A DNA stretch of 64,000 nucleotides, from contig NZ_CP060497.1 of NCBI RefSeq assembly GCF_014334135.1, positions 1,426,001 through 1,490,000 on the forward strand. Reading direction: 5' to 3'. The position numbers and the translations under genes are program-made. Of this stretch, positions 1 to 64,000 are shown piece after piece. A model generated the notes under the pieces. The model had not been told where the DNA came from, ran no database searches, and saw nothing but the letters and a program-made list of their open reading frames with translations. Every line of letters begins with the position of its first letter. Position 1 is the first letter of the stretch. The DNA is from Olivibacter sp. SDN3 (GTDB lineage Bacteria > Bacteroidota > Bacteroidia > Sphingobacteriales > Sphingobacteriaceae).

Positions 1-330
1 CCCTTTACTCATCGAACCTCCTGCTCCGCTAAGACCAAGTTGAATGTACCCGGTAAGCTACAAACCCTTTATATAGTCGTTGACACTTAATGGTTTTCTG
101 CCAAGTGTAACCGCTGATGAACTCTTTGATTTCGGTGTAAGGCCCATCCGTTATAATATTGCCGGGTTTTACTGTTTTGGCACTTTCGGGAGCTGGCAAA
201 AGCGTATTTCCTTTGTCTACCAATTTGTTCTGTGCTGCAATACTGCCTAGCCAGTTCATCCGTTCCTGCATTTGTTCAGGGGACGGTTGGAAGACTGACA
301 TTTCAGAATAGGGACAATATTCGTTATTTT
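1..330 (-). pseudogene. Decayed YCII-like (DGPF) domain gene
   Basis: The minus strand from 301 to 29 encodes about 90 residues with typical YCII/DGPF-family wording: SPEQMQERMNWLG, then KPGNIITDGPYTEIKEF. The family is usually about 110-120 residues, with an N-terminal beta strand before the SPEQM stretch and a C-terminal GG-S-EVR-like end. Upstream of the ATG at 301 the same frame stays open and reads weakly family-like, but without a good start. After the GYT at about residue 66 the match ends. A plausible continuation (SVNDYIKGL) lies in another frame, and a glycine-rich end (GAGGSM) in a third, running to the window edge. I infer a frameshifted, inactive copy. A sequencing error is the alternative. 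Confidence 0.5.
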
Positions 331-518
331 TTTTTTGAGTCTAACGGTCTCAAAACAGCAGACAACGGTTCACGGTTTGGCAAAAAGGGCAATGGTAGCC
401 GCGCGATGATGCCATTGTGATGCTCAGTAACACTCACGGATTCACACAACTTGCTCATTATCTTACACAAGAGGTGCTTTTTGCGTATTTCCATCATTGG
501 TTTTGGTAAATTTATATC

Positions 519-725
519 ATGAGACCTGAACACAACGAACTTAAACAGCAGTTGGTAGACACCAAACAAAAAAACAAATATAAGAACACCATTGGCCTTG
601 TATTGAGCAAAGGCTTTTTCTCCCTGGAGCAGGCTATGTATCACTTCGATGCTATCGGGGAAAAGGTAATAGCTGAACAGATCAAGGAAGCGATTGCGTT
701 CGAAAACTCAAAAAAATTGGTGTAA
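519..725 (+). CDS. Small protein of unknown function (68 aa)
   Basis: A short, highly charged, predicted helical protein (Lys, Glu and Gln rich) with no signal peptide or membrane segment and no family I recognise. Support for a real gene: it begins with ATG, an AT-rich stretch resembling a -7 box (TAAATTTA) lies just upstream, and a clear intrinsic terminator follows 20 bases after the stop. It stands alone between the decayed YCII-like gene and the polysaccharide locus. The opposite strand has an overlapping open frame of 106 codons that shows no family features. Confidence 0.45.
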   Translation: MRPEHNELKQQLVDTKQKNKYKNTIGLVLSKGFFSLEQAMYHFDAIGEKVIAEQIKEAIAFENSKKLV

Positions 726-745
726 ACCAGTAACATGTAGTTAGG

Positions 746-773
746 TGCCTCGTCGTATTGGCGAGGCATTTTT
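746..773 (+). terminator. Intrinsic terminator after the 68-aa gene
   Basis: Stem TGCCTCG (746-752) pairs with CGAGGCA (762-768) around a 9-base loop and is followed directly by five T residues. Geometry and orientation fit a Rho-independent terminator for the plus-strand small gene. Confidence 0.75.
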
Positions 774-979
774 CTGGAATATAATATAACCTAACCCTTC
801 TTGCGACAAGGACCTAAGGCCCTGGGGTTATGGTGTCGCTGAAATCTATTCCTATTGACCAGTATCGGTAATGTAAATCGTCTTGAAACCGTGAGCAGTC
901 AAGATTTCCTTTCAAAGGAATAAACTTAGCTTATACCGGAAAAAGGTTGGTGCCCAAAGAATAGCTTCTACCTCCTTTC

Positions 980-2623
980 CTAGTTGGTTCTACGAGACAC
1001 CGCCAATAAGATGCTTCCGGCCGATAGAATTGCCGAGGAAACACCCAATACTGCAGTCCTTCCATAACTTGCTAAAAATCCGAGTATAAAAATCATTAAC
1101 CCCACTCCGAGCAAAGCAAAAGCAATCGTTCTTATGGCCAAAACGCTTTGACGCTTGCCATGGGATATCGGGTGTTCGGTTAAGGGCACATCTGGAGCTA
1201 TGACTACAGCGAGACGGTAGGGTTTACGGCGATACAGCACCTCAAACAGCACAAGCAAGGCGATGGGCAGCGAAACGCCAAGTACGATTTCTTGCATCCG
1301 ATCAAGGGAAAAACCAAGCAATGGTTGGGTGCCAAACTTAAACAAAAGGTTGACCCCTAAACTGGCGATAGTGGTAAAAAGAATGGAGAATGCGGTTTGC
1401 CTTTGTGAAAATAAAGCCCACACAGCGGGTCCATAGAGTGGGACTCCCGTAAGCGCGCCTATGCTAAGCACTACTTCTACGATGCCGCCCATTGCCGGAA
1501 CCATAAGTGCAACCAATACGGTAACCACACCAAATGCCAATGTCGAACAACGGGCTGCCCACATGAGTCTTTTATTGGTTGCCTGTGGATATAAACGTTT
1601 GTATATATCATTGGTGAATACCGCAGCGGAGACGTTGAGCGAAGCATTCACCGAATCTGTCGTTGCGAAAATCATGCCTGTTATCATCAGTCCCATTATC
1701 CCTGCAGGAAGAACTTCTTTACACATCAGCAGATAAGCTCCTTCATTTTCCAGGCCAACAAGATCGCCATTAATGACCCGATAAAGCATAGGTGGGAGCA
1801 TCCATACGACAGGGCTTATGAGGTAAAGCCATCCAAACAGGTTGCCTACCTTCTTTGCTTCCTTCCTCGTGGGCACGCTGGTATAACGTTGTACATATGC
1901 CCAGTTGCCACCAATGAATACCATATTGTAGAATCCAAAAGCAACAATAAACCAAATGCTATACTCTCCTCCAATCAAATCAAAAAAGCCCTCGGGAGCC
2001 GCGTTTACAAAGGAAGACACGCCCCCGACCCTGTCGAAGGCCAGTGGAACAACAATAATGACAGCGGCTGTGAGCACCACAAACTGCAGAACATTGGTAA
2101 CAATTACCGCCCAGAGACCTCCAGAGGTCGTGTACAATACGGCCATCAGCCCAAACAAGATAATGGCATAGTGCGATGGAAGGCCTGTGGATACATTTAC
2201 GAGCTTGGCGACCGGGTAAAGAAAAGCCCCGTTGTAAGCAAAACTCATGAACAGGAAGATGTAGGTGTAAAATTTATGTACACTGCTGCCAAACCGCTGT
2301 TGCATGAATTCAGCAGCAGTGAGCACTCCCGTATCTCGCCAACGCGGCGCGATAAAACGGCCAATTAAAAACCCTGCGATAGCCATCATCCACTGAATGG
2401 TGACAGCTACCCAGCCCTGTTCGTAAGCTATAGCCCCCCAAACCACAAAAGTGCCTGCCGAGAAAAAGCCCATGTACAATGAAAGGCCGCTCATCCACCA
2501 TGGTAATGCACCACTCGCCCCAAAATAGGATTTCATATCTGCCTTACGATCGGTAATAGATAGTCCGGCTATTAATATGCCAACTGAAAAGATTGCAATT
2601 ACCCAATAATCGAGTGTCGTCAT
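980..2623 (-). CDS. Sodium:solute symporter family (SSS) transporter
   Basis: A 547-residue polytopic membrane protein with about 13 hydrophobic segments, of the size and pattern of SSS/SSF (LeuT-fold) sodium-coupled sugar or carboxylate symporters. The N terminus has the usual first helix (YWVIAIFSVGILIAG) followed by the short GALPWWMSGLSLYMGFFSAGTF block. The sodium-site-like segment ATTDSVNASLNVSAAVF lies near the middle. It is the last gene of the polysaccharide operon, 37 bases after the cytosolic FAD oxidoreductase, so it probably brings the released mono- or disaccharide or sugar acid across the inner membrane. The substrate cannot be read from sequence. Confidence 0.9.
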   Translation of the reverse strand: MTTLDYWVIAIFSVGILIAGLSITDRKADMKSYFGASGALPWWMSGLSLYMGFFSAGTFVVWGAIAYEQGWVAVTIQWMMAIAGFLIGRFIAPRWRDTGVLTAAEFMQQRFGSSVHKFYTYIFLFMSFAYNGAFLYPVAKLVNVSTGLPSHYAIILFGLMAVLYTTSGGLWAVIVTNVLQFVVLTAAVIIVVPLAFDRVGGVSSFVNAAPEGFFDLIGGEYSIWFIVAFGFYNMVFIGGNWAYVQRYTSVPTRKEAKKVGNLFGWLYLISPVVWMLPPMLYRVINGDLVGLENEGAYLLMCKEVLPAGIMGLMITGMIFATTDSVNASLNVSAAVFTNDIYKRLYPQATNKRLMWAARCSTLAFGVVTVLVALMVPAMGGIVEVVLSIGALTGVPLYGPAVWALFSQRQTAFSILFTTIASLGVNLLFKFGTQPLLGFSLDRMQEIVLGVSLPIALLVLFEVLYRRKPYRLAVVIAPDVPLTEHPISHGKRQSVLAIRTIAFALLGVGLMIFILGFLASYGRTAVLGVSSAILSAGSILLAVSRRTN

Positions 2624-2660
2624 TTTTTTTGCTGTTACAGGTTTTTAGTATAGCTTATGT

Positions 2661-4940
2661 TTAATAACACCTAATGGCAAACAGTGCGGCTGGAACTTCC
2701 GACGATGGATGTGCCAGCTGAATGCTAAGTTGGTCTGTTTTCAAAGGTGGGTCGAATATAAGTGTACGCCGTGTTTGATATTGATCGTGCACTTCGCTAA
2801 TTAGCTGGTTATCTGCATCTCTGATCTCGAAATGGCGCACGCAAAAGGGCATTACATTTTCGGGATGCCCCATCAATACGGACTCCATGGCATGATCGGC
2901 ATCGGTATCAAATAGGAGTACTATTCGATGGATGGATTGCTCGGCCGGCCAAGAAAGGGAAAGCATAGGATGCTCATCATCGGGGTCGGCCACCCAGGCA
3001 TTAGGCTGAAATACTGGCCGATCAATGCCATTACGCACGTTGTCTGCTGAAAAAAGTTTTTGGGCCTCGGACAGCCGGAGCGCGATATTATGCCCTTCCG
3101 GCCTACGCTGTGGGCACCAAAATTCGAAATCATCAATACCTGAGCCGGGCTCAGGTTGCTGCCGGCCGTTGTTGGACACCCGCTTATTTATGCCGTTATA
3201 TACAGATAGCAAGCCGGTTATCCGCTGCAAACTATAGGGCAGTTGCACCAACTCGTTCTTCAGGAAGGTAATAAAAACATATTGCGCTGCTGAAAGTTCA
3301 ATAGCGAAATCGATGGAAAGAGCTTGCTGTCCTTCTACAAGTGTAATCGTTTTTTTGGCTAATGTAGTATCGGGGGTAAAGCTTCCAGCTCTACTGCTGA
3401 TCCGTAACGCTATCTCCAGGCGGGTGGCCGCTATCGCCATTACAGAAAGAGAAAAAACAGGAACACGCCCCTTGCCTAATGGAAGGAGCTGGGCGGCAGA
3501 AATATCGAGTACCTTCCAAAGTAAATGTGCAGGATCAAAACCCTCGAACGCCAGTGAACTGGACGCTTCTATATGCGCGTGCTGTACAAGGTCGCTTTCA
3601 TCATGAAATACCTGACCAGGTATGTGTTGTCCTGTTTTCATCAATTCATGCTGCAACTGTGGTATGTGCTCTTGGGTATAGAGCTCTTTAGGCATGACCT
3701 GCAACGTTTTGCATAGCGCTGCCGCTACGGCTATAGCCTGACCGGTATAGGCACTGGTGGCCATCACGCGCGTTGCACCAAAGGCGACATGGCTTACACT
3801 GATAATACGACCGGCCAAAAACAAGTTTTTAATATTTCTGCTGTATAAACATCGATAGGGGATCTGGAATATTCCTTTGCTATGCCACTGATTGCAAGGG
3901 GGACGATCGCTGAACACCCCATCGGCCGGATGCAAATCAATCGACCATCCGCCATAGGCAACAGCGTCTGGATGTTCGCGCTGCTGGATGAGATCTTGCT
4001 GCGCAAGCATGTAATCGCCTTCGAAGCGCCGACTCTCCCGCTTACCGGGAATCATTCCTACCCATTCCAAGGTCATCGTTGCTGCCTCAGGGAATTTTCC
4101 CGAATTTTTGATATAATCCCATATGCCATACACCACACTCCACAGCTCCCACTTAATTTTTTCGGTGTCATGCACCGTATCCAGTCGGCCGCCATGCTCC
4201 ACCCACCACAGTTGACAGCCGTGTTCGTTGGAATTAAAGTTACGGAAACGTGGGATTTCTTTACTGACGTCCATTGCAAATGAAGGAGCGATGAATTTTA
4301 CCGGTTTTCCCGTGTCTTTGCTGTAAAAATAAAGAGAATGCCCCAAAAGCCCGCCATAGTTGGCGTCCGGAGCCATCGCTTCATTGAATTCTTCCCTCGA
4401 CTCCGCTCCCATACGGAAGGCCGCACCGGCCAGGAAAGCCAGCAAGCCGTCGCCGGTAGCATCACAAAAGAGCGGAGCTTCCAAATAATATTCGGTTGCG
4501 TTTTGACTACAAAAAGCCCTTATTCCGCGAATGCTATCGGCGCTGTTCTTCTCCAGGTTATAAACGGCAGTGTTCAGCAGCAAAGTGATGTTGGTTTCCT
4601 GTATAACCTTATCTAATAAAATCATATCCAGTATTACCGGGTTGCCCTCGGGATTGCGATAGGTATTTTCCACGAGCAGCTCGTCAATAACGCCGCCTTC
4701 ACGGCTCCATCGGTTATTGTTTCCCATATGTGAAGTGGCTCCCAACACCCACAGGCGCACCTCGCTGGAAGCGTTACCGCCCAATACCGGGCGGTCTTGC
4801 ACGAGCACCACTTTGAGTCCCTGCCGTGCAGCGGTGATGGCAGCGCAGGTGCCCGACAAACCTCCTCCGGCAATCACAAGGTCTGCTAATAACGTCTCTG
4901 TCCGAGTATCTCTTCGATGGGTAACATTTTCTTGAATCAT
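2661..4940 (-). CDS. FAD-dependent oxidoreductase (FAD_oxidored family), cytosolic type
   Basis: Contains a classical Rossmann dinucleotide site near the N terminus (VIAGGGLSGTCAAITAARQG, then VLVQDRPVLGGNASSEVR) and the family blocks CDATGDGLLAFLAGAAFRMG, GKRESRRFEGDYM and LYSRNIKNLFLAGRIIS. The roughly 300 C-terminal residues look like beta-sandwich accessory material. I place the start at the ATG at 4940; a longer reading from a TTG at 4967 would overlap the GH2 stop. There is no signal peptide, so the enzyme should stay in the cytosol, unlike its exported paralogue at 12054-13856. Homologues are often labelled putative xanthan lyase without direct evidence. The reaction is unknown; oxidation of an imported sugar is an inference from context. 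Confidence 0.85.
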   Translation of the reverse strand: MIQENVTHRRDTRTETLLADLVIAGGGLSGTCAAITAARQGLKVVLVQDRPVLGGNASSEVRLWVLGATSHMGNNNRWSREGGVIDELLVENTYRNPEGNPVILDMILLDKVIQETNITLLLNTAVYNLEKNSADSIRGIRAFCSQNATEYYLEAPLFCDATGDGLLAFLAGAAFRMGAESREEFNEAMAPDANYGGLLGHSLYFYSKDTGKPVKFIAPSFAMDVSKEIPRFRNFNSNEHGCQLWWVEHGGRLDTVHDTEKIKWELWSVVYGIWDYIKNSGKFPEAATMTLEWVGMIPGKRESRRFEGDYMLAQQDLIQQREHPDAVAYGGWSIDLHPADGVFSDRPPCNQWHSKGIFQIPYRCLYSRNIKNLFLAGRIISVSHVAFGATRVMATSAYTGQAIAVAAALCKTLQVMPKELYTQEHIPQLQHELMKTGQHIPGQVFHDESDLVQHAHIEASSSLAFEGFDPAHLLWKVLDISAAQLLPLGKGRVPVFSLSVMAIAATRLEIALRISSRAGSFTPDTTLAKKTITLVEGQQALSIDFAIELSAAQYVFITFLKNELVQLPYSLQRITGLLSVYNGINKRVSNNGRQQPEPGSGIDDFEFWCPQRRPEGHNIALRLSEAQKLFSADNVRNGIDRPVFQPNAWVADPDDEHPMLSLSWPAEQSIHRIVLLFDTDADHAMESVLMGHPENVMPFCVRHFEIRDADNQLISEVHDQYQTRRTLIFDPPLKTDQLSIQLAHPSSEVPAALFAIRCY

Positions 4941-4963
4941 ATCTTTGTAAGGGTGGTATAATA

Positions 4964-6997
4964 TCAATTTGTTTCGTTCAGTTGTATCGTTTGTTCCAAA
5001 GCTACATAGCCAGTAGGTTTGACAATTTTCAGTGGAAGGTACGTATCAAATCCGCTAACAGATAAGGAAAGGTCCTTGCTTTCGCCCGGCTGTAAATCGG
5101 GCAAGGTTATTTTGGTATGAGGCGTTTCCAGTACATATCCTTGCACCGGACTGGCCGGAAAATCGTCACGCGCACTCACCTTCAGTCGGAGCTGGTGCAC
5201 TCCTTGTTCACCTATTTGATAATGACTTTTTTCTACTTTTACGGGACACATTTCCCGTTGGTAAACCGCATAAGCCGGGCGCACCGAGCGGTCAGGCTCT
5301 ACCAAGCCCCATGGTCGGTGGCCGTCGGCGTTGCTGCCGTAGTAGCGGCTTTGGTAATCGTTATAGGTCCACCAGGCCGCTCCGATCACATAGGGACGCT
5401 TCCGGAGTTCGCTCATTACTTCGGTTACATGCTGTGCCTGTCCTGCTTCGCCCGTGGCATGGTCTACACGCATACCCCATTCGCTGATCAGGATAGGCTT
5501 ATCAGGGTAGAGTTGGTGAATATGGTCCAGGTTTTTACCGTGGTTGCCATAGATATTGGCACACACGAAATCTACATATTGGCTGGCTTCGTCTTCCGGC
5601 TTTTTTGGCAAGGCATTGAGCCGCATGGATGCAAAGGTGTACAGCCGCGTAGCATCCAGCTCCCTCGCATAGCTTATCATGTCTTCGGTCCAGCGTTGAC
5701 CTGCGGGTTCATCTGACAGGTATTCGTTACCCACACTGTAGGCGATCACGCTGGGATGGTTCCAATCGCGCTCCACCATCTCCCGAAATTGCTGCTTGAA
5801 TTTCGCTCGGATAGTATCGTTATCAAGTTGACTCGGCGTAAGCTGCCAGTTACCGGCCTCGGTAATAATCAGCATGCCATACCGATCGGCCAAGTTGTAG
5901 AAATGTTCGGATGGTGTATAGTGTGTCAAGCGCTGAAGCTCCATCCCAGCCTCTTTCATGAGTTGGAAATCTTTCTCGATGAGCCAGTCAGGCTCCAGGG
6001 AGCCGAGGCCGGGATAATCCAGTACGCGGTTGCCGCCACCCAAACGCACGGGTTTGCCGTTGAGTAAAAGCTGGGCATCACGAACTTCCACTTTCCGAAT
6101 TCCAAAATGCCTCGCGAGCGTATCGTCTCCCACGGCCACGGTCAGCTCATAAAGCGTAGGTGAGTCTATGTCCCAAAGCTCGGTTTGGGCAGCTGAAAGC
6201 GCACTTTTGGATTCCAGCACCAACGTTTGCCCCGCCGGTATGCTCACAGATGCGCTTTCCCAATTTAGCGAAAGTGTTTGTTCTCCCAGTCGCACGACGT
6301 AATCAGCCTTGGTTAAGGAGGCCTGCCTGGAAGCATTGCGTATGCGCACTTTAGTTGTTAGCACAGCCGTACCATTGTTCAGATCAGGCATAGCCTCGAC
6401 TTTCACATTTTCCACGTATACTTCGGGCTCCACGGTCAGGTACACGGGCCTGATCAGTCCGCCGTAATTGATCCAAGCCGGATACGAACCATTGATATCA
6501 TGGTTATCTTTCACCGCCGGAACGGTGTTCAGTTTCCAGGTGTCATTGCTGACCGATACAGCCAACAGGTTATCCCCTTCCTGCAACTGGTCTGTAATAT
6601 CAAAATGGAACGGAGTGTAACCACCTTCGTGGGTACCAACCGACTGACCATTTAGCCAAACCTGTGTCAAGTAATAAGCAGCGTCAAAGTGTAAAATTAC
6701 CCGTTTGCCCTGCTCGGGTTTCCAGGAAAAGGACTTGCGATACCAAGCTGTACCCGTATAAAATAAGTAACGGGGATCGGCAGAAAAGCAGTGCGGCACC
6801 TTCACGCTATCCTGCCTGTTTGCACGTGTTATCCCATCAAGATACCATTGACCGCTTATTCCCTGATCAGCTAGGTCAAGTGCAAATGTCCAATCGCCAT
6901 GTAGCGGGATGGCATTGGGATGTGTGATGGTGTATTGTGCTAAAACGTCATTTGCAAAAACAAAAACCAATAGGACTAATCTTTTCATTCCTTTCAT
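4964..6997 (-). CDS. Glycoside hydrolase family 2 (beta-galactosidase/beta-glucuronidase type), exported
   Basis: Signal peptide (KRLVLLVFVFANDVLA, cleaved before QYTI), then a sugar-binding jelly roll, an Ig-like domain and a TIM barrel, as in GH2. The catalytic pair is visible: the acid/base Glu in SVGNEYLSDEP (about residue 425) and the nucleophile Glu in PILISEWGM (about residue 506). I prefer the ATG at 6997; a TTG at 7009 adds four residues and an ATG at 6988 is also possible. The gene follows the six-hairpin protein by 13 bases and is followed 23 bases later by the FAD enzyme. A periplasmic exo-acting beta-glycosidase is likely; which sugar cannot be told from the motifs. Confidence 0.9.
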   Translation of the reverse strand: MKGMKRLVLLVFVFANDVLAQYTITHPNAIPLHGDWTFALDLADQGISGQWYLDGITRANRQDSVKVPHCFSADPRYLFYTGTAWYRKSFSWKPEQGKRVILHFDAAYYLTQVWLNGQSVGTHEGGYTPFHFDITDQLQEGDNLLAVSVSNDTWKLNTVPAVKDNHDINGSYPAWINYGGLIRPVYLTVEPEVYVENVKVEAMPDLNNGTAVLTTKVRIRNASRQASLTKADYVVRLGEQTLSLNWESASVSIPAGQTLVLESKSALSAAQTELWDIDSPTLYELTVAVGDDTLARHFGIRKVEVRDAQLLLNGKPVRLGGGNRVLDYPGLGSLEPDWLIEKDFQLMKEAGMELQRLTHYTPSEHFYNLADRYGMLIITEAGNWQLTPSQLDNDTIRAKFKQQFREMVERDWNHPSVIAYSVGNEYLSDEPAGQRWTEDMISYARELDATRLYTFASMRLNALPKKPEDEASQYVDFVCANIYGNHGKNLDHIHQLYPDKPILISEWGMRVDHATGEAGQAQHVTEVMSELRKRPYVIGAAWWTYNDYQSRYYGSNADGHRPWGLVEPDRSVRPAYAVYQREMCPVKVEKSHYQIGEQGVHQLRLKVSARDDFPASPVQGYVLETPHTKITLPDLQPGESKDLSLSVSGFDTYLPLKIVKPTGYVALEQTIQLNETN

Positions 6998-7010
6998 TTT
7001 TAGTAACAAG

Positions 7011-9653
7011 TTATCTCATAAATCCACGATTCGATAATTTGACGACCTTCAAGCCCAAGACCGGCATATCCACCATAAAATTGCCGTCTTCCAAAGATAA
7101 ATCACGGATTTTATCGCCCTTTTCATCCAATAACACTGCTTGGGAATATGCTGGTAGTTCATGGAGTGCAATCGCGCTTTTCTGCCTCACGGTACTGTTG
7201 TTCAATAAGATCAGGTACATATCAGTTCCTTGGCTTGCCTTCGCCGCCATGAAATCCACCTGCGGATTTGCAACGGACACCATCCCTGTTGGCAAGTACA
7301 AATCGACCGGTGTGCCAAAAACCTTCCCCGCAGCAAAACCATAAGACTGGTGTGGCCCTACCTTTGGTGTGATGAAGCCTCTGGGAAAATCTATCTTCCC
7401 TCCCGACCTCGCCGTGATTTCAGCTATGAGGTAATCGGTAATCCAGCCTACCTGCCACCAGGCATGGTGTGGGAAGGGGCCGGGACCATCATCCATACGT
7501 TCCCAATAATAGGATGCCACATGAGTTGCAGGGTCTACAAAGGCATCCCTCCCCCACGCCGCAGCACGCGCCATATCCAGAAAAATACGCTCACCTGTTA
7601 ACTTCGCCATCCGTACAAACAAACCGGCATGACTGGCCAGCAAAATAGGTCCGCCACCATTTGCCGAACCTAGGGTCCCGCCATGTTCAAAACTGAGACC
7701 AACCTGTGTGATTTCCCAATCTTCTTTTTGCTTCCCCCGTACCTCTTTGACCTGTTGCGTGGGTATAGGGTGGGTATAGATGGAGGATGTGTATAATTTC
7801 GCTGCATTAACGGCAGCCTCCAGATAGGTCTTGTTATCGGTCAACTCGTACAAATCCAGCAGGGCTTGGGCACTCTGACCGGTAGCAAAATCCGGAACAA
7901 AGCGCACATCACCGCAAACACCTAAAAAATGTCCTTTGTTTATGGCTTCTGCCACGTACCAATTAGCCCCTTTTTCCGCAGCCTGCAGATATTTATCATC
8001 GCCGAGCAAACGATAGGCCACTAGCAGTCCGTAAAACGTAGGCCTCAGATCTGACAGATCTGAGAATTGCGGCTGCTCGGTGTGCTTATCGTAGGCCACT
8101 AACCAACTACCGTCTGCCTGCTGCCACTCCAATAACTTATCCGCCCCACTTCGCAAACGGTCTTTCATCTCTCGATCCTGGGGTTCGAAAAGTAGGATGT
8201 TGCCAATATCGAGCATAGTGTAATAGGTCAGGGCGATAGGTTCGACGTAGTCGCCCCATTCTTCCGTGAAGCGCCTGCTCTTCCAGAGATAATATTGCCC
8301 TATCGCAGCTCCTTTAAAAAAACCTTCATCAGTTTGTTGCTGTGTTAGCTTAAAATTTCTAGCGGCCTGTAGACGCGTTTTCCGCAGTATCGAATCGCCC
8401 GTGAGGCGGGCCAACATCCACATCGCTCCATAATCTGCATTTTTCATGGCATCTCTGTCGGCCCCTACGACCCCTCCGAGATAAGATTGTGCTCCGATCT
8501 GCATTCCCTGATAGGTATGTACATTCCATAAGGAAGTGGAATCATCGCGAAGGTATTTCAGCATGGACAACATACGATCTGTTAGCGATTGTCCAGTGTT
8601 CTTTAACTTGATGGCCTGATCGAATTTATAGATGTCATAAATCGCGTGTTTATACACGCTGAACCAGTCTTGCTTTTGTATGGCATACCGAAAACGAAAA
8701 ACACGTTCCTCCCCCACCTCAAGGTAAGAATCTATTTCTCCCAATACAGGGTGATAAAGTGTTGGCGAAAGCTGGCCGCCGCGGTTCATAAGTGATAGAC
8801 CAAGCTTCCATGCCCCGCGTGAACTTTTATCGTATAACCAAGGATGTGCCGCCACACCCGGCTCAGGAATGACTGCGAGTGTTACCCCTTGTTTATTTTG
8901 AATAAGTGGTGATAAGGTACTGGCCGTGCGTTCACGCACTACCACCGGTAGGCCCGGTATTCCCTGCCCATAAGCATAGGCCCGTAACAAATCAGGTTGG
9001 ATTTCTCGCCCCTGAAAATAACCGGGCAACATGGCCCATTCCAGCTCGTCTGGTTCGGTACTGAACAGTGTGGGACTGGCGAACGAAAAATAACCCGCCT
9101 GGTTTGCCTTCACTTTTATCTCTACCAAAACATCCTGCGCATACAGGCGGTCGAGAGACCAGTTGATATTCGCGCTAAACTGTGGGTTCTCCTGAAAAAA
9201 CTCAATGCCTTGATCGGTCTTTTTTGCGCTGGCCGGTAAAAACGAAACCACTTCCCCAGCTGTATTGAGCGGCACAGGCCGGAATCCATCTATCACCCGC
9301 TGCACAATATATTTATAGTCGCTAAAACGGTGACCGTTTGCCTGCTCAAACAGTTTGGTGTTAACAGTGGTATCCGGTTGGCCTGCACTATATAAGCCAA
9401 CATAGTGCCCTTGTGGTTTGTCTATGGTGATGGGGTCTGCATCTGGATTCAAAGTGATTGTTCCGAGCGCGTAGCCTTTGGATGTTTGTTCCCACCTAAG
9501 GCGGATAAACTGATTTTCAAGTACAACTTCTTCCTGCGCATGAAGGTTAGCCGACAGCAAATGAATAAAAGAAATAATGATTACAGAAAGCAAAAGTTTG
9601 GTCTTGACGTTCCATTCATCGGATAGCTGTTCGTACTGTTGTTTGCGTATCAT
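7011..9653 (-). CDS. Exported six-hairpin glycosidase-like protein, family unassigned
   Basis: An 880-residue protein with a long basic N-terminal extension before a signal segment (KLLLSVIIISFIHLLSANLHAQ). A beta-rich domain of about 300 residues follows, then an alpha-helical region (about 350-790) with repeated helical-hairpin wording such as NADYGAMWMLARLTGD, RPTFYGLLVAYRLLGDDKY and GQSAQALLDLYELTDNKTY. This is typical of (alpha/alpha)6-barrel glycosidases and lyases. A short beta domain closes the chain. I cannot assign a CAZy family or catalytic residues with confidence. It starts two bases after the GH31 stop, so the two are almost certainly co-translated, pointing to a shared periplasmic role on the same glycan. 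Confidence 0.7.
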   Translation of the reverse strand: MIRKQQYEQLSDEWNVKTKLLLSVIIISFIHLLSANLHAQEEVVLENQFIRLRWEQTSKGYALGTITLNPDADPITIDKPQGHYVGLYSAGQPDTTVNTKLFEQANGHRFSDYKYIVQRVIDGFRPVPLNTAGEVVSFLPASAKKTDQGIEFFQENPQFSANINWSLDRLYAQDVLVEIKVKANQAGYFSFASPTLFSTEPDELEWAMLPGYFQGREIQPDLLRAYAYGQGIPGLPVVVRERTASTLSPLIQNKQGVTLAVIPEPGVAAHPWLYDKSSRGAWKLGLSLMNRGGQLSPTLYHPVLGEIDSYLEVGEERVFRFRYAIQKQDWFSVYKHAIYDIYKFDQAIKLKNTGQSLTDRMLSMLKYLRDDSTSLWNVHTYQGMQIGAQSYLGGVVGADRDAMKNADYGAMWMLARLTGDSILRKTRLQAARNFKLTQQQTDEGFFKGAAIGQYYLWKSRRFTEEWGDYVEPIALTYYTMLDIGNILLFEPQDREMKDRLRSGADKLLEWQQADGSWLVAYDKHTEQPQFSDLSDLRPTFYGLLVAYRLLGDDKYLQAAEKGANWYVAEAINKGHFLGVCGDVRFVPDFATGQSAQALLDLYELTDNKTYLEAAVNAAKLYTSSIYTHPIPTQQVKEVRGKQKEDWEITQVGLSFEHGGTLGSANGGGPILLASHAGLFVRMAKLTGERIFLDMARAAAWGRDAFVDPATHVASYYWERMDDGPGPFPHHAWWQVGWITDYLIAEITARSGGKIDFPRGFITPKVGPHQSYGFAAGKVFGTPVDLYLPTGMVSVANPQVDFMAAKASQGTDMYLILLNNSTVRQKSAIALHELPAYSQAVLLDEKGDKIRDLSLEDGNFMVDMPVLGLKVVKLSNRGFMR

Positions 9654-9655
9654 AT

Positions 9656-12022
9656 TTAGGTTTCTTTTGGCGTTAATAGGTAATCGGTGCCGGGATCAAC
9701 ATCAAATGTAAAAGGTGTATGTAAACTTTCCAGCTGTACCTCTTGTATTTCTCCCGTTGCCTGGTTTTCTATAAGATAAGCTCCGGTGGCCCAGTTTGCA
9801 AATGCTTTATGAATCACGGATACTTGCTCACCATCTGGAAAATAAAAGATATATGTAAACTTTTTCTTCGATGTTGGGTAAACAACCGCTTGATGACCTC
9901 CATCTTTCTCCTTCACTAGGACTCCTTTTCCTCCTACAAATAACGGTATTTTATCGTATGGGAAATCATAGTCCTTTAAGGTAAGCGGTCCCTCAAAGCA
10001 CTGACCTGTATTATAATCAATCCACGTACCCTTTGGAAGGTATACATCTCGCTTCATGGTGTTGCCATAGTCGTTTCCATACAGCGGAATAGCCAGCAAT
10101 GACTCGCCCAACATCCATGAATATTGCCTTTGTTTTTTGCCCGCCAAGTAATAGGTGGCGGTATCATCAGGAAACGCAATCGGAAGAGGTGTCATGGTGT
10201 AAGGGTATCCACTGTGATAGCTTTTCAACGCTTCACTATACAAGTAGTCGGCGTAAGCGACATGCCAATCAGCTGCTTTTTTCACGGCTTTCTGATAGCG
10301 TGAATTTTCCAGGTGCCAGGGACCGAAACCCATAGCCATCACCGGGCTTACCGCAACTGCCATGGCGTTCCGAACGAAATAACGTTTTTGGTCTTCATTC
10401 AGCGGATTTTCCAAATATTTTCCCGCCACAATATCAAGGTAAACGGTAGATACGCCACTGGCTGCATAATTAAGCCCATTGATTAGCGGTCGGTCTTGGT
10501 CAAAGCCATACTTGGTATCTTCCAACCTTAGTATATCACCTGTTAATGAATAAGCACTGTTCCGGGCCATAATGTAATAACCCTTTTTCATTAAGGCTGC
10601 GTTAACAGGATTTAGCTTGGCATCATTATTAAGTTTTTTTCCGTCATAGAGCATTAAATCTTCTTTAAAACCATCTACTCCCCAACGGTCTGCTCCAGAC
10701 ACGTACCAGTTGACAGCCGCTGGGTTCTTTCCTTCCAGCAAAAAGACCTTACCTTGCGGAAAATTAACACGATAGGTCTCTGGGCGTTCATCTTTATCCC
10801 GAATAAAATATCCTCGATCAATTCCTTCAGGAACAAATGGACCATCATTTTCTGCTTCATAGTATCCACCATATGCTTTCGGCGCTTTGAAGTTTATCCG
10901 CAAGCCAAGCAGCAGACTGATCTCTCGCTCACGGAAGAACGCTTTGAACGCTTGGGGGTTTGGATAACGGGGATTGGGCAAGCCGTCTTTTCTGCCACTG
11001 CCCGCCGAGTCATCCCACAGACCAAAACCGGTAGTCGCCCCTTCACTTGGATCGCGACGTTCGCCTCTCCAAAATCCAGAACCAACAACGGCCCATTTGA
11101 TGGGAAAACCCGCTTCTAGATAGGCGCTGATATCATTTTCAACGGATGATTGAAAAGTATTCCAGCCTAGGGAGCCGAAGGCCTCATACCCCAATTGGAA
11201 AAATCGATGTTTAGGCTTTAGGTCGGGATAACCCTCGGCTATCTTCACTTGTCTATATGTCTGGTAAATTTGCTTTGGAGAACCTAAAAAGTAATAAATG
11301 GCAGCAGATTTCACACCGGAAACACCCAATCTATTCTCTATATCGGTGATTGCCACCCGTTTCGTTTGTTCTGCGAAAAGTACCTGAGCAAAGTGGTGGG
11401 CCGGGAAAATGGTAAATGTAGAAATGAAGCGGTGCTCGTTGTCCCGGTTCCCGAAGTCATCATCAACAAAATTGCTGATCGCTGTATTTTCGCCAAAGCC
11501 CCCATGATCGCCCAAGCCGTAGGCCGGTTGGAGGGGCGCAGTACGGAAATCGATCTGGTAGGTCTCTTCCTTATCCAGCTGATTTTCGGGCGTTAGTTTG
11601 ATCATGAAGAAGTCTTTGGAAAGTTGGATCTCGACTATCGCTGATAGGTCGCTGCTGTTTGTTACCAGTGCTCTAAATAGCGTGGGCGTACATTGCCGCA
11701 CGCGCACCTTATTTATGGCATAAGTCTGGGTATCGGTTACAAGCGAAAAAGACAAGTTGCCCTGAGGATGTGGTTCGATCAGTGTTGTATGATATTGGAT
11801 CCCAAAATTCAAGGTGTTGGTATCTATGTGTAAGATGTATTGGTCATTTTTGAGTTCGATGGTTTGCGGGTGCTGTGCCTGCACGTTTGTGGTGAAGCAA
11901 ATAAGCATACTTAGATTAAAGGCAAAGTTGCCCATTAGGTCTTTTGGATCACATAACAATAGCTGTCGAATCCTTGCACCAATCTTATCTGTATATGTTT
12001 TATTACTTGACACCGACTCCAA
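9656..12022 (-). CDS. Glycoside hydrolase family 31-like alpha-glycosidase (divergent), exported
   Basis: GH31 architecture: N-terminal beta-sandwich, TIM barrel and C-terminal beta domains. The nucleophile-region motif RWGVDGFKEDLMLYDG puts the likely catalytic Asp near residue 455. The usual acid/base motif WxGD is not present; in its place is TGDILRLEDTKYGFDQD (about 495-510), so the acid/base residue is uncertain. Start choice is open: TTG at 12022 gives a basic leader before LMGNFAFNLSMLICFTT and a cut after NVQA, while the ATG at 11935 begins at MGNFAF but lacks positive charges. The gene lies 31 bases after the exported FAD enzyme. Alpha-glycosidic activity is expected from the family; the substrate is unknown. 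Confidence 0.85.
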   Translation of the reverse strand: MESVSSNKTYTDKIGARIRQLLLCDPKDLMGNFAFNLSMLICFTTNVQAQHPQTIELKNDQYILHIDTNTLNFGIQYHTTLIEPHPQGNLSFSLVTDTQTYAINKVRVRQCTPTLFRALVTNSSDLSAIVEIQLSKDFFMIKLTPENQLDKEETYQIDFRTAPLQPAYGLGDHGGFGENTAISNFVDDDFGNRDNEHRFISTFTIFPAHHFAQVLFAEQTKRVAITDIENRLGVSGVKSAAIYYFLGSPKQIYQTYRQVKIAEGYPDLKPKHRFFQLGYEAFGSLGWNTFQSSVENDISAYLEAGFPIKWAVVGSGFWRGERRDPSEGATTGFGLWDDSAGSGRKDGLPNPRYPNPQAFKAFFREREISLLLGLRINFKAPKAYGGYYEAENDGPFVPEGIDRGYFIRDKDERPETYRVNFPQGKVFLLEGKNPAAVNWYVSGADRWGVDGFKEDLMLYDGKKLNNDAKLNPVNAALMKKGYYIMARNSAYSLTGDILRLEDTKYGFDQDRPLINGLNYAASGVSTVYLDIVAGKYLENPLNEDQKRYFVRNAMAVAVSPVMAMGFGPWHLENSRYQKAVKKAADWHVAYADYLYSEALKSYHSGYPYTMTPLPIAFPDDTATYYLAGKKQRQYSWMLGESLLAIPLYGNDYGNTMKRDVYLPKGTWIDYNTGQCFEGPLTLKDYDFPYDKIPLFVGGKGVLVKEKDGGHQAVVYPTSKKKFTYIFYFPDGEQVSVIHKAFANWATGAYLIENQATGEIQEVQLESLHTPFTFDVDPGTDYLLTPKET

Positions 12023-12053
12023 TTTTATTTATGCCACTTATAATAGTTATTGA

Positions 12054-13856
12054 TCAATCCTTTATCATACCCAGTAGTTCGTCGAGATATTGTTCATAAA
12101 CTCCTCGCGGATTTGTGTGGTGCTGTTTGGCAATGGCCGCCGCCATACCTACTACCTCTCCCATCATCCCACAGGTTCGCATCACACGCGTACTGCCAAA
12201 CGCAACATGCGTGGTACTGATATTACGCCCTGCCATAAATAGATTCTCGATGTTGCGACTATATAAACACCGGTAGGGTATGGTATAAGGTGCCACACGT
12301 ACATGTTCCGTACTAGCAAAAAACTCTTCCCCAGGAAAATATAAACTGTTTTCTTTTTGCGGGAAGTGAAGGTCGATCGTCCAAGTTGCAGTTACTGTAG
12401 CATCGGGATACATTTCCCCTTCCTGAACGTCCATTTGCGTAAGAATATGATCACCCATCAAACGTCGCGATTCGCGTTTACCACCGATATAGGCCACCCA
12501 TGCCAGTGCCCGGTTTCCATATTTCTCCGGTTTATTATTTTTTAAATAAGACCAATTGCCAAAAATAGCTCTCAGGTTATGATCTCGGATATGTTCAGCT
12601 TCGGCAATGGTGTTCATATTGCCAAAGCCGGTTTCCCATTGCCAATCAGAACGCTCTTCGTCGATGTGGTACTCGTCTGAGAACGGAAGGGCCCAGGGTG
12701 TTTCAGGGAAGCTTGATACGGAATCCTCAGGCAAGGAAGCCCATAGATTGGATGTGCCCAAGGTAAATTCGTCGCTTGCTTCCGGCGCAAAGGACTCACC
12801 CGTTTCCGAACGGCTCTCACGCCCCATACGGTAGTCGGCGCCTGAAAGATAGCCCACAGTACCGTCGCCGGTGCAATCGGAGAAAAAGGCTCCGGTAAAC
12901 CGGATTTCTTGATTGGTCTTGATATTTCTGCCTATAACCGCGGTGATTCTATTGCCGTTTTTTTCCAATCGGTACACGTGGGTATTCAGGTACAAGCTAA
13001 TGTTCTTCTCATACTTGATGATATCCAGTTTCCGTTGATCTCCATATTGTTTGGCGTCGGGATTGCCATTTCCGGGATCGCCATTGTCTAACTCACGAAC
13101 AATTCTTCCCAGCTTTGGATGGTGATTTTTATCGACATCGCCCATCAGATGCACCCGTATCTCCGAGCTGTTGTTACCTCCTAAAAGCGGGCGGTCTTGA
13201 ATAAGGGCAACCTTCAAGCCCAAACGGGCAGCAGAAATAGCGGCGCAGGTACCCGCCACGCCGCCTCCAACAACTACCAGGTCAAAGTTTCCGGCCTCTT
13301 CTCTCGTACCATCAAGGTCAAGCAGCGTTCGGCGTAACTGAGCTATATCTGCCGAGTCCTGAGGAGGTTCAGTTTTCGATGTACTGAACAGTAAGGCATC
13401 ACAACGGCCATTGAAGCCTGTAAGGTCCTTTAATCGAATTTCTGTGGGCTGGTCGCCCACTTCAACTACTCCTCCATAATACCACTTCCAATCTATTGCT
13501 CCGCTTTCCCCAAAGGTGCCGCCCACCTGTTTGCCATCTACCCACACACTGAATTTTCCAGGCCCCTTAGGAAAGGGAGCCCAATCTTTTGTTCGTACCC
13601 AGAGGTGGTATGTGCCTTTTTGCTCAAACTGTACCTTTGTTGTAGCATCACGCACGGGCCTTCCCATGCCATGGGCCATTAGGTAAGATGATTGAATAAC
13701 GGGAAAAGACTGTTGGTCTATAACCCAGCCTCCGGTATCATCAAAGGATTCAGCCTCCAATAAGTGCTGCGTTTGTGCTGTTGAATAAATCGAGATCATC
13801 AAAAGACCAAGGATTATAGTAAAATGATATAAGGCAAAGAGCGCTTTTGTTTTCAT
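12054..13856 (-). CDS. Exported FAD-dependent oxidoreductase with N-terminal golvesin-like beta domain
   Basis: A Sec-type signal peptide (ALYHFTIILGLLMISIYSTA) is followed by a beta-rich domain of about 140 residues (HLLEAESFDDTGGWVID to DALLFST) resembling golvesin/xanthan-lyase-type binding domains. Then comes an FAD_oxidored Rossmann core: VVVGGGVAGTCAAISAARLG, DRPLLGGNNSSEIRVH, DCTGDGTVGYLSGADYRMG, GGKRESRRLMGDH and FMAGRNISTTHVAFG. The core clearly parallels the 2661-4940 protein. No twin-arginine motif is visible although a flavin cofactor is expected. It sits between the unknown exported protein and GH31. I infer a periplasmic redox step on the glycan; the reaction is not known to me. 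Confidence 0.85.
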   Translation of the reverse strand: MKTKALFALYHFTIILGLLMISIYSTAQTQHLLEAESFDDTGGWVIDQQSFPVIQSSYLMAHGMGRPVRDATTKVQFEQKGTYHLWVRTKDWAPFPKGPGKFSVWVDGKQVGGTFGESGAIDWKWYYGGVVEVGDQPTEIRLKDLTGFNGRCDALLFSTSKTEPPQDSADIAQLRRTLLDLDGTREEAGNFDLVVVGGGVAGTCAAISAARLGLKVALIQDRPLLGGNNSSEIRVHLMGDVDKNHHPKLGRIVRELDNGDPGNGNPDAKQYGDQRKLDIIKYEKNISLYLNTHVYRLEKNGNRITAVIGRNIKTNQEIRFTGAFFSDCTGDGTVGYLSGADYRMGRESRSETGESFAPEASDEFTLGTSNLWASLPEDSVSSFPETPWALPFSDEYHIDEERSDWQWETGFGNMNTIAEAEHIRDHNLRAIFGNWSYLKNNKPEKYGNRALAWVAYIGGKRESRRLMGDHILTQMDVQEGEMYPDATVTATWTIDLHFPQKENSLYFPGEEFFASTEHVRVAPYTIPYRCLYSRNIENLFMAGRNISTTHVAFGSTRVMRTCGMMGEVVGMAAAIAKQHHTNPRGVYEQYLDELLGMIKD

Positions 13857-13952
13857 CTGTCTATTTTTTTAAGTTATCAGATGGAGCCCTTGATGATTAA
13901 AAATAATTGTTGTCCGTTGTGTTTAACAATTATTTTAGTCACGTCGGGTTCA

Positions 13953-14906
13953 TCATAATGGTTTTTTTAGTAAAGTTTCGATACGTTTAGCGATATCTTC
14001 ATTGTATTTATGCTGATGCGTGCCCAATAAATCTTTGATGTCCTCTTTCAACGAAAGCTCTCCGAATTTCTCCAAAACACCCACTTTTAATCGATAATTC
14101 CCCGTTAAAAAAGTCTCCCACAACCACTGTTGCTGTGCTGTACTTTGAAAATACCGGGGTGAAAGCTTTTTTAAAACCCTGCTAGCTATGAAAACATTGG
14201 GGTTGCGGATGAGGTTGATGACTTTCTGCTCGTAACCCTTCGCCACAATACCATCGCTATCCAAAACTTTATCTAGCGCATAATACTGATAACGATGGTT
14301 CTGACTAACTAAAAATTCGGATAATAACTTTGAAGACATCATCGTATCGGTGATTCTTTTGATGGTGTCTACCACTCTGCCATGACTGATATGCCACAAA
14401 GTGTAACAGGTATACAAAGCGCCTGAAACCGTAAGCGCTTGCAAAGATTTTTTAGTAGCGCCCGTGACCGCATCGACCTCTCCAGGAGTGGTCTCGCTTG
14501 TAGACGCAACCAGTTCATCCATTTTGTAATCTTTTAGCAAACTATTCGAATCAGCCAGAATGCTATGCAGTTGCTCATATTCTTCTGCTGAAAACTCTTC
14601 ATGATCAACTTTAGTTAAGGGCTGTTGCATGGGAACAGTATAGCGAAGATAACTTCCCAACAAATCCCATTGAAGTTTTATATAAACAGGTTTACATATA
14701 TCATCGTCGCAAACCGGTGTAAAAATATCGGCATAGTAGTATTGCGGAGATCCTTTGCTATCACAGAACAAGCGCACATCGTAGTTTATCCCGTTATATT
14801 CTTCAACGGGAAAAACCAACGAGTCTTGACCTCCAATGGAGCTAACACCAGCTGCCATAAAAGCTTTCGTCATAAACAATAACAGGATCAACATCAATTT
14901 ACTCAT
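13953..14906 (-). CDS. Exported protein of unknown function with an FMN-bind-like VTGAT motif
   Basis: A 317-residue protein with a signal peptide (MSKLMLILLLFMTKAFMAAG). The first half carries CDDDICKPVYIKLQWDLLGSY and then GEVDAVTGATKKSLQ, which recalls the D..[ST]GAT.[ST] flavinylation motif of FMN-binding domains. The accepting Ser/Thr is not in the exact position, however. The second half reads as helical hairpins (IASRVLKKLSPRYFQ, LKVGVLEKFGELSLKEDI), HEAT-like. It lies 4 bases after susD and 96 bases before the exported FAD enzyme. Placement between SusD and a flavoenzyme suggests an accessory in the same pathway, possibly electron transfer. I do not recognise the family. Confidence 0.75.
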   Translation of the reverse strand: MSKLMLILLLFMTKAFMAAGVSSIGGQDSLVFPVEEYNGINYDVRLFCDSKGSPQYYYADIFTPVCDDDICKPVYIKLQWDLLGSYLRYTVPMQQPLTKVDHEEFSAEEYEQLHSILADSNSLLKDYKMDELVASTSETTPGEVDAVTGATKKSLQALTVSGALYTCYTLWHISHGRVVDTIKRITDTMMSSKLLSEFLVSQNHRYQYYALDKVLDSDGIVAKGYEQKVINLIRNPNVFIASRVLKKLSPRYFQSTAQQQWLWETFLTGNYRLKVGVLEKFGELSLKEDIKDLLGTHQHKYNEDIAKRIETLLKKPL

Positions 14907-14910
14907 ATTG

Positions 14911-16404
14911 TCAATTCCAATCGGGGTTCTGTGTTAATTCCGGGTTGGCATTCAGCTCTTCTTGAGGGATCGGAAAATATTTATGTTTTGGCTGAATATT
15001 TCGTACGGGATAGACGTCGTTTACAGCTTGTGGAATGATTTCCAGAAACTTGTCGGTACGGCTGAGGTCGTACCAGCGGTCGCCCTCAGCAAAAAACTCC
15101 CAAGCTCTCTCCTGAAGTACCACATCCAGGAAATCGGTCTGCCCAAGCCCCTGTGGTAAGTCATCCAGTCCAGCCCTATTTCTAATAGCGTTAGCATAAG
15201 TATAGGCTTTACCCGAAGGTCCATTGAGATGTGCTTCTGCCTCTGCGGCGATAAGGTAGAGATCTGCAAGGCGAAAAATCGGAATATTGCGCACAGAACT
15301 GGTTACCGAAACCGGATCCTGATACTTTTTAATCAATACCCCTTCCTGTGTAATAGGCGTAATGGCCCGTTGCGGAACCCATTGTCCATCCCGGTTCAGG
15401 TAGGTGGTATCGAGCAATAAACGACGTTCATCACCGGGATCGAAGCTATTAAAGAAATCCATATAGGCAAACATAGATCCGTAAGTTGTACGCCCATATT
15501 CTGCACCGTCACTTCCAGACGGCCCGGTCAGTCCTACCATCTGATGGCCATTACCCGGTGAAATGGGATCAACTTCAAAAGACCATATCATCTCCTGTCG
15601 TGCACTTTCCTCATTGGTGTAATAAAACAAATCTACGACACTTTCCATGAGCGTGTAGGCCCCTGCATTGAGCACCGATTCGGCTTTTTCTAAAGCGATA
15701 CTCCAGTCTTCATGGTATAATGCCGCTTTTGCGTGTAAAGCATGAACGGCTTCTTTTGACGGTCGTCCGGGTTGCACTGCCGGAAAAGAAGGTAAGCCCG
15801 AATTATAGGCAACATCTAGATCAGCGTAGATCTGTGCATAGACTTCATTCAAAGGGCTTTTAGCGGTGTAGGCATCTGCTTCTGTAGTACTTGGTGCAAT
15901 TTTAATAGGTATTTCACCAAAATTTTTGGCCAGCATCCAGTGGAAGAAAGCTCGCAGAAAATAAGCTTCTCCTATGATCTGCGTTTTACGTGTTTCGTCC
16001 ATCTGCGCTTCCGGGACTTTTTCAATGATCCAATTAGCCCGCTCGATACCCTGATAACAGGATGTCCAGATCTGCTGTGGTGACTCGTTTAACCTCCCCT
16101 GGCTCCGCTGTGTGGTATAAGTGGGCTCGACAGTAAATAAGGTCAAGGTGTTTCGACCAACGACGGCGCGCGGATAGGTCTGGTCATCGCTGAAATCCGG
16201 AACCAGCAAAGCCGCTGGGCCACCGTAAAGCCCCCCCATGGCACCGTACGCCGCTATCAAAGCTTTCTCCGCATCCGATGCCGTCTTATAGTAAGACTCG
16301 GTGAAAATAGAGGAATAAATGGTTTCATCGAGTTTGCAGGTAACCAGACCTAAACTCATGGCCAGTACAAAGACTGGTATATATCGTGTTTTAAGTGTTT
16401 TCAT
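14911..16404 (-). CDS. SusD/RagB-family glycan-binding outer-membrane lipoprotein
   Basis: A lipoprotein signal ends at LGLVTC (Cys about residue 23 from the chosen start), followed by the SusD opening LDETIYSSIFTESYYKTASDAEKALIAAY and TPR-like helices (GEAYFLRAFFHWMLA; HALHAKAALYHEDW). The C-terminal signature NAIRNRAGL and ERAWEFFAEGDRWYDLSR is diagnostic. I start at the ATG at 16404 rather than a TTG at 16431. It follows susC by 30 bases, forming the canonical pair in which SusD acts as a lid that delivers glycan to the SusC channel. Specificity cannot be read from sequence. Confidence 0.95.
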   Translation of the reverse strand: MKTLKTRYIPVFVLAMSLGLVTCKLDETIYSSIFTESYYKTASDAEKALIAAYGAMGGLYGGPAALLVPDFSDDQTYPRAVVGRNTLTLFTVEPTYTTQRSQGRLNESPQQIWTSCYQGIERANWIIEKVPEAQMDETRKTQIIGEAYFLRAFFHWMLAKNFGEIPIKIAPSTTEADAYTAKSPLNEVYAQIYADLDVAYNSGLPSFPAVQPGRPSKEAVHALHAKAALYHEDWSIALEKAESVLNAGAYTLMESVVDLFYYTNEESARQEMIWSFEVDPISPGNGHQMVGLTGPSGSDGAEYGRTTYGSMFAYMDFFNSFDPGDERRLLLDTTYLNRDGQWVPQRAITPITQEGVLIKKYQDPVSVTSSVRNIPIFRLADLYLIAAEAEAHLNGPSGKAYTYANAIRNRAGLDDLPQGLGQTDFLDVVLQERAWEFFAEGDRWYDLSRTDKFLEIIPQAVNDVYPVRNIQPKHKYFPIPQEELNANPELTQNPDWN

Positions 16405-16434
16405 TACTGTAGTTTTTATTCTATTAATCAAACC

Positions 16435-19400
16435 TTAGAAACTTACTTGTAAACCGGCCAGATATGACCTGGCCTGCGGATAAACTAAGTTATCAATACC
16501 AATAATGGTGTTCGACCCTGCATAAGAATTCACTTCAGGGTCAAAGCCCGAATACTTCGTCCAAGTGAATGGGTTGTTGGCACTTACATACACCCTTATC
16601 CTATTGATTTTCCCCGAGCCGTTCCAGGTGTATCCCAAATTAATATTCCGCACCCGTAGGTAAGAGCCGTCTTCCATCGCATAATCCGTAATAGGCAATC
16701 TCCCGGCAACAAAAGGACTTACGTATTGGTTGCTGGGATTCTCCGGTGTCCATCGGTCAACCATTTCCTGAAACAGGTTTCGCTGGCCGAGCGGATTTTC
16801 AAAAGATAATCTGCTGATATTGTAGATATCGTTCCCATAGCTACCGGAAAGCAGTACCCCTAGATCGAAATTTTTATACTGGAGATTCGTAGAAAACCCA
16901 AAGATAAAGTCTGGGTTTGGGTCGCCAGTTATGATTTGATCGTCTGTATTGATGAGTCCGTCGTTGTTGACATCACGCACCTTATGGCCTCCGGTACGAC
17001 CATCATATCCGGAAATAATGTCTTCTCCGCTTTGATTGATGCCATCAAAAACATAGGTCTTAAAAACACCTAATGGTTCACCCACTTTCAATAAGGTAAA
17101 ATTGGTCATGAATCGCTCATCAGTTACCCCTCCATCCAAATCCAAGATTTTATTTCTGTTCATGGTTATATTTGCCGCGACAGACCAATGGAGATCTGAA
17201 TCAACGATAACGGCATTGGTTGCTAATTCAAAGCCCCGATTTTGGAGAGAAGCGAAATTGCCGGTGATCGTTTGGTATCCTGAAGAGAAAGGCAGCGCTT
17301 TCACAAAAAGCAAATCGTCAGTACGTTTGTGATAATAATCTGCCACAATAGACCAACGCCCGTCAAAGAAACTGGCATCAATACCCACATTGGTTTGCGT
17401 CGATTTTTCCCAACGTAAGTTTGGATTGGCAATACCTGTTGTCGCGATGCCGGTTTCCCACAAATGATTAAAATTATAACCCCCGGTGGCAGCAACCATC
17501 GCTAAGGATTGATACGGATCTATACCATCCGCATTACCGGTTGTACCGTAACTGGCCCTCAGTTTTAAGTCGCTCAATTGGTTAAAGTTTTGGAATAGCG
17601 GTTCCTCGATCAATCGCCATGCGGCGGAGATGGCCGGAAAGAACCCATACTTGTTATTGGCCCCAAACTTACTAGATCCGTCGACACGGGCGGTAATGTC
17701 TACAAAGATTTTATCCTTATAGCCGTAATTGGCACGAGCCATATAAGAATCGAGCCGTAATCTACTGCGCTCGCTTGACACGTTACGGTTTAATGCTAAC
17801 TGTAAAGCTTCATTTTTTGTCGCATCATTTGGGAACCCCGTTGCCTCAATGAGATTAACCTTTAAGCTTTCAGACTGGGTAGCAAAAAGCCCTGTCAATT
17901 TCAAGGAATGATCTTCCCCGATATTTGTGGTATAGGTTATTAAACTCTCATGTAACAGGTTGAGAAAATCCCGGTTGTATTTCGACGCGTTCCCCGAATT
18001 TTCGTTCAGGTCTTGTTCGGCAATAATCGATAAGGGCGAATACGTATCGTGTAGGCGATCGTCGATATCAACGTTAAAAGACGCGCGATAAGATAGTCCG
18101 GGCAGGATAGTATATTCACCATATACATTAGCCAAAGTTCTCTTAATGGCACGCTGCTGCAAAATCTCGGTAAAGTTTAAAGGATTAACCACCTCCCGAT
18201 ATCTTCCTCCGCGCTGCTCGGCGAAAGGGAAAATGCTACCGTCTTCACGGTAGGGCGCTAATGTAGGAGGAGCGCCGAGCGCTGCACCTAAGACACTGCC
18301 GGTTACTACTCCGGCATCGCCCAATGTCGTGGAACCTGCGCTAATACCATGATTTACGGAATAGCTGCCTAATATACTGGTACCTACTTTGAACCGGTCG
18401 TTTACGCGGTGATCCATATTTAAGCGGTACGAGTACCGTTCAAAACTAGAATTGATAATAACACCGTCTTGGTTGAAATAATTTAATGATAGCGCCAACT
18501 GTGTTTTATCATTACCTCCGTTGATAGATAGTTGATGGTTTTGGATAGGTGCGTCTTGAAAAATGAGGTTCTGCCAATTAACTCCCTCTCCCAACGCGGC
18601 CGGATCGGAGTAAAAGTTATCGTTAAATACTTCATTTTCCAGCTGTGCAAATTCGGCAGCATTTAGCACATTAAGGGTTTTGGCGACGCTTTGCACGCCA
18701 TAGTAACTATCCAGTTCGACTCTCGTAACCCCAGCTTTACCCCGCTTTGTGGTGATTAATACTACTCCGTTTGCAGCCCGGGCACCGTAGATGGCCGAAG
18801 CAGAGGCATCTTTGAGCACTTCCACAGATTCAATATCATTGGGGTTTATTGTCGATAATGGACTCACGTCATTAATGCCTCCGCCATTGGAAATCTGGAT
18901 ACCATCAACCACATATAGCGGCTCTGAACTGCCATTGATGGAATTCGTTCCGCGAATTCTCATACTAATATTGCCTCCCGGCGAACCCGAATTCTGATTA
19001 ATCTGTACTCCTGCCACCCTTGCTTGTAAACCTTGCGCCACATTGACAACGGGCATTTGCGTAAGCTCATCGGCCTTTACGGATGCAATAGAACCCGTTG
19101 TTTCGATTTTTCGCTGTGTCCCGTACCCCACTACAACGACCTCCCCCAGTTGTTCGCTGCTCGGAGTGAGCAACACATCTACCTGGCTTTTTCCCTGTAC
19201 TGCTATTACTTGTTTTTCGTAACCTACCATGGAGAAGGTTAATACGGTATCAACAGCTCTAATCTGAATTTGGTACTTCCCCTCTTCATTGGTTTTTGTC
19301 GTGACACGGGCCATTTCCGTAGCAATGGTTACCCCAGAAAGACCGTCACCTGTTGACGCATCCCTAACCGTGCCGGTCAGGTTTCGCGATTCCTGAGCAA

Positions 19401-19461
19401 ACAGCAACGTTGCGCCCAAGTTAAAAATGAATGTAAAAATACATTGCCTCATCGTTATCAT
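16435..19461 (-). CDS. SusC/RagA-family TonB-linked outer-membrane transporter
   Basis: A 1008-residue protein: signal peptide (CIFTFIFNLGATLLFAQ), N-terminal carboxypeptidase-regulatory-like domain (RNLTGTVRDASTGDGLSGVTI), TonB-box region (GEVVVVGYGTQRK), plug (NVAQGLQARVAGVQI, then MRIRGTNSINGSSEPLYVVDGI) and a C-terminal barrel ending in the expected aromatic residue (GLQVSF). Length is near the low end for the family. First gene of the operon, with an upstream leader of about 270 bases containing a short ORF. It imports oligosaccharides into the periplasm using TonB energy, together with the SusD partner. There is no sigma/anti-sigma extension; control appears to be through the adjacent GntR-type repressor. 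Confidence 0.96.
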   Translation of the reverse strand: MITMRQCIFTFIFNLGATLLFAQESRNLTGTVRDASTGDGLSGVTIATEMARVTTKTNEEGKYQIQIRAVDTVLTFSMVGYEKQVIAVQGKSQVDVLLTPSSEQLGEVVVVGYGTQRKIETTGSIASVKADELTQMPVVNVAQGLQARVAGVQINQNSGSPGGNISMRIRGTNSINGSSEPLYVVDGIQISNGGGINDVSPLSTINPNDIESVEVLKDASASAIYGARAANGVVLITTKRGKAGVTRVELDSYYGVQSVAKTLNVLNAAEFAQLENEVFNDNFYSDPAALGEGVNWQNLIFQDAPIQNHQLSINGGNDKTQLALSLNYFNQDGVIINSSFERYSYRLNMDHRVNDRFKVGTSILGSYSVNHGISAGSTTLGDAGVVTGSVLGAALGAPPTLAPYREDGSIFPFAEQRGGRYREVVNPLNFTEILQQRAIKRTLANVYGEYTILPGLSYRASFNVDIDDRLHDTYSPLSIIAEQDLNENSGNASKYNRDFLNLLHESLITYTTNIGEDHSLKLTGLFATQSESLKVNLIEATGFPNDATKNEALQLALNRNVSSERSRLRLDSYMARANYGYKDKIFVDITARVDGSSKFGANNKYGFFPAISAAWRLIEEPLFQNFNQLSDLKLRASYGTTGNADGIDPYQSLAMVAATGGYNFNHLWETGIATTGIANPNLRWEKSTQTNVGIDASFFDGRWSIVADYYHKRTDDLLFVKALPFSSGYQTITGNFASLQNRGFELATNAVIVDSDLHWSVAANITMNRNKILDLDGGVTDERFMTNFTLLKVGEPLGVFKTYVFDGINQSGEDIISGYDGRTGGHKVRDVNNDGLINTDDQIITGDPNPDFIFGFSTNLQYKNFDLGVLLSGSYGNDIYNISRLSFENPLGQRNLFQEMVDRWTPENPSNQYVSPFVAGRLPITDYAMEDGSYLRVRNINLGYTWNGSGKINRIRVYVSANNPFTWTKYSGFDPEVNSYAGSNTIIGIDNLVYPQARSYLAGLQVSF

Positions 19462-19498
19462 AACTATAGTTTAAATTGGTTATAGCGTTTTATGGTGA

Positions 19499-19690
19499 TC
19501 AGCTAGCTAGCTGCAATGGTTCTAATATTCCAGGTATAAATTGCACAAGCAGGATTACCGCGCTATGCATAGGTTTTGTATGAATAGATAGGCGCTCTCC
19601 GTTAAGACCCTTCGGGTTGATCTCCTTATGCAGTATATTCCATTTCTCGCATTCGTAGGTAATATTCAGTATAAAATCAGCTGTTTTCAT
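19499..19690 (-). CDS. Short ORF in the susC leader (63 aa), unknown
   Basis: An ATG-initiated frame of 63 codons between the predicted susC transcription start (near 19733) and the susC start. It begins MKTADFILNITYECEKWNIL; the C-terminal third is hydrophobic (SAVILLVQFIPGILEPL). It has no recognisable family. It would be translated as the first cistron of the operon mRNA, so it may be a leader peptide, a small membrane-associated protein, or chance. Nothing besides position supports it. Confidence 0.35.
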   Translation of the reverse strand: MKTADFILNITYECEKWNILHKEINPKGLNGERLSIHTKPMHSAVILLVQFIPGILEPLQLAS

Positions 19691-19710
19691 ATCAGTATTC
19701 CTAATTATAA

Positions 19711-19732
19711 TTGGTATGGTCTGGTCTGGTTA
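19711..19732. promoter_or_regulatory. Operator-like repeat at the susC promoter
   Basis: The sequence TATGGTCTGGTCTGGTTA contains CTGGTCTGGTT and lies immediately downstream of the predicted -7 box, over the expected transcription start of the susC operon. A related copy (CTGGTTTGGTT) overlaps the -33 box of the divergent regulator gene. Two similar sites on facing promoters are what a shared operator for the adjacent GntR-type repressor would look like; this is an inference. Confidence 0.5.
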
Positions 19733-19739
19733 TTTAGTA

Positions 19740-19771
19740 CAATTATAGATTCTTTTTTTATTCCATCCAAA
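19740..19771 (-). promoter_or_regulatory. Predicted promoter of the susC operon
   Basis: On the minus strand TTTG (19771-19768) is followed after 20 bases by TATAATTG (19747-19740). This matches the Bacteroidota vegetative promoter (TTTG, 19-21 bases, TAnnTTTG) with one mismatch in the -7 element. The transcription start would fall near 19733. Confidence 0.6.
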
Positions 19772-19830
19772 TTTTTTTTTATTTTTTCAGTTTAGACGGC
19801 TTTAATCGGCACTTATTTACAAAAACACGC

Positions 19831-19853
19831 TATGCTGGTTTGGTTTGCTATGC
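19831..19853. promoter_or_regulatory. Operator-like repeat at the regulator promoter
   Basis: TATGCTGGTTTGGTTTGCTATGC contains CTGGTTTGGTT, related to CTGGTCTGGTT at 19721-19731, and is bounded by two copies of GCTATGC. It covers the -33 element of the regulator promoter, which suggests autoregulation. Confidence 0.45.
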
Positions 19854-19869
19854 TAATTCACTATTTTTG
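19839..19869 (+). promoter_or_regulatory. Predicted promoter of the GntR-type regulator gene
   Basis: TTTG at 19839-19842 is followed by exactly 19 bases and then TATTTTTG (19862-19869), a full match to the Bacteroidota consensus. The regulator ATG lies 18 bases downstream of the -7 box, so the leader is very short. Confidence 0.7.
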
Positions 19870-19887
19870 CGTAAACAGTAGATCATC

Positions 19888-20907
19888 ATGACCTCGGATT
19901 TAAGTGAAAATACGGTAGCGCTAAACCATCGCATGAAATATTTGCAATTGGTGGACTATATAAACAAGCTGATTGAATCTGATCAGCTTCACATTGGCGA
20001 TCGTCTCCCCTCCCTGAAGCAGCTGGAAAAGGACCTCGGGATGAGTAAGGAAACACTGTTAAAAGGCTTGAACCATTTATTGGAAAAGGGGATTATAGAA
20101 TCCGTCTACCGAAAAGGCTATTACGTGAAAAAAAAATCGGTTACCCATACTTTCCGTGTTTTTCTTTTGCTTGATAAAATGAATGTAATGCGTGACAGGT
20201 TGTATCATACGCTTTTTGATAATCTGAAGGACATGGCAGATCTTGATGTTTACTTCCACCATCACAATTTCAAGGTGTTCGAGAATCTCATCCGCGAAAA
20301 TCTTAGCAATTACACCCACTTCGTCATCACCACCTTCATGAAAGAAGATGTAGCTCCCATCCTAAACCTCATCCCTGCGTCAAAACGTATTGTTATTGAT
20401 TATAACCAGCCTAGCCTGGAGGGCAATTATTCTTGCATTTATCAAGACTTTGAGCATGATATATATGATGCGTTAGTTCAACTCAAGAACCGTCTGTCCA
20501 ACTATCAGAAACTCGTACTCATTGCACCTTCTGCAGCGGTCCATGCACGTCATGTGATGGATGGTTTTTTACGCTTTTGCATGGAAAATGACATCTCGTA
20601 CACCATACAACAAGAAGTGGAGACAGCAGGTTTTCATAAGGGCAATGCTTATATTACATTTAGCAGATACGACACTGATGATGTGGCACTTATTAAGCTA
20701 GCAAGAAGTAAAGGCTATCAGTTAGGAAAAGATATTGGCCTTATCTCTTACAATGATAGTGCCGTGAAGGAAATTTTAGAGGGCGGCATAACGGTTATTT
20801 CTACTGACTTCGAAGCCATGGCTAGAGAGGTAAGCCGTGCAGTCCTGAACAGGGAAACCATCGTACTTCGTAACCCGACACCGATAATTGTACGGCAGTC
20901 CTTTTGA
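19888..20907 (+). CDS. GntR-type transcriptional regulator with LacI-like ligand-binding domain
   Basis: The N-terminal winged helix-turn-helix (residues about 12-85) shows the GntR pattern DRLPSLKQLEKDLGMSKETL and LEKGIIESVYRKGYYV. Residues about 90-339 form a periplasmic-binding-protein-like sensor domain, as in LacI and AraR-type GntR regulators (GKDIGLISYNDSAVKEIL; GGITVISTDFEAMAREV). It is divergent from susC and shares the operator-rich intergenic region. The expected role is a repressor of the polysaccharide operon released by a sugar derived from the substrate. It ends just before the GC-poorer accessory region. Confidence 0.9.
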   Translation: MTSDLSENTVALNHRMKYLQLVDYINKLIESDQLHIGDRLPSLKQLEKDLGMSKETLLKGLNHLLEKGIIESVYRKGYYVKKKSVTHTFRVFLLLDKMNVMRDRLYHTLFDNLKDMADLDVYFHHHNFKVFENLIRENLSNYTHFVITTFMKEDVAPILNLIPASKRIVIDYNQPSLEGNYSCIYQDFEHDIYDALVQLKNRLSNYQKLVLIAPSAAVHARHVMDGFLRFCMENDISYTIQQEVETAGFHKGNAYITFSRYDTDDVALIKLARSKGYQLGKDIGLISYNDSAVKEILEGGITVISTDFEAMAREVSRAVLNRETIVLRNPTPIIVRQSF

Positions 20908-21015
20908 CCTGTTTTTCAGCCGCTTTCCTCGTTACTCTTCAGTAATAAGCAGATTCCTTTACCTATTGCGTATAAACATGAAACAAGGAAAGAATATAGA
21001 ATATTATTGCAAAAT

Positions 21016-21037
21016 GAAGGTAATTTATGTTACCTTC
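21016..21037. promoter_or_regulatory. Palindrome upstream of the ANT(6)-like gene
   Basis: GAAGGTAA (21016-21023) and TTACCTTC (21030-21037) form a perfect 8-bp inverted repeat with a 6-base spacer. The right arm overlaps TACCTTCG, a near match to a -7 box. It lies 62 bases before the ATG. It could be an operator for a dimeric regulator or a leader hairpin. Confidence 0.4.
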
Positions 21038-21098
21038 GATAAGCTTCCACTGATATACCTCGTTTAACATAATTGCCCAAGAAAAGCCAAAAAATTAT

Positions 21099-21947
21099 AT
21101 GCGACAAAAAGAAGAATTATATTTGTTGTTTGATAAAATAGTGCTGGAAAATGAAGATATAAGGCTCTCTGTATTAGAAGGATCAAGAACAAACAGCAAT
21201 ATACCGGAAGACAACTTTCAGGACTATGACCTCTCTTTTTTCGTTACGGATATACAAAAGTATACGAAGCATGAAGATTGGTTGAAAGTATTCGGTGGCG
21301 AAATTATTGCCATGCAAAAACCAGAGGATATGGAATTATTTCCTTCGGAGTGCGAAAATTATTATAGTTATCTAATGTATTTTGATGACGGCATAAAATT
21401 AGATCTCACCATAATCCCTATTACCTTCGTTGATGAATATTTTTCTGCCGCCGATGGATTGAACAAAATCTTGATCGACAAAGACAATTTAGCTCCTGCA
21501 AACCTACATCCATCAGATAGATTGTATTGGATAAAGCGGCCTTCGGCACGAAGTTATGATGATTGCTGCAATGAGTTCTGGCATGTTTCCACCTACATTG
21601 CCAAGGCCTTTGCCAGAAAGGAGATACTCTACGCATTGCACCTATTCAATCAAATTAGTCGCCCTGAACTGTTGCGCATGATGTCTTGGGAGATAGGCAT
21701 CAGGTGTGGATTTGACTTCAGTTTAGGCAAAAATTATAAATTTATTGATCGATATATAACGCCTGCAACATTTGATAATTTAATGAAAACCTTTTCTCTT
21801 GATGGTTACGAAAAAGCACGAAATGCTTTTGAGCAGTGCTGTGAAATGTTCCGAACCTATTCGAAACTTATAGCGGATAAACTGGGTTTTGATTATCCGA
21901 TTTATGATAAAAACCTAACAGCTTTCAGTAGAAAGTACTACACTTAG
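21099..21947 (+). CDS. Aminoglycoside 6-adenylyltransferase-like nucleotidyltransferase, ANT(6)/AadS type
   Basis: A 282-residue protein matching the ANT(6) family in size and motifs: LEGSRTNSN near residue 27, DNFQDYDLSFFV with the metal-binding acidic pair, DDGIKLDLTIIP with the third acidic residue, and RPSARSYDDCCNEFWHVSTYIAKAFAR in the helical C-terminal half. Family members transfer AMP from ATP to streptomycin-like aminoglycosides. It stands alone, with no transposase or integron-like element near, so it looks like a resident chromosomal gene, of the kind common in Bacteroidota. Whether it gives resistance cannot be judged from sequence. Confidence 0.85.
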   Translation: MRQKEELYLLFDKIVLENEDIRLSVLEGSRTNSNIPEDNFQDYDLSFFVTDIQKYTKHEDWLKVFGGEIIAMQKPEDMELFPSECENYYSYLMYFDDGIKLDLTIIPITFVDEYFSAADGLNKILIDKDNLAPANLHPSDRLYWIKRPSARSYDDCCNEFWHVSTYIAKAFARKEILYALHLFNQISRPELLRMMSWEIGIRCGFDFSLGKNYKFIDRYITPATFDNLMKTFSLDGYEKARNAFEQCCEMFRTYSKLIADKLGFDYPIYDKNLTAFSRKYYT

Positions 21948-22243
21948 ACTTCCGATAAACCGTAGGCAATGGGGCTGGTGCGTGCACGTTAACTTCGTCC
22001 TCATAACCTCGTTTCAACCCGCCGAATTGTTCCATCGTAAGCTTCATAATAGTATACTGCTCTTTTGCCTCTAGCATTAGTGTACAGTTCGAAGGTGAAG
22101 CAAACTATCAGGGCCGAAAACTGTATTAATTAAACGGGCAATTACTAGAGCCATGAGCTGAAGAGACATTCGACAGGAAAGTCTAAATTAATTTGACACA
22201 TAGCTGCGCATACAAACCCGGGAAATACATTTATCTCTTATCT

Positions 22244-22786
22244 ATGAAAATTTCCATTTTCCATTTCTTTCTTTTGGTGATCAGCAAATGTTTTGCTCAA
22301 AATATACCGCCATTTGTATATGATGGTGATGACCGTATTGTATACGAGCAGGAGATGGATTGCGAAAACCTATCTAAAGAACAAATGTATAACCAGGCCT
22401 TGACATGGATTGCCGATACATTCGAATCATCCAAGTATGTGATCGAAAAGCAAGCCGAAACATCAGGTAGTATAATAGGCTCAGCAAAACGCAGCTTTTC
22501 GTTCCCCTCGGGTGTTACGACGGCTTACTATGAAGTAAATTTCTATTTTCAGCTCGATGTAAAAGACCAGCAACTGACGTACCGCCTTGCTGATTTAACT
22601 GCTATAAGAAGTGGAAATACCACCGAAACACCGATAGAAGATATCGTCGAGTATGCCAAAGGCAGCAAAAGCTCAGTGGGTTTTCCAAAAGACTATGCGG
22701 TGGCTCTGCTATCAGCAGGTAATGAAGTAATAGAAGAAATGCTGGGAAGTCTTGCCGATTCCGTCTGCCCGGACGCCGATTTGTAA
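22244..22786 (+). CDS. DUF4468 (TBP-like fold) exported protein
   Basis: From the ATG at 22244 the protein has a signal peptide (MKISIFHFFLLVISKCFAQ) and then the DUF4468 pattern: YEQEMDCENLSKEQMYNQAL, WIADTFESSKYVIEKQ, GSIIGSAKRSF and a beta-strand pair YYEVNFYFQLDVKDQQLTYRL. A TTG 51 bases upstream would place 17 residues before the signal peptide and is unlikely. The family is widespread in Bacteroidota and of unknown function, usually about 180 residues as here. It stands alone, with no operon partner. Confidence 0.8.
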   Translation: MKISIFHFFLLVISKCFAQNIPPFVYDGDDRIVYEQEMDCENLSKEQMYNQALTWIADTFESSKYVIEKQAETSGSIIGSAKRSFSFPSGVTTAYYEVNFYFQLDVKDQQLTYRLADLTAIRSGNTTETPIEDIVEYAKGSKSSVGFPKDYAVALLSAGNEVIEEMLGSLADSVCPDADL

Positions 22787-23024
22787 AGAACCGTTAACCA
22801 TTGCCAACAAGCCAGATTCTTCGTAATATTGTATATGTTAAATTTTTCACAAAAAACCAGCACCGAATTAATCCTGAAAATGATTATTGTGATCGGAAAA
22901 CCTTCTGCGCTACATGGCTTTTGTGACAAATTGAAAGTTGCCGGATTCCTGTATGAATCAAATGAGCGAAACGCTTCATAATAAATACGCCAATCACTGA
23001 TCCATTAAATTAATTGATGCGCTT

Positions 23025-24173
23025 ATGTCTGGATATTCAATGTCAGGAACCACATTGAAGGTAATCAAACCGAGCTCGAAAAGCGACAGGAGCTTTAACC
23101 TGATTTACCTTTATTTCATTTTACTGCTAAACACCCTTCACATCAGCTTTTTATGCGCACAGGAAACCGGTTCTCAGGAAGCGGTAAAAGTGGGGGTTTA
23201 TGTTAGTCCCCCTTTTGTTATGGAGGAGGAGGATGGCTTTACGGGAATGTCGATCGAACTTTGGGAGGCCCTTGCAGAAAAGCTTGGTTTAACTTTTACT
23301 TATGAAAGAGCTTCGACATTCAGCGAACTCGTGGAAGGTACAGCGGATGGGCGTTTTGATGTTGCTGTGACCAACCTCACCGTTACTCAGAATAGAGCAA
23401 GAAAACTCGATTTTACGCAACCCTGGTACGATGCGGGGCTCCGGATCATGGTAGATCGGGAACACACATCGGGATGGACCGACGTGGTCAGGGGATTAAG
23501 CGACGCAGGACATCTGCGCACATATGCTTGGCTAGCTTTTTTGGTGATTTTTGCCGCCATTCTGCTAACACTATTTGATAGAAAGTTTGATAAAAACTTT
23601 CCCAGGGCTTTCCGGGAGGGGTTTGCAGAAAATTTTTACCACATTATGTCTTTGGCTACCTCGGGGAAAGCACAAAGAAAAAATCTTTTCGGTTGGAAGG
23701 GCCGTATATTTTCAGGCCTTTGGCTCGTTTGCGGCGTGGGCTTACTGGCCTACATCACGTCATCTTTGACCAGTGTGATGACTACCCAATCATTAACCAA
23801 TCGGATTAATGGGATTGGCGATCTGCCAGGAAAAAGAATAGGCGTTTTTATGGGTAGCGAATCGGAAAAATACACCCTTAACAGGGGTTTTTCAGCAAGG
23901 GCCTATCAAGGTATTGAGGATGCAATCCATGCACTGAAAAGAAAGGAAATAGATGCCATCATTGGCGATGCCCCAGTCCTGGAATACTATCAGCACACCC
24001 GATCGGAGGAACCCTTTGAGGTGGTTGGGCCGCTATTCAAACCAGACAAGTACGGGTTTGGGTTTATCAAAGACAGTGAGCTTACGACTCCGCTAACAAT
24101 AGAGCTATTAGGTGCGCACGAAAGGGGTTTTATCGAAAAGCTTCGCAACAAATATTTTGGTCAGATCCGATAG
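23025..24173 (+). CDS. Prokaryotic ionotropic glutamate receptor-type channel (GluR0-like)
   Basis: A solute-binding protein domain is interrupted by a pore module. Order: signal region (to about residue 46); lobe 1 (VGVYVSPPFV to QPWYDAGLRI) with the ligand-carboxylate Arg in TVTQNRARKLDFTQPW; membrane helix 1 (AWLAFLVIFAAILLTLF, about 168-184); re-entrant pore segment (NFYHIMSLATSGKAQRKNLFG); membrane helix 2 (GLWLVCGVGLLAYITSSLTS); lobe 2 ending in the amino-group Asp motif DAIIGDAPVLEYY. The potassium-type TVGYG filter is absent, replaced by SLATSGKAQ. Helix 2 ends in the TSSLTSVMTT sequence typical of this superfamily. A homotetrameric, amino-acid-gated inner-membrane channel is expected; its ion selectivity is unknown. 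Confidence 0.88.
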   Translation: MSGYSMSGTTLKVIKPSSKSDRSFNLIYLYFILLLNTLHISFLCAQETGSQEAVKVGVYVSPPFVMEEEDGFTGMSIELWEALAEKLGLTFTYERASTFSELVEGTADGRFDVAVTNLTVTQNRARKLDFTQPWYDAGLRIMVDREHTSGWTDVVRGLSDAGHLRTYAWLAFLVIFAAILLTLFDRKFDKNFPRAFREGFAENFYHIMSLATSGKAQRKNLFGWKGRIFSGLWLVCGVGLLAYITSSLTSVMTTQSLTNRINGIGDLPGKRIGVFMGSESEKYTLNRGFSARAYQGIEDAIHALKRKEIDAIIGDAPVLEYYQHTRSEEPFEVVGPLFKPDKYGFGFIKDSELTTPLTIELLGAHERGFIEKLRNKYFGQIR

Positions 24174-24296
24174 CCGGAAAATTCCGAGGATCTATTCTTG
24201 GGTTATTTCCATTCATGTGGTAAAAAATCTTTATCGGCTTTTGTAAAGGCATAGAAAATATTCTGGAAATGATGATTAACTTAGCCCGATAAGGTT

Positions 24297-24821
24297 ATGA
24301 AAGTATATATTGAAACAGACCGGCTAATATTAAGAGAAATTCTTCCGGAAGATGTTGATGACTTGTTTTTGCTAGAGGCAGATCCGGACGTACATAGGTA
24401 TGTAGGCAACAATCCGGTAAAAAGTAAAGCGGAAATAAGGAAATACATCGATTCCGTAAGGCAACAATATGTTGATAATGGCATAGGTCATTGGGCGGCT
24501 GTTGAAAAATCGTCCAACTATTTTATTGGCTGGGCTGGCTTAACGCTGATTAAAGAAACCATCAATAATCATATTCACTACTATAGCTTGGGATATAGAT
24601 TTATACGTAAATATTGGGGTGTAGGTTACGCTACAGAGGCGGCAAAAGCTGCTTTAACTTATGGTTTTGATACCCTTGGTTTAAAAGCTATTTATGCCAT
24701 AGCCAATTGTGAAAACATAAATTCAAACAAGGTGCTGTCCAAAGTAGGCCTGACGTTTACCGAAACATTTGACTTCGATGGGATTAGGCATAACTGGTAT
24801 CAGATCCATAAAGCAGATTGA
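24297..24821 (+). CDS. GNAT-family acetyltransferase (RimJ/RimL type)
   Basis: A 174-residue protein with the RimJ/RimL opening ETDRLILREILPEDVDDLF, a central beta sheet (GHWAAVEKSSNYFIGWAGL) and the acetyl-CoA-binding segment YWGVGYATEAAKAALTYGF, followed by ANCENINSNKVLSKVGL. These acetylate N-terminal or side-chain amines of proteins or small molecules; the target is not evident. The gene ends one base before the convergent AraC regulator, leaving no room for a separate terminator. Confidence 0.88.
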   Translation: MKVYIETDRLILREILPEDVDDLFLLEADPDVHRYVGNNPVKSKAEIRKYIDSVRQQYVDNGIGHWAAVEKSSNYFIGWAGLTLIKETINNHIHYYSLGYRFIRKYWGVGYATEAAKAALTYGFDTLGLKAIYAIANCENINSNKVLSKVGLTFTETFDFDGIRHNWYQIHKAD

Positions 24822-24822
24822 A

Positions 24823-25653
24823 CTATTTTACGGTCTGGAAATAGGTTTTGGGGGGCATGCCTGAATACTGTCGAAAATCTTTTATAAAGTGGTTTTCATC
24901 GCAATACCCATTGTCGATAGCCACCTGTAAAAGATCTTTGGAGGGAGATCTGTCTAAATCTAGGTAGGCGTTTAGAAACCGTCTCAACATGATATACCGT
25001 TGAGGAGAAAAGCCCAGATGCTTTTTGAAGTTCCTTTCCAGCCATTTGTAATTTAACCGCACACCGTGCGTTTCCAAAAGTTCCTTGACAGTAATTAATC
25101 CTTTTCGCTGATCAATATGCCCCAACATTTCAATCAATATCCCGGGATATGAATAGTGGCTGATCTTTGCTGAAATAAACCGTGAGAATGTCTCGATTTT
25201 TTTCTCAGGTGCTGAGGTATAATAGTTTTCTAAAAATGTGTTAAAGTTAGCCCCTGCTATTTCTGAAAAATTAATAACCTGCCTGTGTTCCAAGTAATTC
25301 TCTTGAATACCAAACAGCTTGTAGAATGTATACGGATAGAAGCGAACGATAAAAATATCCTCCTGATGACCATACAGCTCCCAGTAAATGTTTTTCAGGA
25401 CGCCCCCACAGGCCCACATTGCTTCGAAAATTTTCCTTTCCCCGTCGATGTCTATCTGGTTTTGCTTTTCTCCATCCCACGTGATCACTACGACGGGATA
25501 TCCATCGTTAAAAAGCAACTGTCTTCCATGTATACTTTGTGCCTTAAATACATAGATTCCTTCCACAAAATCCTGAAGGTTTTCGGGAACAGAAGTCTTC
25601 ATCGCATCCTCGAAATGGATGGGGTCTATATGTTTAAAAAAACGAATCGGCAC
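24823..25653 (-). CDS. AraC-family transcriptional regulator
   Basis: A 276-residue protein. An N-terminal cupin-like sensor region (about 15-150; DGYPVVVITWDG, FIVRFYPYTFYKLFG) precedes a C-terminal AraC DNA-binding domain (about 180-272) with two helix-turn-helix units and the signature DLLQVAIDNGYCDENHFIKDFRQYSGMPPKTY. The start is a GTG at 25653; the next in-frame ATG would remove 17 residues. It lies divergent from the methionine aminopeptidase gene. The regulated genes are unknown. Confidence 0.85.
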   Translation of the reverse strand: MPIRFFKHIDPIHFEDAMKTSVPENLQDFVEGIYVFKAQSIHGRQLLFNDGYPVVVITWDGEKQNQIDIDGERKIFEAMWACGGVLKNIYWELYGHQEDIFIVRFYPYTFYKLFGIQENYLEHRQVINFSEIAGANFNTFLENYYTSAPEKKIETFSRFISAKISHYSYPGILIEMLGHIDQRKGLITVKELLETHGVRLNYKWLERNFKKHLGFSPQRYIMLRRFLNAYLDLDRSPSKDLLQVAIDNGYCDENHFIKDFRQYSGMPPKTYFQTVK

Positions 25654-25731
25654 AGAAACAAATATATAAAAGTTTCAGCTGAATATGCGAAAAATGTCTA
25701 AGTTATACTATTCATACCAAAACATTGCTGG

Positions 25732-25739
25732 TATCTTTG
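25732..25739 (+). promoter_or_regulatory. Predicted -7 box of the methionine aminopeptidase gene
   Basis: TATCTTTG is a perfect TAnnTTTG element 27 bases before the ATG at 25766. It lies downstream of an earlier in-frame ATG at 25685, which argues against that longer start. No good -33 TTTG is seen. Confidence 0.5.
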
Positions 25740-25765
25740 AACTTTACTATTGCAAAGCAAAACAT

Positions 25766-26530
25766 ATGTGTATTACCAATGAAAAAGAATTGGACGGCAT
25801 GAGAAAAGTGAGTGAGGCTGTTGCATTGACTTTGAAAAATATGCACGCATACGCTCGCCCTGGAATGAGCACCCGGGAGCTGGATAATTATGGCGGCAGG
25901 TTGCTCGATACGTTTGGTGCCAAGTCGGCTCCTTATCTGACTTATCGATTCCCCGGTCATACCTGCATCAGCCTGAACCATGAAATATGCCATGGTATAC
26001 CATCAGACAAACGGATTATCCAAGAAGGTGATCTGCTGAATATTGACGTCTCTGCGGAGCTGAACGGATATTGGTCAGATAATGGAAGCTCTTTCATCGT
26101 TGGTAAGGACGTCCACCATAAACAGCACTTAATAGATACTTCCAAGCTTATACTACGAAAGGCTATTGGTAGCATTAAAGGCGGCGTAAAGATCAATGAG
26201 GTGGGTGCTTTAATAGAAAGAGAAGCTAAAAAGAACGGTTACAAGGTGATCAAAAATTTGGGAGGTCATGGCGTAGGAAAAGGGCTTCACGAGGCTCCTG
26301 AGGGTATTCTTAATTATAAGGACCGGTTTGACAGTAGGAGATTTCAAAAGCATTTCGTGATTGCTATAGAAACCTTTATTACCACGAGTTCCTCATTGGC
26401 TGTTGAACTTCCCGACGGGTTTACTTTGGTTGGCAACAAAGGTGGTTACGCGGTTCAACACGAACATACCATCGTTGTAACGGATGGACAAGCCATTATT
26501 CTGACAGAGCAGAACGGTATTTGGGATTAG
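25766..26530 (+). CDS. map: Methionine aminopeptidase, type I
   Basis: From the ATG at 25766 the protein opens MCITNEKELDGMRKVSEAV, as type I enzymes do. The five metal ligands are readable: Asp in LLNIDVSAELNGYWSDNGSSF (two), His in GGHGVGKGLHEAPE, Glu in VIAIETFIT and Glu in AVQHEHTIVV. A usual substrate-binding His occurs in GHTCISLNHEICHG. An ATG at 25685 would add 27 residues unlike the family, and the TATCTTTG promoter box lies between the two starts. It removes the initiator methionine from nascent proteins. It is isolated from the ribosomal-protein operon where map often lies, so this may be a second copy. Confidence 0.9.
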   Translation: MCITNEKELDGMRKVSEAVALTLKNMHAYARPGMSTRELDNYGGRLLDTFGAKSAPYLTYRFPGHTCISLNHEICHGIPSDKRIIQEGDLLNIDVSAELNGYWSDNGSSFIVGKDVHHKQHLIDTSKLILRKAIGSIKGGVKINEVGALIEREAKKNGYKVIKNLGGHGVGKGLHEAPEGILNYKDRFDSRRFQKHFVIAIETFITTSSSLAVELPDGFTLVGNKGGYAVQHEHTIVVTDGQAIILTEQNGIWD

Positions 26531-26589
26531 CCTCTTTTGGCATGTCATGCGCCTTTGCAACTGGACGGCATCCCTTCTGATAGCGGCAG

Positions 26590-27591
26590 TTATAGATACC
26601 GATTCAACACATTAAGGTACTGAACAGCCATTTTCAAGTCCTGTGCGGCAACTTTAGGAACACTGGCCTCTTTTGCGTGGAGCACATGAACTTTTGCTCT
26701 GATATTTGCGCGGTAGGCTTTATAGTAATCGAAGAGCAAGCGTTCCTCCTTCTGCAGCGCTATCTGCGAATACCGGAGATAATTTTGGAGAAGGTAGTCG
26801 CTCAGGTCTGGGTAACCGTAAGCTTCTAAATCCATACACAGAAAAGCCACTTCATCCAGTACATCCACCTGCCTCATGGCATCATTGAATTCAATACAGT
26901 CGAATATTACCGGGTCCTCATATAAGAATATATTCCCGGCATGAAGATCCCCATGAAGATCGCGCACAAAGCCATCAGCCGGACGCTGGGTAATAAAGCT
27001 CTCATAATTTTGTAAAAATTGGCCGGACCTTATAGTACTATCTCGCACAATCCTACCGTAATCTTCCCCCAAATGCTGCTGTATGTACCCCTGAAGCGTC
27101 GCGAGATCGTTAAACAGCTCTTTCTGGCCCTTGACGTCTGCGTCTTTCCTGATCACAGTGGCCTGTGCATGAAAAGCCGAGATCTCCCTGGCAAGACTGT
27201 CTATCATGGATTTATCTACCTGTTCTTCTTTAAGCATACGATCCATTTCCTTCGCCGTATCCATGCGTTTCATCAAAACAGCGTAGTCTACTATGTTGTC
27301 TGGATGCCCATCAAAAGAAAAATGATCCCCTCTTTGAAAGACAGGAACCACTTCTAAATACATCTCTTTTGCCAACCGCTTGTTCAATAGCAGCTCCTGT
27401 TCGCAATAATATTTTCGCTTTACCAGGCTCGAAAAATCCAGAAAGGAAAATTTTACCGGTTTCTTTATCTTATAGACTTGCTGATCGGTAAGTATCACCC
27501 AGGAAATATGGGTTTCCAGCAAAGTACTCTCACGATATTGATGAAGGTTTTGCTCCTGCGCTTTTAAATGTTCGACCTCACTTTTTTTCAT
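26590..27591 (-). CDS. Aminoglycoside phosphotransferase-like kinase (COG2187 type)
   Basis: A protein-kinase-fold protein of 333 residues with the catalytic loop VRDLHGDLHAGNIFL (about residue 212) and the metal-binding segment VIFDCIEFNDAMRQVD. An ATP-lobe Lys lies in VYKIKKPVKFSFLDFSS. It resembles the N-terminal half of the bifunctional phosphotransferase/P-loop proteins found in many proteobacteria. Here the P-loop half is a separate upstream gene overlapping by 14 bases. The physiological substrate is not known; an antibiotic-modifying role should not be assumed. Confidence 0.8.
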   Translation of the reverse strand: MKKSEVEHLKAQEQNLHQYRESTLLETHISWVILTDQQVYKIKKPVKFSFLDFSSLVKRKYYCEQELLLNKRLAKEMYLEVVPVFQRGDHFSFDGHPDNIVDYAVLMKRMDTAKEMDRMLKEEQVDKSMIDSLAREISAFHAQATVIRKDADVKGQKELFNDLATLQGYIQQHLGEDYGRIVRDSTIRSGQFLQNYESFITQRPADGFVRDLHGDLHAGNIFLYEDPVIFDCIEFNDAMRQVDVLDEVAFLCMDLEAYGYPDLSDYLLQNYLRYSQIALQKEERLLFDYYKAYRANIRAKVHVLHAKEASVPKVAAQDLKMAVQYLNVLNRYL

Positions 27592-28084
27592 TTTCGTATT
27601 TGCAATAATTCAAAGCCCTGCTTACCATCTCCTCGGAGTCCATCTGATCGGAATGCAAGATCAGGTGCTTTTCTTTCAAAGGCTCAAATGCAGCTTTGAT
27701 CTTTTTGTAGATCGAAAAGTCGGCCTCACTATCCACCCTTTTTTTAGCTATACGCTCTTTGATGACTTCTTCGGAGGCCTGTATTTCTATAAAATACAGG
27801 GGAACTTTAAATTTCGTTGCTGTTTCTACAAAAAGTGCTCGAGTTTGTGCTTTATGGAATGTGGCATCCAGTACTACATGCTTCCTGTCTTTTACGGCCG
27901 CTTCTGCCAAGCCTAGCATCGACTGATAGACCTCAAGTTTGGTCTGCTCATCGTATTTTCCTCTTTGCTCCAAAGCTGTTCGCACCCGGTCGCTCGAGAC
28001 ATGTACGCCGTCTATATTCCAAGCCAAATGTTTTGCCAGAAAGGTTTTCCCGCTTCCCGGCAATCCGATTACAGCAACTACCAT
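27578..28084 (-). CDS. P-loop kinase of the AAA_33/COG0645 type
   Basis: A 168-residue nucleotide kinase-like protein: Walker A GLPGSGKTFLAKHLAW at the N terminus, DGVHVSSDRVRTAL, VVLDATFHKAQTRALF (Walker B region) and a lid-like VIKERIAKKRV. It overlaps the following phosphotransferase-like gene by 14 bases, so translation is likely coupled. In other bacteria the two modules are joined in one chain, which suggests a physical or functional partnership. Confidence 0.82.
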   Translation of the reverse strand: MVVAVIGLPGSGKTFLAKHLAWNIDGVHVSSDRVRTALEQRGKYDEQTKLEVYQSMLGLAEAAVKDRKHVVLDATFHKAQTRALFVETATKFKVPLYFIEIQASEEVIKERIAKKRVDSEADFSIYKKIKAAFEPLKEKHLILHSDQMDSEEMVSRALNYCKYENEKK

Positions 28085-28230
28085 GTCTTTCCATTTTTAA
28101 CTTTTCGCTAAAGCGCGGAGGCTGTACTTTTGCTCTCTTTAATCAAAGGTACTGTTTTGACCCGGTCAATGGAAATAGACCTCCTTCCCTTAAAATAAAC
28201 CAGGGAATCTCGACGAATCGACTCCGTCGT

Positions 28231-28518
28231 CTATGGTTGTTGCATAATGGCATAAATACCTGCTTCTATTAATTTATCTCGACCTTCTTTTACTCCTTTT
28301 ATTATGGTTGGATTTACAACCTTAACAGCAAGTAGCTCTAGGATTAAATATTTAACAGAAATTAACAGGAGAGGAGTTACTGATATGTTCATTAAAAGCT
28401 TTCTTATGTAAATAAAACCGAAAGCATTAATATGGCAAGCGATCAGAGCGGCAATAGCCAATCCGGTAGATAGCTTATGGAATGAATGACCTAAAATGTA
28501 CTCAAAGGCAACCTCCAA
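28231..28518 (-). CDS. Small hydrophobic protein, unknown
   Basis: A 95-residue frame with two hydrophobic stretches (STGLAIAALIACHINAFGF and SVTPLLLISVKYLILELLAV) and a basic C-terminal tail. It starts with TTG four bases after the MFS transporter stop, so its translation would depend on coupling to that gene; no ATG lies near the expected start. It could be a small membrane accessory of the transporter or an unexpressed frame. No family is recognised. Confidence 0.45.
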   Translation of the reverse strand: MEVAFEYILGHSFHKLSTGLAIAALIACHINAFGFIYIRKLLMNISVTPLLLISVKYLILELLAVKVVNPTIIKGVKEGRDKLIEAGIYAIMQQP

Positions 28519-28522
28519 GTGA

Positions 28523-29701
28523 TTACGTTCTTCTTAACACCTGAACAAGTGAAAAGATCAATGCCGCCATCAAAAAATAGCAAATGGCTAAGGAACTTTG
28601 ATTATTTACGCTTACCAGGTGTACCGTACCGTAACTTAATACTGAAGTGACCAGGTAAGCTCCTCCGCTGGTAATGCCACTGGAAATACCTGCGATCTCG
28701 GGAAATCGTGTTAAACAAAAGGTAAAATAAACATTATAAATAAAACCCGAACATACATGCATGGCGAATACGAACAACATCAGGACGTATATATCGGTAA
28801 CGAAGATTCCTACAAAAAACATCAATAAAGCAATGGTACATTCAGCTATATTAGCGATGTTAAGCTTAGCCAATAGCGGTTTACCGATGAGGCGCTTAGC
28901 TAATATGCCACCCGAAAAAATTCCCAGGCCAGAGATGAGCGCGCAGTATCCCGTGACGATTGAGGAAAACCGGAACTGACCTTCGATAATAAATGGTGCT
29001 GTCATAGCAAAAACCAGCACCATGGCATAACTCGCTCCCAGGATAAGAAGTCCAAGTGAGAATTCTGGTGTTCCGAGGATTTTACGATAGTTACTAAAGA
29101 TAATCGAAGCCTGGAAAGGTTGCTTACTGCGCATAGCTTCGCCGGAAAAAAAGACTTCAATCAAGAAGGACACCAGCGCATACCCGCCTAGAAAAATAAA
29201 ATTTGATCGCCAGCCCCAGTATGCTTGCAGATAGCCTCCTAAAAACGGTGCAGTAATTGGTCCCAGGGCCCAAATAATAGACAGCAAACTCATGTAATGT
29301 TTTAGCTTCTCGCCACTGTAAATGTCTACCAAAAAAGCACGTTTTCCCACAACAATCAGGGCCGTTAATACGCCCTGAAGGACACGTATCAAATAAATGA
29401 GATAAAGATTTGGAACATAAGCGATCAACAGATTACTCAAGGCAAATAATAGGAGCGCACTCAATACGATTCGATATCGGCCAAAGCTATCGACCAAACT
29501 TCCCGCAAAGAACATCGTCACCCCGTAACTTATGAGAAAACAAGTGAGCGTTATTTGAATGCCGCCGGCAGAGGTGTTGAATACCGACTGCATCTCCGGA
29601 AACGAAGGTATGTAGATGTCCGTAACCAGTCCGGATAGGGGTATTAAGATAAAGGTCGAAAGCGTACTTATCTTTTCATACTTACTGTTATATGATTTCA
29701 T
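28523..29701 (-). CDS. MFS transporter, Bcr/CflA-type drug/proton antiporter
   Basis: About 392 residues with 12 predicted membrane helices. The first helix ends in the Bcr/CflA-like LSGLVTDIYIPSFPEMQ, loop 2-3 carries the MFS motif GSLVDSFGRYRIV, and motif C-like glycines and prolines lie in IWALGPITAPFLGGYL. I take the ATG at 29701, not the GTG at 29707. Family members export small molecules against protons; the substrate is not identifiable here. Confidence 0.85.
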   Translation of the reverse strand: MKSYNSKYEKISTLSTFILIPLSGLVTDIYIPSFPEMQSVFNTSAGGIQITLTCFLISYGVTMFFAGSLVDSFGRYRIVLSALLLFALSNLLIAYVPNLYLIYLIRVLQGVLTALIVVGKRAFLVDIYSGEKLKHYMSLLSIIWALGPITAPFLGGYLQAYWGWRSNFIFLGGYALVSFLIEVFFSGEAMRSKQPFQASIIFSNYRKILGTPEFSLGLLILGASYAMVLVFAMTAPFIIEGQFRFSSIVTGYCALISGLGIFSGGILAKRLIGKPLLAKLNIANIAECTIALLMFFVGIFVTDIYVLMLFVFAMHVCSGFIYNVYFTFCLTRFPEIAGISSGITSGGAYLVTSVLSYGTVHLVSVNNQSSLAICYFLMAALIFSLVQVLRRT

Positions 29702-29876
29702 GGGCACATATTTGTTCGCGGAACAAAACTAGCGTCCCAGACGGACTTAAAAAAGAAGGTATGCTATATTATGACCATTATGAGACGAAAAATACAGTTA
29801 GTCCATTCCCGGTATGCCCTGCAGAGGTTACCAGGAATCGGGAAAGGCCTTTGGTTTAATTTCCGTCTTTTATTTA

Positions 29877-30725
29877 TCAATCTTTTGCATAAACTACGAA
29901 GAACATAGCGGGAGTATGAGCGGCTTTTTCAAACGTAATGCTTTCTTCTTTGGCTTCTTTGCTATAAACATAACCGCTCTCGTCACTCAAAGATAAGGTT
30001 AACACGTTACTGTATTCACCAAATGTTCCCCAAGCATCTACCCACTCTAATACAGCAATCAATTCTTTATCGATGCTTAAGTTATACTTATCCAAATCAA
30101 GTGTTACCCATTTTCTCTTTTTATCGGTGTGAATAATAATATCTTCACTTAAAATGGAGCTGTCTGGTTTTTGCTCTTTAACAACTTGAAAGTTTACACG
30201 AAAAGCTACGCTATCCCAATCATTATCGATAATCCTAAAGTGAAAGGATTTAATTTTTGTAGGTTCTTTAGGATTTTCTATTAATACACCTCTTATCCTT
30301 CCTTTACTACTTGCAAAATCTCCCCAGCCTGTCCTTTTATTACCCACCTTAGTATATCCTAGTTTTTCAAATCTTTGCTTACCAATAGCAATACTTACCG
30401 TATCCATCTTAAAAGAAACCGGGTTGAGCTTCACTATATTAGCTGGAGTGGAAATCAATTGTTTCAGGTTGAATGTTTTCTCTTCATAGCCCAGTGAGCG
30501 GAACTTCACCTCATCAACATGATTGGAGGTGTCAATTGTCAGTATAAACATTCCTTCCCTAGATGCTATCGTTCTAACATTCTTTCCTTCAATCAATAAG
30601 GTTGCATAGGGTATTGTTTCTCCGGTATGCTCATCAATAACTGTCCCCTTAATGGTCTGCCCGTGTGCATATGCACTTACGGCTAATAATATGAACCCTA
30701 ATAATATATGGTGAAGGTTTAGCAT
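29877..30725 (-). CDS. Exported carboxypeptidase-regulatory-like domain protein
   Basis: Signal peptide (HHILLGFILLAVSAYAHGQ), then a TonB-receptor-like beta-sandwich (TIKGTVIDEHTGETIPYATLLIEGKN to VDEVKFRSLGYEEKTF). A beta-rich C-terminal part of about 170 residues contains FHFRIIDNDWDSVAFRVNF, but there is no outer-membrane barrel. Such proteins are common in Bacteroidota, where the first domain also occurs at the front of SusC-like receptors. Single gene, convergent with nothing close; role unknown. Confidence 0.75.
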   Translation of the reverse strand: MLNLHHILLGFILLAVSAYAHGQTIKGTVIDEHTGETIPYATLLIEGKNVRTIASREGMFILTIDTSNHVDEVKFRSLGYEEKTFNLKQLISTPANIVKLNPVSFKMDTVSIAIGKQRFEKLGYTKVGNKRTGWGDFASSKGRIRGVLIENPKEPTKIKSFHFRIIDNDWDSVAFRVNFQVVKEQKPDSSILSEDIIIHTDKKRKWVTLDLDKYNLSIDKELIAVLEWVDAWGTFGEYSNVLTLSLSDESGYVYSKEAKEESITFEKAAHTPAMFFVVYAKD

Positions 30726-30856
30726 TGCTGAAGGTTTACGATATAAAAAACACCTAAATATAATTTAAATTTTAATCTTTTGATAATGCAATGCCTTATA
30801 GCTAATAAATAGGAAAAGGAATGTTAAATTAGCAAGTAAATATAACGAACGATCAA

Positions 30857-31732
30857 ATGCCTGAATATGTTCTGCTCGTAGGAAATGACATCAATAATAT
30901 TTCTCCCGGGAAAAGCTGGAACGAACTCCTGGAAGATATAAAAGCCCATTTCAACGTAGGATACATCCAAAATGAAGACAAACCTTTTCCTATGCTTTAT
31001 GAGGAAATATTTTTGGGAGCTGTAGAAAATGGATCGGTTACAGAAGAAAAAAACCTGAAAACTTTCATTGCTGAAAACGTATCGAAAATTATAAGCAATG
31101 AATTTCATGAGGAAATTAGACAACTCCCTGTGTCGCATATCATGACCACCAATTACGAATTTGCTATTGAAGGTATAGTTCCCGAAAATAATAACAGCAT
31201 TGTCAAAGAGACGACATATAGCTTATTTCGTCGATATATGCTCGCCGATAAAACTTATTGGCATATCCATGGCGACTGCAATAATCCCAGTTCGATAAAC
31301 CTTGGATATGAACATTATTGTGGCCAGCTTCAGGGGATGCGTAACTACACGGTATCTGGAACAAACTATACTTCCAAAGCGGTTATAAAAACACCGCTCA
31401 TTAGACGTTTAGCAAAAGGGAAACAACCTAATTATCAATCGTGGATAGATCTTTTCTTCACGAAAGACGTGTACATCTTCGGATTATCTCTGGATTATGT
31501 AGAATCTGATCTTTGGTGGCTGCTTACCTATCGTGCTAGGAATAAATTTTACAGAAAAAGTGCGTTTATAAAAAACAAGATCCATTACTTTATACCGCTA
31601 GAATATGCGGAAACCGCAAAGGGGAAACTAACACTCTTAAAAGCTAATGATGTAGACGTTCACGTTATTAAGCAAAAGGATAAACAGCTTTATTATAAAG
31701 AAATAATTAGCTTACTCAAACACCTGGCCTGA
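30857..31732 (+). CDS. SIR2-like domain protein
   Basis: A 291-residue protein with SIR2_2-like signatures: the N-terminal nucleotide loop VLLVGNDINNISPGKSWNELL, the catalytic-type Asn in HIMTTNYEFAIEG, His in YWHIHGDCNNPSSINLGYEHY, and a late segment VYIFGLSLDYVESDLWWLL. No added effector or sensor domain is present. SIR2-like domains in bacteria are often NAD-consuming modules of phage defence systems, usually with a partner. None is obvious here; the next gene is small and on the other strand. Defence is only a possibility. Confidence 0.78.
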   Translation: MPEYVLLVGNDINNISPGKSWNELLEDIKAHFNVGYIQNEDKPFPMLYEEIFLGAVENGSVTEEKNLKTFIAENVSKIISNEFHEEIRQLPVSHIMTTNYEFAIEGIVPENNNSIVKETTYSLFRRYMLADKTYWHIHGDCNNPSSINLGYEHYCGQLQGMRNYTVSGTNYTSKAVIKTPLIRRLAKGKQPNYQSWIDLFFTKDVYIFGLSLDYVESDLWWLLTYRARNKFYRKSAFIKNKIHYFIPLEYAETAKGKLTLLKANDVDVHVIKQKDKQLYYKEIISLLKHLA

Positions 31733-31849
31733 GTAAAAATTGTATGGCATAACTGCACCTTGGAATGAATGTCCGTAAATAGGATAGCTATTTTCATTAG
31801 CTGTTTTTTTTTAGGCAGTTTTCAATCCCGGTTGTTCTTGCGATAAAAT

Positions 31850-32203
31850 TTAGTTGATTTTACGGCCGAAGGGCTTTGCATTAGCTATTTTTTCTTCAAT
31901 AGCTCGCTCTATAGCCTCTTTATTGGTGAAATCAATAGACGCCGCAATATTTTCTCCCGACTGATTAAGCAATTTAAAACCTATTGGCCTAGTATGTACT
32001 CTTTCTAACAGTTTGAAAAGATCTTGATGCATCTTAACCTCCATCCGATAGTTAATGTAAGCCTTCAGATAGGCCTTTTCGTCGGTCTTTGCATGAATAG
32101 TTTTTCCTCCTTTTTCCACCATTACGTATTGGCCGTAAAGGCTTCTTTCTTCAGCTATATCAATATATTGGTATAGTTTCTTTCTTTTAAAGAGTGTTAT
32201 CAT
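31850..32203 (-). CDS. Hypothetical protein (117 aa)
   Basis: From the ATG at 32203 it reads MITLFKRKKLYQYIDIAEER, then a mixed alpha/beta protein rich in Lys and Glu (EKAYLKAYINYRMEVKMHQD; DFTNKEAIERAIEEKIANAK). No signal peptide, membrane segment or known family is seen. A GTG at 32221 would add six residues. It lies between the SIR2-like gene (convergent) and the LytS-type kinase (divergent). Confidence 0.65.
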   Translation of the reverse strand: MITLFKRKKLYQYIDIAEERSLYGQYVMVEKGGKTIHAKTDEKAYLKAYINYRMEVKMHQDLFKLLERVHTRPIGFKLLNQSGENIAASIDFTNKEAIERAIEEKIANAKPFGRKIN

Positions 32204-32343
32204 AAAAATAGACAAATGCACTATTCAACAATCTTAATAATCTATTTTTGTAAATGCCCAATGTATTTTATTTTGTACTAATTTGCCTAATTAGCTAAAT
32301 TTTATGAAATTTATTACATTAACTCAAGTATTAGATAGATGAC

Positions 32344-33405
32344 ATGCCCTTTGCGATAGATTTAAAAAAAAAGAAAATACTTCCTTGGCATGTATTGGGC
32401 TGGCTTATTCTAATAACCTATGAAATTACCTTTTTGATAGCACTAAAGGTAGAGATGACGGCTTTGGGTCTCTTCGTTTCTTATTGCCTCATTATTACCC
32501 TGTTCTATTTTCATGCTTATGTGGTGATGCCTGTTAAGAACAGCTATTGGTTATTGCTTTTCATTCCTTTGGAGATCGTTGGTTTTTCCCTGATTGACAT
32601 TTGTTTTGAATATCTCGATTTTTACGCTACCCCTAATCAACGCCCTTCCTCTCTCAAGACTTCTCTCATTAAATATACTTACAGAGCGCTATATTTTATC
32701 ACTTTCAGTACTGTTTACTGGCTTTTTATGAATACCCTGCACAAACGAAACCACTTGATCAAACTGGATCGAAAACGACTAGCAGATGAACGTAAGCAGG
32801 CCGAGCTGGAAATGAAGCTGGTAAAATCACAAAACGCGAAATTACGTGCGCAAATTGAACCGCACTTTGTTTTCAACACGATGAACTTTATCTATGACTC
32901 GGTAGAGGGTGTGTCGGAAAAAGCGGGTGAAACAGTTTTATTGCTTTCAGAAATGATGCAATATGCATTGCAAAATACAGATGACAATTATGAAGTTCCT
33001 TTACAAATAGAATTGGAAAATATTAACAAGCTGATCAGGATCAATAACATCAGAACAAACAACAGGTTATACGTTAAACTGAAAACTACTTTGAATAAGG
33101 ATGAACATGTAAAAACTCTACCACTTTTATTTATTACATTTGTTGAGAACATGTATAAACATGGTGACTTAACGGATGAAAAGTATCCTGGAATCATTTA
33201 TATCGCCACTGCAAACGGCAACTTACTATTTAGTACCTGGAACAAAAAGCGATTAAGTAAACCTTTTCAGAGTAACTCGATGGGAATCATGAATGCTAAA
33301 GAAAGGTTGATAAATTTTTACGGTAATGAGCGATTTCGTTTGTCTGCCAATGAAGATGTCGAGGCGTTTTCGGTTGAGCTGAAAATTGCATATGCATATG
33401 ACTAG
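32344..33405 (+). CDS. LytS-type sensor histidine kinase
   Basis: Four N-terminal membrane helices (about 15-135), a short coiled linker (RKRLADERKQAELEMKLVKS), then the His_kinase box with the phospho-acceptor in QIEPHFVFNTMNFIYDS (about residue 178). An ATPase region follows with the N-box-like TFVENMYKHG and a G-box-like SMGIMNAKERLINFYG. It overlaps the LytTR regulator gene by a few bases, so the two form a two-component pair. The signal is unknown; these pairs often respond to envelope or nutrient conditions. Confidence 0.9.
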   Translation: MPFAIDLKKKKILPWHVLGWLILITYEITFLIALKVEMTALGLFVSYCLIITLFYFHAYVVMPVKNSYWLLLFIPLEIVGFSLIDICFEYLDFYATPNQRPSSLKTSLIKYTYRALYFITFSTVYWLFMNTLHKRNHLIKLDRKRLADERKQAELEMKLVKSQNAKLRAQIEPHFVFNTMNFIYDSVEGVSEKAGETVLLLSEMMQYALQNTDDNYEVPLQIELENINKLIRINNIRTNNRLYVKLKTTLNKDEHVKTLPLLFITFVENMYKHGDLTDEKYPGIIYIATANGNLLFSTWNKKRLSKPFQSNSMGIMNAKERLINFYGNERFRLSANEDVEAFSVELKIAYAYD

Positions 33406-34129
33406 TTGTTACATAATTGATGATGAGGACGCCGCTATAAGTTTGTTGAGTAAATTTATTGACAAAACGCCCGATCTTACCTTAGTGGGAGCATCAATAA
33501 ACCCATTGGAAGCTCTGCAAAAAATTCTAAACAAGGAGGTACAGGTTGACATTACTTTTCTGGATATTAACATGCCTGAAATATCAGGTTTGGAGCTAGC
33601 AAACTTAATTGGCAAATCAACACATATTATATTTACATCAGCTTATACACAATATGGGCTGGAAGCTTTCGATCGTGACGCTATTGACTATATAGCTAAG
33701 CCTTTTAGCTATGAGCGTTTTCTGCGGGCGGTTGCCCGATACATTAAATGGAAACAACATAAAGTTCAAGTACCACAGAAAAAACAAAGGTTCTTTTTTA
33801 TCAAAAACGATGTCAAAGGTAAACTCACTCGGGTACTCGTGGATGAAATTATCTATATCGAATCGTTAGCCAACTATATCGTAATCCATACCGGTACTGA
33901 AAAACATATCACGTATCTAACACTAACTGAAGCAGAAGAATACCTCGCATCTTACACCTTTGTTCGGGTACATAAATCAACTATGGTGAATCCTCTGAAT
34001 ATTAAAGCCATTGAGGGGAACAAGCTCATAATGGCTAACGATATCACTATCACAATAGGTTCCAGCTATAGAAAAACGCTATCAGAAAAACTAGGCGGCA
34101 GTTTGTTAGTGTCTAAAAGACGTAATTGA
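33398..34129 (+). CDS. LytTR-family response regulator
   Basis: Receiver domain (about 1-120): acidic pocket IIDDEDAAISLL, phospho-acceptor Asp in DITFLDINMPEISGLEL, Thr in IIFTSAYTQYG and Lys in DYIAKPFSYERF. The C-terminal LytTR DNA-binding domain (about 140-240) shows DEIIYIESLANYIVIHTG and FVRVHKSTMVNPLNIKAIEGN. The ATG at 33398 begins directly at the first receiver strand; ATG 33392 and TTG 33386 are upstream options. It overlaps the kinase stop by 8 bases. Confidence 0.92.
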   Translation: MTSCYIIDDEDAAISLLSKFIDKTPDLTLVGASINPLEALQKILNKEVQVDITFLDINMPEISGLELANLIGKSTHIIFTSAYTQYGLEAFDRDAIDYIAKPFSYERFLRAVARYIKWKQHKVQVPQKKQRFFFIKNDVKGKLTRVLVDEIIYIESLANYIVIHTGTEKHITYLTLTEAEEYLASYTFVRVHKSTMVNPLNIKAIEGNKLIMANDITITIGSSYRKTLSEKLGGSLLVSKRRN

Positions 34130-34284
34130 CCTTAGATTTTATTCCCCGTGCGGTAAATTATAAAGGAATAATCGTAAGATTAAACCACTTCTTATTTAGC
34201 TTTAAATACTCTGCTAAACTATGCTGAGGCAAAATTGCATGCAGTTAAACTGGCATTAAGCGCTTCTATATTAACTAAAATTCT

Positions 34285-34292
34285 TAGCTTTG
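34285..34292 (+). promoter_or_regulatory. Predicted -7 box of the GHKL ATPase gene
   Basis: TAGCTTTG matches TAnnTTTG and lies 19 bases before the ATG at 34311. It covers a TTG (34290) that would otherwise serve as an earlier start, so the ATG is preferred. It suggests transcription independent of the upstream regulator pair. Confidence 0.5.
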
Positions 34293-34310
34293 TTTATAAA
34301 CGGTTTCCTG

Positions 34311-35603
34311 ATGATAAACAAAGCAAATGTAACCAATGCCAGTATCGAATCTGCAGGTTTACCTAAGGATTATAAGCATGCTCTTGCTGAATATATATGG
34401 AATGGTTTTGACGCAAAGGCATCGCATGTAAATGTAGTGTTTGTGGCAAATGAACTTGGGTACCTGGAGCGTATCTCAATTGAAGACAATGGAGAAGGCA
34501 TCCCTTATGAAACACTCGACGAATCTTTTGGTAATTTCCTGGATTCTTTGAAAAAGAAGAATATCCAACGATCTTCTTATACAAAAGGCAAAAAAGGAAA
34601 AGGCAGATTTTCTTTCTCGCTATTTGCTACCAAAGCAAACTGGATTACAATTTATGAACATGGAGATAGTTTTCTGGAATATGAAATTAGCATAGAAGGG
34701 AACAAAAAAGAAGAATATGAGGATGCTGATAAGGGAGTTTCCACGAGAAAAAACACTGGCACCACTGTAACGCTTGAGGGTATATTCGGAATTACTGCTG
34801 ACGCCTTAACACATCAAGAGTTCTTAAATTATTTGGCAAGTGAGTTTGGTTGGTTTTTGTTCCTAAATAAAGATGCAGGCTATGTATTGTCTGTTCAGAA
34901 TAAACCCATAAGTTATGATCATCTGATACTGGAGAATGATACGGTAGTTTGGCAAATAGCCGATGCTACGGAACACACACAGTCATTTAAGGTTAACTAT
35001 CTGCGATGGGGTGAAAATATCGGTGATAAATACTATTATTACTACCTAAATGACGCCAACGTTGAAGTAGCAAAAGAGCTAACCAGCTATAATAACAACG
35101 CAATAGATTTTCACCACAGTGTTTATGTTCAATCCCACTTTTTTAATGCTTTCGAAAAAAGTATCCTAGATAAAGGTAGTGAAGAGCATCTTTTCACTTC
35201 ACTCAGCCATAACGTCATCTACAAAAAACTACATACGGAGTTAAAGGACTTGCTCCACAGAAAACAAAAGAAATTCATACGGGAAAGAGCCGCCGCTGAA
35301 CATCTATTGGAAATAGAAAAAGTAGGCTTGCTTCCTGCTTTTTCTAATCAACCCCATGACCAAGAAAGAAAAAAAGATTTGCTGACTGTAATTAAAGAAC
35401 TTTACTGTGTTCATCCTAGAATGCTGAAAGGATTGAAACAGGAACAAGAGAAAACTTTTATAGCTTTACTAAGCTTACTGCTAGAGAGTAACAAAAGGGT
35501 GAATATTTTACAGGTTATAGAGCAGGTAATACCGTTAACAGCCAATGAGAAAGAAGTATTGGGCAATGTATTGAAGAAACCTGTTTTTACTGGAGTTACA
35601 TAG
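34311..35603 (+). CDS. GHKL-family ATPase (HATPase_c_3 type), stand-alone
   Basis: The N-terminal GHKL ATP-binding fold is readable in order: N-box EYIWNGFDAKASHVNV, G1 IEDNGEGIP, ATP-lid/G2 TKGKKGKGRFSFSLFATKA and GTTVTLEG. A transducer-like beta domain and a helical Lys/Glu-rich C-terminal half follow (HRKQKKFIRERAAAEHLLEIEK). There is no histidine-kinase, gyrase or MutL endonuclease motif. It resembles Hsp90/MutL/MORC-like ATPases, some of which are reported with restriction systems. The partner is unknown, though an unrelated SIR2-like gene lies 2.6 kb upstream. Not typical of two-component kinases. Confidence 0.8.
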   Translation: MINKANVTNASIESAGLPKDYKHALAEYIWNGFDAKASHVNVVFVANELGYLERISIEDNGEGIPYETLDESFGNFLDSLKKKNIQRSSYTKGKKGKGRFSFSLFATKANWITIYEHGDSFLEYEISIEGNKKEEYEDADKGVSTRKNTGTTVTLEGIFGITADALTHQEFLNYLASEFGWFLFLNKDAGYVLSVQNKPISYDHLILENDTVVWQIADATEHTQSFKVNYLRWGENIGDKYYYYYLNDANVEVAKELTSYNNNAIDFHHSVYVQSHFFNAFEKSILDKGSEEHLFTSLSHNVIYKKLHTELKDLLHRKQKKFIRERAAAEHLLEIEKVGLLPAFSNQPHDQERKKDLLTVIKELYCVHPRMLKGLKQEQEKTFIALLSLLLESNKRVNILQVIEQVIPLTANEKEVLGNVLKKPVFTGVT

Positions 35604-35630
35604 TCTTTTTGTACTTATGTATGATAACTT

Positions 35631-36317
35631 ATGAGAAAAAGAATAACTGTGTTTGGGTTTATTGCTATCTTTTCCGTCATAGCTATCTATGCACAAAGCG
35701 TTTTCGTTTCGAAAAACCCTCTTACTGACTCCGATAACCCTGAAACCGATCAAGATAGTCTGAAGAATAAAATAAAAGATGGCGATATTATTTTTCATAC
35801 TTCACTTTCTGATCAAAGTAAAGTTATTCAACTGGCCACAGGATCAAAGTATTCGCATTGTGCCTTGATTTTTAAAGATGGTAAAGAATATGTTGTTTTT
35901 GAAGCTGCTCAAATTGTTAAACGGGTACCACTTAATGAATGGATAGCCCGTGGACAGAACAGTAAATACGTCGTCAAACGCCTTAAAAATGCAGACCAAA
36001 TTTTAACCCCCATTACATTGGCAAAAATGAAAGCAATTGGTAAGAGCTTCGACGGAAAATCGTACGATCTTACTTTTGAGTGGAACGACAATGAAATGTA
36101 TTGCTCAGAGTTGATCTGGAAAATATATCAACGGACAACTGGTCTTGAAATTGGCAAACTTCAGCGACTAGGTACTTTCGACATAAGCAGTCATACGGTG
36201 CAAAACAAAATAAAAGAACGTTATGGTAATCACGTACCTTTAGATGAACTGGTAATATCCCCAGCGGCTATTTTTAATAGTGACCTTTTGACTACTGTAG
36301 CTACAAATGAAGATTAA
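35631..36317 (+). CDS. YiiX-type permuted papain-fold amidase/peptidase, exported
   Basis: A 228-residue protein with an N-terminal signal or anchor (ITVFGFIAIFSVIAIYAQS). The permuted NlpC/P60-like core follows: KDGDIIFHTS, the catalytic His at residue 76 in GSKYSHCALIF, and the catalytic Cys at residue 158 in NEMYCSELIWKIY. The order His before Cys is the hallmark of the YaeF/YiiX family. Members are proposed lipid- or peptide-amidases at the cell envelope. The gene starts 27 bases after the ATPase gene, so it may be co-transcribed. Confidence 0.85.
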   Translation: MRKRITVFGFIAIFSVIAIYAQSVFVSKNPLTDSDNPETDQDSLKNKIKDGDIIFHTSLSDQSKVIQLATGSKYSHCALIFKDGKEYVVFEAAQIVKRVPLNEWIARGQNSKYVVKRLKNADQILTPITLAKMKAIGKSFDGKSYDLTFEWNDNEMYCSELIWKIYQRTTGLEIGKLQRLGTFDISSHTVQNKIKERYGNHVPLDELVISPAAIFNSDLLTTVATNED

Positions 36318-36349
36318 CCAAATGCGTTTAACTTTAATGATTATATTTA

Positions 36350-37138
36350 ATGGTAGCACTGAATAAACTTAATAAAGTAAATGACTATCAAAATGCAAAG
36401 CGAGTATTAAAATATCTCCTGGTTTGGTGTGAACACGGTCGCACTGAAATAATCATAGATGAAAATGAATTTTGCTTGACGCAACATCAGGTAATTACGA
36501 TTACTTCAGGACAGGTTCATTTTTTCCGGAATATTCAAGGTACGGTCTACATCTTGGAATTTACGCTCGACTTTATTTGCAAAGATGACAACGATATAGC
36601 GCTCATTTTTCATAACGGATTATTTTGTCACTTTGGTATAAATGAGGTTATTGCTATTGATTGTCCTCAGGTATTCGAAAATTTATTGCAAAAAATTGCC
36701 CTCGAATTAGAAGATAAACCTTACCAATATCTCATCTCCGTCCGTTCTTATATTCAGCTTTTACTGATAGCAATTAATCGTACCAAGATTGCAAAGGGCG
36801 ATGAAATTTGGAAGCCAGACGCACTTTTTCTACGCTTTTTGGAAGAAGTTCGGAATAATTTTTCCCTTAACTATTCTGTTGCGCAGATTTCAGATACTTT
36901 GCACACTACCGAAGCCAAACTCAATGAGCTATCAAAACGGCATACCAGTAAAACGGCTCAAAATGTAATATATAGCCTGATTATTTCCGAGGCTAAACGG
37001 CTGCTTATTTATCAGGACCTTTCGATCAAAGAAATTGCTTTTCAGTTGGGTTTTAAAGACCCTTTCTACTTTTCTAACTTCTTTAAGAAACATACGCGAT
37101 TTTCACCCAAGCACTATAAAAAAACCTTTGCTGTCTGA
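36350..37138 (+). CDS. AraC-family transcriptional regulator with cupin sensor
   Basis: A 262-residue protein. The N-terminal cupin-like half (CLTQHQVITITSGQVHFF) precedes an AraC DNA-binding domain with the signature SIKEIAFQLGFKDPFYFSNFFKKHTRFSPKHY at the end. It lies 32 bases after the YiiX-type gene and 111 bases before a cupin gene on the same strand. It may control the cupin, but no operator is visible. Confidence 0.88.
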   Translation: MVALNKLNKVNDYQNAKRVLKYLLVWCEHGRTEIIIDENEFCLTQHQVITITSGQVHFFRNIQGTVYILEFTLDFICKDDNDIALIFHNGLFCHFGINEVIAIDCPQVFENLLQKIALELEDKPYQYLISVRSYIQLLLIAINRTKIAKGDEIWKPDALFLRFLEEVRNNFSLNYSVAQISDTLHTTEAKLNELSKRHTSKTAQNVIYSLIISEAKRLLIYQDLSIKEIAFQLGFKDPFYFSNFFKKHTRFSPKHYKKTFAV

Positions 37139-37249
37139 AATTTTATATGCTTTTCTGAAGATCCTCTATTTTTTTCATCTGTCAAATATTTCAATTTTGT
37201 TCTTTATCAAAGCGCTTATACCTTGAATTATTCACTAAAAAATAAACAA

Positions 37250-37606
37250 ATGACTACTAATATGCACGATTACATCGTAAGAAGTAAACAAATAAAATGG
37301 TTACCATTAATAGAAGGTGGAAAGTCTTATAGCGGCATCTATGTAAAGTCCCTCCGGTACGATAATTCTACCAAACGCTCCAAAACAATATTACTTAAAT
37401 TTGAAGCTGGTGCAAGTTATCCCTACCATAACCATCCCGCAGGGGAAGAATTATTTATTTTGGAAGGAGAAGCTATTATTGAGGGTTTAACCTTTACGGA
37501 AGGTGACTATCTATACACACCCCCAGATTTTAAACATGCTGTAAAAACACTGATTGGTTGTACTATACTTTTCTTGTGCCTGAAGAAGTTGAAATCATCT
37601 AATTAG
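37250..37606 (+). CDS. Cupin-domain protein
   Basis: A single conserved barrel with both cupin motifs: YPYHNHPAGEELFILEGEAI (metal ligands His, His, Glu) and GDYLYTPPDFKHAVKT (late His). Resembles ChrR-type cupins that sense or bind metals or small ligands. The ATG at 37250 gives 118 residues; TTG 37223 would add nine. Just 3' of the AraC gene. It ends 4 bases into the convergent YdeI-type gene stop region. Confidence 0.82.
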   Translation: MTTNMHDYIVRSKQIKWLPLIEGGKSYSGIYVKSLRYDNSTKRSKTILLKFEAGASYPYHNHPAGEELFILEGEAIIEGLTFTEGDYLYTPPDFKHAVKTLIGCTILFLCLKKLKSSN

Positions 37607-38094
37607 GGTCTTTCCCTTCCAAGGAATTTGTCTTGACCAAGAAGAAAGCGAATAACTCGTGCTACATTTCGGTCAACGCTTTCTTCAGTTTTCAAATAAG
37701 AAATATACTTAATAATTTCCAGACGTAAGGAAGGTCTTAAGCTATCGAATATGCTTTTCGCCATCGGATATTTTTCGAGCGCCAATTGCAATTTCGGATG
37801 GGGTGTAATACTTCGATCACTCTCATCAAAATATAGCTCAAATATTGCTGAATCACCAACTTTCTTGCTTGTTGCCTTCAACATAGGTCCGTTTACATAG
37901 AGGCGCCAGTATCCGGCATATTTTACCAGTGTTTGGGTAAATTCCTGTCCATCTATATGGAGACGGACAGGAATCTTACCTTTATGTTTCCCCATCTTTT
38001 TAAGAAGTAATTCTAGATTCTCTTCCGGTACAAATACAAAGGGGTTGATCCCTATTTTATCGATAATTGCGGTAAATTTGTTTTTCAAAACCAT
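37603..38094 (-). CDS. DUF1905/YdeI (OmdA)-family protein
   Basis: A 163-residue protein. The N-terminal DUF1905 beta barrel (FVFVPEENLELLLKKMG, KIPVRLHIDGQEFTQTLV, GYWRLYVNGPMLKATSKKVGD) is joined to a C-terminal YdeI-like helical region (LQLALEKYPMAKSIFDSLRPSLRLEIIKYI). The combination is common in Bacteroidota; YdeI homologues were named for bacteriocin protection, but the role here is unproven. Its last 4 bases overlap the cupin gene end (convergent). Confidence 0.8.
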   Translation of the reverse strand: MVLKNKFTAIIDKIGINPFVFVPEENLELLLKKMGKHKGKIPVRLHIDGQEFTQTLVKYAGYWRLYVNGPMLKATSKKVGDSAIFELYFDESDRSITPHPKLQLALEKYPMAKSIFDSLRPSLRLEIIKYISYLKTEESVDRNVARVIRFLLGQDKFLGRERP

Positions 38095-38520
38095 TTCCTT
38101 TAACGGGTAACTTAAGAGAATAATTAGACATATTTTTAAGTATGAACCATAAATCTAAAGGTAAAATTCTTAACAATACCAAACTAAGGTATAACTTTAT
38201 GGAATATTTCAAATGCAAATCAAATTATTCTGGCAAATTGGACCATGGTTTGCGCAGACCATATTTCAACGTACATAGCGAAGCTAGAAAATGTAAAACC
38301 AAAATTAATTAAATGCATTTCGAACTGCACGTCAAACTATTGCTTTTGTATATAAAAATATACCCTATTCAGAGCAGCATACAGCGCTTTTTGGAAATGG
38401 TTAGCACAATAAAACATATTAAAAGATATAAATGTTTTATACTAAGAAAATGTGAAAATTACCCAGCAATCTGTAGTGTATAATCTTCATTTTTCCTTTA
38501 TCAGGTTAATTTCAACTATC
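38095..38520. other. AT-rich intergenic stretch with one near-palindrome
   Basis: No gene is seen in about 425 bases. The one structured element is ATGGTTTGCGCAGACCAT (38245-38262), an 18-base palindrome with a single mismatched pair, of operator type. The remainder is AT-rich and probably holds the promoters of the divergent YdeI-type and methyltransferase genes, though no full TAnnTTTG match was found next to either. Confidence 0.4.
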
Positions 38521-39165
38521 ATGAAAACTATTTCTTCAATAAAACCAATTTTAATGCTTTTTCTATTCTTAAGTGTGATAACCGGATGTGCTGCTCAGGG
38601 TACAAAACAGGAAAAGCTTGATGAACGTGTCCTTAAATTTTTAAAAGCAAATGAACAGCAATGGCAGAACCTCAATGTTCCCTATGAGGACGGCCAGGTA
38701 TTACATGATTTAATTGTAAATAATAATTATCAGTCGGCACTGGAAATTGGCACCTCTACCGGACACTCGACAATTTGGATAGCTTGGGCACTTAGTAAGA
38801 CCGGAGGTAAGATGATCACTATTGAACTTGACGAGGATAGGCAGCAAGAAGCTATAAAGAATTTAACGTCATTAGGCTTAGCAGATTATGTAGATTTCAA
38901 GCTTGGAGATGCCCATCAACTCGTAAAGGATCTTAAAGGCCCGTTCGATTTCATTTTTTCAGATGCGGATAAAGATTGGTACATTCAATATTTTAAGGAT
39001 ATAGACCCAAAACTTAAGAAAGGTGGTCGATTTACCGCACATAATGTATTACAAAATATAAGCGGTATCCGGGAATATATGGAATTTATTAAAAATCAAC
39101 GCCATTACGAAACTATCATAGATAAGTCAAGTAATTCTGGTATTGCCATTAGTCTTAAAAAATAA
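38521..39165 (+). CDS. SAM-dependent O-methyltransferase-like predicted lipoprotein
   Basis: From the ATG at 38521 the first 26 residues form a lipoprotein signal (SSIKPILMLFLFLSVITGC; lipobox ITGC). A Rossmann methyltransferase domain follows: SALEIGTSTGHSTIWIAWAL (SAM-binding motif I), MITIELDEDRQQEAI (motif II acidic loop) and FDFIFSDADKDWYIQYF (O-methyltransferase metal/substrate region). This matches caffeoyl-CoA-type O-methyltransferases. A GTG at 38452 would hide the signal. Export of a SAM-dependent enzyme is unusual, because SAM is cytosolic. Confidence 0.85.
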   Translation: MKTISSIKPILMLFLFLSVITGCAAQGTKQEKLDERVLKFLKANEQQWQNLNVPYEDGQVLHDLIVNNNYQSALEIGTSTGHSTIWIAWALSKTGGKMITIELDEDRQQEAIKNLTSLGLADYVDFKLGDAHQLVKDLKGPFDFIFSDADKDWYIQYFKDIDPKLKKGGRFTAHNVLQNISGIREYMEFIKNQRHYETIIDKSSNSGIAISLKK

Positions 39166-39269
39166 ATCTTTGCTTTCTCCAGAGCGGTTTTTGCATTTTT
39201 ATAATAACTGAATTGCCCACATCACATACAGGTATATATAGGTGTAACAGCCAGCCTTAAGTGGGGAGG

Positions 39270-39389
39270 GACAATACAAATGTAACTTTCTTCACAAGTA
39301 TCTATCAAAAGAAACAGGAACGATATCAAGCAAGTTTGATATCGTTCCTGTTTCTTTTGATAAGGCCAAGGCCTAACATTTGTATTGTC
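39270..39389. repeat. Nested inverted repeat (long hairpin) next to tRNA-Pro
   Basis: An inner perfect inverted repeat has 27-base arms (39303-39329 and 39336-39362) around a 6-base loop (GCAAGT). An outer perfect pair GACAATACAAATGT (39270-39283) and ACATTTGTATTGTC (39376-39389) flanks it, with unpaired spacers of 19 and 13 bases. The right outer arm ends on the last bases of tRNA-Pro. It could act as the tRNA transcript's 3' structure or be a small non-autonomous palindromic element. No coding capacity. Confidence 0.85.
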
Positions 39390-39461
39390 GGGATGGCCGG
39401 ATTTGAACCGACGACCTCCAGCACCCCATGCTGGCGCGATACCGGGCTACGCTACATCCCG
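39388..39461 (-). tRNA. tRNA-Pro (anticodon GGG)
   Basis: Reading the minus strand from 39461: acceptor CGGGATG pairs with CATCCCG; D stem GCG/CGC; anticodon stem CCAGC/GCTGG encloses the loop ATGGGGT (U33, anticodon GGG, G37); the variable loop is AGGTC; the T arm is GTCGG TTCAAAT CCGGC. The discriminator is A at 39388 and CCA is not encoded. The plus-strand reading of this region contains the GFEPTT frame that is a familiar tRNA artefact. Confidence 0.95.
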
Positions 39462-39476
39462 TTAATTATTGGACGA

Positions 39477-39507
39477 CAAACTTAGATAAAATTCTATTTA
39501 TTCGCAA
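39477..39507 (-). promoter_or_regulatory. Predicted promoter of tRNA-Pro
   Basis: On the minus strand TTG (39507-39505) is followed by 20 bases and TAAGTTTG (39484-39477), a complete -7 match. The start point would be near 39470, about 9 bases before the mature tRNA 5' end. Confidence 0.65.
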
Positions 39508-39678
39508 TTTTTATACTTTTTAGCTAGCGTCAAATACCGCACTACCGATATAAAACTACGCCTTGATAGCGTTTTCTTCGATCAATAAGTATCCATAGAT
39601 CTGCCATATTTTCAAAAAAGAATACAGAAAGATTATAGAAAGAACTTGTAAAAAATTCATATAAATAGTCAATTTTAC

Positions 39679-39766
39679 CGTAAATTGATCGTAAACTAAT
39701 CGTAAATTTACCGTAAAATATACGGCCAATTTACGGTTAGTTTACGGTAAAAAAACGGTCAACTTG
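39679..39766. repeat. Array of eight 11-bp repeats in helical phase
   Basis: A CG dinucleotide recurs at 39679, 39690, 39701, 39712, 39723, 39734, 39745 and 39756, exactly every 11 bases. The first four units begin CGTAAA (CGTAAATTGAT, CGTAAACTAAT, CGTAAATTTAC, CGTAAAATATA). The last four begin CGG and are preceded by A (CGGCCAATTTA, CGGTTAGTTTA, CGGTAAAAAAA, CGGTCAACTTG). TTTACGG in the right half is the complement of CCGTAAA in the left half, giving a pseudo-dyad near 39718. A/T tracts are phased with the helix, so intrinsic curvature and cooperative protein binding are both plausible. The rest of 39462-39939 shows only the tRNA and ybeY promoters. Confidence 0.85.
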
Positions 39767-39911
39767 TGTATCTTAGTAAAATCAAGATAAGTTCTTTATA
39801 CCTTTCATCTTCTATTTTTTATAAGGATAGCAGGTAAATAGGGTATGAAAAGGGCGAATTGCCACCACGAAATTGATTAACCTGAATTTATGTTTCTATC
39901 AAATGGCATCG

Positions 39912-39919
39912 TATCTTTG
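39912..39919 (+). promoter_or_regulatory. Predicted -7 box of ybeY
   Basis: TATCTTTG matches TAnnTTTG 21 bases before the ybeY ATG. No convincing -33 TTTG is visible at the proper distance. Confidence 0.5.
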
Positions 39920-39939
39920 CCTCAAACGACAATACACAG

Positions 39940-40374
39940 ATGCCTGTTACTACGATAAATTTTTTTTTAGAGGATATCAGCTATTCATTGAAAAACAAAG
40001 TAGCCCTACGAAAATGGATTATTAATACCATTCGGTCAGAAAAATTCAAACCTGGTGAGATAAATTTCATTTTTTGCAGTGACGAATACCTCCATAAGAT
40101 AAACTTGGAATACCTCGATCACGACACCTATACGGACATTATTACCTTTGATAATAGTGAAGACGATCATATAGTAGCAGGAGATATTTTCATTAGTACA
40201 GAGCGTGTAGAGGATAACGCCCTCCAATTTGGTGCTTTACCTAGCGATGAATTGCATCGCGTTATTATTCATGGTATATTACATTTATGTGGATATTTAG
40301 ATAAAACTGATAGTGATAAAACACTGATGACAGCAAAAGAAAATGAATATCTTTTAAAAAGGGATTGGCAATAA
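39940..40374 (+). CDS. ybeY: rRNA maturation endoribonuclease YbeY
   Basis: A 144-residue UPF0054/YbeY protein. The catalytic zinc segment is HRVIIHGILHLCGYLDKT: two His ligands in HxxxH, with Asp where many YbeY proteins have the third His (HGxLHLxGYxH). NFIFCSDEYLHKINLEYL and YTDIITFDNSE, then GDIFISTERV, are the other conserved blocks. The enzyme takes part in 16S rRNA 3'-end processing and ribosome quality control. A bidirectional terminator follows the stop. Single gene with its own promoter box. Confidence 0.93.
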   Translation: MPVTTINFFLEDISYSLKNKVALRKWIINTIRSEKFKPGEINFIFCSDEYLHKINLEYLDHDTYTDIITFDNSEDDHIVAGDIFISTERVEDNALQFGALPSDELHRVIIHGILHLCGYLDKTDSDKTLMTAKENEYLLKRDWQ

Positions 40375-40408
40375 AAAAGGGCTACATATTTAAATGTAAC
40401 CCTTTTTT
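40373..40408. terminator. Bidirectional intrinsic terminator between ybeY and the YugP-type gene
   Basis: AAAAAAGGG-C-TACAT pairs with ATGTA-A-CCCTTTTTT around a small AT loop. The A run and T run at the two ends allow it to stop transcription from both convergent genes. Confidence 0.8.
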
Positions 40409-40424
40409 ATTGGTTTAAACATTA

Positions 40425-41120
40425 TTAGTCGCGCGAGCGTAATAAAATACTCGCATAGTATACTAAGGTTGCCAAAGATGATAAAGCGGCGACTACATAA
40501 GTCATTGCAGCCCACCATAACGCATTCTTCGCCCCATCATGCTCTACTCTCGTAGCCATAATTCCTTTATTTGTTTCTAACCACGCTAATGCTCTGTTTG
40601 ATGCATCAAATTCTACTGGTAAGGTGACAAAACTGAATAAGGTTACCAATGCTAATGCGGCTACACCAATAGCCAATATATAGATATTACCAGAAAAAAT
40701 TGCTAACATCACACCTATCATCAACGTCCACGAAGTTAACGTTGATGCCACATTCACAATAGGCACCATAGCAGATCTGAACTGAAGCCATGAGTAGGCC
40801 CGTGCATGCTGTACCGCGTGACCACACTCGTGAGCTGCTACTGCTGCAGATGCCACGCTCCTACCTCCATATACTTCTGGACTCAGATTGACTGTTTTAT
40901 CGGCTGGATTATAATGATCTGTTAACCTTCCTTCTACCGATACAACACGTACATCATAAATATTATTATCATGCAACATTTTCTCAGCTATTTCCTTACC
41001 CGACATCCCACTGCTTAATGGTGTTTCTGAGTGCTCTTTGAACCTACTTTTAAAACGCCATTGCACTATGAAACTAACGATTGCGATACCAATCAACAAC
41101 AAATATTCTACTCCTAGCAT
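40425..41120 (-). CDS. Zinc metallopeptidase of the YugP family (membrane)
   Basis: A 231-residue membrane protein. One N-terminal helix (EYLLLIGIAIVSFIVQW) is followed by the zinc-binding motif AAVAAHECGHAVQHA (HExxH, about residue 97), then two or three membrane helices and LPVEFDASNRALAWLE, which supplies the likely third ligand Glu. Members are Zn-dependent membrane proteases (COG2738) of largely unknown substrate. Convergent with ybeY across the shared terminator. Confidence 0.88.
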   Translation of the reverse strand: MLGVEYLLLIGIAIVSFIVQWRFKSRFKEHSETPLSSGMSGKEIAEKMLHDNNIYDVRVVSVEGRLTDHYNPADKTVNLSPEVYGGRSVASAAVAAHECGHAVQHARAYSWLQFRSAMVPIVNVASTLTSWTLMIGVMLAIFSGNIYILAIGVAALALVTLFSFVTLPVEFDASNRALAWLETNKGIMATRVEHDGAKNALWWAAMTYVVAALSSLATLVYYASILLRSRD

Positions 41121-41341
41121 ATACTAAATTTTAAATTCTCTTTCTTTACCTATATCAAACCGCATACCGATTACCCGCTCTGTACGCTCCGATGTATAAA
41201 TTTACTTAATTTTTATATATTTTGCAGAAATTTACACTTAATGTATTAGAATAACATTAAACACCAGCTATTCTACTGTCAATTTTTCGTTAACAAGCTT
41301 TAAACAACTGATAATTTGTCAGTTAAAATAAATTGATAAGC

Positions 41342-41680
41342 ATGATAAATTACCATAATAGACGTTTTAGACCTGTTGCTAATACCGAGAACGGGGAAAC
41401 CACGGGAGATACTATTTTTCACTATAAACAAGTAGGTAATATGTTAACCGCCGAATATAAAAGCGTAAATATTCTATCCGGTCATTTAATGGCCATTGTT
41501 ACTGAAGAGGGTGTATTGAATATGGTTTATCATCAAATAAATAAAGACTATCAACTAAGAACGGGTAAATGTATATCCAAACCAGAGTTACTCCCTTCCG
41601 GAAAATTAAGATTGCATGAAAGCTGGGAATGGACAAATGGCGACTTAAGTTCTGGCCAATCTATCCTTGAAGAAATATAA
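41342..41680 (+). CDS. Conserved beta-rich protein, often labelled N-acetylglutamate synthase
   Basis: 112 residues from the ATG at 41342 (a TTG at 41333 is a less likely start). A repeat-like antiparallel pattern is visible: TIFHYKQVGNMLTAEYKS, GHLMAIVTEEGVLNMVYHQIN, GKLRLHESWEWTNGDLSSGQS. Close relatives across Bacteroidota carry the label N-acetylglutamate synthase, but there is no acetyl-CoA motif and the assignment is doubtful. Monocistronic; 60 bases before rmuC. Confidence 0.75.
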   Translation: MINYHNRRFRPVANTENGETTGDTIFHYKQVGNMLTAEYKSVNILSGHLMAIVTEEGVLNMVYHQINKDYQLRTGKCISKPELLPSGKLRLHESWEWTNGDLSSGQSILEEI

Positions 41681-41711
41681 GTAAGACATAAAATGATTCT
41701 CTTTTTCTAGC

Positions 41712-41719
41712 TACCTTTG
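41712..41719 (+). promoter_or_regulatory. Predicted -7 box of rmuC
   Basis: TACCTTTG matches TAnnTTTG 21 bases before the rmuC ATG. It indicates that rmuC has its own start in addition to any read-through from the upstream gene. Confidence 0.5.
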
Positions 41720-41740
41720 TAAAAAATCACGATATACCTT

Positions 41741-43084
41741 ATGGAAAACCTATTGATTGTTATCTTACTCATTGCTTTGATATTCATCTTATACTATTTT
41801 ACCAAACGTACCAATCAATCGCTCAACGATATTCCATCACAACAAGATCATGAACAACGGGATGAATTACTTATAAAACTGGCGAAAGCAGAACAGAAGG
41901 CAGATAGCTACCGTACGGAAAACGAACGTCTAATACAAGAATTGCGCGCCGAACGCGAAAAAGTTGCCAGCGCCGAGCGTACGATGGAAAGTATGAACGC
42001 TTACTTTGAATCGCAAAAGGATAAAATAGAAGAGCAAAAAGTGGAAATGGCCAATATAAAAAGTCAACTCAATAAAGAATTCGAATTGATTGCTAATAAA
42101 ATATTAGACGAAAAGACAACCAAGTTTTCAGAAACGAACCATAAAACTATCAACCAGCTACTCGATCCTCTAAAAGAGAATATAAAAACTTTCGAAGAAA
42201 AGGTGGAGAAAACGTATAACCATGAAGCTGCTGAACGCAATTCCTTAAGGGGCGTTGTTATCCAGTTGATGGAGCAGAGTAAACTAATAAAAAATGAGGC
42301 TACCAACTTAGCCAAAGCACTTAAAGGAGATCAAAAGAAACAGGGTAATTGGGGAGAAGTTATATTAGAGCGTGTACTGGAAAGATCTGGTTTGACTAAA
42401 GATAGTGAATACCGATTACAGGTAAGTTATAATAATGAAGATGGTAAAAGATTACAGCCTGACGCCATTATTGATCTACCGGAAGATAAACACCTAGTGG
42501 TTGATGCTAAAGTATCTTTGGTAGCGTACGAAAGATGGATAAATGCCGAAAATGATGAAGAAAAAGAGATGTTTGCTAAACAACACGTAACTTCTGTTAA
42601 AAATCATGTGACCGAACTTTCCCGTAAGAATTACCAAGATCTTTATAAAATAACATCGCCAGATTTTGTTTTGCTTTTTATGCCTATCGAGTCAGCATTC
42701 AGTATGTCCGTTACATATGATACGGAGCTTTTTAGTGAGGCATGGGATAAAAGGGTTGTTATTGTGAGCCCCTCTACCTTATTAGCTACTCTTCGTACCA
42801 TTGCAAGCATTTGGAAGCAGGAAAGACAAACACGTAATGTACTGGAAATAGCTCGTGAGGCCGGCGCTTTATACGATAAGTTTGTAGGTTTTACAGCAGA
42901 TATGGATAAAATAGATAGACAAATTACTTTATTAGCCAGAACCCATGAAGACGCCCGTAAAAAGCTTGAAACCGGTAAAGGAAGTGTGATATCTAAAGTA
43001 GAAAAACTTAAAAAGCTGGGAGCTAAAACAAGTAAACAGATTGATATCAATTTATTTGATGAAGAAGAATTTACAGAGGATTAA
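41741..43084 (+). CDS. rmuC: DNA recombination protein RmuC
   Basis: A 447-residue protein: N-terminal membrane helix (LLIVILLIALIFILYYF), a long coiled coil (about 35-130, Glu/Lys/Gln rich) and the RmuC nuclease-like domain with GNWGEVILERVLERSG, LQPDAIIDLPEDKHLVVDAKVSL (PD-(D/E)xK-like core) and SPSTLLATLRTIASIWKQE. Implicated in restraining DNA inversion and in genome stability. The stop codon and last codons lie inside the 50-base palindrome that carries a parS core. Confidence 0.95.
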   Translation: MENLLIVILLIALIFILYYFTKRTNQSLNDIPSQQDHEQRDELLIKLAKAEQKADSYRTENERLIQELRAEREKVASAERTMESMNAYFESQKDKIEEQKVEMANIKSQLNKEFELIANKILDEKTTKFSETNHKTINQLLDPLKENIKTFEEKVEKTYNHEAAERNSLRGVVIQLMEQSKLIKNEATNLAKALKGDQKKQGNWGEVILERVLERSGLTKDSEYRLQVSYNNEDGKRLQPDAIIDLPEDKHLVVDAKVSLVAYERWINAENDEEKEMFAKQHVTSVKNHVTELSRKNYQDLYKITSPDFVLLFMPIESAFSMSVTYDTELFSEAWDKRVVIVSPSTLLATLRTIASIWKQERQTRNVLEIAREAGALYDKFVGFTADMDKIDRQITLLARTHEDARKKLETGKGSVISKVEKLKKLGAKTSKQIDINLFDEEEFTED

Positions 43085-43119
43085 GCAGTTTCACGTGAAA
43101 CTGCTTAATCCTCTGTAAA
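43070..43119. promoter_or_regulatory. Perfect 50-base palindrome with a central parS site
   Basis: The segment is a perfect palindrome of two 25-base halves with no loop. Its centre AGTTTCACGTGAAACT (43087-43102) matches the ParB-binding parS consensus (TGTTTCACGTGAAACA) except for the outermost base on each side. It overlaps the rmuC stop codon. Two more parS-like cores lie at 51479-51518. It may double as a 3' structure for rmuC. No parA or parB gene is in the window. Confidence 0.75.
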
Positions 43120-43167
43120 ATAGTGTAATAAATGGTAGCTATTATTCCTAAACAAGAATTGCAAAGC

Positions 43168-44205
43168 TTAACCAAAAGCATTCCATCCCTGCGCTTTGAT
43201 TTGGTGCATATTTCCGGCTTTCGTAATCAAGTGATGCCCCTCTGACTCTGCTGTAATATGCCCGATAACCGTGATATCTACGTCGCCCTTTATTTTATCG
43301 TAATCTGCTTGTTTTATAGTGAACAATAACTCATAATCTTCCCCGCCATTTAAAGCGCAAACCGTTGGGTCTAATCCGAACTCTCGTGCCGTATCATAGG
43401 TCATCTGATCAATGGGAATTTTATCTTCATACAACTTGCAGCCCTTATTTGATTGTTTACAGATGTGTAAAATATCTGAAGCTAACCCATCCGAAATATC
43501 GATCATAGCGGTTGGTCGTACAGCAATGTCTTGCAACAATTTTACGATATCTAAGCGAGCCTCGGGTTTTAATTGACGTTCTACAATATAATCCTTCCCC
43601 TCTAAATCAGGTTGTATATTTGGATTCTCTAAAAATATCTGTTTTTCCCTTTCCAACAATTGCAGCCCCACATACGCACCTCCTAAATCTCCAGAAACAC
43701 AAATAAGATCACCTTCTTGGGCACCATTTCTATAGGTAATGTCCTCTGCAAGCGCATGGCCTAAACTGGTTACACTAATCACTAATCCCTGCTTAGAAGC
43801 AGAAGTATCACCACCAATTAAATCCACATGATATTTTTTACAGGCCAATATAGCTCCGGCATAAATTTCCTCAACGGCCTCCAGCGGAAATTTACTTGAT
43901 AACCCTATTGAAAAAGTTATTTGAGTAGCTATACCATTCATAGCATAGATATCGCTTAAATTTACCTGCACAGCCTTGTAACCCAAATGTTTAAGTGGTA
44001 CATAACGTAGATCAAAATGTATACCCTCCAGTAGCAAGTCAGTAGATACCAGTACCCGTTTATCAGTATGGTTAATAACCGCCGCATCATCACCAATTCC
44101 CTTAACAGTTGATGGTTCTTTTATTTCTACAGATTTTGTTATTAAATCTATTAAACCAAATTCACCTAGTTTATCTAAGCTTGTATTCTCCTTATTATCA
44201 AACAT
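43168..44205 (-). CDS. thiL: Thiamine-monophosphate kinase
   Basis: A 345-residue ThiL: N-terminal GEFGLIDLI, KGIGDDAAVI (ATP/Mg site), STDLLLEGIHFD, GYKAVQVNLSDIYAMNG, LIGGDTSASKQGLVISVT, MIDISDGLASDILHI and LNGGEDYELLFT. Phosphorylates thiamine monophosphate to the pyrophosphate cofactor. Lies 19 bases after nadA on the same strand, so the two are probably co-transcribed. Convergent with rmuC. Confidence 0.95.
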   Translation of the reverse strand: MFDNKENTSLDKLGEFGLIDLITKSVEIKEPSTVKGIGDDAAVINHTDKRVLVSTDLLLEGIHFDLRYVPLKHLGYKAVQVNLSDIYAMNGIATQITFSIGLSSKFPLEAVEEIYAGAILACKKYHVDLIGGDTSASKQGLVISVTSLGHALAEDITYRNGAQEGDLICVSGDLGGAYVGLQLLEREKQIFLENPNIQPDLEGKDYIVERQLKPEARLDIVKLLQDIAVRPTAMIDISDGLASDILHICKQSNKGCKLYEDKIPIDQMTYDTAREFGLDPTVCALNGGEDYELLFTIKQADYDKIKGDVDITVIGHITAESEGHHLITKAGNMHQIKAQGWNAFG

Positions 44206-44224
44206 ATAAAAATTTAAAATTGGT

Positions 44225-45220
44225 TTATAAACCTAATTTGGCAGAGATATCCAGCATCCGTTCAATGGGTTTGCGTGCTCGTTCGATCACATCTCCCGAC
44301 AAATCGATCTCAGGTAGCTCGTATTTCATCGCATTATATAATTTCTCAAGCGTATTGAGCTTCATATGCGGACAATCATTACATGCACAGGCATTGTTAG
44401 GAGGTGCTGGTATAAAGGTTTTACTGGGATTAGCTTTCTGCATCTGATGTATGATACCGCTTTCTGTAGCAACAATAAAAGTATTTGCCTCATTGTTTAT
44501 GGTATATTTTAGCAAGCCGGTAGTAGATCCTATAAAATCTGCTTCGCGCAGTAAGTGTTCCTCACATTCCGGATGAGCGATAAATTTAGCTTCAGGATGC
44601 TTCCTTCTTAATTTATCAATCTTTTCCTGAGAAAAAATTTCATGAACCATACAAGCACCGTTCCATAAAACAAGATCTCTCCCCGTTTTCTTTTTTACAT
44701 AATCGCCGAGATTTTTGTCAGGTCCAAAAATAATTTTTTGATCCTTAGGTAAACTCTCCACAATTTGAACGGCATTAGATGAGGTACAAACAATGTCACT
44801 TAATGCTTTGAGTTCGGCTGTACAATTGACATAGGTAATAACAAGATGATCTGGGTGCTGCTCCTTAAACTTCGCAAATAAATGTGGTGGACAGCTATCA
44901 GATAATGAACAACCTGCTTTCAGATCAGGTAAGAGCACTTTTTTTGAAGGAGACAATATCTTCGCTGTCTCGGCCATGAAATGTACTCCGGCAAATACTA
45001 TGATTGAAGCGTCAGTCTTAGCTGCTTCCTGGGAAAGCCCTAAACTATCGCCAATATAATCTGCAATATCTTGTATTTCAGATTCTTGGTAATAATGTGC
45101 CAGGATTACTGCATTTTTTTCCCTTTTTAATCTGTTAATTTCTTCTACTAAATCTAACCTCGGATCAATCGCTTCGTCTATAAATCCTTTAGCATTTAGT
45201 TGTTCGGTATATATTTCCAT
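44225..45220 (-). CDS. nadA: Quinolinate synthase A
   Basis: A 331-residue Nad[57 protein letters not shown] (first cluster Cys), [24 protein letters not shown] (second), [23 protein letters not shown] and the final [20 protein letters not shown] that carries the last [4Fe-4S] Cys. Condenses iminoaspartate with dihydroxyacetone phosphate to quinolinate. Divergent from nadB across an intergenic region of about 480 bases; a TACTTTTG -7-like box lies at 45256-45249. Confidence 0.96.
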
Positions 45221-45702
45221 TGTTCTACCTGAGCTTAAATATCAATTACAAAAGTACGCAAAGTATTTGAAATGGGTTTTCCTTTGGTTTTGCACAGTAT
45301 AACTAAAAACAATAATCTTTTTATATAAAAGCTTTTATCGTTTATTAGTGTGTTAGTATTGTTGGCAAATTTTCTTATCCAGATATTGTGATTTTGGATA
45401 TCTCTAATTTATTAACATTTTTTTAACATAAAATGAATGTTAAATGGCTGATTTACAAATGCGAGATTTTACGAGGATTTCTTTTTCCATATTTTATTGT
45501 CAGCATTTTTTTTCTATTTGATAGTTGAAAACTGACTTAGTAGTGACTTAGAAATTACTAATAAAAAAGGTTAAAATGTGTAGAGATATACTTTTTAACT
45601 ATTTATACTTTTTATTCCACTGTTATTTTACAAAAAAATCCACATCTTTAACATGGTTTTCCACCATTTCGGTGGACAATTTATTATGATAATTTTTTCA
45701 AG
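45221..45702. other. AT-rich nadA-nadB intergenic region with DnaA-box-like words
   Basis: About 480 bases without a gene, strongly AT-rich. It contains several words close to the DnaA box TTATCCACA: TTATCCAGA (45375-45383), AAATCCACA (45636-45644), TTTTCCACC (45657-45665) and, inverted, TTGTCCACC (45679-45671). The last two form a small hairpin CCACC-ATTTC-GGTGG. Together with the parS sites nearby this could be origin-linked, but none of the boxes is perfect. It also carries the nadA and nadB promoters. Confidence 0.4.
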
Positions 45703-47289
45703 ATGACGGATGTTGATTTCTTGGTGATAGGTTCTGGTATTGCAGGCCTAAGTTTTGCTCTTAAGGCTGCTGAATATGGTAAGGTTCTGATAGTTACAAA
45801 ATCAAATGAAGATGAATCAAACACAAAGTATGCACAAGGTGGTGTAGCAGTAGTTGTGGATAAGTCTGATAGCTTTGAGAAGCATATAGCTGATACTCTG
45901 ATAGCTGGAGATGGATTGTGTGATGAACGAATTGTGGAAATCGTTGTAAAGGAAGGACCAGAGAGAATTAGGGAAATTATTGGGTACGGTACGAATTTCG
46001 ACGAGATAAAGGAAGGAAGTTATGATCTCGCCAAAGAGGGTGGCCACTCTGCCCATAGAATATTACATTATAAGGATGTTACGGGGTTTGAAATAGAGCG
46101 CGCATTGTTAGAGCAGGTACATAAATCTTCCAACATAAAGATATTAACTCATTATTTTGCGGTGGATTTGATTACTCAACATCATCTGGGAGCTTTTGTT
46201 AATAAGCATAGTGACGATATTACCTGCTACGGTATTTATGCATTTAATACGGAAACGAATGTAGTGGAGAAGATTACCAGTAAGATTACCGTAATGGCTG
46301 CAGGTGGTGCTGGACATATTTATTCATCAACTACAAATCCGGTGATTGCTACAGGTGATGGTATTGCTATGGTATACCGTGCTAAAGGAAAGGTTAGGAA
46401 TATGGAGTTTATTCAGTTTCATCCTACCTCTTTATATAATCCAGGTGAATATCCCTCGTTCTTAATATCAGAGGCACTACGGGGTTTTGGCGCAGTGCTA
46501 AGGAGAAAATCCGGTGAGGAGTTTATGCAGGAGTATGATGAAAGAGGCTCGTTGGCACCTCGGGATATTGTGGCGAGGGCAATTGATAATGAAATGAAGA
46601 AATCGGGTGATGATTTTGTTTACCTGGATATTACGCATAAGAACCGAGCGGAGCTTTTAAGTCATTTTCCTAATATTTATGCAAAATGCTTAAGCGTAGG
46701 AATAGATCTTACTCGTGATTATATACCGGTGACACCCGCCGCGCATTATCTCTGTGGAGGTATCTTAGTTGATGAATATGGGCAATCGTCTATTAAAAAT
46801 CTTTACGCGTGTGGTGAATGCTCTTCAACGGGTTTGCACGGTGCTAATAGGTTGGCATCCAACTCATTACTTGAAGCTTTGATCTTCGCTCATCGGATTT
46901 TTAGACATGCTGTGGATAAATTTGTTGCTATTACTATGCCTGCTAGCATACCTGATTGGGATGATACCGACACACATTTGTCTAATGAAGATATTTTAGT
47001 TACCCATAACTTACGGGAAACTCAAAAAATAATGAGCGATTATGTAGGTATCGTGCGTTCTGATTTTCGTTTGGAACGGGCGATGAGGCGACTTAAATTG
47101 TTATATGAAGAAACAGAGGAGTTTTATAAAAATACCAAGTTATCGGTAAAACTTTGTGAATTACGTAATATCATTCAGGTTTCTTACATTGTTATTAAGT
47201 CTGCAATGGAAAGAAAGGAGAGTCGGGGATTGCATTATACAACTGATTACCCTATTCACGCGGAACGAATCGACGATACTATATTTTAA
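45703..47289 (+). CDS. nadB: L-aspartate oxidase
   Basis: A 528-residue flavoenzyme: N-terminal FAD site (FLVIGSGIAGLSFALKAAEYG), STKYAQGGVAVV-like segment (SNTKYAQGGVAVVVD), HSAHRILHYKDVTGFEIERAL, EFIQFHPTSLY, EALRGFGAVLRRKSGEEFM, LAPRDIVARAID, PVTPAAHYLCGGILVDEYG and SSTGLHGANRLASNSLLEAL. Oxidises L-aspartate to iminoaspartate for NadA, the first step of de novo NAD synthesis. Followed 12 bases later by the carbonic-anhydrase-like gene. Confidence 0.96.
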   Translation: MTDVDFLVIGSGIAGLSFALKAAEYGKVLIVTKSNEDESNTKYAQGGVAVVVDKSDSFEKHIADTLIAGDGLCDERIVEIVVKEGPERIREIIGYGTNFDEIKEGSYDLAKEGGHSAHRILHYKDVTGFEIERALLEQVHKSSNIKILTHYFAVDLITQHHLGAFVNKHSDDITCYGIYAFNTETNVVEKITSKITVMAAGGAGHIYSSTTNPVIATGDGIAMVYRAKGKVRNMEFIQFHPTSLYNPGEYPSFLISEALRGFGAVLRRKSGEEFMQEYDERGSLAPRDIVARAIDNEMKKSGDDFVYLDITHKNRAELLSHFPNIYAKCLSVGIDLTRDYIPVTPAAHYLCGGILVDEYGQSSIKNLYACGECSSTGLHGANRLASNSLLEALIFAHRIFRHAVDKFVAITMPASIPDWDDTDTHLSNEDILVTHNLRETQKIMSDYVGIVRSDFRLERAMRRLKLLYEETEEFYKNTKLSVKLCELRNIIQVSYIVIKSAMERKESRGLHYTTDYPIHAERIDDTIF

Positions 47290-47301
47290 AATATTAAATT
47301 T

Positions 47302-47817
47302 ATGGCCTTGATTAAGTCGGTATTAGGTAAGACACCAGTAATTGCAGAGGATTGTTTTTTAACGGAAAATGCAACCATTGTTGGCGATGTTAGCATCGGA
47401 AAATCATGTTCTATTTGGTTTCATGCGGTGATACGAGGAGATGTTAATTACATAAGGATTGGTAATTATACGAACATTCAGGACGGTGTAGTTATACATG
47501 GTACTTATAAACGAAACGGCACTGATATAGGTAATTATGTGAATATAGGGCATAATGCTTTGGTACACGGTTGCGTATTAAAAGACCATTGTCTGGTAGG
47601 GATGGGTTCCATAGTGATGGACCGAGCGGTTGTTGAGGAGTATGTAATAATTGCTGCTGGTGCGGTAGTACTGGAGAATATGGTGTGTGAAAGTGGTTAT
47701 TTATATGCTGGTATCCCCGCGAAGAAGATTAAACCTATTAATGAAGAGCAAAGACTTATGTTAGATAAGTTACCGCACAATTATGTTATGTATGCATCCT
47801 GGTTTGAAGATAATTAA
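47302..47817 (+). CDS. Gamma-carbonic-anhydrase-like hexapeptide-repeat protein
   Basis: A 171-residue left-handed beta-helix protein. Hexapeptide repeats run from ENATIVGDVSIGKSCSIW to YVIIAAGAVVLENM. The zinc ligands of the gamma-class are seen in DGVVIHG and IGHNALVHGC (three His). The YrdA/PaaY family. Lies directly behind nadB, 12 bases away. Carbonic anhydrase activity is possible but many relatives lack it. Confidence 0.88.
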   Translation: MALIKSVLGKTPVIAEDCFLTENATIVGDVSIGKSCSIWFHAVIRGDVNYIRIGNYTNIQDGVVIHGTYKRNGTDIGNYVNIGHNALVHGCVLKDHCLVGMGSIVMDRAVVEEYVIIAAGAVVLENMVCESGYLYAGIPAKKIKPINEEQRLMLDKLPHNYVMYASWFEDN

Positions 47818-47837
47818 TCAATTGAAGACATTAATTA

Positions 47838-49517
47838 TCAGTTGTCATCTAAAGGAGGTATATCAATTGGTTCTTCCTGTTCCCAATTGGGGCGTACGGT
47901 AATGATTTTTTCGTGATACCATATAATTTCTGGAAGTGTTCGTTTTTCTACGTTTACAGGATCCCATTTGTTATTTTTGTTCTTATCATAAACAGCACGG
48001 ATGAGATATTTTCCCCCGGGAAATTGTTTGAATATTAGCCTTTCAGATTTCCTTACAGCTCTTGATTCAAATATTCTGTCTTTTTTATCGTTAGTTATTT
48101 GTATAAGATATTGATTTCCTATAGTATCTGGAACATTAACTTGAAGGATGATGTCTCCGAAATTTTCTGTTTCATCCAATGTGAATTTTCTTGTTACATC
48201 TTTTGATTTCTCTCCGAAATAACCTTGAAATGCATCTTCTTTTAGTACTAATTCGTAGTTTCTTTTGGCTCTCCAATTGTACCTTAAAATGTATTTTTTG
48301 TTGTCGTTGGTGTCTGCAGTCAGTTGGAAGTTCTTTCTGGCAATAGAATCCTCGGTAAGTACAATGTTCTGCTTGTTTACAGATTTTATAGGTGCAGTGC
48401 TTTGCAGTATGATATGTTTAATCTTATTTACTTTTTGTCCGTTGAGATTATCTGTAATAATGAGGTCCCTATCATATTTTTCGTTTCTACTTCTTCTTAT
48501 ATTTACAGAATCGAGTAGTTCGTTATGGTCGTAAAATTGAACCTTTAAGGAATCGAAAGTTAATTCTGACAACCACATGGTAGCGCTGTCTTTTTTCGAC
48601 GAGTAGGATATTAGTTTGTTCTCATTCAGATCTTCTGGTTTTACGATTCTGATATCTGGATTATCAAGGGGTTTATTAAAGGAGAAGGTAATCGTGCCAT
48701 TTTTTTCAATTTTTCTGTCTACCAATCTGAATTTTGGAGGAATGGCTTTGGAAACGGTAAGCTTAATATTGTTGGTGTCTTTATTTAAATGAAAGGAGTC
48801 TATTAAAAAACCTATTTCTTCATCATCTGAATTATAGATTCTATCGCCATTTTGTTCTTTTAGTGCATAGATTCTGTAGGTATCTTCTTTAAGATTTTTT
48901 AGGTTAAAATTACCTGAAGAATCTGTAAGTGTGAATATATTAGCCTTGCGTTTTCCAAATATCGAATCTTGACGCGTGGGAATAAGTAAAACAGTAGCTT
49001 CTTCTTCTTTTTCTAAACTCAGCGCATTGGTAACATTTCCCGAGACATTTAGTGAATCTATTTCATCTCCGGTTGCAAAAACGTAGCTGTAATTTAATAA
49101 TGGATTTCCTTCGTTATAGTCGCCTATAGCTTTGCCGAAATTTATGGTGTAGGTTGTTTTCTCTTCTAACGAATCCGGTAAGGTAATGATCAAGGATCGC
49201 TTTCTAACCTTATAGGTTGGAAGTTTATCCATGTCTGGTGTTATACTTATTTCTTTGAATTCATTCTGTAATTTTATATACTCGTCAAATTCAATAACAA
49301 TCTCTTCTTCTTCAAAGTTTCTGGTGAGGTTAGTTGGAGATTCACTTAATATTTTTGGTGGGATACTATCTTTGGGTCCACCCATAGGTTGCTGTACGCT
49401 TGCGCAATGTGTATTGAATAGTGTAAGGCCTATAAATAAAACCAAAATGAGCCATTTTAATTTTAAGGCTATTTTAGCGCCTTCTGAAAGATTTTTTAGT
49501 TTTTTGGATAAACGCAT
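47838..49517 (-). CDS. Ig-like domain lipoprotein (Bacteroidota)
   Basis: A 559-residue protein with a long N-terminal leader: LKWLILVLFIGLTLFNTHC gives a lipobox Cys near residue 38. SVQQPMGGPKDSIPPKIL and SPTNLTRNFEEEEIVIEFDEYI then start an Ig-like (Big_5) domain common in Bacteroidota surface lipoproteins. Several further beta domains follow, including a carboxypeptidase-regulatory-like one (TDSSGNFNLKNLKEDTYRIYALKE). Function unknown; likely at the envelope. Convergent with the hexapeptide gene. Confidence 0.82.
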   Translation of the reverse strand: MRLSKKLKNLSEGAKIALKLKWLILVLFIGLTLFNTHCASVQQPMGGPKDSIPPKILSESPTNLTRNFEEEEIVIEFDEYIKLQNEFKEISITPDMDKLPTYKVRKRSLIITLPDSLEEKTTYTINFGKAIGDYNEGNPLLNYSYVFATGDEIDSLNVSGNVTNALSLEKEEEATVLLIPTRQDSIFGKRKANIFTLTDSSGNFNLKNLKEDTYRIYALKEQNGDRIYNSDDEEIGFLIDSFHLNKDTNNIKLTVSKAIPPKFRLVDRKIEKNGTITFSFNKPLDNPDIRIVKPEDLNENKLISYSSKKDSATMWLSELTFDSLKVQFYDHNELLDSVNIRRSRNEKYDRDLIITDNLNGQKVNKIKHIILQSTAPIKSVNKQNIVLTEDSIARKNFQLTADTNDNKKYILRYNWRAKRNYELVLKEDAFQGYFGEKSKDVTRKFTLDETENFGDIILQVNVPDTIGNQYLIQITNDKKDRIFESRAVRKSERLIFKQFPGGKYLIRAVYDKNKNNKWDPVNVEKRTLPEIIWYHEKIITVRPNWEQEEPIDIPPLDDN

Positions 49518-49608
49518 CGGAATTTCTAAAATAATGGCTCAGAATTGATTATTTTACAGTATTATTTATTTTAGTTAACTAGTTGATTTATAAGTTTTTA
49601 TAAAAAAA

Positions 49609-51468
49609 TTATGACATATGCACCATTAGTACACTTACATCTGCCGGTGATACACCGGAAATTCTAGATGCTTGGCCTAAGGTACGTGGCTTTATCTTGA
49701 TTAGTTTTTCTCTTGCCTCTTTTGATAGCGATACTAGTGTAGTATAGTCAAATGATGGGTTGATTTCTTTGTCTTCCATCTTTTTCATTTTGTTAACTAT
49801 TTCTATTTCTTTCTCAAAGTAGCTATCATATTTTACTTTGATTTCTGCCTGTTCGATTACTTCTTGATCATATTTTGATAATATCGATTGGAATGTCTGA
49901 CTTGAACGTGCTAGATCAAAAATGCTTACTTGTGGGCGAGTAAGAACATTGAACATTTTTATATTTTGCGTAAGTGGACTGGAATTTAAATCGCTTAAAA
50001 TTATATTCATGTCTTTTGCATTGATAGACGTTTTTCTCAGGTAATTAACAAGCTCATCTGATTGGTTTACTTTATTAGTAACTTTTTCGAGAACATTATC
50101 AGTTACCAATCCTAGACGATGCGCAATTGGTGTAAGCCGGGCATCGGCGTTATCTTGTCTTAGAAGTAATCGGTGTTCTGCCCTAGAAGTAAACATCCGA
50201 TAAGGTTCTTCGGTACCCTTTGTTATTAAATCATCAATCAACACGCCTATATAGGATTCAGATCTTTTTAAAATGAGTTCATGTAGATTATTGATTGATT
50301 GATGAGCATTTATTCCCGCGATTAACCCTTGACTGGCAGCTTCTTCATAACCTGTTGTACCGTTGATTTGGCCGGCAAAAAATAGATTTTTAACTAGTTT
50401 TGTTTCAAGCGTTGCATCTAACTGCATAGGTGGAAAATAATCATATTCGATTGCATAACCTGGACGGAACATTTTAGCATTTTCAAAACCGGGAATTTTG
50501 GTTAACGCTTTATATTGTACGTCTTCTGGTAGCGATGTTGAAAAGCCGTTTACGTAAATTTCACATGTTTTCCAGCCCTCGGGCTCTACAAATATCTGAT
50601 GTCGATCTCTTTCGGCAAATCTATTTATCTTATCTTCAATAGAAGGGCAATATCTTGGTCCCAAACCTTTGATACGGCCGGTGAACATAGGCGATTTTTC
50701 AAAACCTTCTTTCAGTGTTTCGTGTACATCTTGATTGGTATAAGTGATCCAACAGCATCGTTGTTCTGTAGGTATTTTTACATTTCGAAAAGAGAATTTA
50801 CCTCTTTTTTTATCCCCCCATTGCTCCTCCATTTTGGTATAATCTAAACTTCTGCCATCGACACGCGGCGGTGTTCCAGTTTTCATTCTTCCTGACTCAA
50901 AACCGATACTCACGAGTTGTTCTGTTAATCCGGTAGCAGCTTTCTCACCTGTTCTGCCTCCGCCGAATTTTTTCTCACCGATATGTATGGTACCGTTTAG
51001 AAAGGTGCCATTGGTTAATATAACAGCTTCACATATTATGGTTATACCCAAGGAAGTTACTACCCCTTTAGCCTGACCTTTTTTAACAATAATTTCTTTA
51101 ACAGTATCTTGCCATATATCAATATTTTCTATATTTTCCAATTGTAACCGCCATTCTTCAGCAAAGCGCATACGATCGTTTTGCGTACGTGGACTCCACA
51201 TGGCTGGACCCTTTGACAGGTTAAGCATCCGAAATTGGATGGTTGTTTTATCTGCTATAATACCAGAGTAACCCCCTAATGCATCAATTTCCCGCACGAT
51301 TTGACCTTTAGCAACACCTCCCATCGCCGGGTTGCAGCTCATTTGTGCAATAGTACCCATGTTCATCGTTATGAGTAGTACTTTTGAACCTAAATTAGCT
51401 GCGGCTGCGGCTGCCTCACAACCTGCGTGCCCTGCTCCTACTATTATGATATCGTATTTTGGAAACAT
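49609..51468 (-). CDS. mnmG: tRNA uridine-5-carboxymethylaminomethyl modification enzyme MnmG (GidA)
   Basis: A 619-residue protein: FAD Rossmann site [21 protein letters not shown], then [122 protein letters not shown] and [21 protein letters not shown]. With MnmE it modifies wobble uridines of tRNA. Two parS-like sites sit between its start and the upstream ABC-F gene. mnmG lies near the origin in many bacteria. Confidence 0.97.
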
Positions 51469-51478
51469 ATCTATTTGA

Positions 51479-51518
51479 GTTCCACGTGAAACTTAATAGC
51501 TAAAGTTTCACGTGGAAC
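51479..51518. promoter_or_regulatory. Two inverted parS-type sites upstream of mnmG
   Basis: GTTCCACGTGAAACTT (51479-51494) and AAGTTTCACGTGGAAC (51503-51518) are perfect inverted copies around an 8-base spacer. Each holds a 14-base parS core (GTTCCACGTGAAAC and GTTTCACGTGGAAC) of the widely conserved ParB site. They lie in the 60-base gap between the ABC-F gene end and mnmG. There is no T run, so terminator function is unlikely. Confidence 0.78.
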
Positions 51519-51528
51519 GTTTATTTTA

Positions 51529-53385
51529 TCAAATTAATTCACCTAATTCTAGCCAGCGTTCACTTTTTATCTCTAACTCTCTATTTAAAAACTCAATTGT
51601 TGTGGCTAGCTTTGAAAGCTCTTCATGATGAGTGGTTTTTTTTAACTCATCGGTTTTTATTTTAATTTTTTTCTCTAATGAGGTTATTTCCTGATCAAGA
51701 TTTTCGAATTCTTTTCGCTCTTTATAGGATATTTTCCTCCTCGCAGTTTCTTGTTGCTTTATTTGGATTGTTTTTTTTGATTCTTGTATCTTTTTCTCTT
51801 TTGATGATAAACGTTCTTCTGCTTTAAAATCAGTGTAGTTTCCATTATATATGGTAATATTACCTGAATCAAAAATAAATAATTGATCTGTTAATCGATC
51901 AATTAAATATCTATCATGCGAAACCAAAATAAGCACGCCAGAAAAATTGGTTAAAAAAGATTCGAGTACGTTGAGGGTATCGATATCTAAATCGTTCGTT
52001 GGTTCGTCAAGAATGAGAAAATTCGGGTTTTGCATGAGAATACGCATGAGCTGCAATCTTTTTTTCTCTCCCCCGCTTAACTTTTCAACGAAACCAAATT
52101 GCTTTTCTGGCGGAAAAAGAAAATGTGTTAATAGTTGAGAAGCAGTAATAGTATCGCCGTTATCCATTGTAATATATTCGGCTACATTTTTTACGATATC
52201 TATTACGCGTTCATTATTAGAGAAGGAAAGACCGCCTTGTTTGTAATAACCGTAAACAGTAGTCTCGCCCACGGTTATCGTGCCTTCTATAGGAGATAGT
52301 GCTTTGGTTATTAAGTTTAGGAAAGTTGATTTTCCACTTCCATTTTTTCCGGCCAAGCCTATCCTATCACCTTTTTTGAAAGTATAGGAAAAGTTATTAA
52401 TAATTTTTTTTTCTCCAAATGATACGGATACATCTGTTAATTCTAAAATTTTTCCGCCTTGCCTACTCATTTTCACACTGAGTTCGATGGTTTCTCGGTT
52501 ATTGTTGTTTTTTGTTTTTTCTTCTAAGTCATAAAAAGCATTTATCCTGGACTTCGATTTTGTGCCCCTTGCTTGTGGTTGCCTTCTCATCCATTCTAAT
52601 TCTTTGCGAAGAAGGTTTTTGTTTTTCTCTAGGGTGGAAGCGTCACTTGCTTCACGTTCGGCTTTTTTCTCCAGGAAATTGCTATAGTTACCTTTATAAC
52701 TATATAATTGAGCGTTGTGCAGCTCTTTTATTTCCGTACAGATATTATCTAGAAAGTAACGGTCGTGTGTAACGAGTAAAAGTGTTTTTTGACCGACTGT
52801 TAGTATTTTCTCCAACCACTCTATTGTTTCCAGATCTAGGTGATTGGTAGGTTCATCTAGTATATAGATATCAGGATCATCTATCAGCAGCTTAGCTAGT
52901 GACAGTCTCTTTCGCTGCCCACCAGATAAACTTTTGATCGATTGTTTTAAATCGGTGATACCTAACCTATTTAAGATAATTTTTATGCTGTCTTCATAAG
53001 ACCAGGCATCCTTTACCGTTAGTTCTTCTATGAGTCTGGTGAGCAAGTGTTGGTCGTGATTTGGCGTATCAATCAGCGCCTCATACTGTTTTATTAGTTG
53101 CTGAGTTTCATTATCTAAGCTATAAATGAAATCTTCTATTTTTTCTAAGGCAGTAAAATCAGGTTCTTGCTCCAGATACCCTATTTTGATATCTCGGGTA
53201 GATACTGTTTTTCCTTCTAAAGGTATAATTTTTCCAGCGAGTATTTTTAAGAGCGTAGATTTGCCCGTGCCATTGACACCTACCAGTGCTGTTCTATCTC
53301 CTTTCTGTAAACCGAATGTAAGGTTTTTAAATAACCATTTATCGCCGAACGTATGTCCTATTTGCTCTGTTGATAATATACTCAC
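51529..53385 (-). CDS. ABC-F family ATPase (Uup-like)
   Basis: A 618-residue soluble protein with two ATPase domains and no membrane segments. Walker A GVNGTGKSTLLKIL and signature LSGGQRKRLSLAKLL with DIYILDEPTNHLD lie in the first half; GKNGSGKSTFLNLI, LSGGEKKRLQLMRIL and NFLILDEPTNDLD lie in the second. An inter-domain linker (KKAEREASDASTLEKNKNL to WMRRQPQARGTKSK) and a C-terminal coiled coil (about 540-618) point to Uup, which binds DNA or ribosomes. It overlaps the upstream oxidoreductase gene by 4 bases and precedes mnmG. Confidence 0.93.
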   Translation of the reverse strand: MSILSTEQIGHTFGDKWLFKNLTFGLQKGDRTALVGVNGTGKSTLLKILAGKIIPLEGKTVSTRDIKIGYLEQEPDFTALEKIEDFIYSLDNETQQLIKQYEALIDTPNHDQHLLTRLIEELTVKDAWSYEDSIKIILNRLGITDLKQSIKSLSGGQRKRLSLAKLLIDDPDIYILDEPTNHLDLETIEWLEKILTVGQKTLLLVTHDRYFLDNICTEIKELHNAQLYSYKGNYSNFLEKKAEREASDASTLEKNKNLLRKELEWMRRQPQARGTKSKSRINAFYDLEEKTKNNNNRETIELSVKMSRQGGKILELTDVSVSFGEKKIINNFSYTFKKGDRIGLAGKNGSGKSTFLNLITKALSPIEGTITVGETTVYGYYKQGGLSFSNNERVIDIVKNVAEYITMDNGDTITASQLLTHFLFPPEKQFGFVEKLSGGEKKRLQLMRILMQNPNFLILDEPTNDLDIDTLNVLESFLTNFSGVLILVSHDRYLIDRLTDQLFIFDSGNITIYNGNYTDFKAEERLSSKEKKIQESKKTIQIKQQETARRKISYKERKEFENLDQEITSLEKKIKIKTDELKKTTHHEELSKLATTIEFLNRELEIKSERWLELGELI

Positions 53386-54032
53386 GCAATTTCTTTAATT
53401 TCGTCTGACTTGAATATGTGCAACCCTTGGTTATTGTTTAATGCTTGATTAAACATCGCAGCTGCAACAGTTTTAGCAGAAATACTTCTATATTTTTTTA
53501 ACGATCCTACAAGTAATGGATTTATGAAATAGAAGATTTTTTCTGTTATCTCTTCTACATTCCTTTTCTCTTTTCTGCTACCAGTTAATAAAGAGGGTTG
53601 ATAGATATTTATACTTTGGAAGGGCAATAATTTTATATCTCTCTCGAGTTCACCTTTTGTTTTATTGTAAAATATCATTGAATGTTGGTCGGCCCCAAGG
53701 GCTGACACTAAATGAAAATGTTTAGTACCGTTCTCCAATCCGATTGCTGCTGCCATTAAAGGAAAATCGTGATCGATTTTATAATATTCATCTTTGTCCG
53801 GCGTTTTGTTTTTTGTTGTTCCTAAACAACAAAAAATATGATCAGCTATCAATTCTTTTTGGTGCAATTTAAGCGCTTCCATCCCATCTATAATTTGCTC
53901 TATTTTAGGGGAATTAATAGCTATTTTCTTGCGAGTGTATAATATAACTTTTTGAAAATCAACACTTTCAATTAAATAGGTGAGTAGATACCCTCCTACT
54001 AGCCCACTTGCCCCATAGATCAACGCTGTCAT
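53382..54032 (-). CDS. NAD(P)-binding oxidoreductase-like protein (atypical SDR, HTATIP2-like)
   Basis: A 216-residue Rossmann protein: TALIYGASGLVGGYLLTYLIE (nucleotide loop), FCCLGTTKNKTPDKDEYYKID, FHLVSALGADQHSMIFYNKTKGELERDI (Ser and YxxxK-like residues) and IYQPSLLTGSRKEKR. This is the atypical short-chain dehydrogenase group of YwnB/HTATIP2-like proteins. Its stop overlaps the ABC-F start by 4 bases (translational coupling). Substrate unknown. Confidence 0.83.
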   Translation of the reverse strand: MTALIYGASGLVGGYLLTYLIESVDFQKVILYTRKKIAINSPKIEQIIDGMEALKLHQKELIADHIFCCLGTTKNKTPDKDEYYKIDHDFPLMAAAIGLENGTKHFHLVSALGADQHSMIFYNKTKGELERDIKLLPFQSINIYQPSLLTGSRKEKRNVEEITEKIFYFINPLLVGSLKKYRSISAKTVAAAMFNQALNNNQGLHIFKSDEIKEIA

Positions 54033-54304
54033 ATATACGGTATTATGCTAAAATTATTGCAAAAATAAGTAATATTCTGAACATTACGGAGCATTCATTA
54101 CACCTAAGTGTCATTTCTTAATGACCGATGTGTATCTATTTTTAGGCTATATATGTCAAATTACTTTTAACTATTTACGCTTAAGGTAAGATAAACAGGC
54201 GTATGTTATAAGGTTAAATATATTATAAGGAGAAAGTAAGCTGGGTAATGATAATAATAAAGGTGTAAAAAAGAAAAGGCTAAGCTAAAAAAAGCGGCTT
54301 GGTT

Positions 54305-54691
54305 TTAATTAAGCTTATGATCAGGCATTAAATTGAATTTGGGAATGGCTACATCAAATAAGGATCCATCAATTTCTTTTAGCATTTGATAACTACCCGC
54401 CATACTTCCCATATCACTTTTAAGATTGCATCCTGAAACGTATTCGTATTGTTGCCCAGGTGCAATAATAGGTTGTTGACCTACAACTCCTTCCCCTTCC
54501 ACTTCCCTATGGGTGCCGGTTGAATCAAAGATGAACCAGTGTCTTCTCAGCAATTGTACACTGTAATTACCCATATTTTCAATAGTGATCTTATAGGCAA
54601 ACATGAAGTGTTCGTTTTCAGGATTAGAGTATTCGGGTTGGTATACCGCCTCTACCGAAACCTTGACTCCTTCGGTAATCTCTGTAACCAT
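54305..54691 (-). CDS. apaG: ApaG protein
   Basis: A single immunoglobulin-like ApaG domain: VTEITEGVKVSVEAVYQPEYS, FAYKITIENMGNYSVQLLRRHW, GEGVVGQQPIIAPGQQYEYVSGC and MAGSYQMLKEIDGSLFDVAIPKF. The ATG at 54691 is preferred to the TTG at 54712. ApaG is linked to cobalt resistance and Mg/Co balance in enterobacteria; the biochemical role is unclear. It stands alone, with 272 AT-rich bases upstream of the oxidoreductase gene that show nothing recognisable. Confidence 0.92.
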   Translation of the reverse strand: MVTEITEGVKVSVEAVYQPEYSNPENEHFMFAYKITIENMGNYSVQLLRRHWFIFDSTGTHREVEGEGVVGQQPIIAPGQQYEYVSGCNLKSDMGSMAGSYQMLKEIDGSLFDVAIPKFNLMPDHKLN

Positions 54692-54762
54692 AATCAAAAG
54701 AATTTCCGGCAAGATAGGAAATGATGGAATAAAATAGAAATAATGAATGATTAAATATTTAT

Positions 54763-55761
54763 TTAAGCGATTTCCACGGATAGAAAATTATAGGCTATTT
54801 CATCCAATACTTCATTTATTTCTTTAACATCTTGTAAGGAGACTAATTTCATTCGATAGTCTTTAAAATGAGGAATTCCTTTAAAATAATTGGCATAATG
54901 TCTTCTCATCTCAAATATGCCGGTTTTTTCTCCTTTCCATTCTATTGATTTTTGAAAATGGGTACGACAAACAGCGACCCTTTCTTCTATAGTTGGTCCT
55001 GGAAGGTATTCTCCGGTTTGGAAAAAATGTTTGATTTCTCTGAAAATCCAGGGATAGCCAATAGAAGCACGACCAATCATTATTCCATCAACTTCATATG
55101 TTAGGCGCCAGTTTGCCGCTTTTTCAACACTATCCACGTCACCGTTACCAAAAATAGGAATATGTATACGGGGATTTCTTTTTACTTGCTTTATCAAATG
55201 CCAGTCTGCTTGTCCTTTATACATTTGTGACCGTGTTCTCCCATGAATGCTCAGGGCATGAATACCCACATCCTGTAAGCGTTCAGCTACTTCGTATATA
55301 TTTTTGGTATGATCATCCCATCCTAATCTGGTTTTGACGGTAACCGGTAGGTGGGTGGCCTTTACCACTGCTTCGGTCATATGGACCATTTTGTCGATAT
55401 CTTGTAGTAAGCTAGCTCCAGCTCCTCTACAGGCAACATTTTTTACAGGGCATCCGTAGTTTATATCAATTAAGTCTGGTTCGGCAAGCGATGCTATTTC
55501 GGTAGCTTGACGCATGCTGTCGATATCGCTGCCAAATATTTGGATCCCAATGGGACGTTCGTATTCAAAAATATCTAGCTTTTGTCTACTTTTTGCCGCG
55601 TCTCTTATTAATCCCTCGGAAGAGATGAATTCTGTATACATCATATCCGCACCGTTTTGTTTGCAGACGTAACGAAAAGGTGGATCACTGACGTCTTCCA
55701 TTGGTGCTAACAAAAGCGGAAACGGTCCTAGATCAATATTTTTTCCTATCTTAATGGACAT
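54763..55761 (-). CDS. tRNA-dihydrouridine synthase (DusB-like)
   Basis: A 332-residue Dus TIM-barrel protein: LAPMEDVSDPPFRYVCKQNGA, IGIQIFGSDIDSMRQA, DLIDINYGCPVKNVACRGAGASLLQD (catalytic Cys), LPVTVKTRLGWDDHTKNI, ALSIHGRTRSQMYKGQADW (FMN/tRNA site), IPIFGNGDVDSVEKA and GIMIGRASIGYPWIFREI. Reduces uridines in tRNA using FMN and NADPH. A TATTTTTG -7 box lies at 55807-55800. Divergent from the CPBP protease gene, with a tightly packed promoter region. Confidence 0.93.
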   Translation of the reverse strand: MSIKIGKNIDLGPFPLLLAPMEDVSDPPFRYVCKQNGADMMYTEFISSEGLIRDAAKSRQKLDIFEYERPIGIQIFGSDIDSMRQATEIASLAEPDLIDINYGCPVKNVACRGAGASLLQDIDKMVHMTEAVVKATHLPVTVKTRLGWDDHTKNIYEVAERLQDVGIHALSIHGRTRSQMYKGQADWHLIKQVKRNPRIHIPIFGNGDVDSVEKAANWRLTYEVDGIMIGRASIGYPWIFREIKHFFQTGEYLPGPTIEERVAVCRTHFQKSIEWKGEKTGIFEMRRHYANYFKGIPHFKDYRMKLVSLQDVKEINEVLDEIAYNFLSVEIA

Positions 55762-55799
55762 TGCCTATATTCAACCCAAAATTAGTTTCAATTAAATCG

Positions 55800-55807
55800 C
55801 AAAAATA
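55800..55807 (-). promoter_or_regulatory. Predicted -7 box of the dus gene
   Basis: On the minus strand TATTTTTG matches TAnnTTTG 38 bases before the dus ATG. It lies inside a longer possible 5' extension of the divergent CPBP gene, which argues for the shorter start of that gene. Confidence 0.5.
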
Positions 55808-55814
55808 CAAAATT

Positions 55815-56735
55815 TTGAAAGGAAATCCTTATAATCCGTCTGATAATCACCCAGGTGTTTCGTTAATATATCTCTTGCTTATCGTTTTATTATCTGCATT
55901 GCTTTTTAGCTTCATTGGTTTGGGACTAGGTATTCTGGTATATGGTGTGGAGGTGTTAAAGATAGGCACCGGTAACTTTGATAAGTTAGGAGCGAAAGAG
56001 TTAAATTTTATCAGTTTATCGCAAATTTTTTCTGCAATTGGAACTTTTATAATACCGGCAGTATTACTAAACAGAATTGAGAAAAACCGTAGATCGTATT
56101 TTGATTGTTCATTACCAAATAGATCAGGTTTATTTCTGTTGGTTATTTTGATTATGATATTTAGTGCGCCTTTTTTTGAGTTTACTGTATATCTTAATGA
56201 ACAAATGGAACTACCCTCCTATCTTAAGGGTGTGGAAGAGTGGATGAGAGAAAAAGAGGAAGAAATGGCCGTTCTAACCAAAGCCTTGCTTACAAGGGAC
56301 ACTATTGGCGGGTTGCTCACAAATCTTTTTATGATTGGTGTACTTGCTGCTGTAGGGGAAGAATTGTTATTTAGAGGCTGTTTGCAAAATATTGTTTGGA
56401 AATGGACGGGGAAAATACATATAGCGATTTGGTTAACCGCCTTTATTTTTAGTGCAATACATTTACAATTTTTCGGTTTTCTTCCAAGAATGTTAATAGG
56501 AGCCCTTTGTGGTTACCTATATTTTTGGGGAAAGAGCATATGGTTACCGATATTAGCCCATTTTGCTAATAATGCATCTGCTATTATAATTGCTTTCTAT
56601 CTGACAAAATCTGGAAAGCCATTGGATTATCTAGATGGAAAGTTTTATCATTGGCCAATATATGTTACAAGTTTTATCATTGGATTATTTTTGATCGATT
56701 ATTACAGGAAGTATAGTAGCAAAAGCAATATTTAG
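55815..56735 (+). CDS. CPBP-family intramembrane metalloprotease
   Basis: A membrane protein of about 306 residues with 7-8 helices and the CPBP/CAAX motifs: motif 1 AAVGEELLFRGCLQNIVW (EExxxR), motif 2 FIFSAIHLQFFGFLPRM (His) and motif 3 LPILAHFANNASAI (HxxxN). These form a glutamate-based intramembrane metalloprotease site. No ATG lies near the start. I choose the TTG at 55815 (KGNPYNPSDNHPG follows); a TTG at 55761 would cover the dus start and promoter. Substrate unknown. Followed 9 bases later by the DUF2007 gene. Confidence 0.85.
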   Translation: MKGNPYNPSDNHPGVSLIYLLLIVLLSALLFSFIGLGLGILVYGVEVLKIGTGNFDKLGAKELNFISLSQIFSAIGTFIIPAVLLNRIEKNRRSYFDCSLPNRSGLFLLVILIMIFSAPFFEFTVYLNEQMELPSYLKGVEEWMREKEEEMAVLTKALLTRDTIGGLLTNLFMIGVLAAVGEELLFRGCLQNIVWKWTGKIHIAIWLTAFIFSAIHLQFFGFLPRMLIGALCGYLYFWGKSIWLPILAHFANNASAIIIAFYLTKSGKPLDYLDGKFYHWPIYVTSFIIGLFLIDYYRKYSSKSNI

Positions 56736-56744
56736 TTTATTTTT

Positions 56745-56954
56745 ATGGAAAAGGGATGGAAAAAGATTTTTAGCTCGACCGATTTTTTTAAAACGGAGAT
56801 GATACGTCAAGCGTTGATAGAAAATAATATTCAAGCAGTGATTATTAATAAACAGGACTCTTCCTATAGATTTGGACAGGTGGAATTATATGTTTCAGGT
56901 GAGCATGAAGAAGACGCGGTAACTATAGTAAAAGAAATGATTGGTGGTGAATAG
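56745..56954 (+). CDS. DUF2007 protein (putative signal-transducing protein)
   Basis: A 69-residue protein fitting DUF2007: KKIFSSTDFFKTEMIRQALIENN, then IQAVIINKQDSSYRFGQVELYVSGEHEEDA. Residues follow the PII-like ferredoxin fold typical of the family. It lies between the CPBP protease and cdsA in one plus-strand cluster with gaps of 9 and 14 bases, so it is likely in the same transcript. Function unknown. Confidence 0.85.
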   Translation: MEKGWKKIFSSTDFFKTEMIRQALIENNIQAVIINKQDSSYRFGQVELYVSGEHEEDAVTIVKEMIGGE

Positions 56955-56968
56955 AGAAAATTAGTGAA

Positions 56969-57769
56969 ATGAAAACAAGAGCAATTACCGGGGTTTTTTT
57001 CGTTATAATTATGTTAGCGGCTGTATTGTTGGGGCCGTATACTTTCAGCGTATTTTTTTCTTTGCTCGCTATTATCAGTGTATTGGAGTTTTATAAACTG
57101 GTAGAAGGGGAAAAATGCCAGCCTGATAGACTTTTAGGGGTTTTGTTGAGTGCCATTTTATTCATTCCTATAGTATTGCATTTTCTGTTTGGTACGAGCA
57201 TCATTTATTTGCTGTTGGCTGTGCCGTTGATGGCAGCAACATATATTGTTACACTTTATAAAAAGAATACTTATCCCTTTAACAGCATTACATACACTTT
57301 TTTTGGGATAGTTTATGCCGTAGTTCCATTTATTTTTTTCTACAGTTTAGGTTTTTTGCATGGGGAGTATAACTTCCATATGCCACTGGCTTTTTTGCTT
57401 ATGCTCTGGGCGAATGATACAGGTGCCTATCTCGTTGGAATGAGGTGGGGAAGAAACAAGCTTTTTGAACGGCATTCACCCAAAAAAACATGGGAAGGAT
57501 TTATTGGAGGAATATTATTCAGCATATTAACGGGTTTGATCATCGCTCAATATTATACCGAGATAACATCGCTGAATTGGATTATAGTAGCGATTATGAT
57601 CGGGTTAATAGGAACCTTGGGAGATTTGGTTGAATCCATGTTGAAAAGAAGTTTTCAGGTAAAGGATTCCGGCTCACTATTACCTGGTCATGGTGGGGTT
57701 TTGGATAGATTCGATGGTTTGTTGTTGGCCGCTCCGCTTGTATATATTTTCTTAAAACTGTTAACTTAG
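56969..57769 (+). CDS. cdsA: Phosphatidate cytidylyltransferase (CDP-diglyceride synthase)
   Basis: A 266-residue membrane protein with about eight helices and the CdsA signature: GRNKLFERHSPKKTWEGFIGG, GTLGDLVESMLKRSFQVKDSG, then LPGHGGVLDRFDGLL. It converts phosphatidate and CTP to CDP-diacylglycerol, the precursor of membrane phospholipids. Last gene of the small plus-strand cluster; hisS is convergent from the other side. Confidence 0.95.
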   Translation: MKTRAITGVFFVIIMLAAVLLGPYTFSVFFSLLAIISVLEFYKLVEGEKCQPDRLLGVLLSAILFIPIVLHFLFGTSIIYLLLAVPLMAATYIVTLYKKNTYPFNSITYTFFGIVYAVVPFIFFYSLGFLHGEYNFHMPLAFLLMLWANDTGAYLVGMRWGRNKLFERHSPKKTWEGFIGGILFSILTGLIIAQYYTEITSLNWIIVAIMIGLIGTLGDLVESMLKRSFQVKDSGSLLPGHGGVLDRFDGLLLAAPLVYIFLKLLT

Positions 57770-57840
57770 CTAATGATATCCGGCGTTTTCCGGAAAGGTT
57801 GTTGGGCCCGTCCGAAAATCGACCAAGATAATAAATAGAG

Positions 57841-59220
57841 CTAAATTGATTTTAAGAATGCTATTAGATCGACCGTTGATAATTTCGACTGTTCTCCGCT
57901 TTTCATATTTTTAAGTGTAAGCAACCCGCTATTGGCTTCTTCTTCGCCAATTAGGACAACAAAAGGAATTTTTTTGCTATCGGCATAAGTTAGTTGTTTT
58001 TTAAGCTTTGCAGTAGTTGGATAGAACTCAGCAGCTATCTGTTCATTTCGTATACGTTGAAGCAGAGATAAAGCGAGGTCCTCACATTTTTTGTCGAAAT
58101 TGCTAATTAATACCTGCGTTGTACTTTCCGTGTCTGAAGGAAATAAATTGAGCTCATTTAAAACATCATAAATTCGATCAGCGCCAAAAGAAATGCCGAC
58201 CCCAGTTAATCCTTTTAGGCCAAACATTCCAGTGAGATCGTCATATCTCCCCCCCCCACCAATACTACCCATATTTACTTCATTTGTTTTTACTTCATAA
58301 ATACATCCTGTGTAATAATTTAAGCCCCTTGCTAATGTGATATCTACCGCTATTCTGTCTGCCGCGGAGGAATCTAGTTTATTTACCAAGGATAAAATAG
58401 TTTCGAGCTCAGTAAGGCCGGCTATACCTAACGCTGAGTTTCTTAAAACCTTTTTGAGTGTTTCAATTTTCGACCTATTAGTTCCTTCAAGATTGATAAT
58501 AGGATCGAGGATGGCAATATCCGTCGTTGTAAAACCTTTATCGATAAGTTCGTTTATTACCCCATCGATTCCGATTTTATCGAGCTTGTCTATAGCGACA
58601 GTCATGTCTATTAATAGCGCTGGTTTTCCGATTAGTTCGGCTATTGCAGCTAAAATTTTCCGATTATTGAGTTTTATAGTAAAATCTTTTAGACCGAGAT
58701 TGTAAAGGGCCTCATTATAGATTAGAACAAATTCTGCCTCATTGATTAGGCTATCAGAACCTACGACATCGACGTCGCACTGATAGAACTCACGATATCG
58801 ACCCCTCTGTGGCCTGTCTGCTCGCCATACGGGTTGAATTTGGAATCGTTTAAATGGCAGGGCTATGTCATTTTGGTGCATGACGACGTAGCGGGCAAAT
58901 GGAACAGTTAAATCGTATCTTAACGCCTTCTCAGCTATGAGCGGTGTTAAACTTTGCGTATTAAGTGACGCGTATTTCACGGAGTCTATTTTACTTTTAA
59001 AATCTCCGGAATTGAGTATTTTAAAGATAAGTCGATCACCCTCTTCTCCATATTTTCCTGTGAGTGTTTGCAAATTTTCAAATGAGGGTGTCTGGATTTC
59101 CTGATAACCGTATTTTTTGAATACCGCTTTTATCGTAGCAAAGATAAAGTTGCGTTTTTCCATTTCAGATGGAGAGAAATCACGAGTGCCTTTGGGTATT
59201 GATGGTTTTATTTGTGCCAT
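57841..59220 (-). CDS. hisS: Histidyl-tRNA synthetase
   Basis: A 459-residue class II synthetase: motif 1 region (GYQEIQTPSFENLQTLTGKYG), motif 2 (FARYVVMHQNDIALPFKRFQI, VWRADRPQRGRYREFYQCDVD), the histidine-A motif TLARGLNYYTGCIYEV, motif 3 (GLKGLTGVGISFGADRIYDVL) and a C-terminal anticodon-binding domain (TQVLISNFDKKCEDLALSLLQ). A TAAGTTTG -7 box at 59232-59225 ends five bases before the ATG, so the mRNA may be nearly leaderless. Confidence 0.97.
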   Translation of the reverse strand: MAQIKPSIPKGTRDFSPSEMEKRNFIFATIKAVFKKYGYQEIQTPSFENLQTLTGKYGEEGDRLIFKILNSGDFKSKIDSVKYASLNTQSLTPLIAEKALRYDLTVPFARYVVMHQNDIALPFKRFQIQPVWRADRPQRGRYREFYQCDVDVVGSDSLINEAEFVLIYNEALYNLGLKDFTIKLNNRKILAAIAELIGKPALLIDMTVAIDKLDKIGIDGVINELIDKGFTTTDIAILDPIINLEGTNRSKIETLKKVLRNSALGIAGLTELETILSLVNKLDSSAADRIAVDITLARGLNYYTGCIYEVKTNEVNMGSIGGGGRYDDLTGMFGLKGLTGVGISFGADRIYDVLNELNLFPSDTESTTQVLISNFDKKCEDLALSLLQRIRNEQIAAEFYPTTAKLKKQLTYADSKKIPFVVLIGEEEANSGLLTLKNMKSGEQSKLSTVDLIAFLKSI

Positions 59221-59224
59221 AGCG

Positions 59225-59232
59225 CAAACTTA
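59225..59232 (-). promoter_or_regulatory. Predicted -7 box of hisS
   Basis: Minus-strand TAAGTTTG fits TAnnTTTG. With usual spacing the transcript would start at about the hisS ATG (59220). Confidence 0.5.
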
Positions 59233-59509
59233 GATAATTTTCTAAATAGAATCTATATAGAAGACACATTAGTTGTTCTGAATGCTGAATCAACAGGATT
59301 ATTTACCGAGGAACAAAACTTTAGCATATTAAATTTGTTTTACCTATTGAAACTAAACAGACATCCCATACGCATAGATATAACAGATTAGGTCTCTTTG
59401 GATAGAAAAAGCCTTGTGAACGTCTCCAGGAAATGTACATCTTAGGTGTGACATGTAATGAACTGTGGGGGAAATAGGAATAGTTATGAATTAAATTAAA
59501 TATGTTGTT

Positions 59510-60022
59510 ATGAAAAAAATGTTATTGTTTCTCGTCTTTTTATGCGTGAGTGCTGTTGGAGTTCAGGCTCAACAGGATAAAAGCAAGAGACCTAGTCCAC
59601 CGGATAGCGTGAAGGTGACGACCGGTTCAGGCCTTGATGTAGAAATACATTATAGTAGACCATCAGTAAAAGGGAGAGCCTTAGGCGTTGATATTGCTCC
59701 GCTAGGCACAGTTTGGAGAACAGGTGCTAATGAAGCAACGACTTTTGCAATATCTAAGGATGCTACTATCGACGGAAAGTCATTGAAGGCAGGGAAGTAT
59801 AGTTTATATAGTATTCCAGGAGAGAATACTTCTACCATTATTTTTAATAAAATATGGGATCAGTGGGGTACTAATTACGATGAGAAAGAAGATGAATTGA
59901 GAGTGGATGTGCCAACAGAAGAAAGCACAGACTTTAAAGAACAGTTTACGATAACCGCAAGTGAAACAGGTTTGATAGAGTTGCATTGGGGAAATTACAA
60001 GATGTTCTTTACTGTAAAATAG
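59510..60022 (+). CDS. DUF2911 exported protein
   Basis: Signal peptide (MLLFLVFLCVSAVGVQAQQ), then the DUF2911 pattern SRPSVKGRALGVDIAPLGTVWRTGANEATTF, LKAGKYSLYSIPG, NKIWDQWGTNYDEKEDELRV and FTITASETGLIELHWGNYKM. About 170 residues, as usual for the family, which is frequent in Bacteroidota and of unknown function, expected in the periplasm. A hairpin follows the stop by 14 bases. The 289 bases upstream show nothing recognisable. Confidence 0.9.
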   Translation: MKKMLLFLVFLCVSAVGVQAQQDKSKRPSPPDSVKVTTGSGLDVEIHYSRPSVKGRALGVDIAPLGTVWRTGANEATTFAISKDATIDGKSLKAGKYSLYSIPGENTSTIIFNKIWDQWGTNYDEKEDELRVDVPTEESTDFKEQFTITASETGLIELHWGNYKMFFTVK

Positions 60023-60036
60023 TTATTACATTTATT

Positions 60037-60059
60037 ACGGCTCCTCCCAAAGGAGCCGT
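60037..60059 (+). terminator. Hairpin after the DUF2911 gene, probable terminator
   Basis: ACGGCTCCT (60037-60045) pairs perfectly with AGGAGCCGT (60051-60059) around CCCAA. The T run after it is weak (GCTTTAT). Its core CTCCCAAAGGAGC (60044-60056) recurs inverted at 60398-60410. Confidence 0.55.
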
Positions 60060-60385
60060 GCTTTATAGGCCTTTGCGTTTATTTACTTTTTGTTTACTTG
60101 GTTGGGATGATTGTTCTAAATCATTCTCTATGTCTTTCTTTTGCCCTTTTTCGATATTTACAAGTTCTTTTAAACTGATTACAAGAAGACTGGGCTAGAT
60201 AATACCTGTATAAGAGATTGTATTTATTTTGATGGAGTTATATTTCCTATTCAAACAAAAAACTTATTTTTTCGTTGAAAAAGATAAAAAACTCTCTATT
60301 TTTGAAAATATTTTTAAAATATAGGGTTTTGATTGAGAATTATATATTTGAGATGGACCTAATCGTAGGTTCTATAGAAATTTTT

Positions 60386-60521
60386 AAAAAAGAAGAAGCT
60401 CCTTTGGGAGAGGAGCTTCAACGCTAACCAATTATAAACCTATATTAAACTGAGGGGCAAATTTTAATCAAAAGGTGAATAAACTTTAAAGGTTTCTATA
60501 TCTTTAATAATTCCCTTTTGT
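60386..60521 (-). ncRNA. Probable small RNA, about 135 nt
   Basis: On the minus strand a full promoter match (TTTG at 60560-60557, 21 bases, TATGTTTG at 60535-60528) predicts a start near 60521. Transcription would end at a strong intrinsic terminator: GAAGCTCCT (60419-60411) pairs with AGGAGCTTC (60403-60395) and is followed by TTCTTTTTT. No ORF of useful length lies between. No known RNA family is recognised. The lrp gene is on the opposite strand and begins 114 bases upstream of this start. Confidence 0.55.
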
Positions 60522-60527
60522 TTAATA

Positions 60528-60560
60528 CAAACATAATAAAACTTCATAATACTTGTCAAA
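60528..60560 (-). promoter_or_regulatory. Predicted promoter of the small RNA
   Basis: TTTG and TATGTTTG on the minus strand with a 21-base spacer match the Bacteroidota consensus. It faces away from the lrp gene and has no protein-coding gene close downstream. Confidence 0.6.
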
Positions 60561-60634
60561 TTTTAAATAAAAAAAATTAATTTTTATCATTTTAATAAAA
60601 TTATTAGCTAACAATTTCGAATTATTAAAAAATC

Positions 60635-61108
60635 ATGGAAAAAAAGTCGCAAATTTTAGAACTTGATAACCTTGACACGCAAATTTTGTCAATTTTGATG
60701 AACGATGCCTCCGTTCCGTACACCGAAATAGCCAAAAAACTAGTAGTTTCTGGAGGAACTATACATGTTCGTATGAAAAAAATGGAAGAATTAGGAATAA
60801 TTCGTGGTTCTAACCTAATTATTAACCCTCAATCTATAGGATTTGATATATGTGCGTTCTTAGGTATATATTTAGAAAAGGGTTCTCAATATAAAACGGC
60901 AGTTGAACAACTAAAACAGGTTAAAGAAGTAGTTGAATTGCACTATTGTACGGGTCAATATAGCATGTTTGCAAAAATTATATGTAGAGATACTAATCAT
61001 TTGCGTCATGTTTTGAATGAAGATATACAAGCAATAAAAGGAATAGCCAGAACGGAGACTATAATATCTTTGGAAGAGAGTATTAAGAGGCAAATAAGTC
61101 TGTTGTAA
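60635..61108 (+). CDS. Lrp/AsnC-family transcriptional regulator
   Basis: A 157-residue protein: N-terminal helix-turn-helix (LDTQILSILMNDASVPYTEIAKKLVVSGGTIHVRMKKMEELGII) and a C-terminal RAM ligand domain (FDICAFLGIYLEKGSQYKTA, VKEVVELHYCTGQYSMFAKI, IARTETIISLEESIKRQ). Such proteins respond to amino acids. The target genes are unknown; the nearest neighbour downstream, pdhB, is convergent. Ends before a strong bidirectional terminator. Confidence 0.92.
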   Translation: MEKKSQILELDNLDTQILSILMNDASVPYTEIAKKLVVSGGTIHVRMKKMEELGIIRGSNLIINPQSIGFDICAFLGIYLEKGSQYKTAVEQLKQVKEVVELHYCTGQYSMFAKIICRDTNHLRHVLNEDIQAIKGIARTETIISLEESIKRQISLL

Positions 61109-61226
61109 TTGGTTTTTCTAAAAAAAAGTGATGTAAATGCGGTTATTATTTATACACAGTTTGTTTTTATCAGTTTAATAATTGCTTACTTTGTTAAGTA
61201 GCCCGAGTTTCAAACAACAGGTTCAA

Positions 61227-61285
61227 TCTCATATAAAAAGAGACGGCCGGCTATATTATAGCCGGCCGTCTCTTTTTATATGAGA
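61227..61285. terminator. Bidirectional terminator with 29-bp perfect stem
   Basis: A perfect inverted repeat of 29-base arms (61227-61255 and 61257-61285) around a single base. The stem core is GC-rich (GACGGCCGGC) and is flanked on both sides by A/T runs (AAAAAG and CTTTTT), so it can stop both lrp and pdhB transcription. Confidence 0.88.
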
Positions 61286-61300
61286 AAAAACTAAAAACCT

Positions 61301-62284
61301 TTATTTGGCGTAAGACACGTCTTTTACCGCATTAATTACCTTCTTAATGCTTGGAAGTGCTTCTTCTATCAAAGTAGGCGCGTAAGGTAACGGAACATCT
61401 GCAGAAGTAACTCTTATTACAGGAGCATCAAGATAGTCAAAAGCATTCTTTTGTACATTAAAAGCAATTTCGGAAGAAATAGAAGCTAAAGGCCAGGCCT
61501 CTTCTACAACGACCAATCGATTGGTTTTTTTAACCGATTCGATGATGCTGGCATAGTCGATAGGCCTTACCGTTCTCAGGTCTATCAAATCTACTGACAC
61601 ACCATCTTTTTCCAGTTCTTCAACTGCGGGCTTAACTACTCTTGGAATCATTTTACCGAAGGAGACAATGGTTACATCCGTTCCCTCCTGTATCTTGTGT
61701 GCTTTGCCCAATTCCAAATAATATTCTTCTTCCGGCACCTCTCCCTTATCTCCATACATTACTTCAGACTCCATGAAGATTACCGGATCAGGATCAAGGA
61801 TCGATTGTTTTAATAAGCCTTTTGCTTCGTAGGGGTCGGAAGGGACAACAACTTTTAAGCCCGGTGTGTTTGCATACCAGTTTTCGAAATTTTGTGAGTG
61901 TTGCGCGCCCAATTGACCAGCATTTCCGGTGGGACCTCTAAATACAATCGGTACAGCATATTGCCCACCGCTCATGGAGTATATTTTTGCCGCACCATTA
62001 ATTATTTGATCAATTGCGACTAGGGAGAAGTTAAAAGTCATAAACTCTATGATTGGTTTCAAACCTTTCATAGCAGCTCCTATACCAATACCAGCAAAGC
62101 CTAATTCGGCAATTGGGGTATCGATAACACGCTTGGCTCCGAATTCGTCTAGCATCCCCTGACTTACTTTATAAGCACCATTGTACTCAGCAACTTCTTC
62201 GCCCATTAAGAAAATTTTCTCGTCTTTGCGCATCTCTTCGTTCATTGCCTCACGAAGTGCTTCTCTGAACTGTATTTCTCTCAT
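61301..62284 (-). CDS. pdhB: Pyruvate dehydrogenase E1 component, beta subunit
   Basis: A 327-residue transketolase-like protein: REALREAMNEEMRKDEKIFLMGEEVAEYNGAYKVSQGML, RVIDTPIAELGFAGIGIGAAM, PIVFRGPTGNAGQLGAQHSQNFENW, GLKVVVPSDPYEAKGLL and the C-terminal RLVVVEEAWPLASISSEIAF. With the alpha subunit it decarboxylates pyruvate for acetyl-CoA formation. The alpha subunit is not adjacent. A TACTTTTG -7-like box lies at 62331-62324. Confidence 0.95.
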   Translation of the reverse strand: MREIQFREALREAMNEEMRKDEKIFLMGEEVAEYNGAYKVSQGMLDEFGAKRVIDTPIAELGFAGIGIGAAMKGLKPIIEFMTFNFSLVAIDQIINGAAKIYSMSGGQYAVPIVFRGPTGNAGQLGAQHSQNFENWYANTPGLKVVVPSDPYEAKGLLKQSILDPDPVIFMESEVMYGDKGEVPEEEYYLELGKAHKIQEGTDVTIVSFGKMIPRVVKPAVEELEKDGVSVDLIDLRTVRPIDYASIIESVKKTNRLVVVEEAWPLASISSEIAFNVQKNAFDYLDAPVIRVTSADVPLPYAPTLIEEALPSIKKVINAVKDVSYAK

Positions 62285-62388
62285 CAGTTATAACGTATGT
62301 AAATTAAATCAAAATTTTGTACGCAAAAGTACTTTAAAAAAGTGAAAATATGAAGGATTACGGCTTTAATTCCTTTTATATTAACTTT

Positions 62389-64000
62389 CTATGTTTTATG
62401 ATCGGAAGATGAACTTCGAAAGAATTCTTCATACAATTCGTTATATGGTAAAATGACGGAAGGGTTATGCATAAAAGGAATCTCTTTATTAAATAGCTCT
62501 TCCAGGGTTTCACGTAATTTTGATAAAAAAACGGCTTTTATTTCTTTTAATCTATCACCTACTAATGCTTGATTGTCACTATGGAAAAAAGATCCCTCAT
62601 TGTTTAATCTACGAACGGCATAGAGATGAGGCTCTACATCTTCTATGCCTTTTTTCTGTTCATAAATATAGGTGTAGAATAATGTTTGGATGAGGGCTTT
62701 ATTAAACTTGGGATTGGAAGCATTGAATAGCTCGTCGTTATTTTTCGTGTATTCTAGTACATCTCCACCCGTTTTATAGTCAACAATACGAATTTTACCG
62801 TCTTTTTCATCTATGCGATCGATAATTCCCTGAAGTTTTACCAATTTTTCCTGACCATTAACTGTTATCAGAAAGTCAATTACATAGTCCTCATTATTTT
62901 CAAGTTCGATAATGTTGAAAGGGCAGGTACCGATATCAATATTTAGTATGATCCGAGCGTAATCTTCTACAATTTGCAAAATGATTTTTTCAATACTAGT
63001 TGTTTTTTCTAATGAAAGATATGTTTTGTTTTTATAAAAAGTGTTTGAAAGCGCTTGTAAACAAAGTGTGGGCAGTTCACTACATTTTTCGTGGATGCGA
63101 TTGGCTGTAATGGTAGCATTGGTTGATTTCAAATCTTCATAGAACCATTGCATGACTTCATGTAAGACCGAGCCGATTTTATTTACCTGAAAATCGTCCA
63201 TTAGTTGATCGGGTTCTTTAATCTTTGCTATATTCTTAAAAAAGAAAAGTAAAGGGGATTGTATATAGTTTGTCAGTGCAGTAGCAGAAATTTTTAAGGG
63301 ATCAACCGTTAAATAGTTATCCAGAGTCTCTGCAACCTTACCTGTTTTTGTGATATGTAAAGGTAAAGGCAATTTACTTATGTTTGTTTCTTGTTGTTGT
63401 TTAAGTTGAGAAAAACTAAAGTTACTTTCAAAGGCTAACTGTTTGATAAATCGCGAGACTTCTCCTGTACTATTTTCATCTACCTGATTATTATAGACGA
63501 TCGTAATTTGTTCTGAACGTTGCAGTAGCCTATAGAAGAGGTAGGCGGAAAGTGCCTCTTGGTTCTCAAGAACCGGGAGGCCGTAAGCTCGTCTAATGGC
63601 GTCTGGAATAAAAGTATTTCCGAAGCTTTTTTTCGGAAGTATACCGTCATTCGCACCTAAAATATAGATTTCTTTGAAATCAAGATTCCTGCTTTCCAGC
63701 ATTCCCATAATTTGAACGCCTTTCAGTGGATCGCCTTCTATTGCAGCATTTATGTTATAAAGATGTTTACGAACCAACGAGATGGTGAACGGTAAGGCCG
63801 CCTGTTGCAGTGACGAGTACACATGTAAACCATCATATAGATGATTTAATTCTTGTAGAGCGGTAGTAAACAGGCTGGCTTCTATCAGGGTAAGGTTGCC
63901 ATGATCTTTCCTATAATTAAAAATGCGCTTTAATATTACTTCGAGGGCTGTTATAAGCGGAATAGCATGTTTTTCTCTTTTAAAGAAGACATTGATTTCA
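62389..64000 (-). CDS. PD-(D/E)xK nuclease-family protein, AddB-like (5' part cut by window)
   Basis: The frame stays open from the stop at 62389 to the right edge; it is truncated there, and a GTG at 63822 is only an internal codon. The readable part has a helicase-like segment (GVQIMGMLESRNLDFKEIYILGANDGILP, EALSAYLFYRLLQRSEQITIVY), then the nuclease domain: KISATALTNYIQSPLLFFFKNI, GSVLHEVMQWF, LQGIIDRIDEKDGKIRIVDYKTGG (Asp and Lys of the DxK core) and LIQTLFYTYIYE. This layout resembles AddB/RexB-type subunits of RecBCD-like double-strand-break repair complexes. A partner addA-like gene is not in the window. Confidence 0.82.
   Translation of the reverse strand, partial: EINVFFKREKHAIPLITALEVILKRIFNYRKDHGNLTLIEASLFTTALQELNHLYDGLHVYSSLQQAALPFTISLVRKHLYNINAAIEGDPLKGVQIMGMLESRNLDFKEIYILGANDGILPKKSFGNTFIPDAIRRAYGLPVLENQEALSAYLFYRLLQRSEQITIVYNNQVDENSTGEVSRFIKQLAFESNFSFSQLKQQQETNISKLPLPLHITKTGKVAETLDNYLTVDPLKISATALTNYIQSPLLFFFKNIAKIKEPDQLMDDFQVNKIGSVLHEVMQWFYEDLKSTNATITANRIHEKCSELPTLCLQALSNTFYKNKTYLSLEKTTSIEKIILQIVEDYARIILNIDIGTCPFNIIELENNEDYVIDFLITVNGQEKLVKLQGIIDRIDEKDGKIRIVDYKTGGDVLEYTKNNDELFNASNPKFNKALIQTLFYTYIYEQKKGIEDVEPHLYAVRRLNNEGSFFHSDNQALVGDRLKEIKAVFLSKLRETLEELFNKEIPFMHNPSVILPYNELYEEFFRSSSSDHKT

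Follow-up and report, generated by a model that had tools for sequence, protein, structure and literature searches.

Within the window, by which we mean the whole stretch of 64,000 nucleotides of Olivibacter sp. SDN3 DNA that was analysed, we find the gene of a glutamate-receptor-like channel protein, P0001 (Table 1). A search of the 6.1 Mb genome returned one match only. The neighbouring genes encode an adenylyltransferase, a DUF4468 protein, a GNAT protein, an AraC protein and an M24 peptidase; at 21099–21947, two genes upstream of the channel gene, lies a member of the streptomycin adenylyltransferase family (Pfam Adenyl_transf, E 5.7e-95). Ahead of the ligand-binding lobe segment S1 the chain has only the signal segment, and it ends with S2, so that both the M4 helix and the amino-terminal domain are absent.

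Table 1. Features of the P0001 gene, with positions in the window.
Feature	Residues	Position	Strand	Basis
Whole gene, glutamate-receptor-like channel protein P0001	382 aa	23025–24173	+	ORF with ATG start; single copy in genome
N-terminal hydrophobic helix, probable signal peptide	22–46	23088–23162	+	Sequence; AlphaFold2 helix 22–46
Ligand-binding lobe segment S1, with T119 and R124	54–145	23184–23459	+	Pfam SBP_bac_3, Lig_chan-Glu_bd; VIA-align 2 to 2pyy
R124, equivalent of GluA2 R485 (ligand alpha-carboxylate)	124	23394–23396	+	Invariant in 32/32 clade members and 37/37 GYG relatives
Transmembrane helix M1	163–188	23511–23588	+	AlphaFold2; clade M1 mean Kyte-Doolittle 2.3
Pore helix P (re-entrant)	196–213	23610–23663	+	AlphaFold2; hydropathy like GYG relatives
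Filter loop TSGKAQRKNLFGWKGR, replaces TVGYGD; net charge +5	212–227	23658–23705	+	Alignments; charge count
Transmembrane helix M2 (= M3 of eukaryotic receptors), SYTANLAA-like end AYITSSLTSVMTT	223–259	23691–23801	+	Alignment; AlphaFold2; conservation
Ligand-binding lobe segment S2, with S278, E279 and D315	263–379	23811–24161	+	Pfam; PDB search; VIA-align 2; clade alignment
E279, at the GluA2 T655 / GluN1 V689 position	279	23859–23861	+	Clade alignment; alignment to 2pyy; GluA2 and GluN1 sequences
D315, equivalent of GluA2 E705 / GluN1 D732 (ligand alpha-amine)	315	23967–23969	+	Invariant in 32/32 clade members

Pfam, PDB search, AlphaFold2 and Foldseek agree with each other and confirm that P0001 is a bacterial ionotropic-receptor-type protein without the potassium filter. 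The SBP_bac_3 match is split around the pore (E 4.6e-22, residues 55–380) and is accompanied by Lig_chan-Glu_bd (E 4.3e-11) and Lig_chan (E 2.8e-7), the last with 30.9 bits barely above its cutoff of 30.8. Among the PDB matches to the sequence are 2pyy, the core of a Nostoc punctiforme receptor (E 7e-28), and the plant receptor GLR3.4, aligned across the pore (E 1.5e-22). The AlphaFold2 model, a monomer calculated from an alignment of 17 sequences, has a mean pLDDT of 81.4 and places M1-P-M2 between S1 and S2, flanked by the two lobes; in the membrane part the confidence is lowest at the filter (block pLDDT 61–69, residues 211–230). With this model, Foldseek aligned full AMPA-receptor chains (probability 1.00, E 4.1e-21). 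VIA-align 2 ranks 2pyy first for the lobe fold (Z 31.1, rmsd 1.3 Å over 212 residues, 31% identity), where Z values within 1 of it, for example those of GlnH and GluR0, are ties. The full ionotropic-receptor order that the initial annotation had read from the gene is hence borne out. The reading of P0001 as a soluble SBP_bac_3 binding protein is ruled out by the M1-P-M2 segment between the two halves.

Bacterial receptors without a potassium filter have been known since 2010, and the kind to which P0001 belongs is therefore not new. Ger et al. describe 22 bacterial receptors of S1-M1-P-M2-S2 topology. The 12 of Group 1 have the potassium filter and the 10 that define Group 2 lack it; for the latter, whose channel region is poorly conserved, they propose the label "putative glutamate-sensitive ion channel" (PMC2950845). 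P0001 shares with Group 2 the bacterial origin, S1 and S2 around M1-P-M2, the conserved Arg and Asp and the missing potassium filter, and it is by these features that we assign it there; the main text of that paper does not mention the basic TSGK/RKNLFGW loop (PMC2950845). The GluR0 protein of Synechocystis, a Group 1 receptor, has both termini outside the cell, transports K+, influences cell volume under KCl stress and rescues a K+-uptake-deficient E. coli strain (PMC13099474). GluR0 and the GYG-type Bacteroidota receptors have the same domain order as P0001, likewise with neither M4 nor an amino-terminal domain, but they carry T[VT]GYGD where P0001 has TSGK with the basic loop. P0001 thus lacks both the TVGYG filter of Group 1 and the M4 helix and amino-terminal domain of the eukaryotic-type receptors. 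In the literature searched, to which subscription papers largely did not belong, we found no electrical test of any Group 2 channel or of any relative with the TSG filter.

The pore of P0001 reads TSGKAQ at the place where TVGYGD would stand. The initial annotation had pointed to the missing TVGYG, and the two motifs that it quoted are exact (SLATSGKAQ, residues 209–217; TSSLTSVMTT, residues 245–254). We aligned the pores of up to 93 bacterial sequences, to which the tree set adds the chains of GluA2, GluN1 and GLR3.4; the GluA2 and GluN1 references agree letter for letter with the PDB chains, and GLR3.4 was taken from the PDB alignment. The alignment contains the TSG type, the GYG type, an alphaproteobacterial NGG type (V-N-G-G-F-E-E-R-x-P) and several degenerate types. 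Further degenerate filters are found at L047, L052, L063, L064, L053 and L055 (for example IGSSDGYP, TQASTGHRGP and TIGDEAP), and Vibrio and Photobacterium receptors among the degenerate-filter loci carry ITRGPFNYFEF.

The TSG clade follows the loop pattern T-S-G-[KR]-x(2,3)-R-K-N-L-F-G-W. G214, R218, F222, G223 and G226 are invariant in 32 of its members, and Lys or Arg directly follows the filter Gly in 30/32. The net charge of residues 211–227 has a mean of +4.2 and a minimum of +4 (n=32). The GYG type averages +1.65 (n=37) and the NGG type +1.0 (n=12), and the three eukaryotic chains lie at +1 to +2. L017, an additional member of the clade, has a lower loop charge of +2. In these alignments the strongly basic filter loop is one of two features by which the clade stands out, together with the loss of the ligand-site Thr. 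The initial annotation had named a loss of hydrophobicity in the pore helix as grounds for giving up its reading; this was not found, since the mean Kyte-Doolittle value of the P helix is 0.57 here, versus 0.63 in the GYG types.

Because the filter is T-S-G-K and not T-V-G-Y-G, potassium selectivity should be lost in the P0001 pore. One may nevertheless argue that P0001 is still a potassium channel in which T-S-G-K at the T-V-G-Y site forms a partial K+ filter. Loop lengths in the TSG clade differ by no more than one or two residues from those of the GYG relatives, and TSG pairs with TVG in one alternative register of an alignment that leaves a one-residue uncertainty in how the filter loop lines up with TVGYG or the Q/R/N site. 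Yet Tyr-Gly-Asp is absent, and the Lys or Arg that follows the Gly in nearly all members brings a charge opposite to that of the GYG-D of K+ filters, so that we regard a remaining potassium channel as very unlikely.

At the ligand site, GluA2 R485, T480, S654 and E705 align with R124, T119, S278 and D315 of P0001. The amino-acid-binding Arg and Asp recognized in the initial annotation are thus the counterparts of R485 and E705, and both are unchanged in 32/32 proteins with the TSG pore. The closest solved fold, the Nostoc punctiforme GluR0-like core 2pyy, makes the same carboxylate and amine contacts, but it keeps Thr at the position of GluA2 T655, with glutamate in the crystal, where P0001 has Glu279. 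GluA2 T655 touches the side chain of glutamate. In this column the TSG clade has Val in 21/32, Thr in 5/32 and Glu in 2/32 members, and the NGG rows have Thr throughout. GluN1, whose ligand is glycine, has Val here. Because the side-chain Thr is replaced by Glu279 in P0001 and by Val in most of its relatives, the ligand of P0001 is probably not glutamate. For the clade it is perhaps a small neutral amino acid, a prediction within which E279 sets P0001 apart as a special case.

The constraint on the sequence is unevenly distributed. In the TSG clade the mean share of the majority residue reaches 82% in the P helix, 83% in the filter loop and 80% in M2, compared with 67% in S1, 62% in S2 and 28% in the signal segment. 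Pairwise dN/dS within the clade is 0.08–0.15 for pairs with dS >0.2; a nearly identical pair (dS 0.01) gives an uninformative 0.44. The clade is hence under purifying selection that is strongest on the pore, which fits a working pore. These values, the pore as the most conserved part and the occurrence of relatives in 16 other genomes show that P0001 is not a chance ORF. They also bear on the idea that P0001 conducts nothing and serves as a membrane-anchored sensor or binding protein for amino acids, with a degenerate pore that only keeps the subunits together. The lost potassium filter, the basic loop, SBP_bac_3 as the best Pfam match and the annotation of similar proteins as transporter substrate-binding proteins would all suit such a sensor. 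However, the pore region is better conserved than the binding lobes, which argues against a pure binding protein, the P helix has kept its hydrophobicity, and neither an ABC permease nor a kinase is a conserved neighbour. A sensor of this kind therefore appears unlikely.

We consider it probable, based on the sequence and the model, that P0001 is an amino-acid-gated, non-potassium-selective channel of the Group 2 kind in the inner membrane, and that it is probably not gated by glutamate. Four subunits would assemble in the inner membrane, their clamshell domains projecting into the periplasm. R124 would bind the carboxylate of an amino acid and D315 its amine, which would close the clamshell; the closure would pull on M1 and M2 and open a pore whose lining is formed by the P loop and M2. 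By analogy with the topology of the ionotropic glutamate receptors, the charges of the TSG loop should face the cytoplasm, where a conserved ring of Lys and Arg would lower the calcium permeability and may admit anions. The case against the channel includes the strongly basic mouth, unusual in cation channels, and the lack of any conserved gene neighbour hinting at a role. With +4 to +5 per subunit, the mouth would carry about +16 to +20 per predicted tetramer. One may speculate that this basic mouth gives the clade an amino-acid-gated, anion-permeable or even anion-selective pore in the glutamate-receptor fold, in a family spread by plasmids and phages, a proposal that we judge to be quite unlikely.

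The initial annotation also saw in P0001 a greater resemblance to eukaryotic receptors than to potassium channels, and possible help in reconstructing how the receptor pore evolved. Neither the greater resemblance nor a place on the route to the eukaryotic pore is supported. GluA2, GluN1 and GLR3.4 share with P0001 the pore loop between two membrane helices, the split binding lobe and the SYTANLAA-like helix end. This end does not discriminate, because TVGYG-bearing bacterial receptors have it too, for example SSFTAAITSVLT in L024. P0001 differs from the eukaryotic receptors in the absence of M4 and an amino-terminal domain and in its basic filter loop, and other bacterial types come closer to them than its clade does. 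For the whole protein, the median phmmer scores of the TSG, GYG and NGG types are 32.5, 59.3 and 73.0 bits to GluA2, 33.4, 53.3 and 59.0 bits to GluN1, and 61.2, 72.2 and 81.9 bits to a 289 aa stretch of GLR3.4. The differences between TSG and GYG have p values of 2e-12 (GluA2), 3e-10 (GluN1) and 0.004 (GLR3.4), calculated over related and hence non-independent sequences. P0001 itself reaches 85 bits to GLR3.4, the best of its clade, while the GYG protein L024 has 111 bits. By these scores the TSG clade is the least eukaryote-like of the three bacterial groups.

For the trees, the TSG, GYG, NGG and other rows were combined with three eukaryotic chains only, and the end branches are long, so that the deep order is tentative. 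In the tree without filter columns the TSG proteins form one clade (support 100/100). A Paracoccus denitrificans relative, L051, is placed inside the TSG clade. The four Bacteroidota TSG rows form one clade with 97/81 in one tree and with 92/93, not starred, in the tree without filter columns. The alphaproteobacterial NGG proteins (L061, L074–L083 and L085; apart from L061, all come from the family of G452) form a clade with 100/99; their pore NGGFEERxP resembles the GluN1 loop NSGIGEGAP. A starred branch (99/97) groups the eukaryotes with TSG, NGG, one cyanobacterial protein and three GYG proteins, without the eukaryotes adjoining TSG. This branch is consistent with the view of Ger et al. that Group 2 is nearer to the eukaryotes. 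A single GYG clade is rejected in the second tree, which has more NGG rows and other types (p-AU 0.0015); it was not rejected in the first tree with its single NGG row (p 0.24). Given the starred branches, the GYG label must have changed at least three times. Because a single GYG clade is rejected, the absence of TVGYG marks no one lineage: the filter was altered more than once among bacterial receptors, and its loss is no mark of eukaryotic descent.

Whether the TSG clade is the direct bacterial sister of the eukaryotic glutamate receptors is a question of ancestry that does not compete with the functional readings. A clade of TSG and eukaryotes is not rejected, with p-AU values of 0.404 and 0.417, and the 99/97 branch has the eukaryotes on the side of the TSG, NGG and cyanobacterial rows. 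But this clade was recovered in neither tree, the same side of the branch includes GYG-bearing rows, and the similarity to the three eukaryotic receptors is below that of the GYG and NGG types. We thus hold a sister relationship to be highly improbable. The NGG clade is the better bacterial comparison for the eukaryotic pore. The TSG clade is compact and single-gene, its ligand site is altered, and its pore mouth is conserved and strongly basic, which makes it a good candidate for learning what a glutamate-receptor pore conducts with neither the potassium nor the eukaryotic filter.

The TSG relatives in the 16 other genomes have 44–63% identity to P0001, the nearest being from Parapedobacter (63%), Chitinophaga (61%), Gelidibacter (51%) and alphaproteobacteria (44–57%). 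The hosts of the clade are alphaproteobacteria, a few Bacteroidota, plasmids and one phage contig. Plasmid-borne relatives with 43–54% identity occur in Agrobacterium, Paracoccus, Phyllobacterium and Salmonella; the full-length relatives on Salmonella enterica plasmids (H15–H18, 43–44%) are labelled substrate-binding proteins. Four other genomes of the same genus gave no relative of P0001. The only matches in a sample of 60 relatives were one GYG-type protein (28%) and two partial ones of <100 residues, at 29% and 24%. In 395 Bacteroidota genomes, the usual receptor type is GYG: leaving aside the window's own locus, 29 loci were fetched, of which 28 have this filter and none the TSG filter. 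High-scoring members were found in 14 of 101 genomes of the family of the Devosia relative. The patchy occurrence in Bacteroidota suggests horizontal transfer of the TSG gene. The GC content of the gene is 46.0%, compared with 40.1% for the window and 36.9–45.3% for the neighbours checked, which is only suggestive of a foreign composition. A comparison of the window locus with those of 17 relatives, 18 loci in all, showed no shared adjoining genes except within Rhizobiaceae, and no prophage context was found around the P0001 gene.

The phage contig IMGVR_UViG_3300020599_000097 from IMG/VR (L102) carries at 2890–4005 a TSG-type channel gene with 57% identity to P0001. None of 50,697 phages searched has a relative of it. 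The gene lies on the opposite strand, flanked by genes for a phage portal-Acb1 fusion and a head maturation protease (Pfam, PHROG), and appears to be phage cargo that encodes a receptor-type channel. In Synechococcus phage Yong-M2-251, other opposite-strand cargo occupies the slot after the portal gene.
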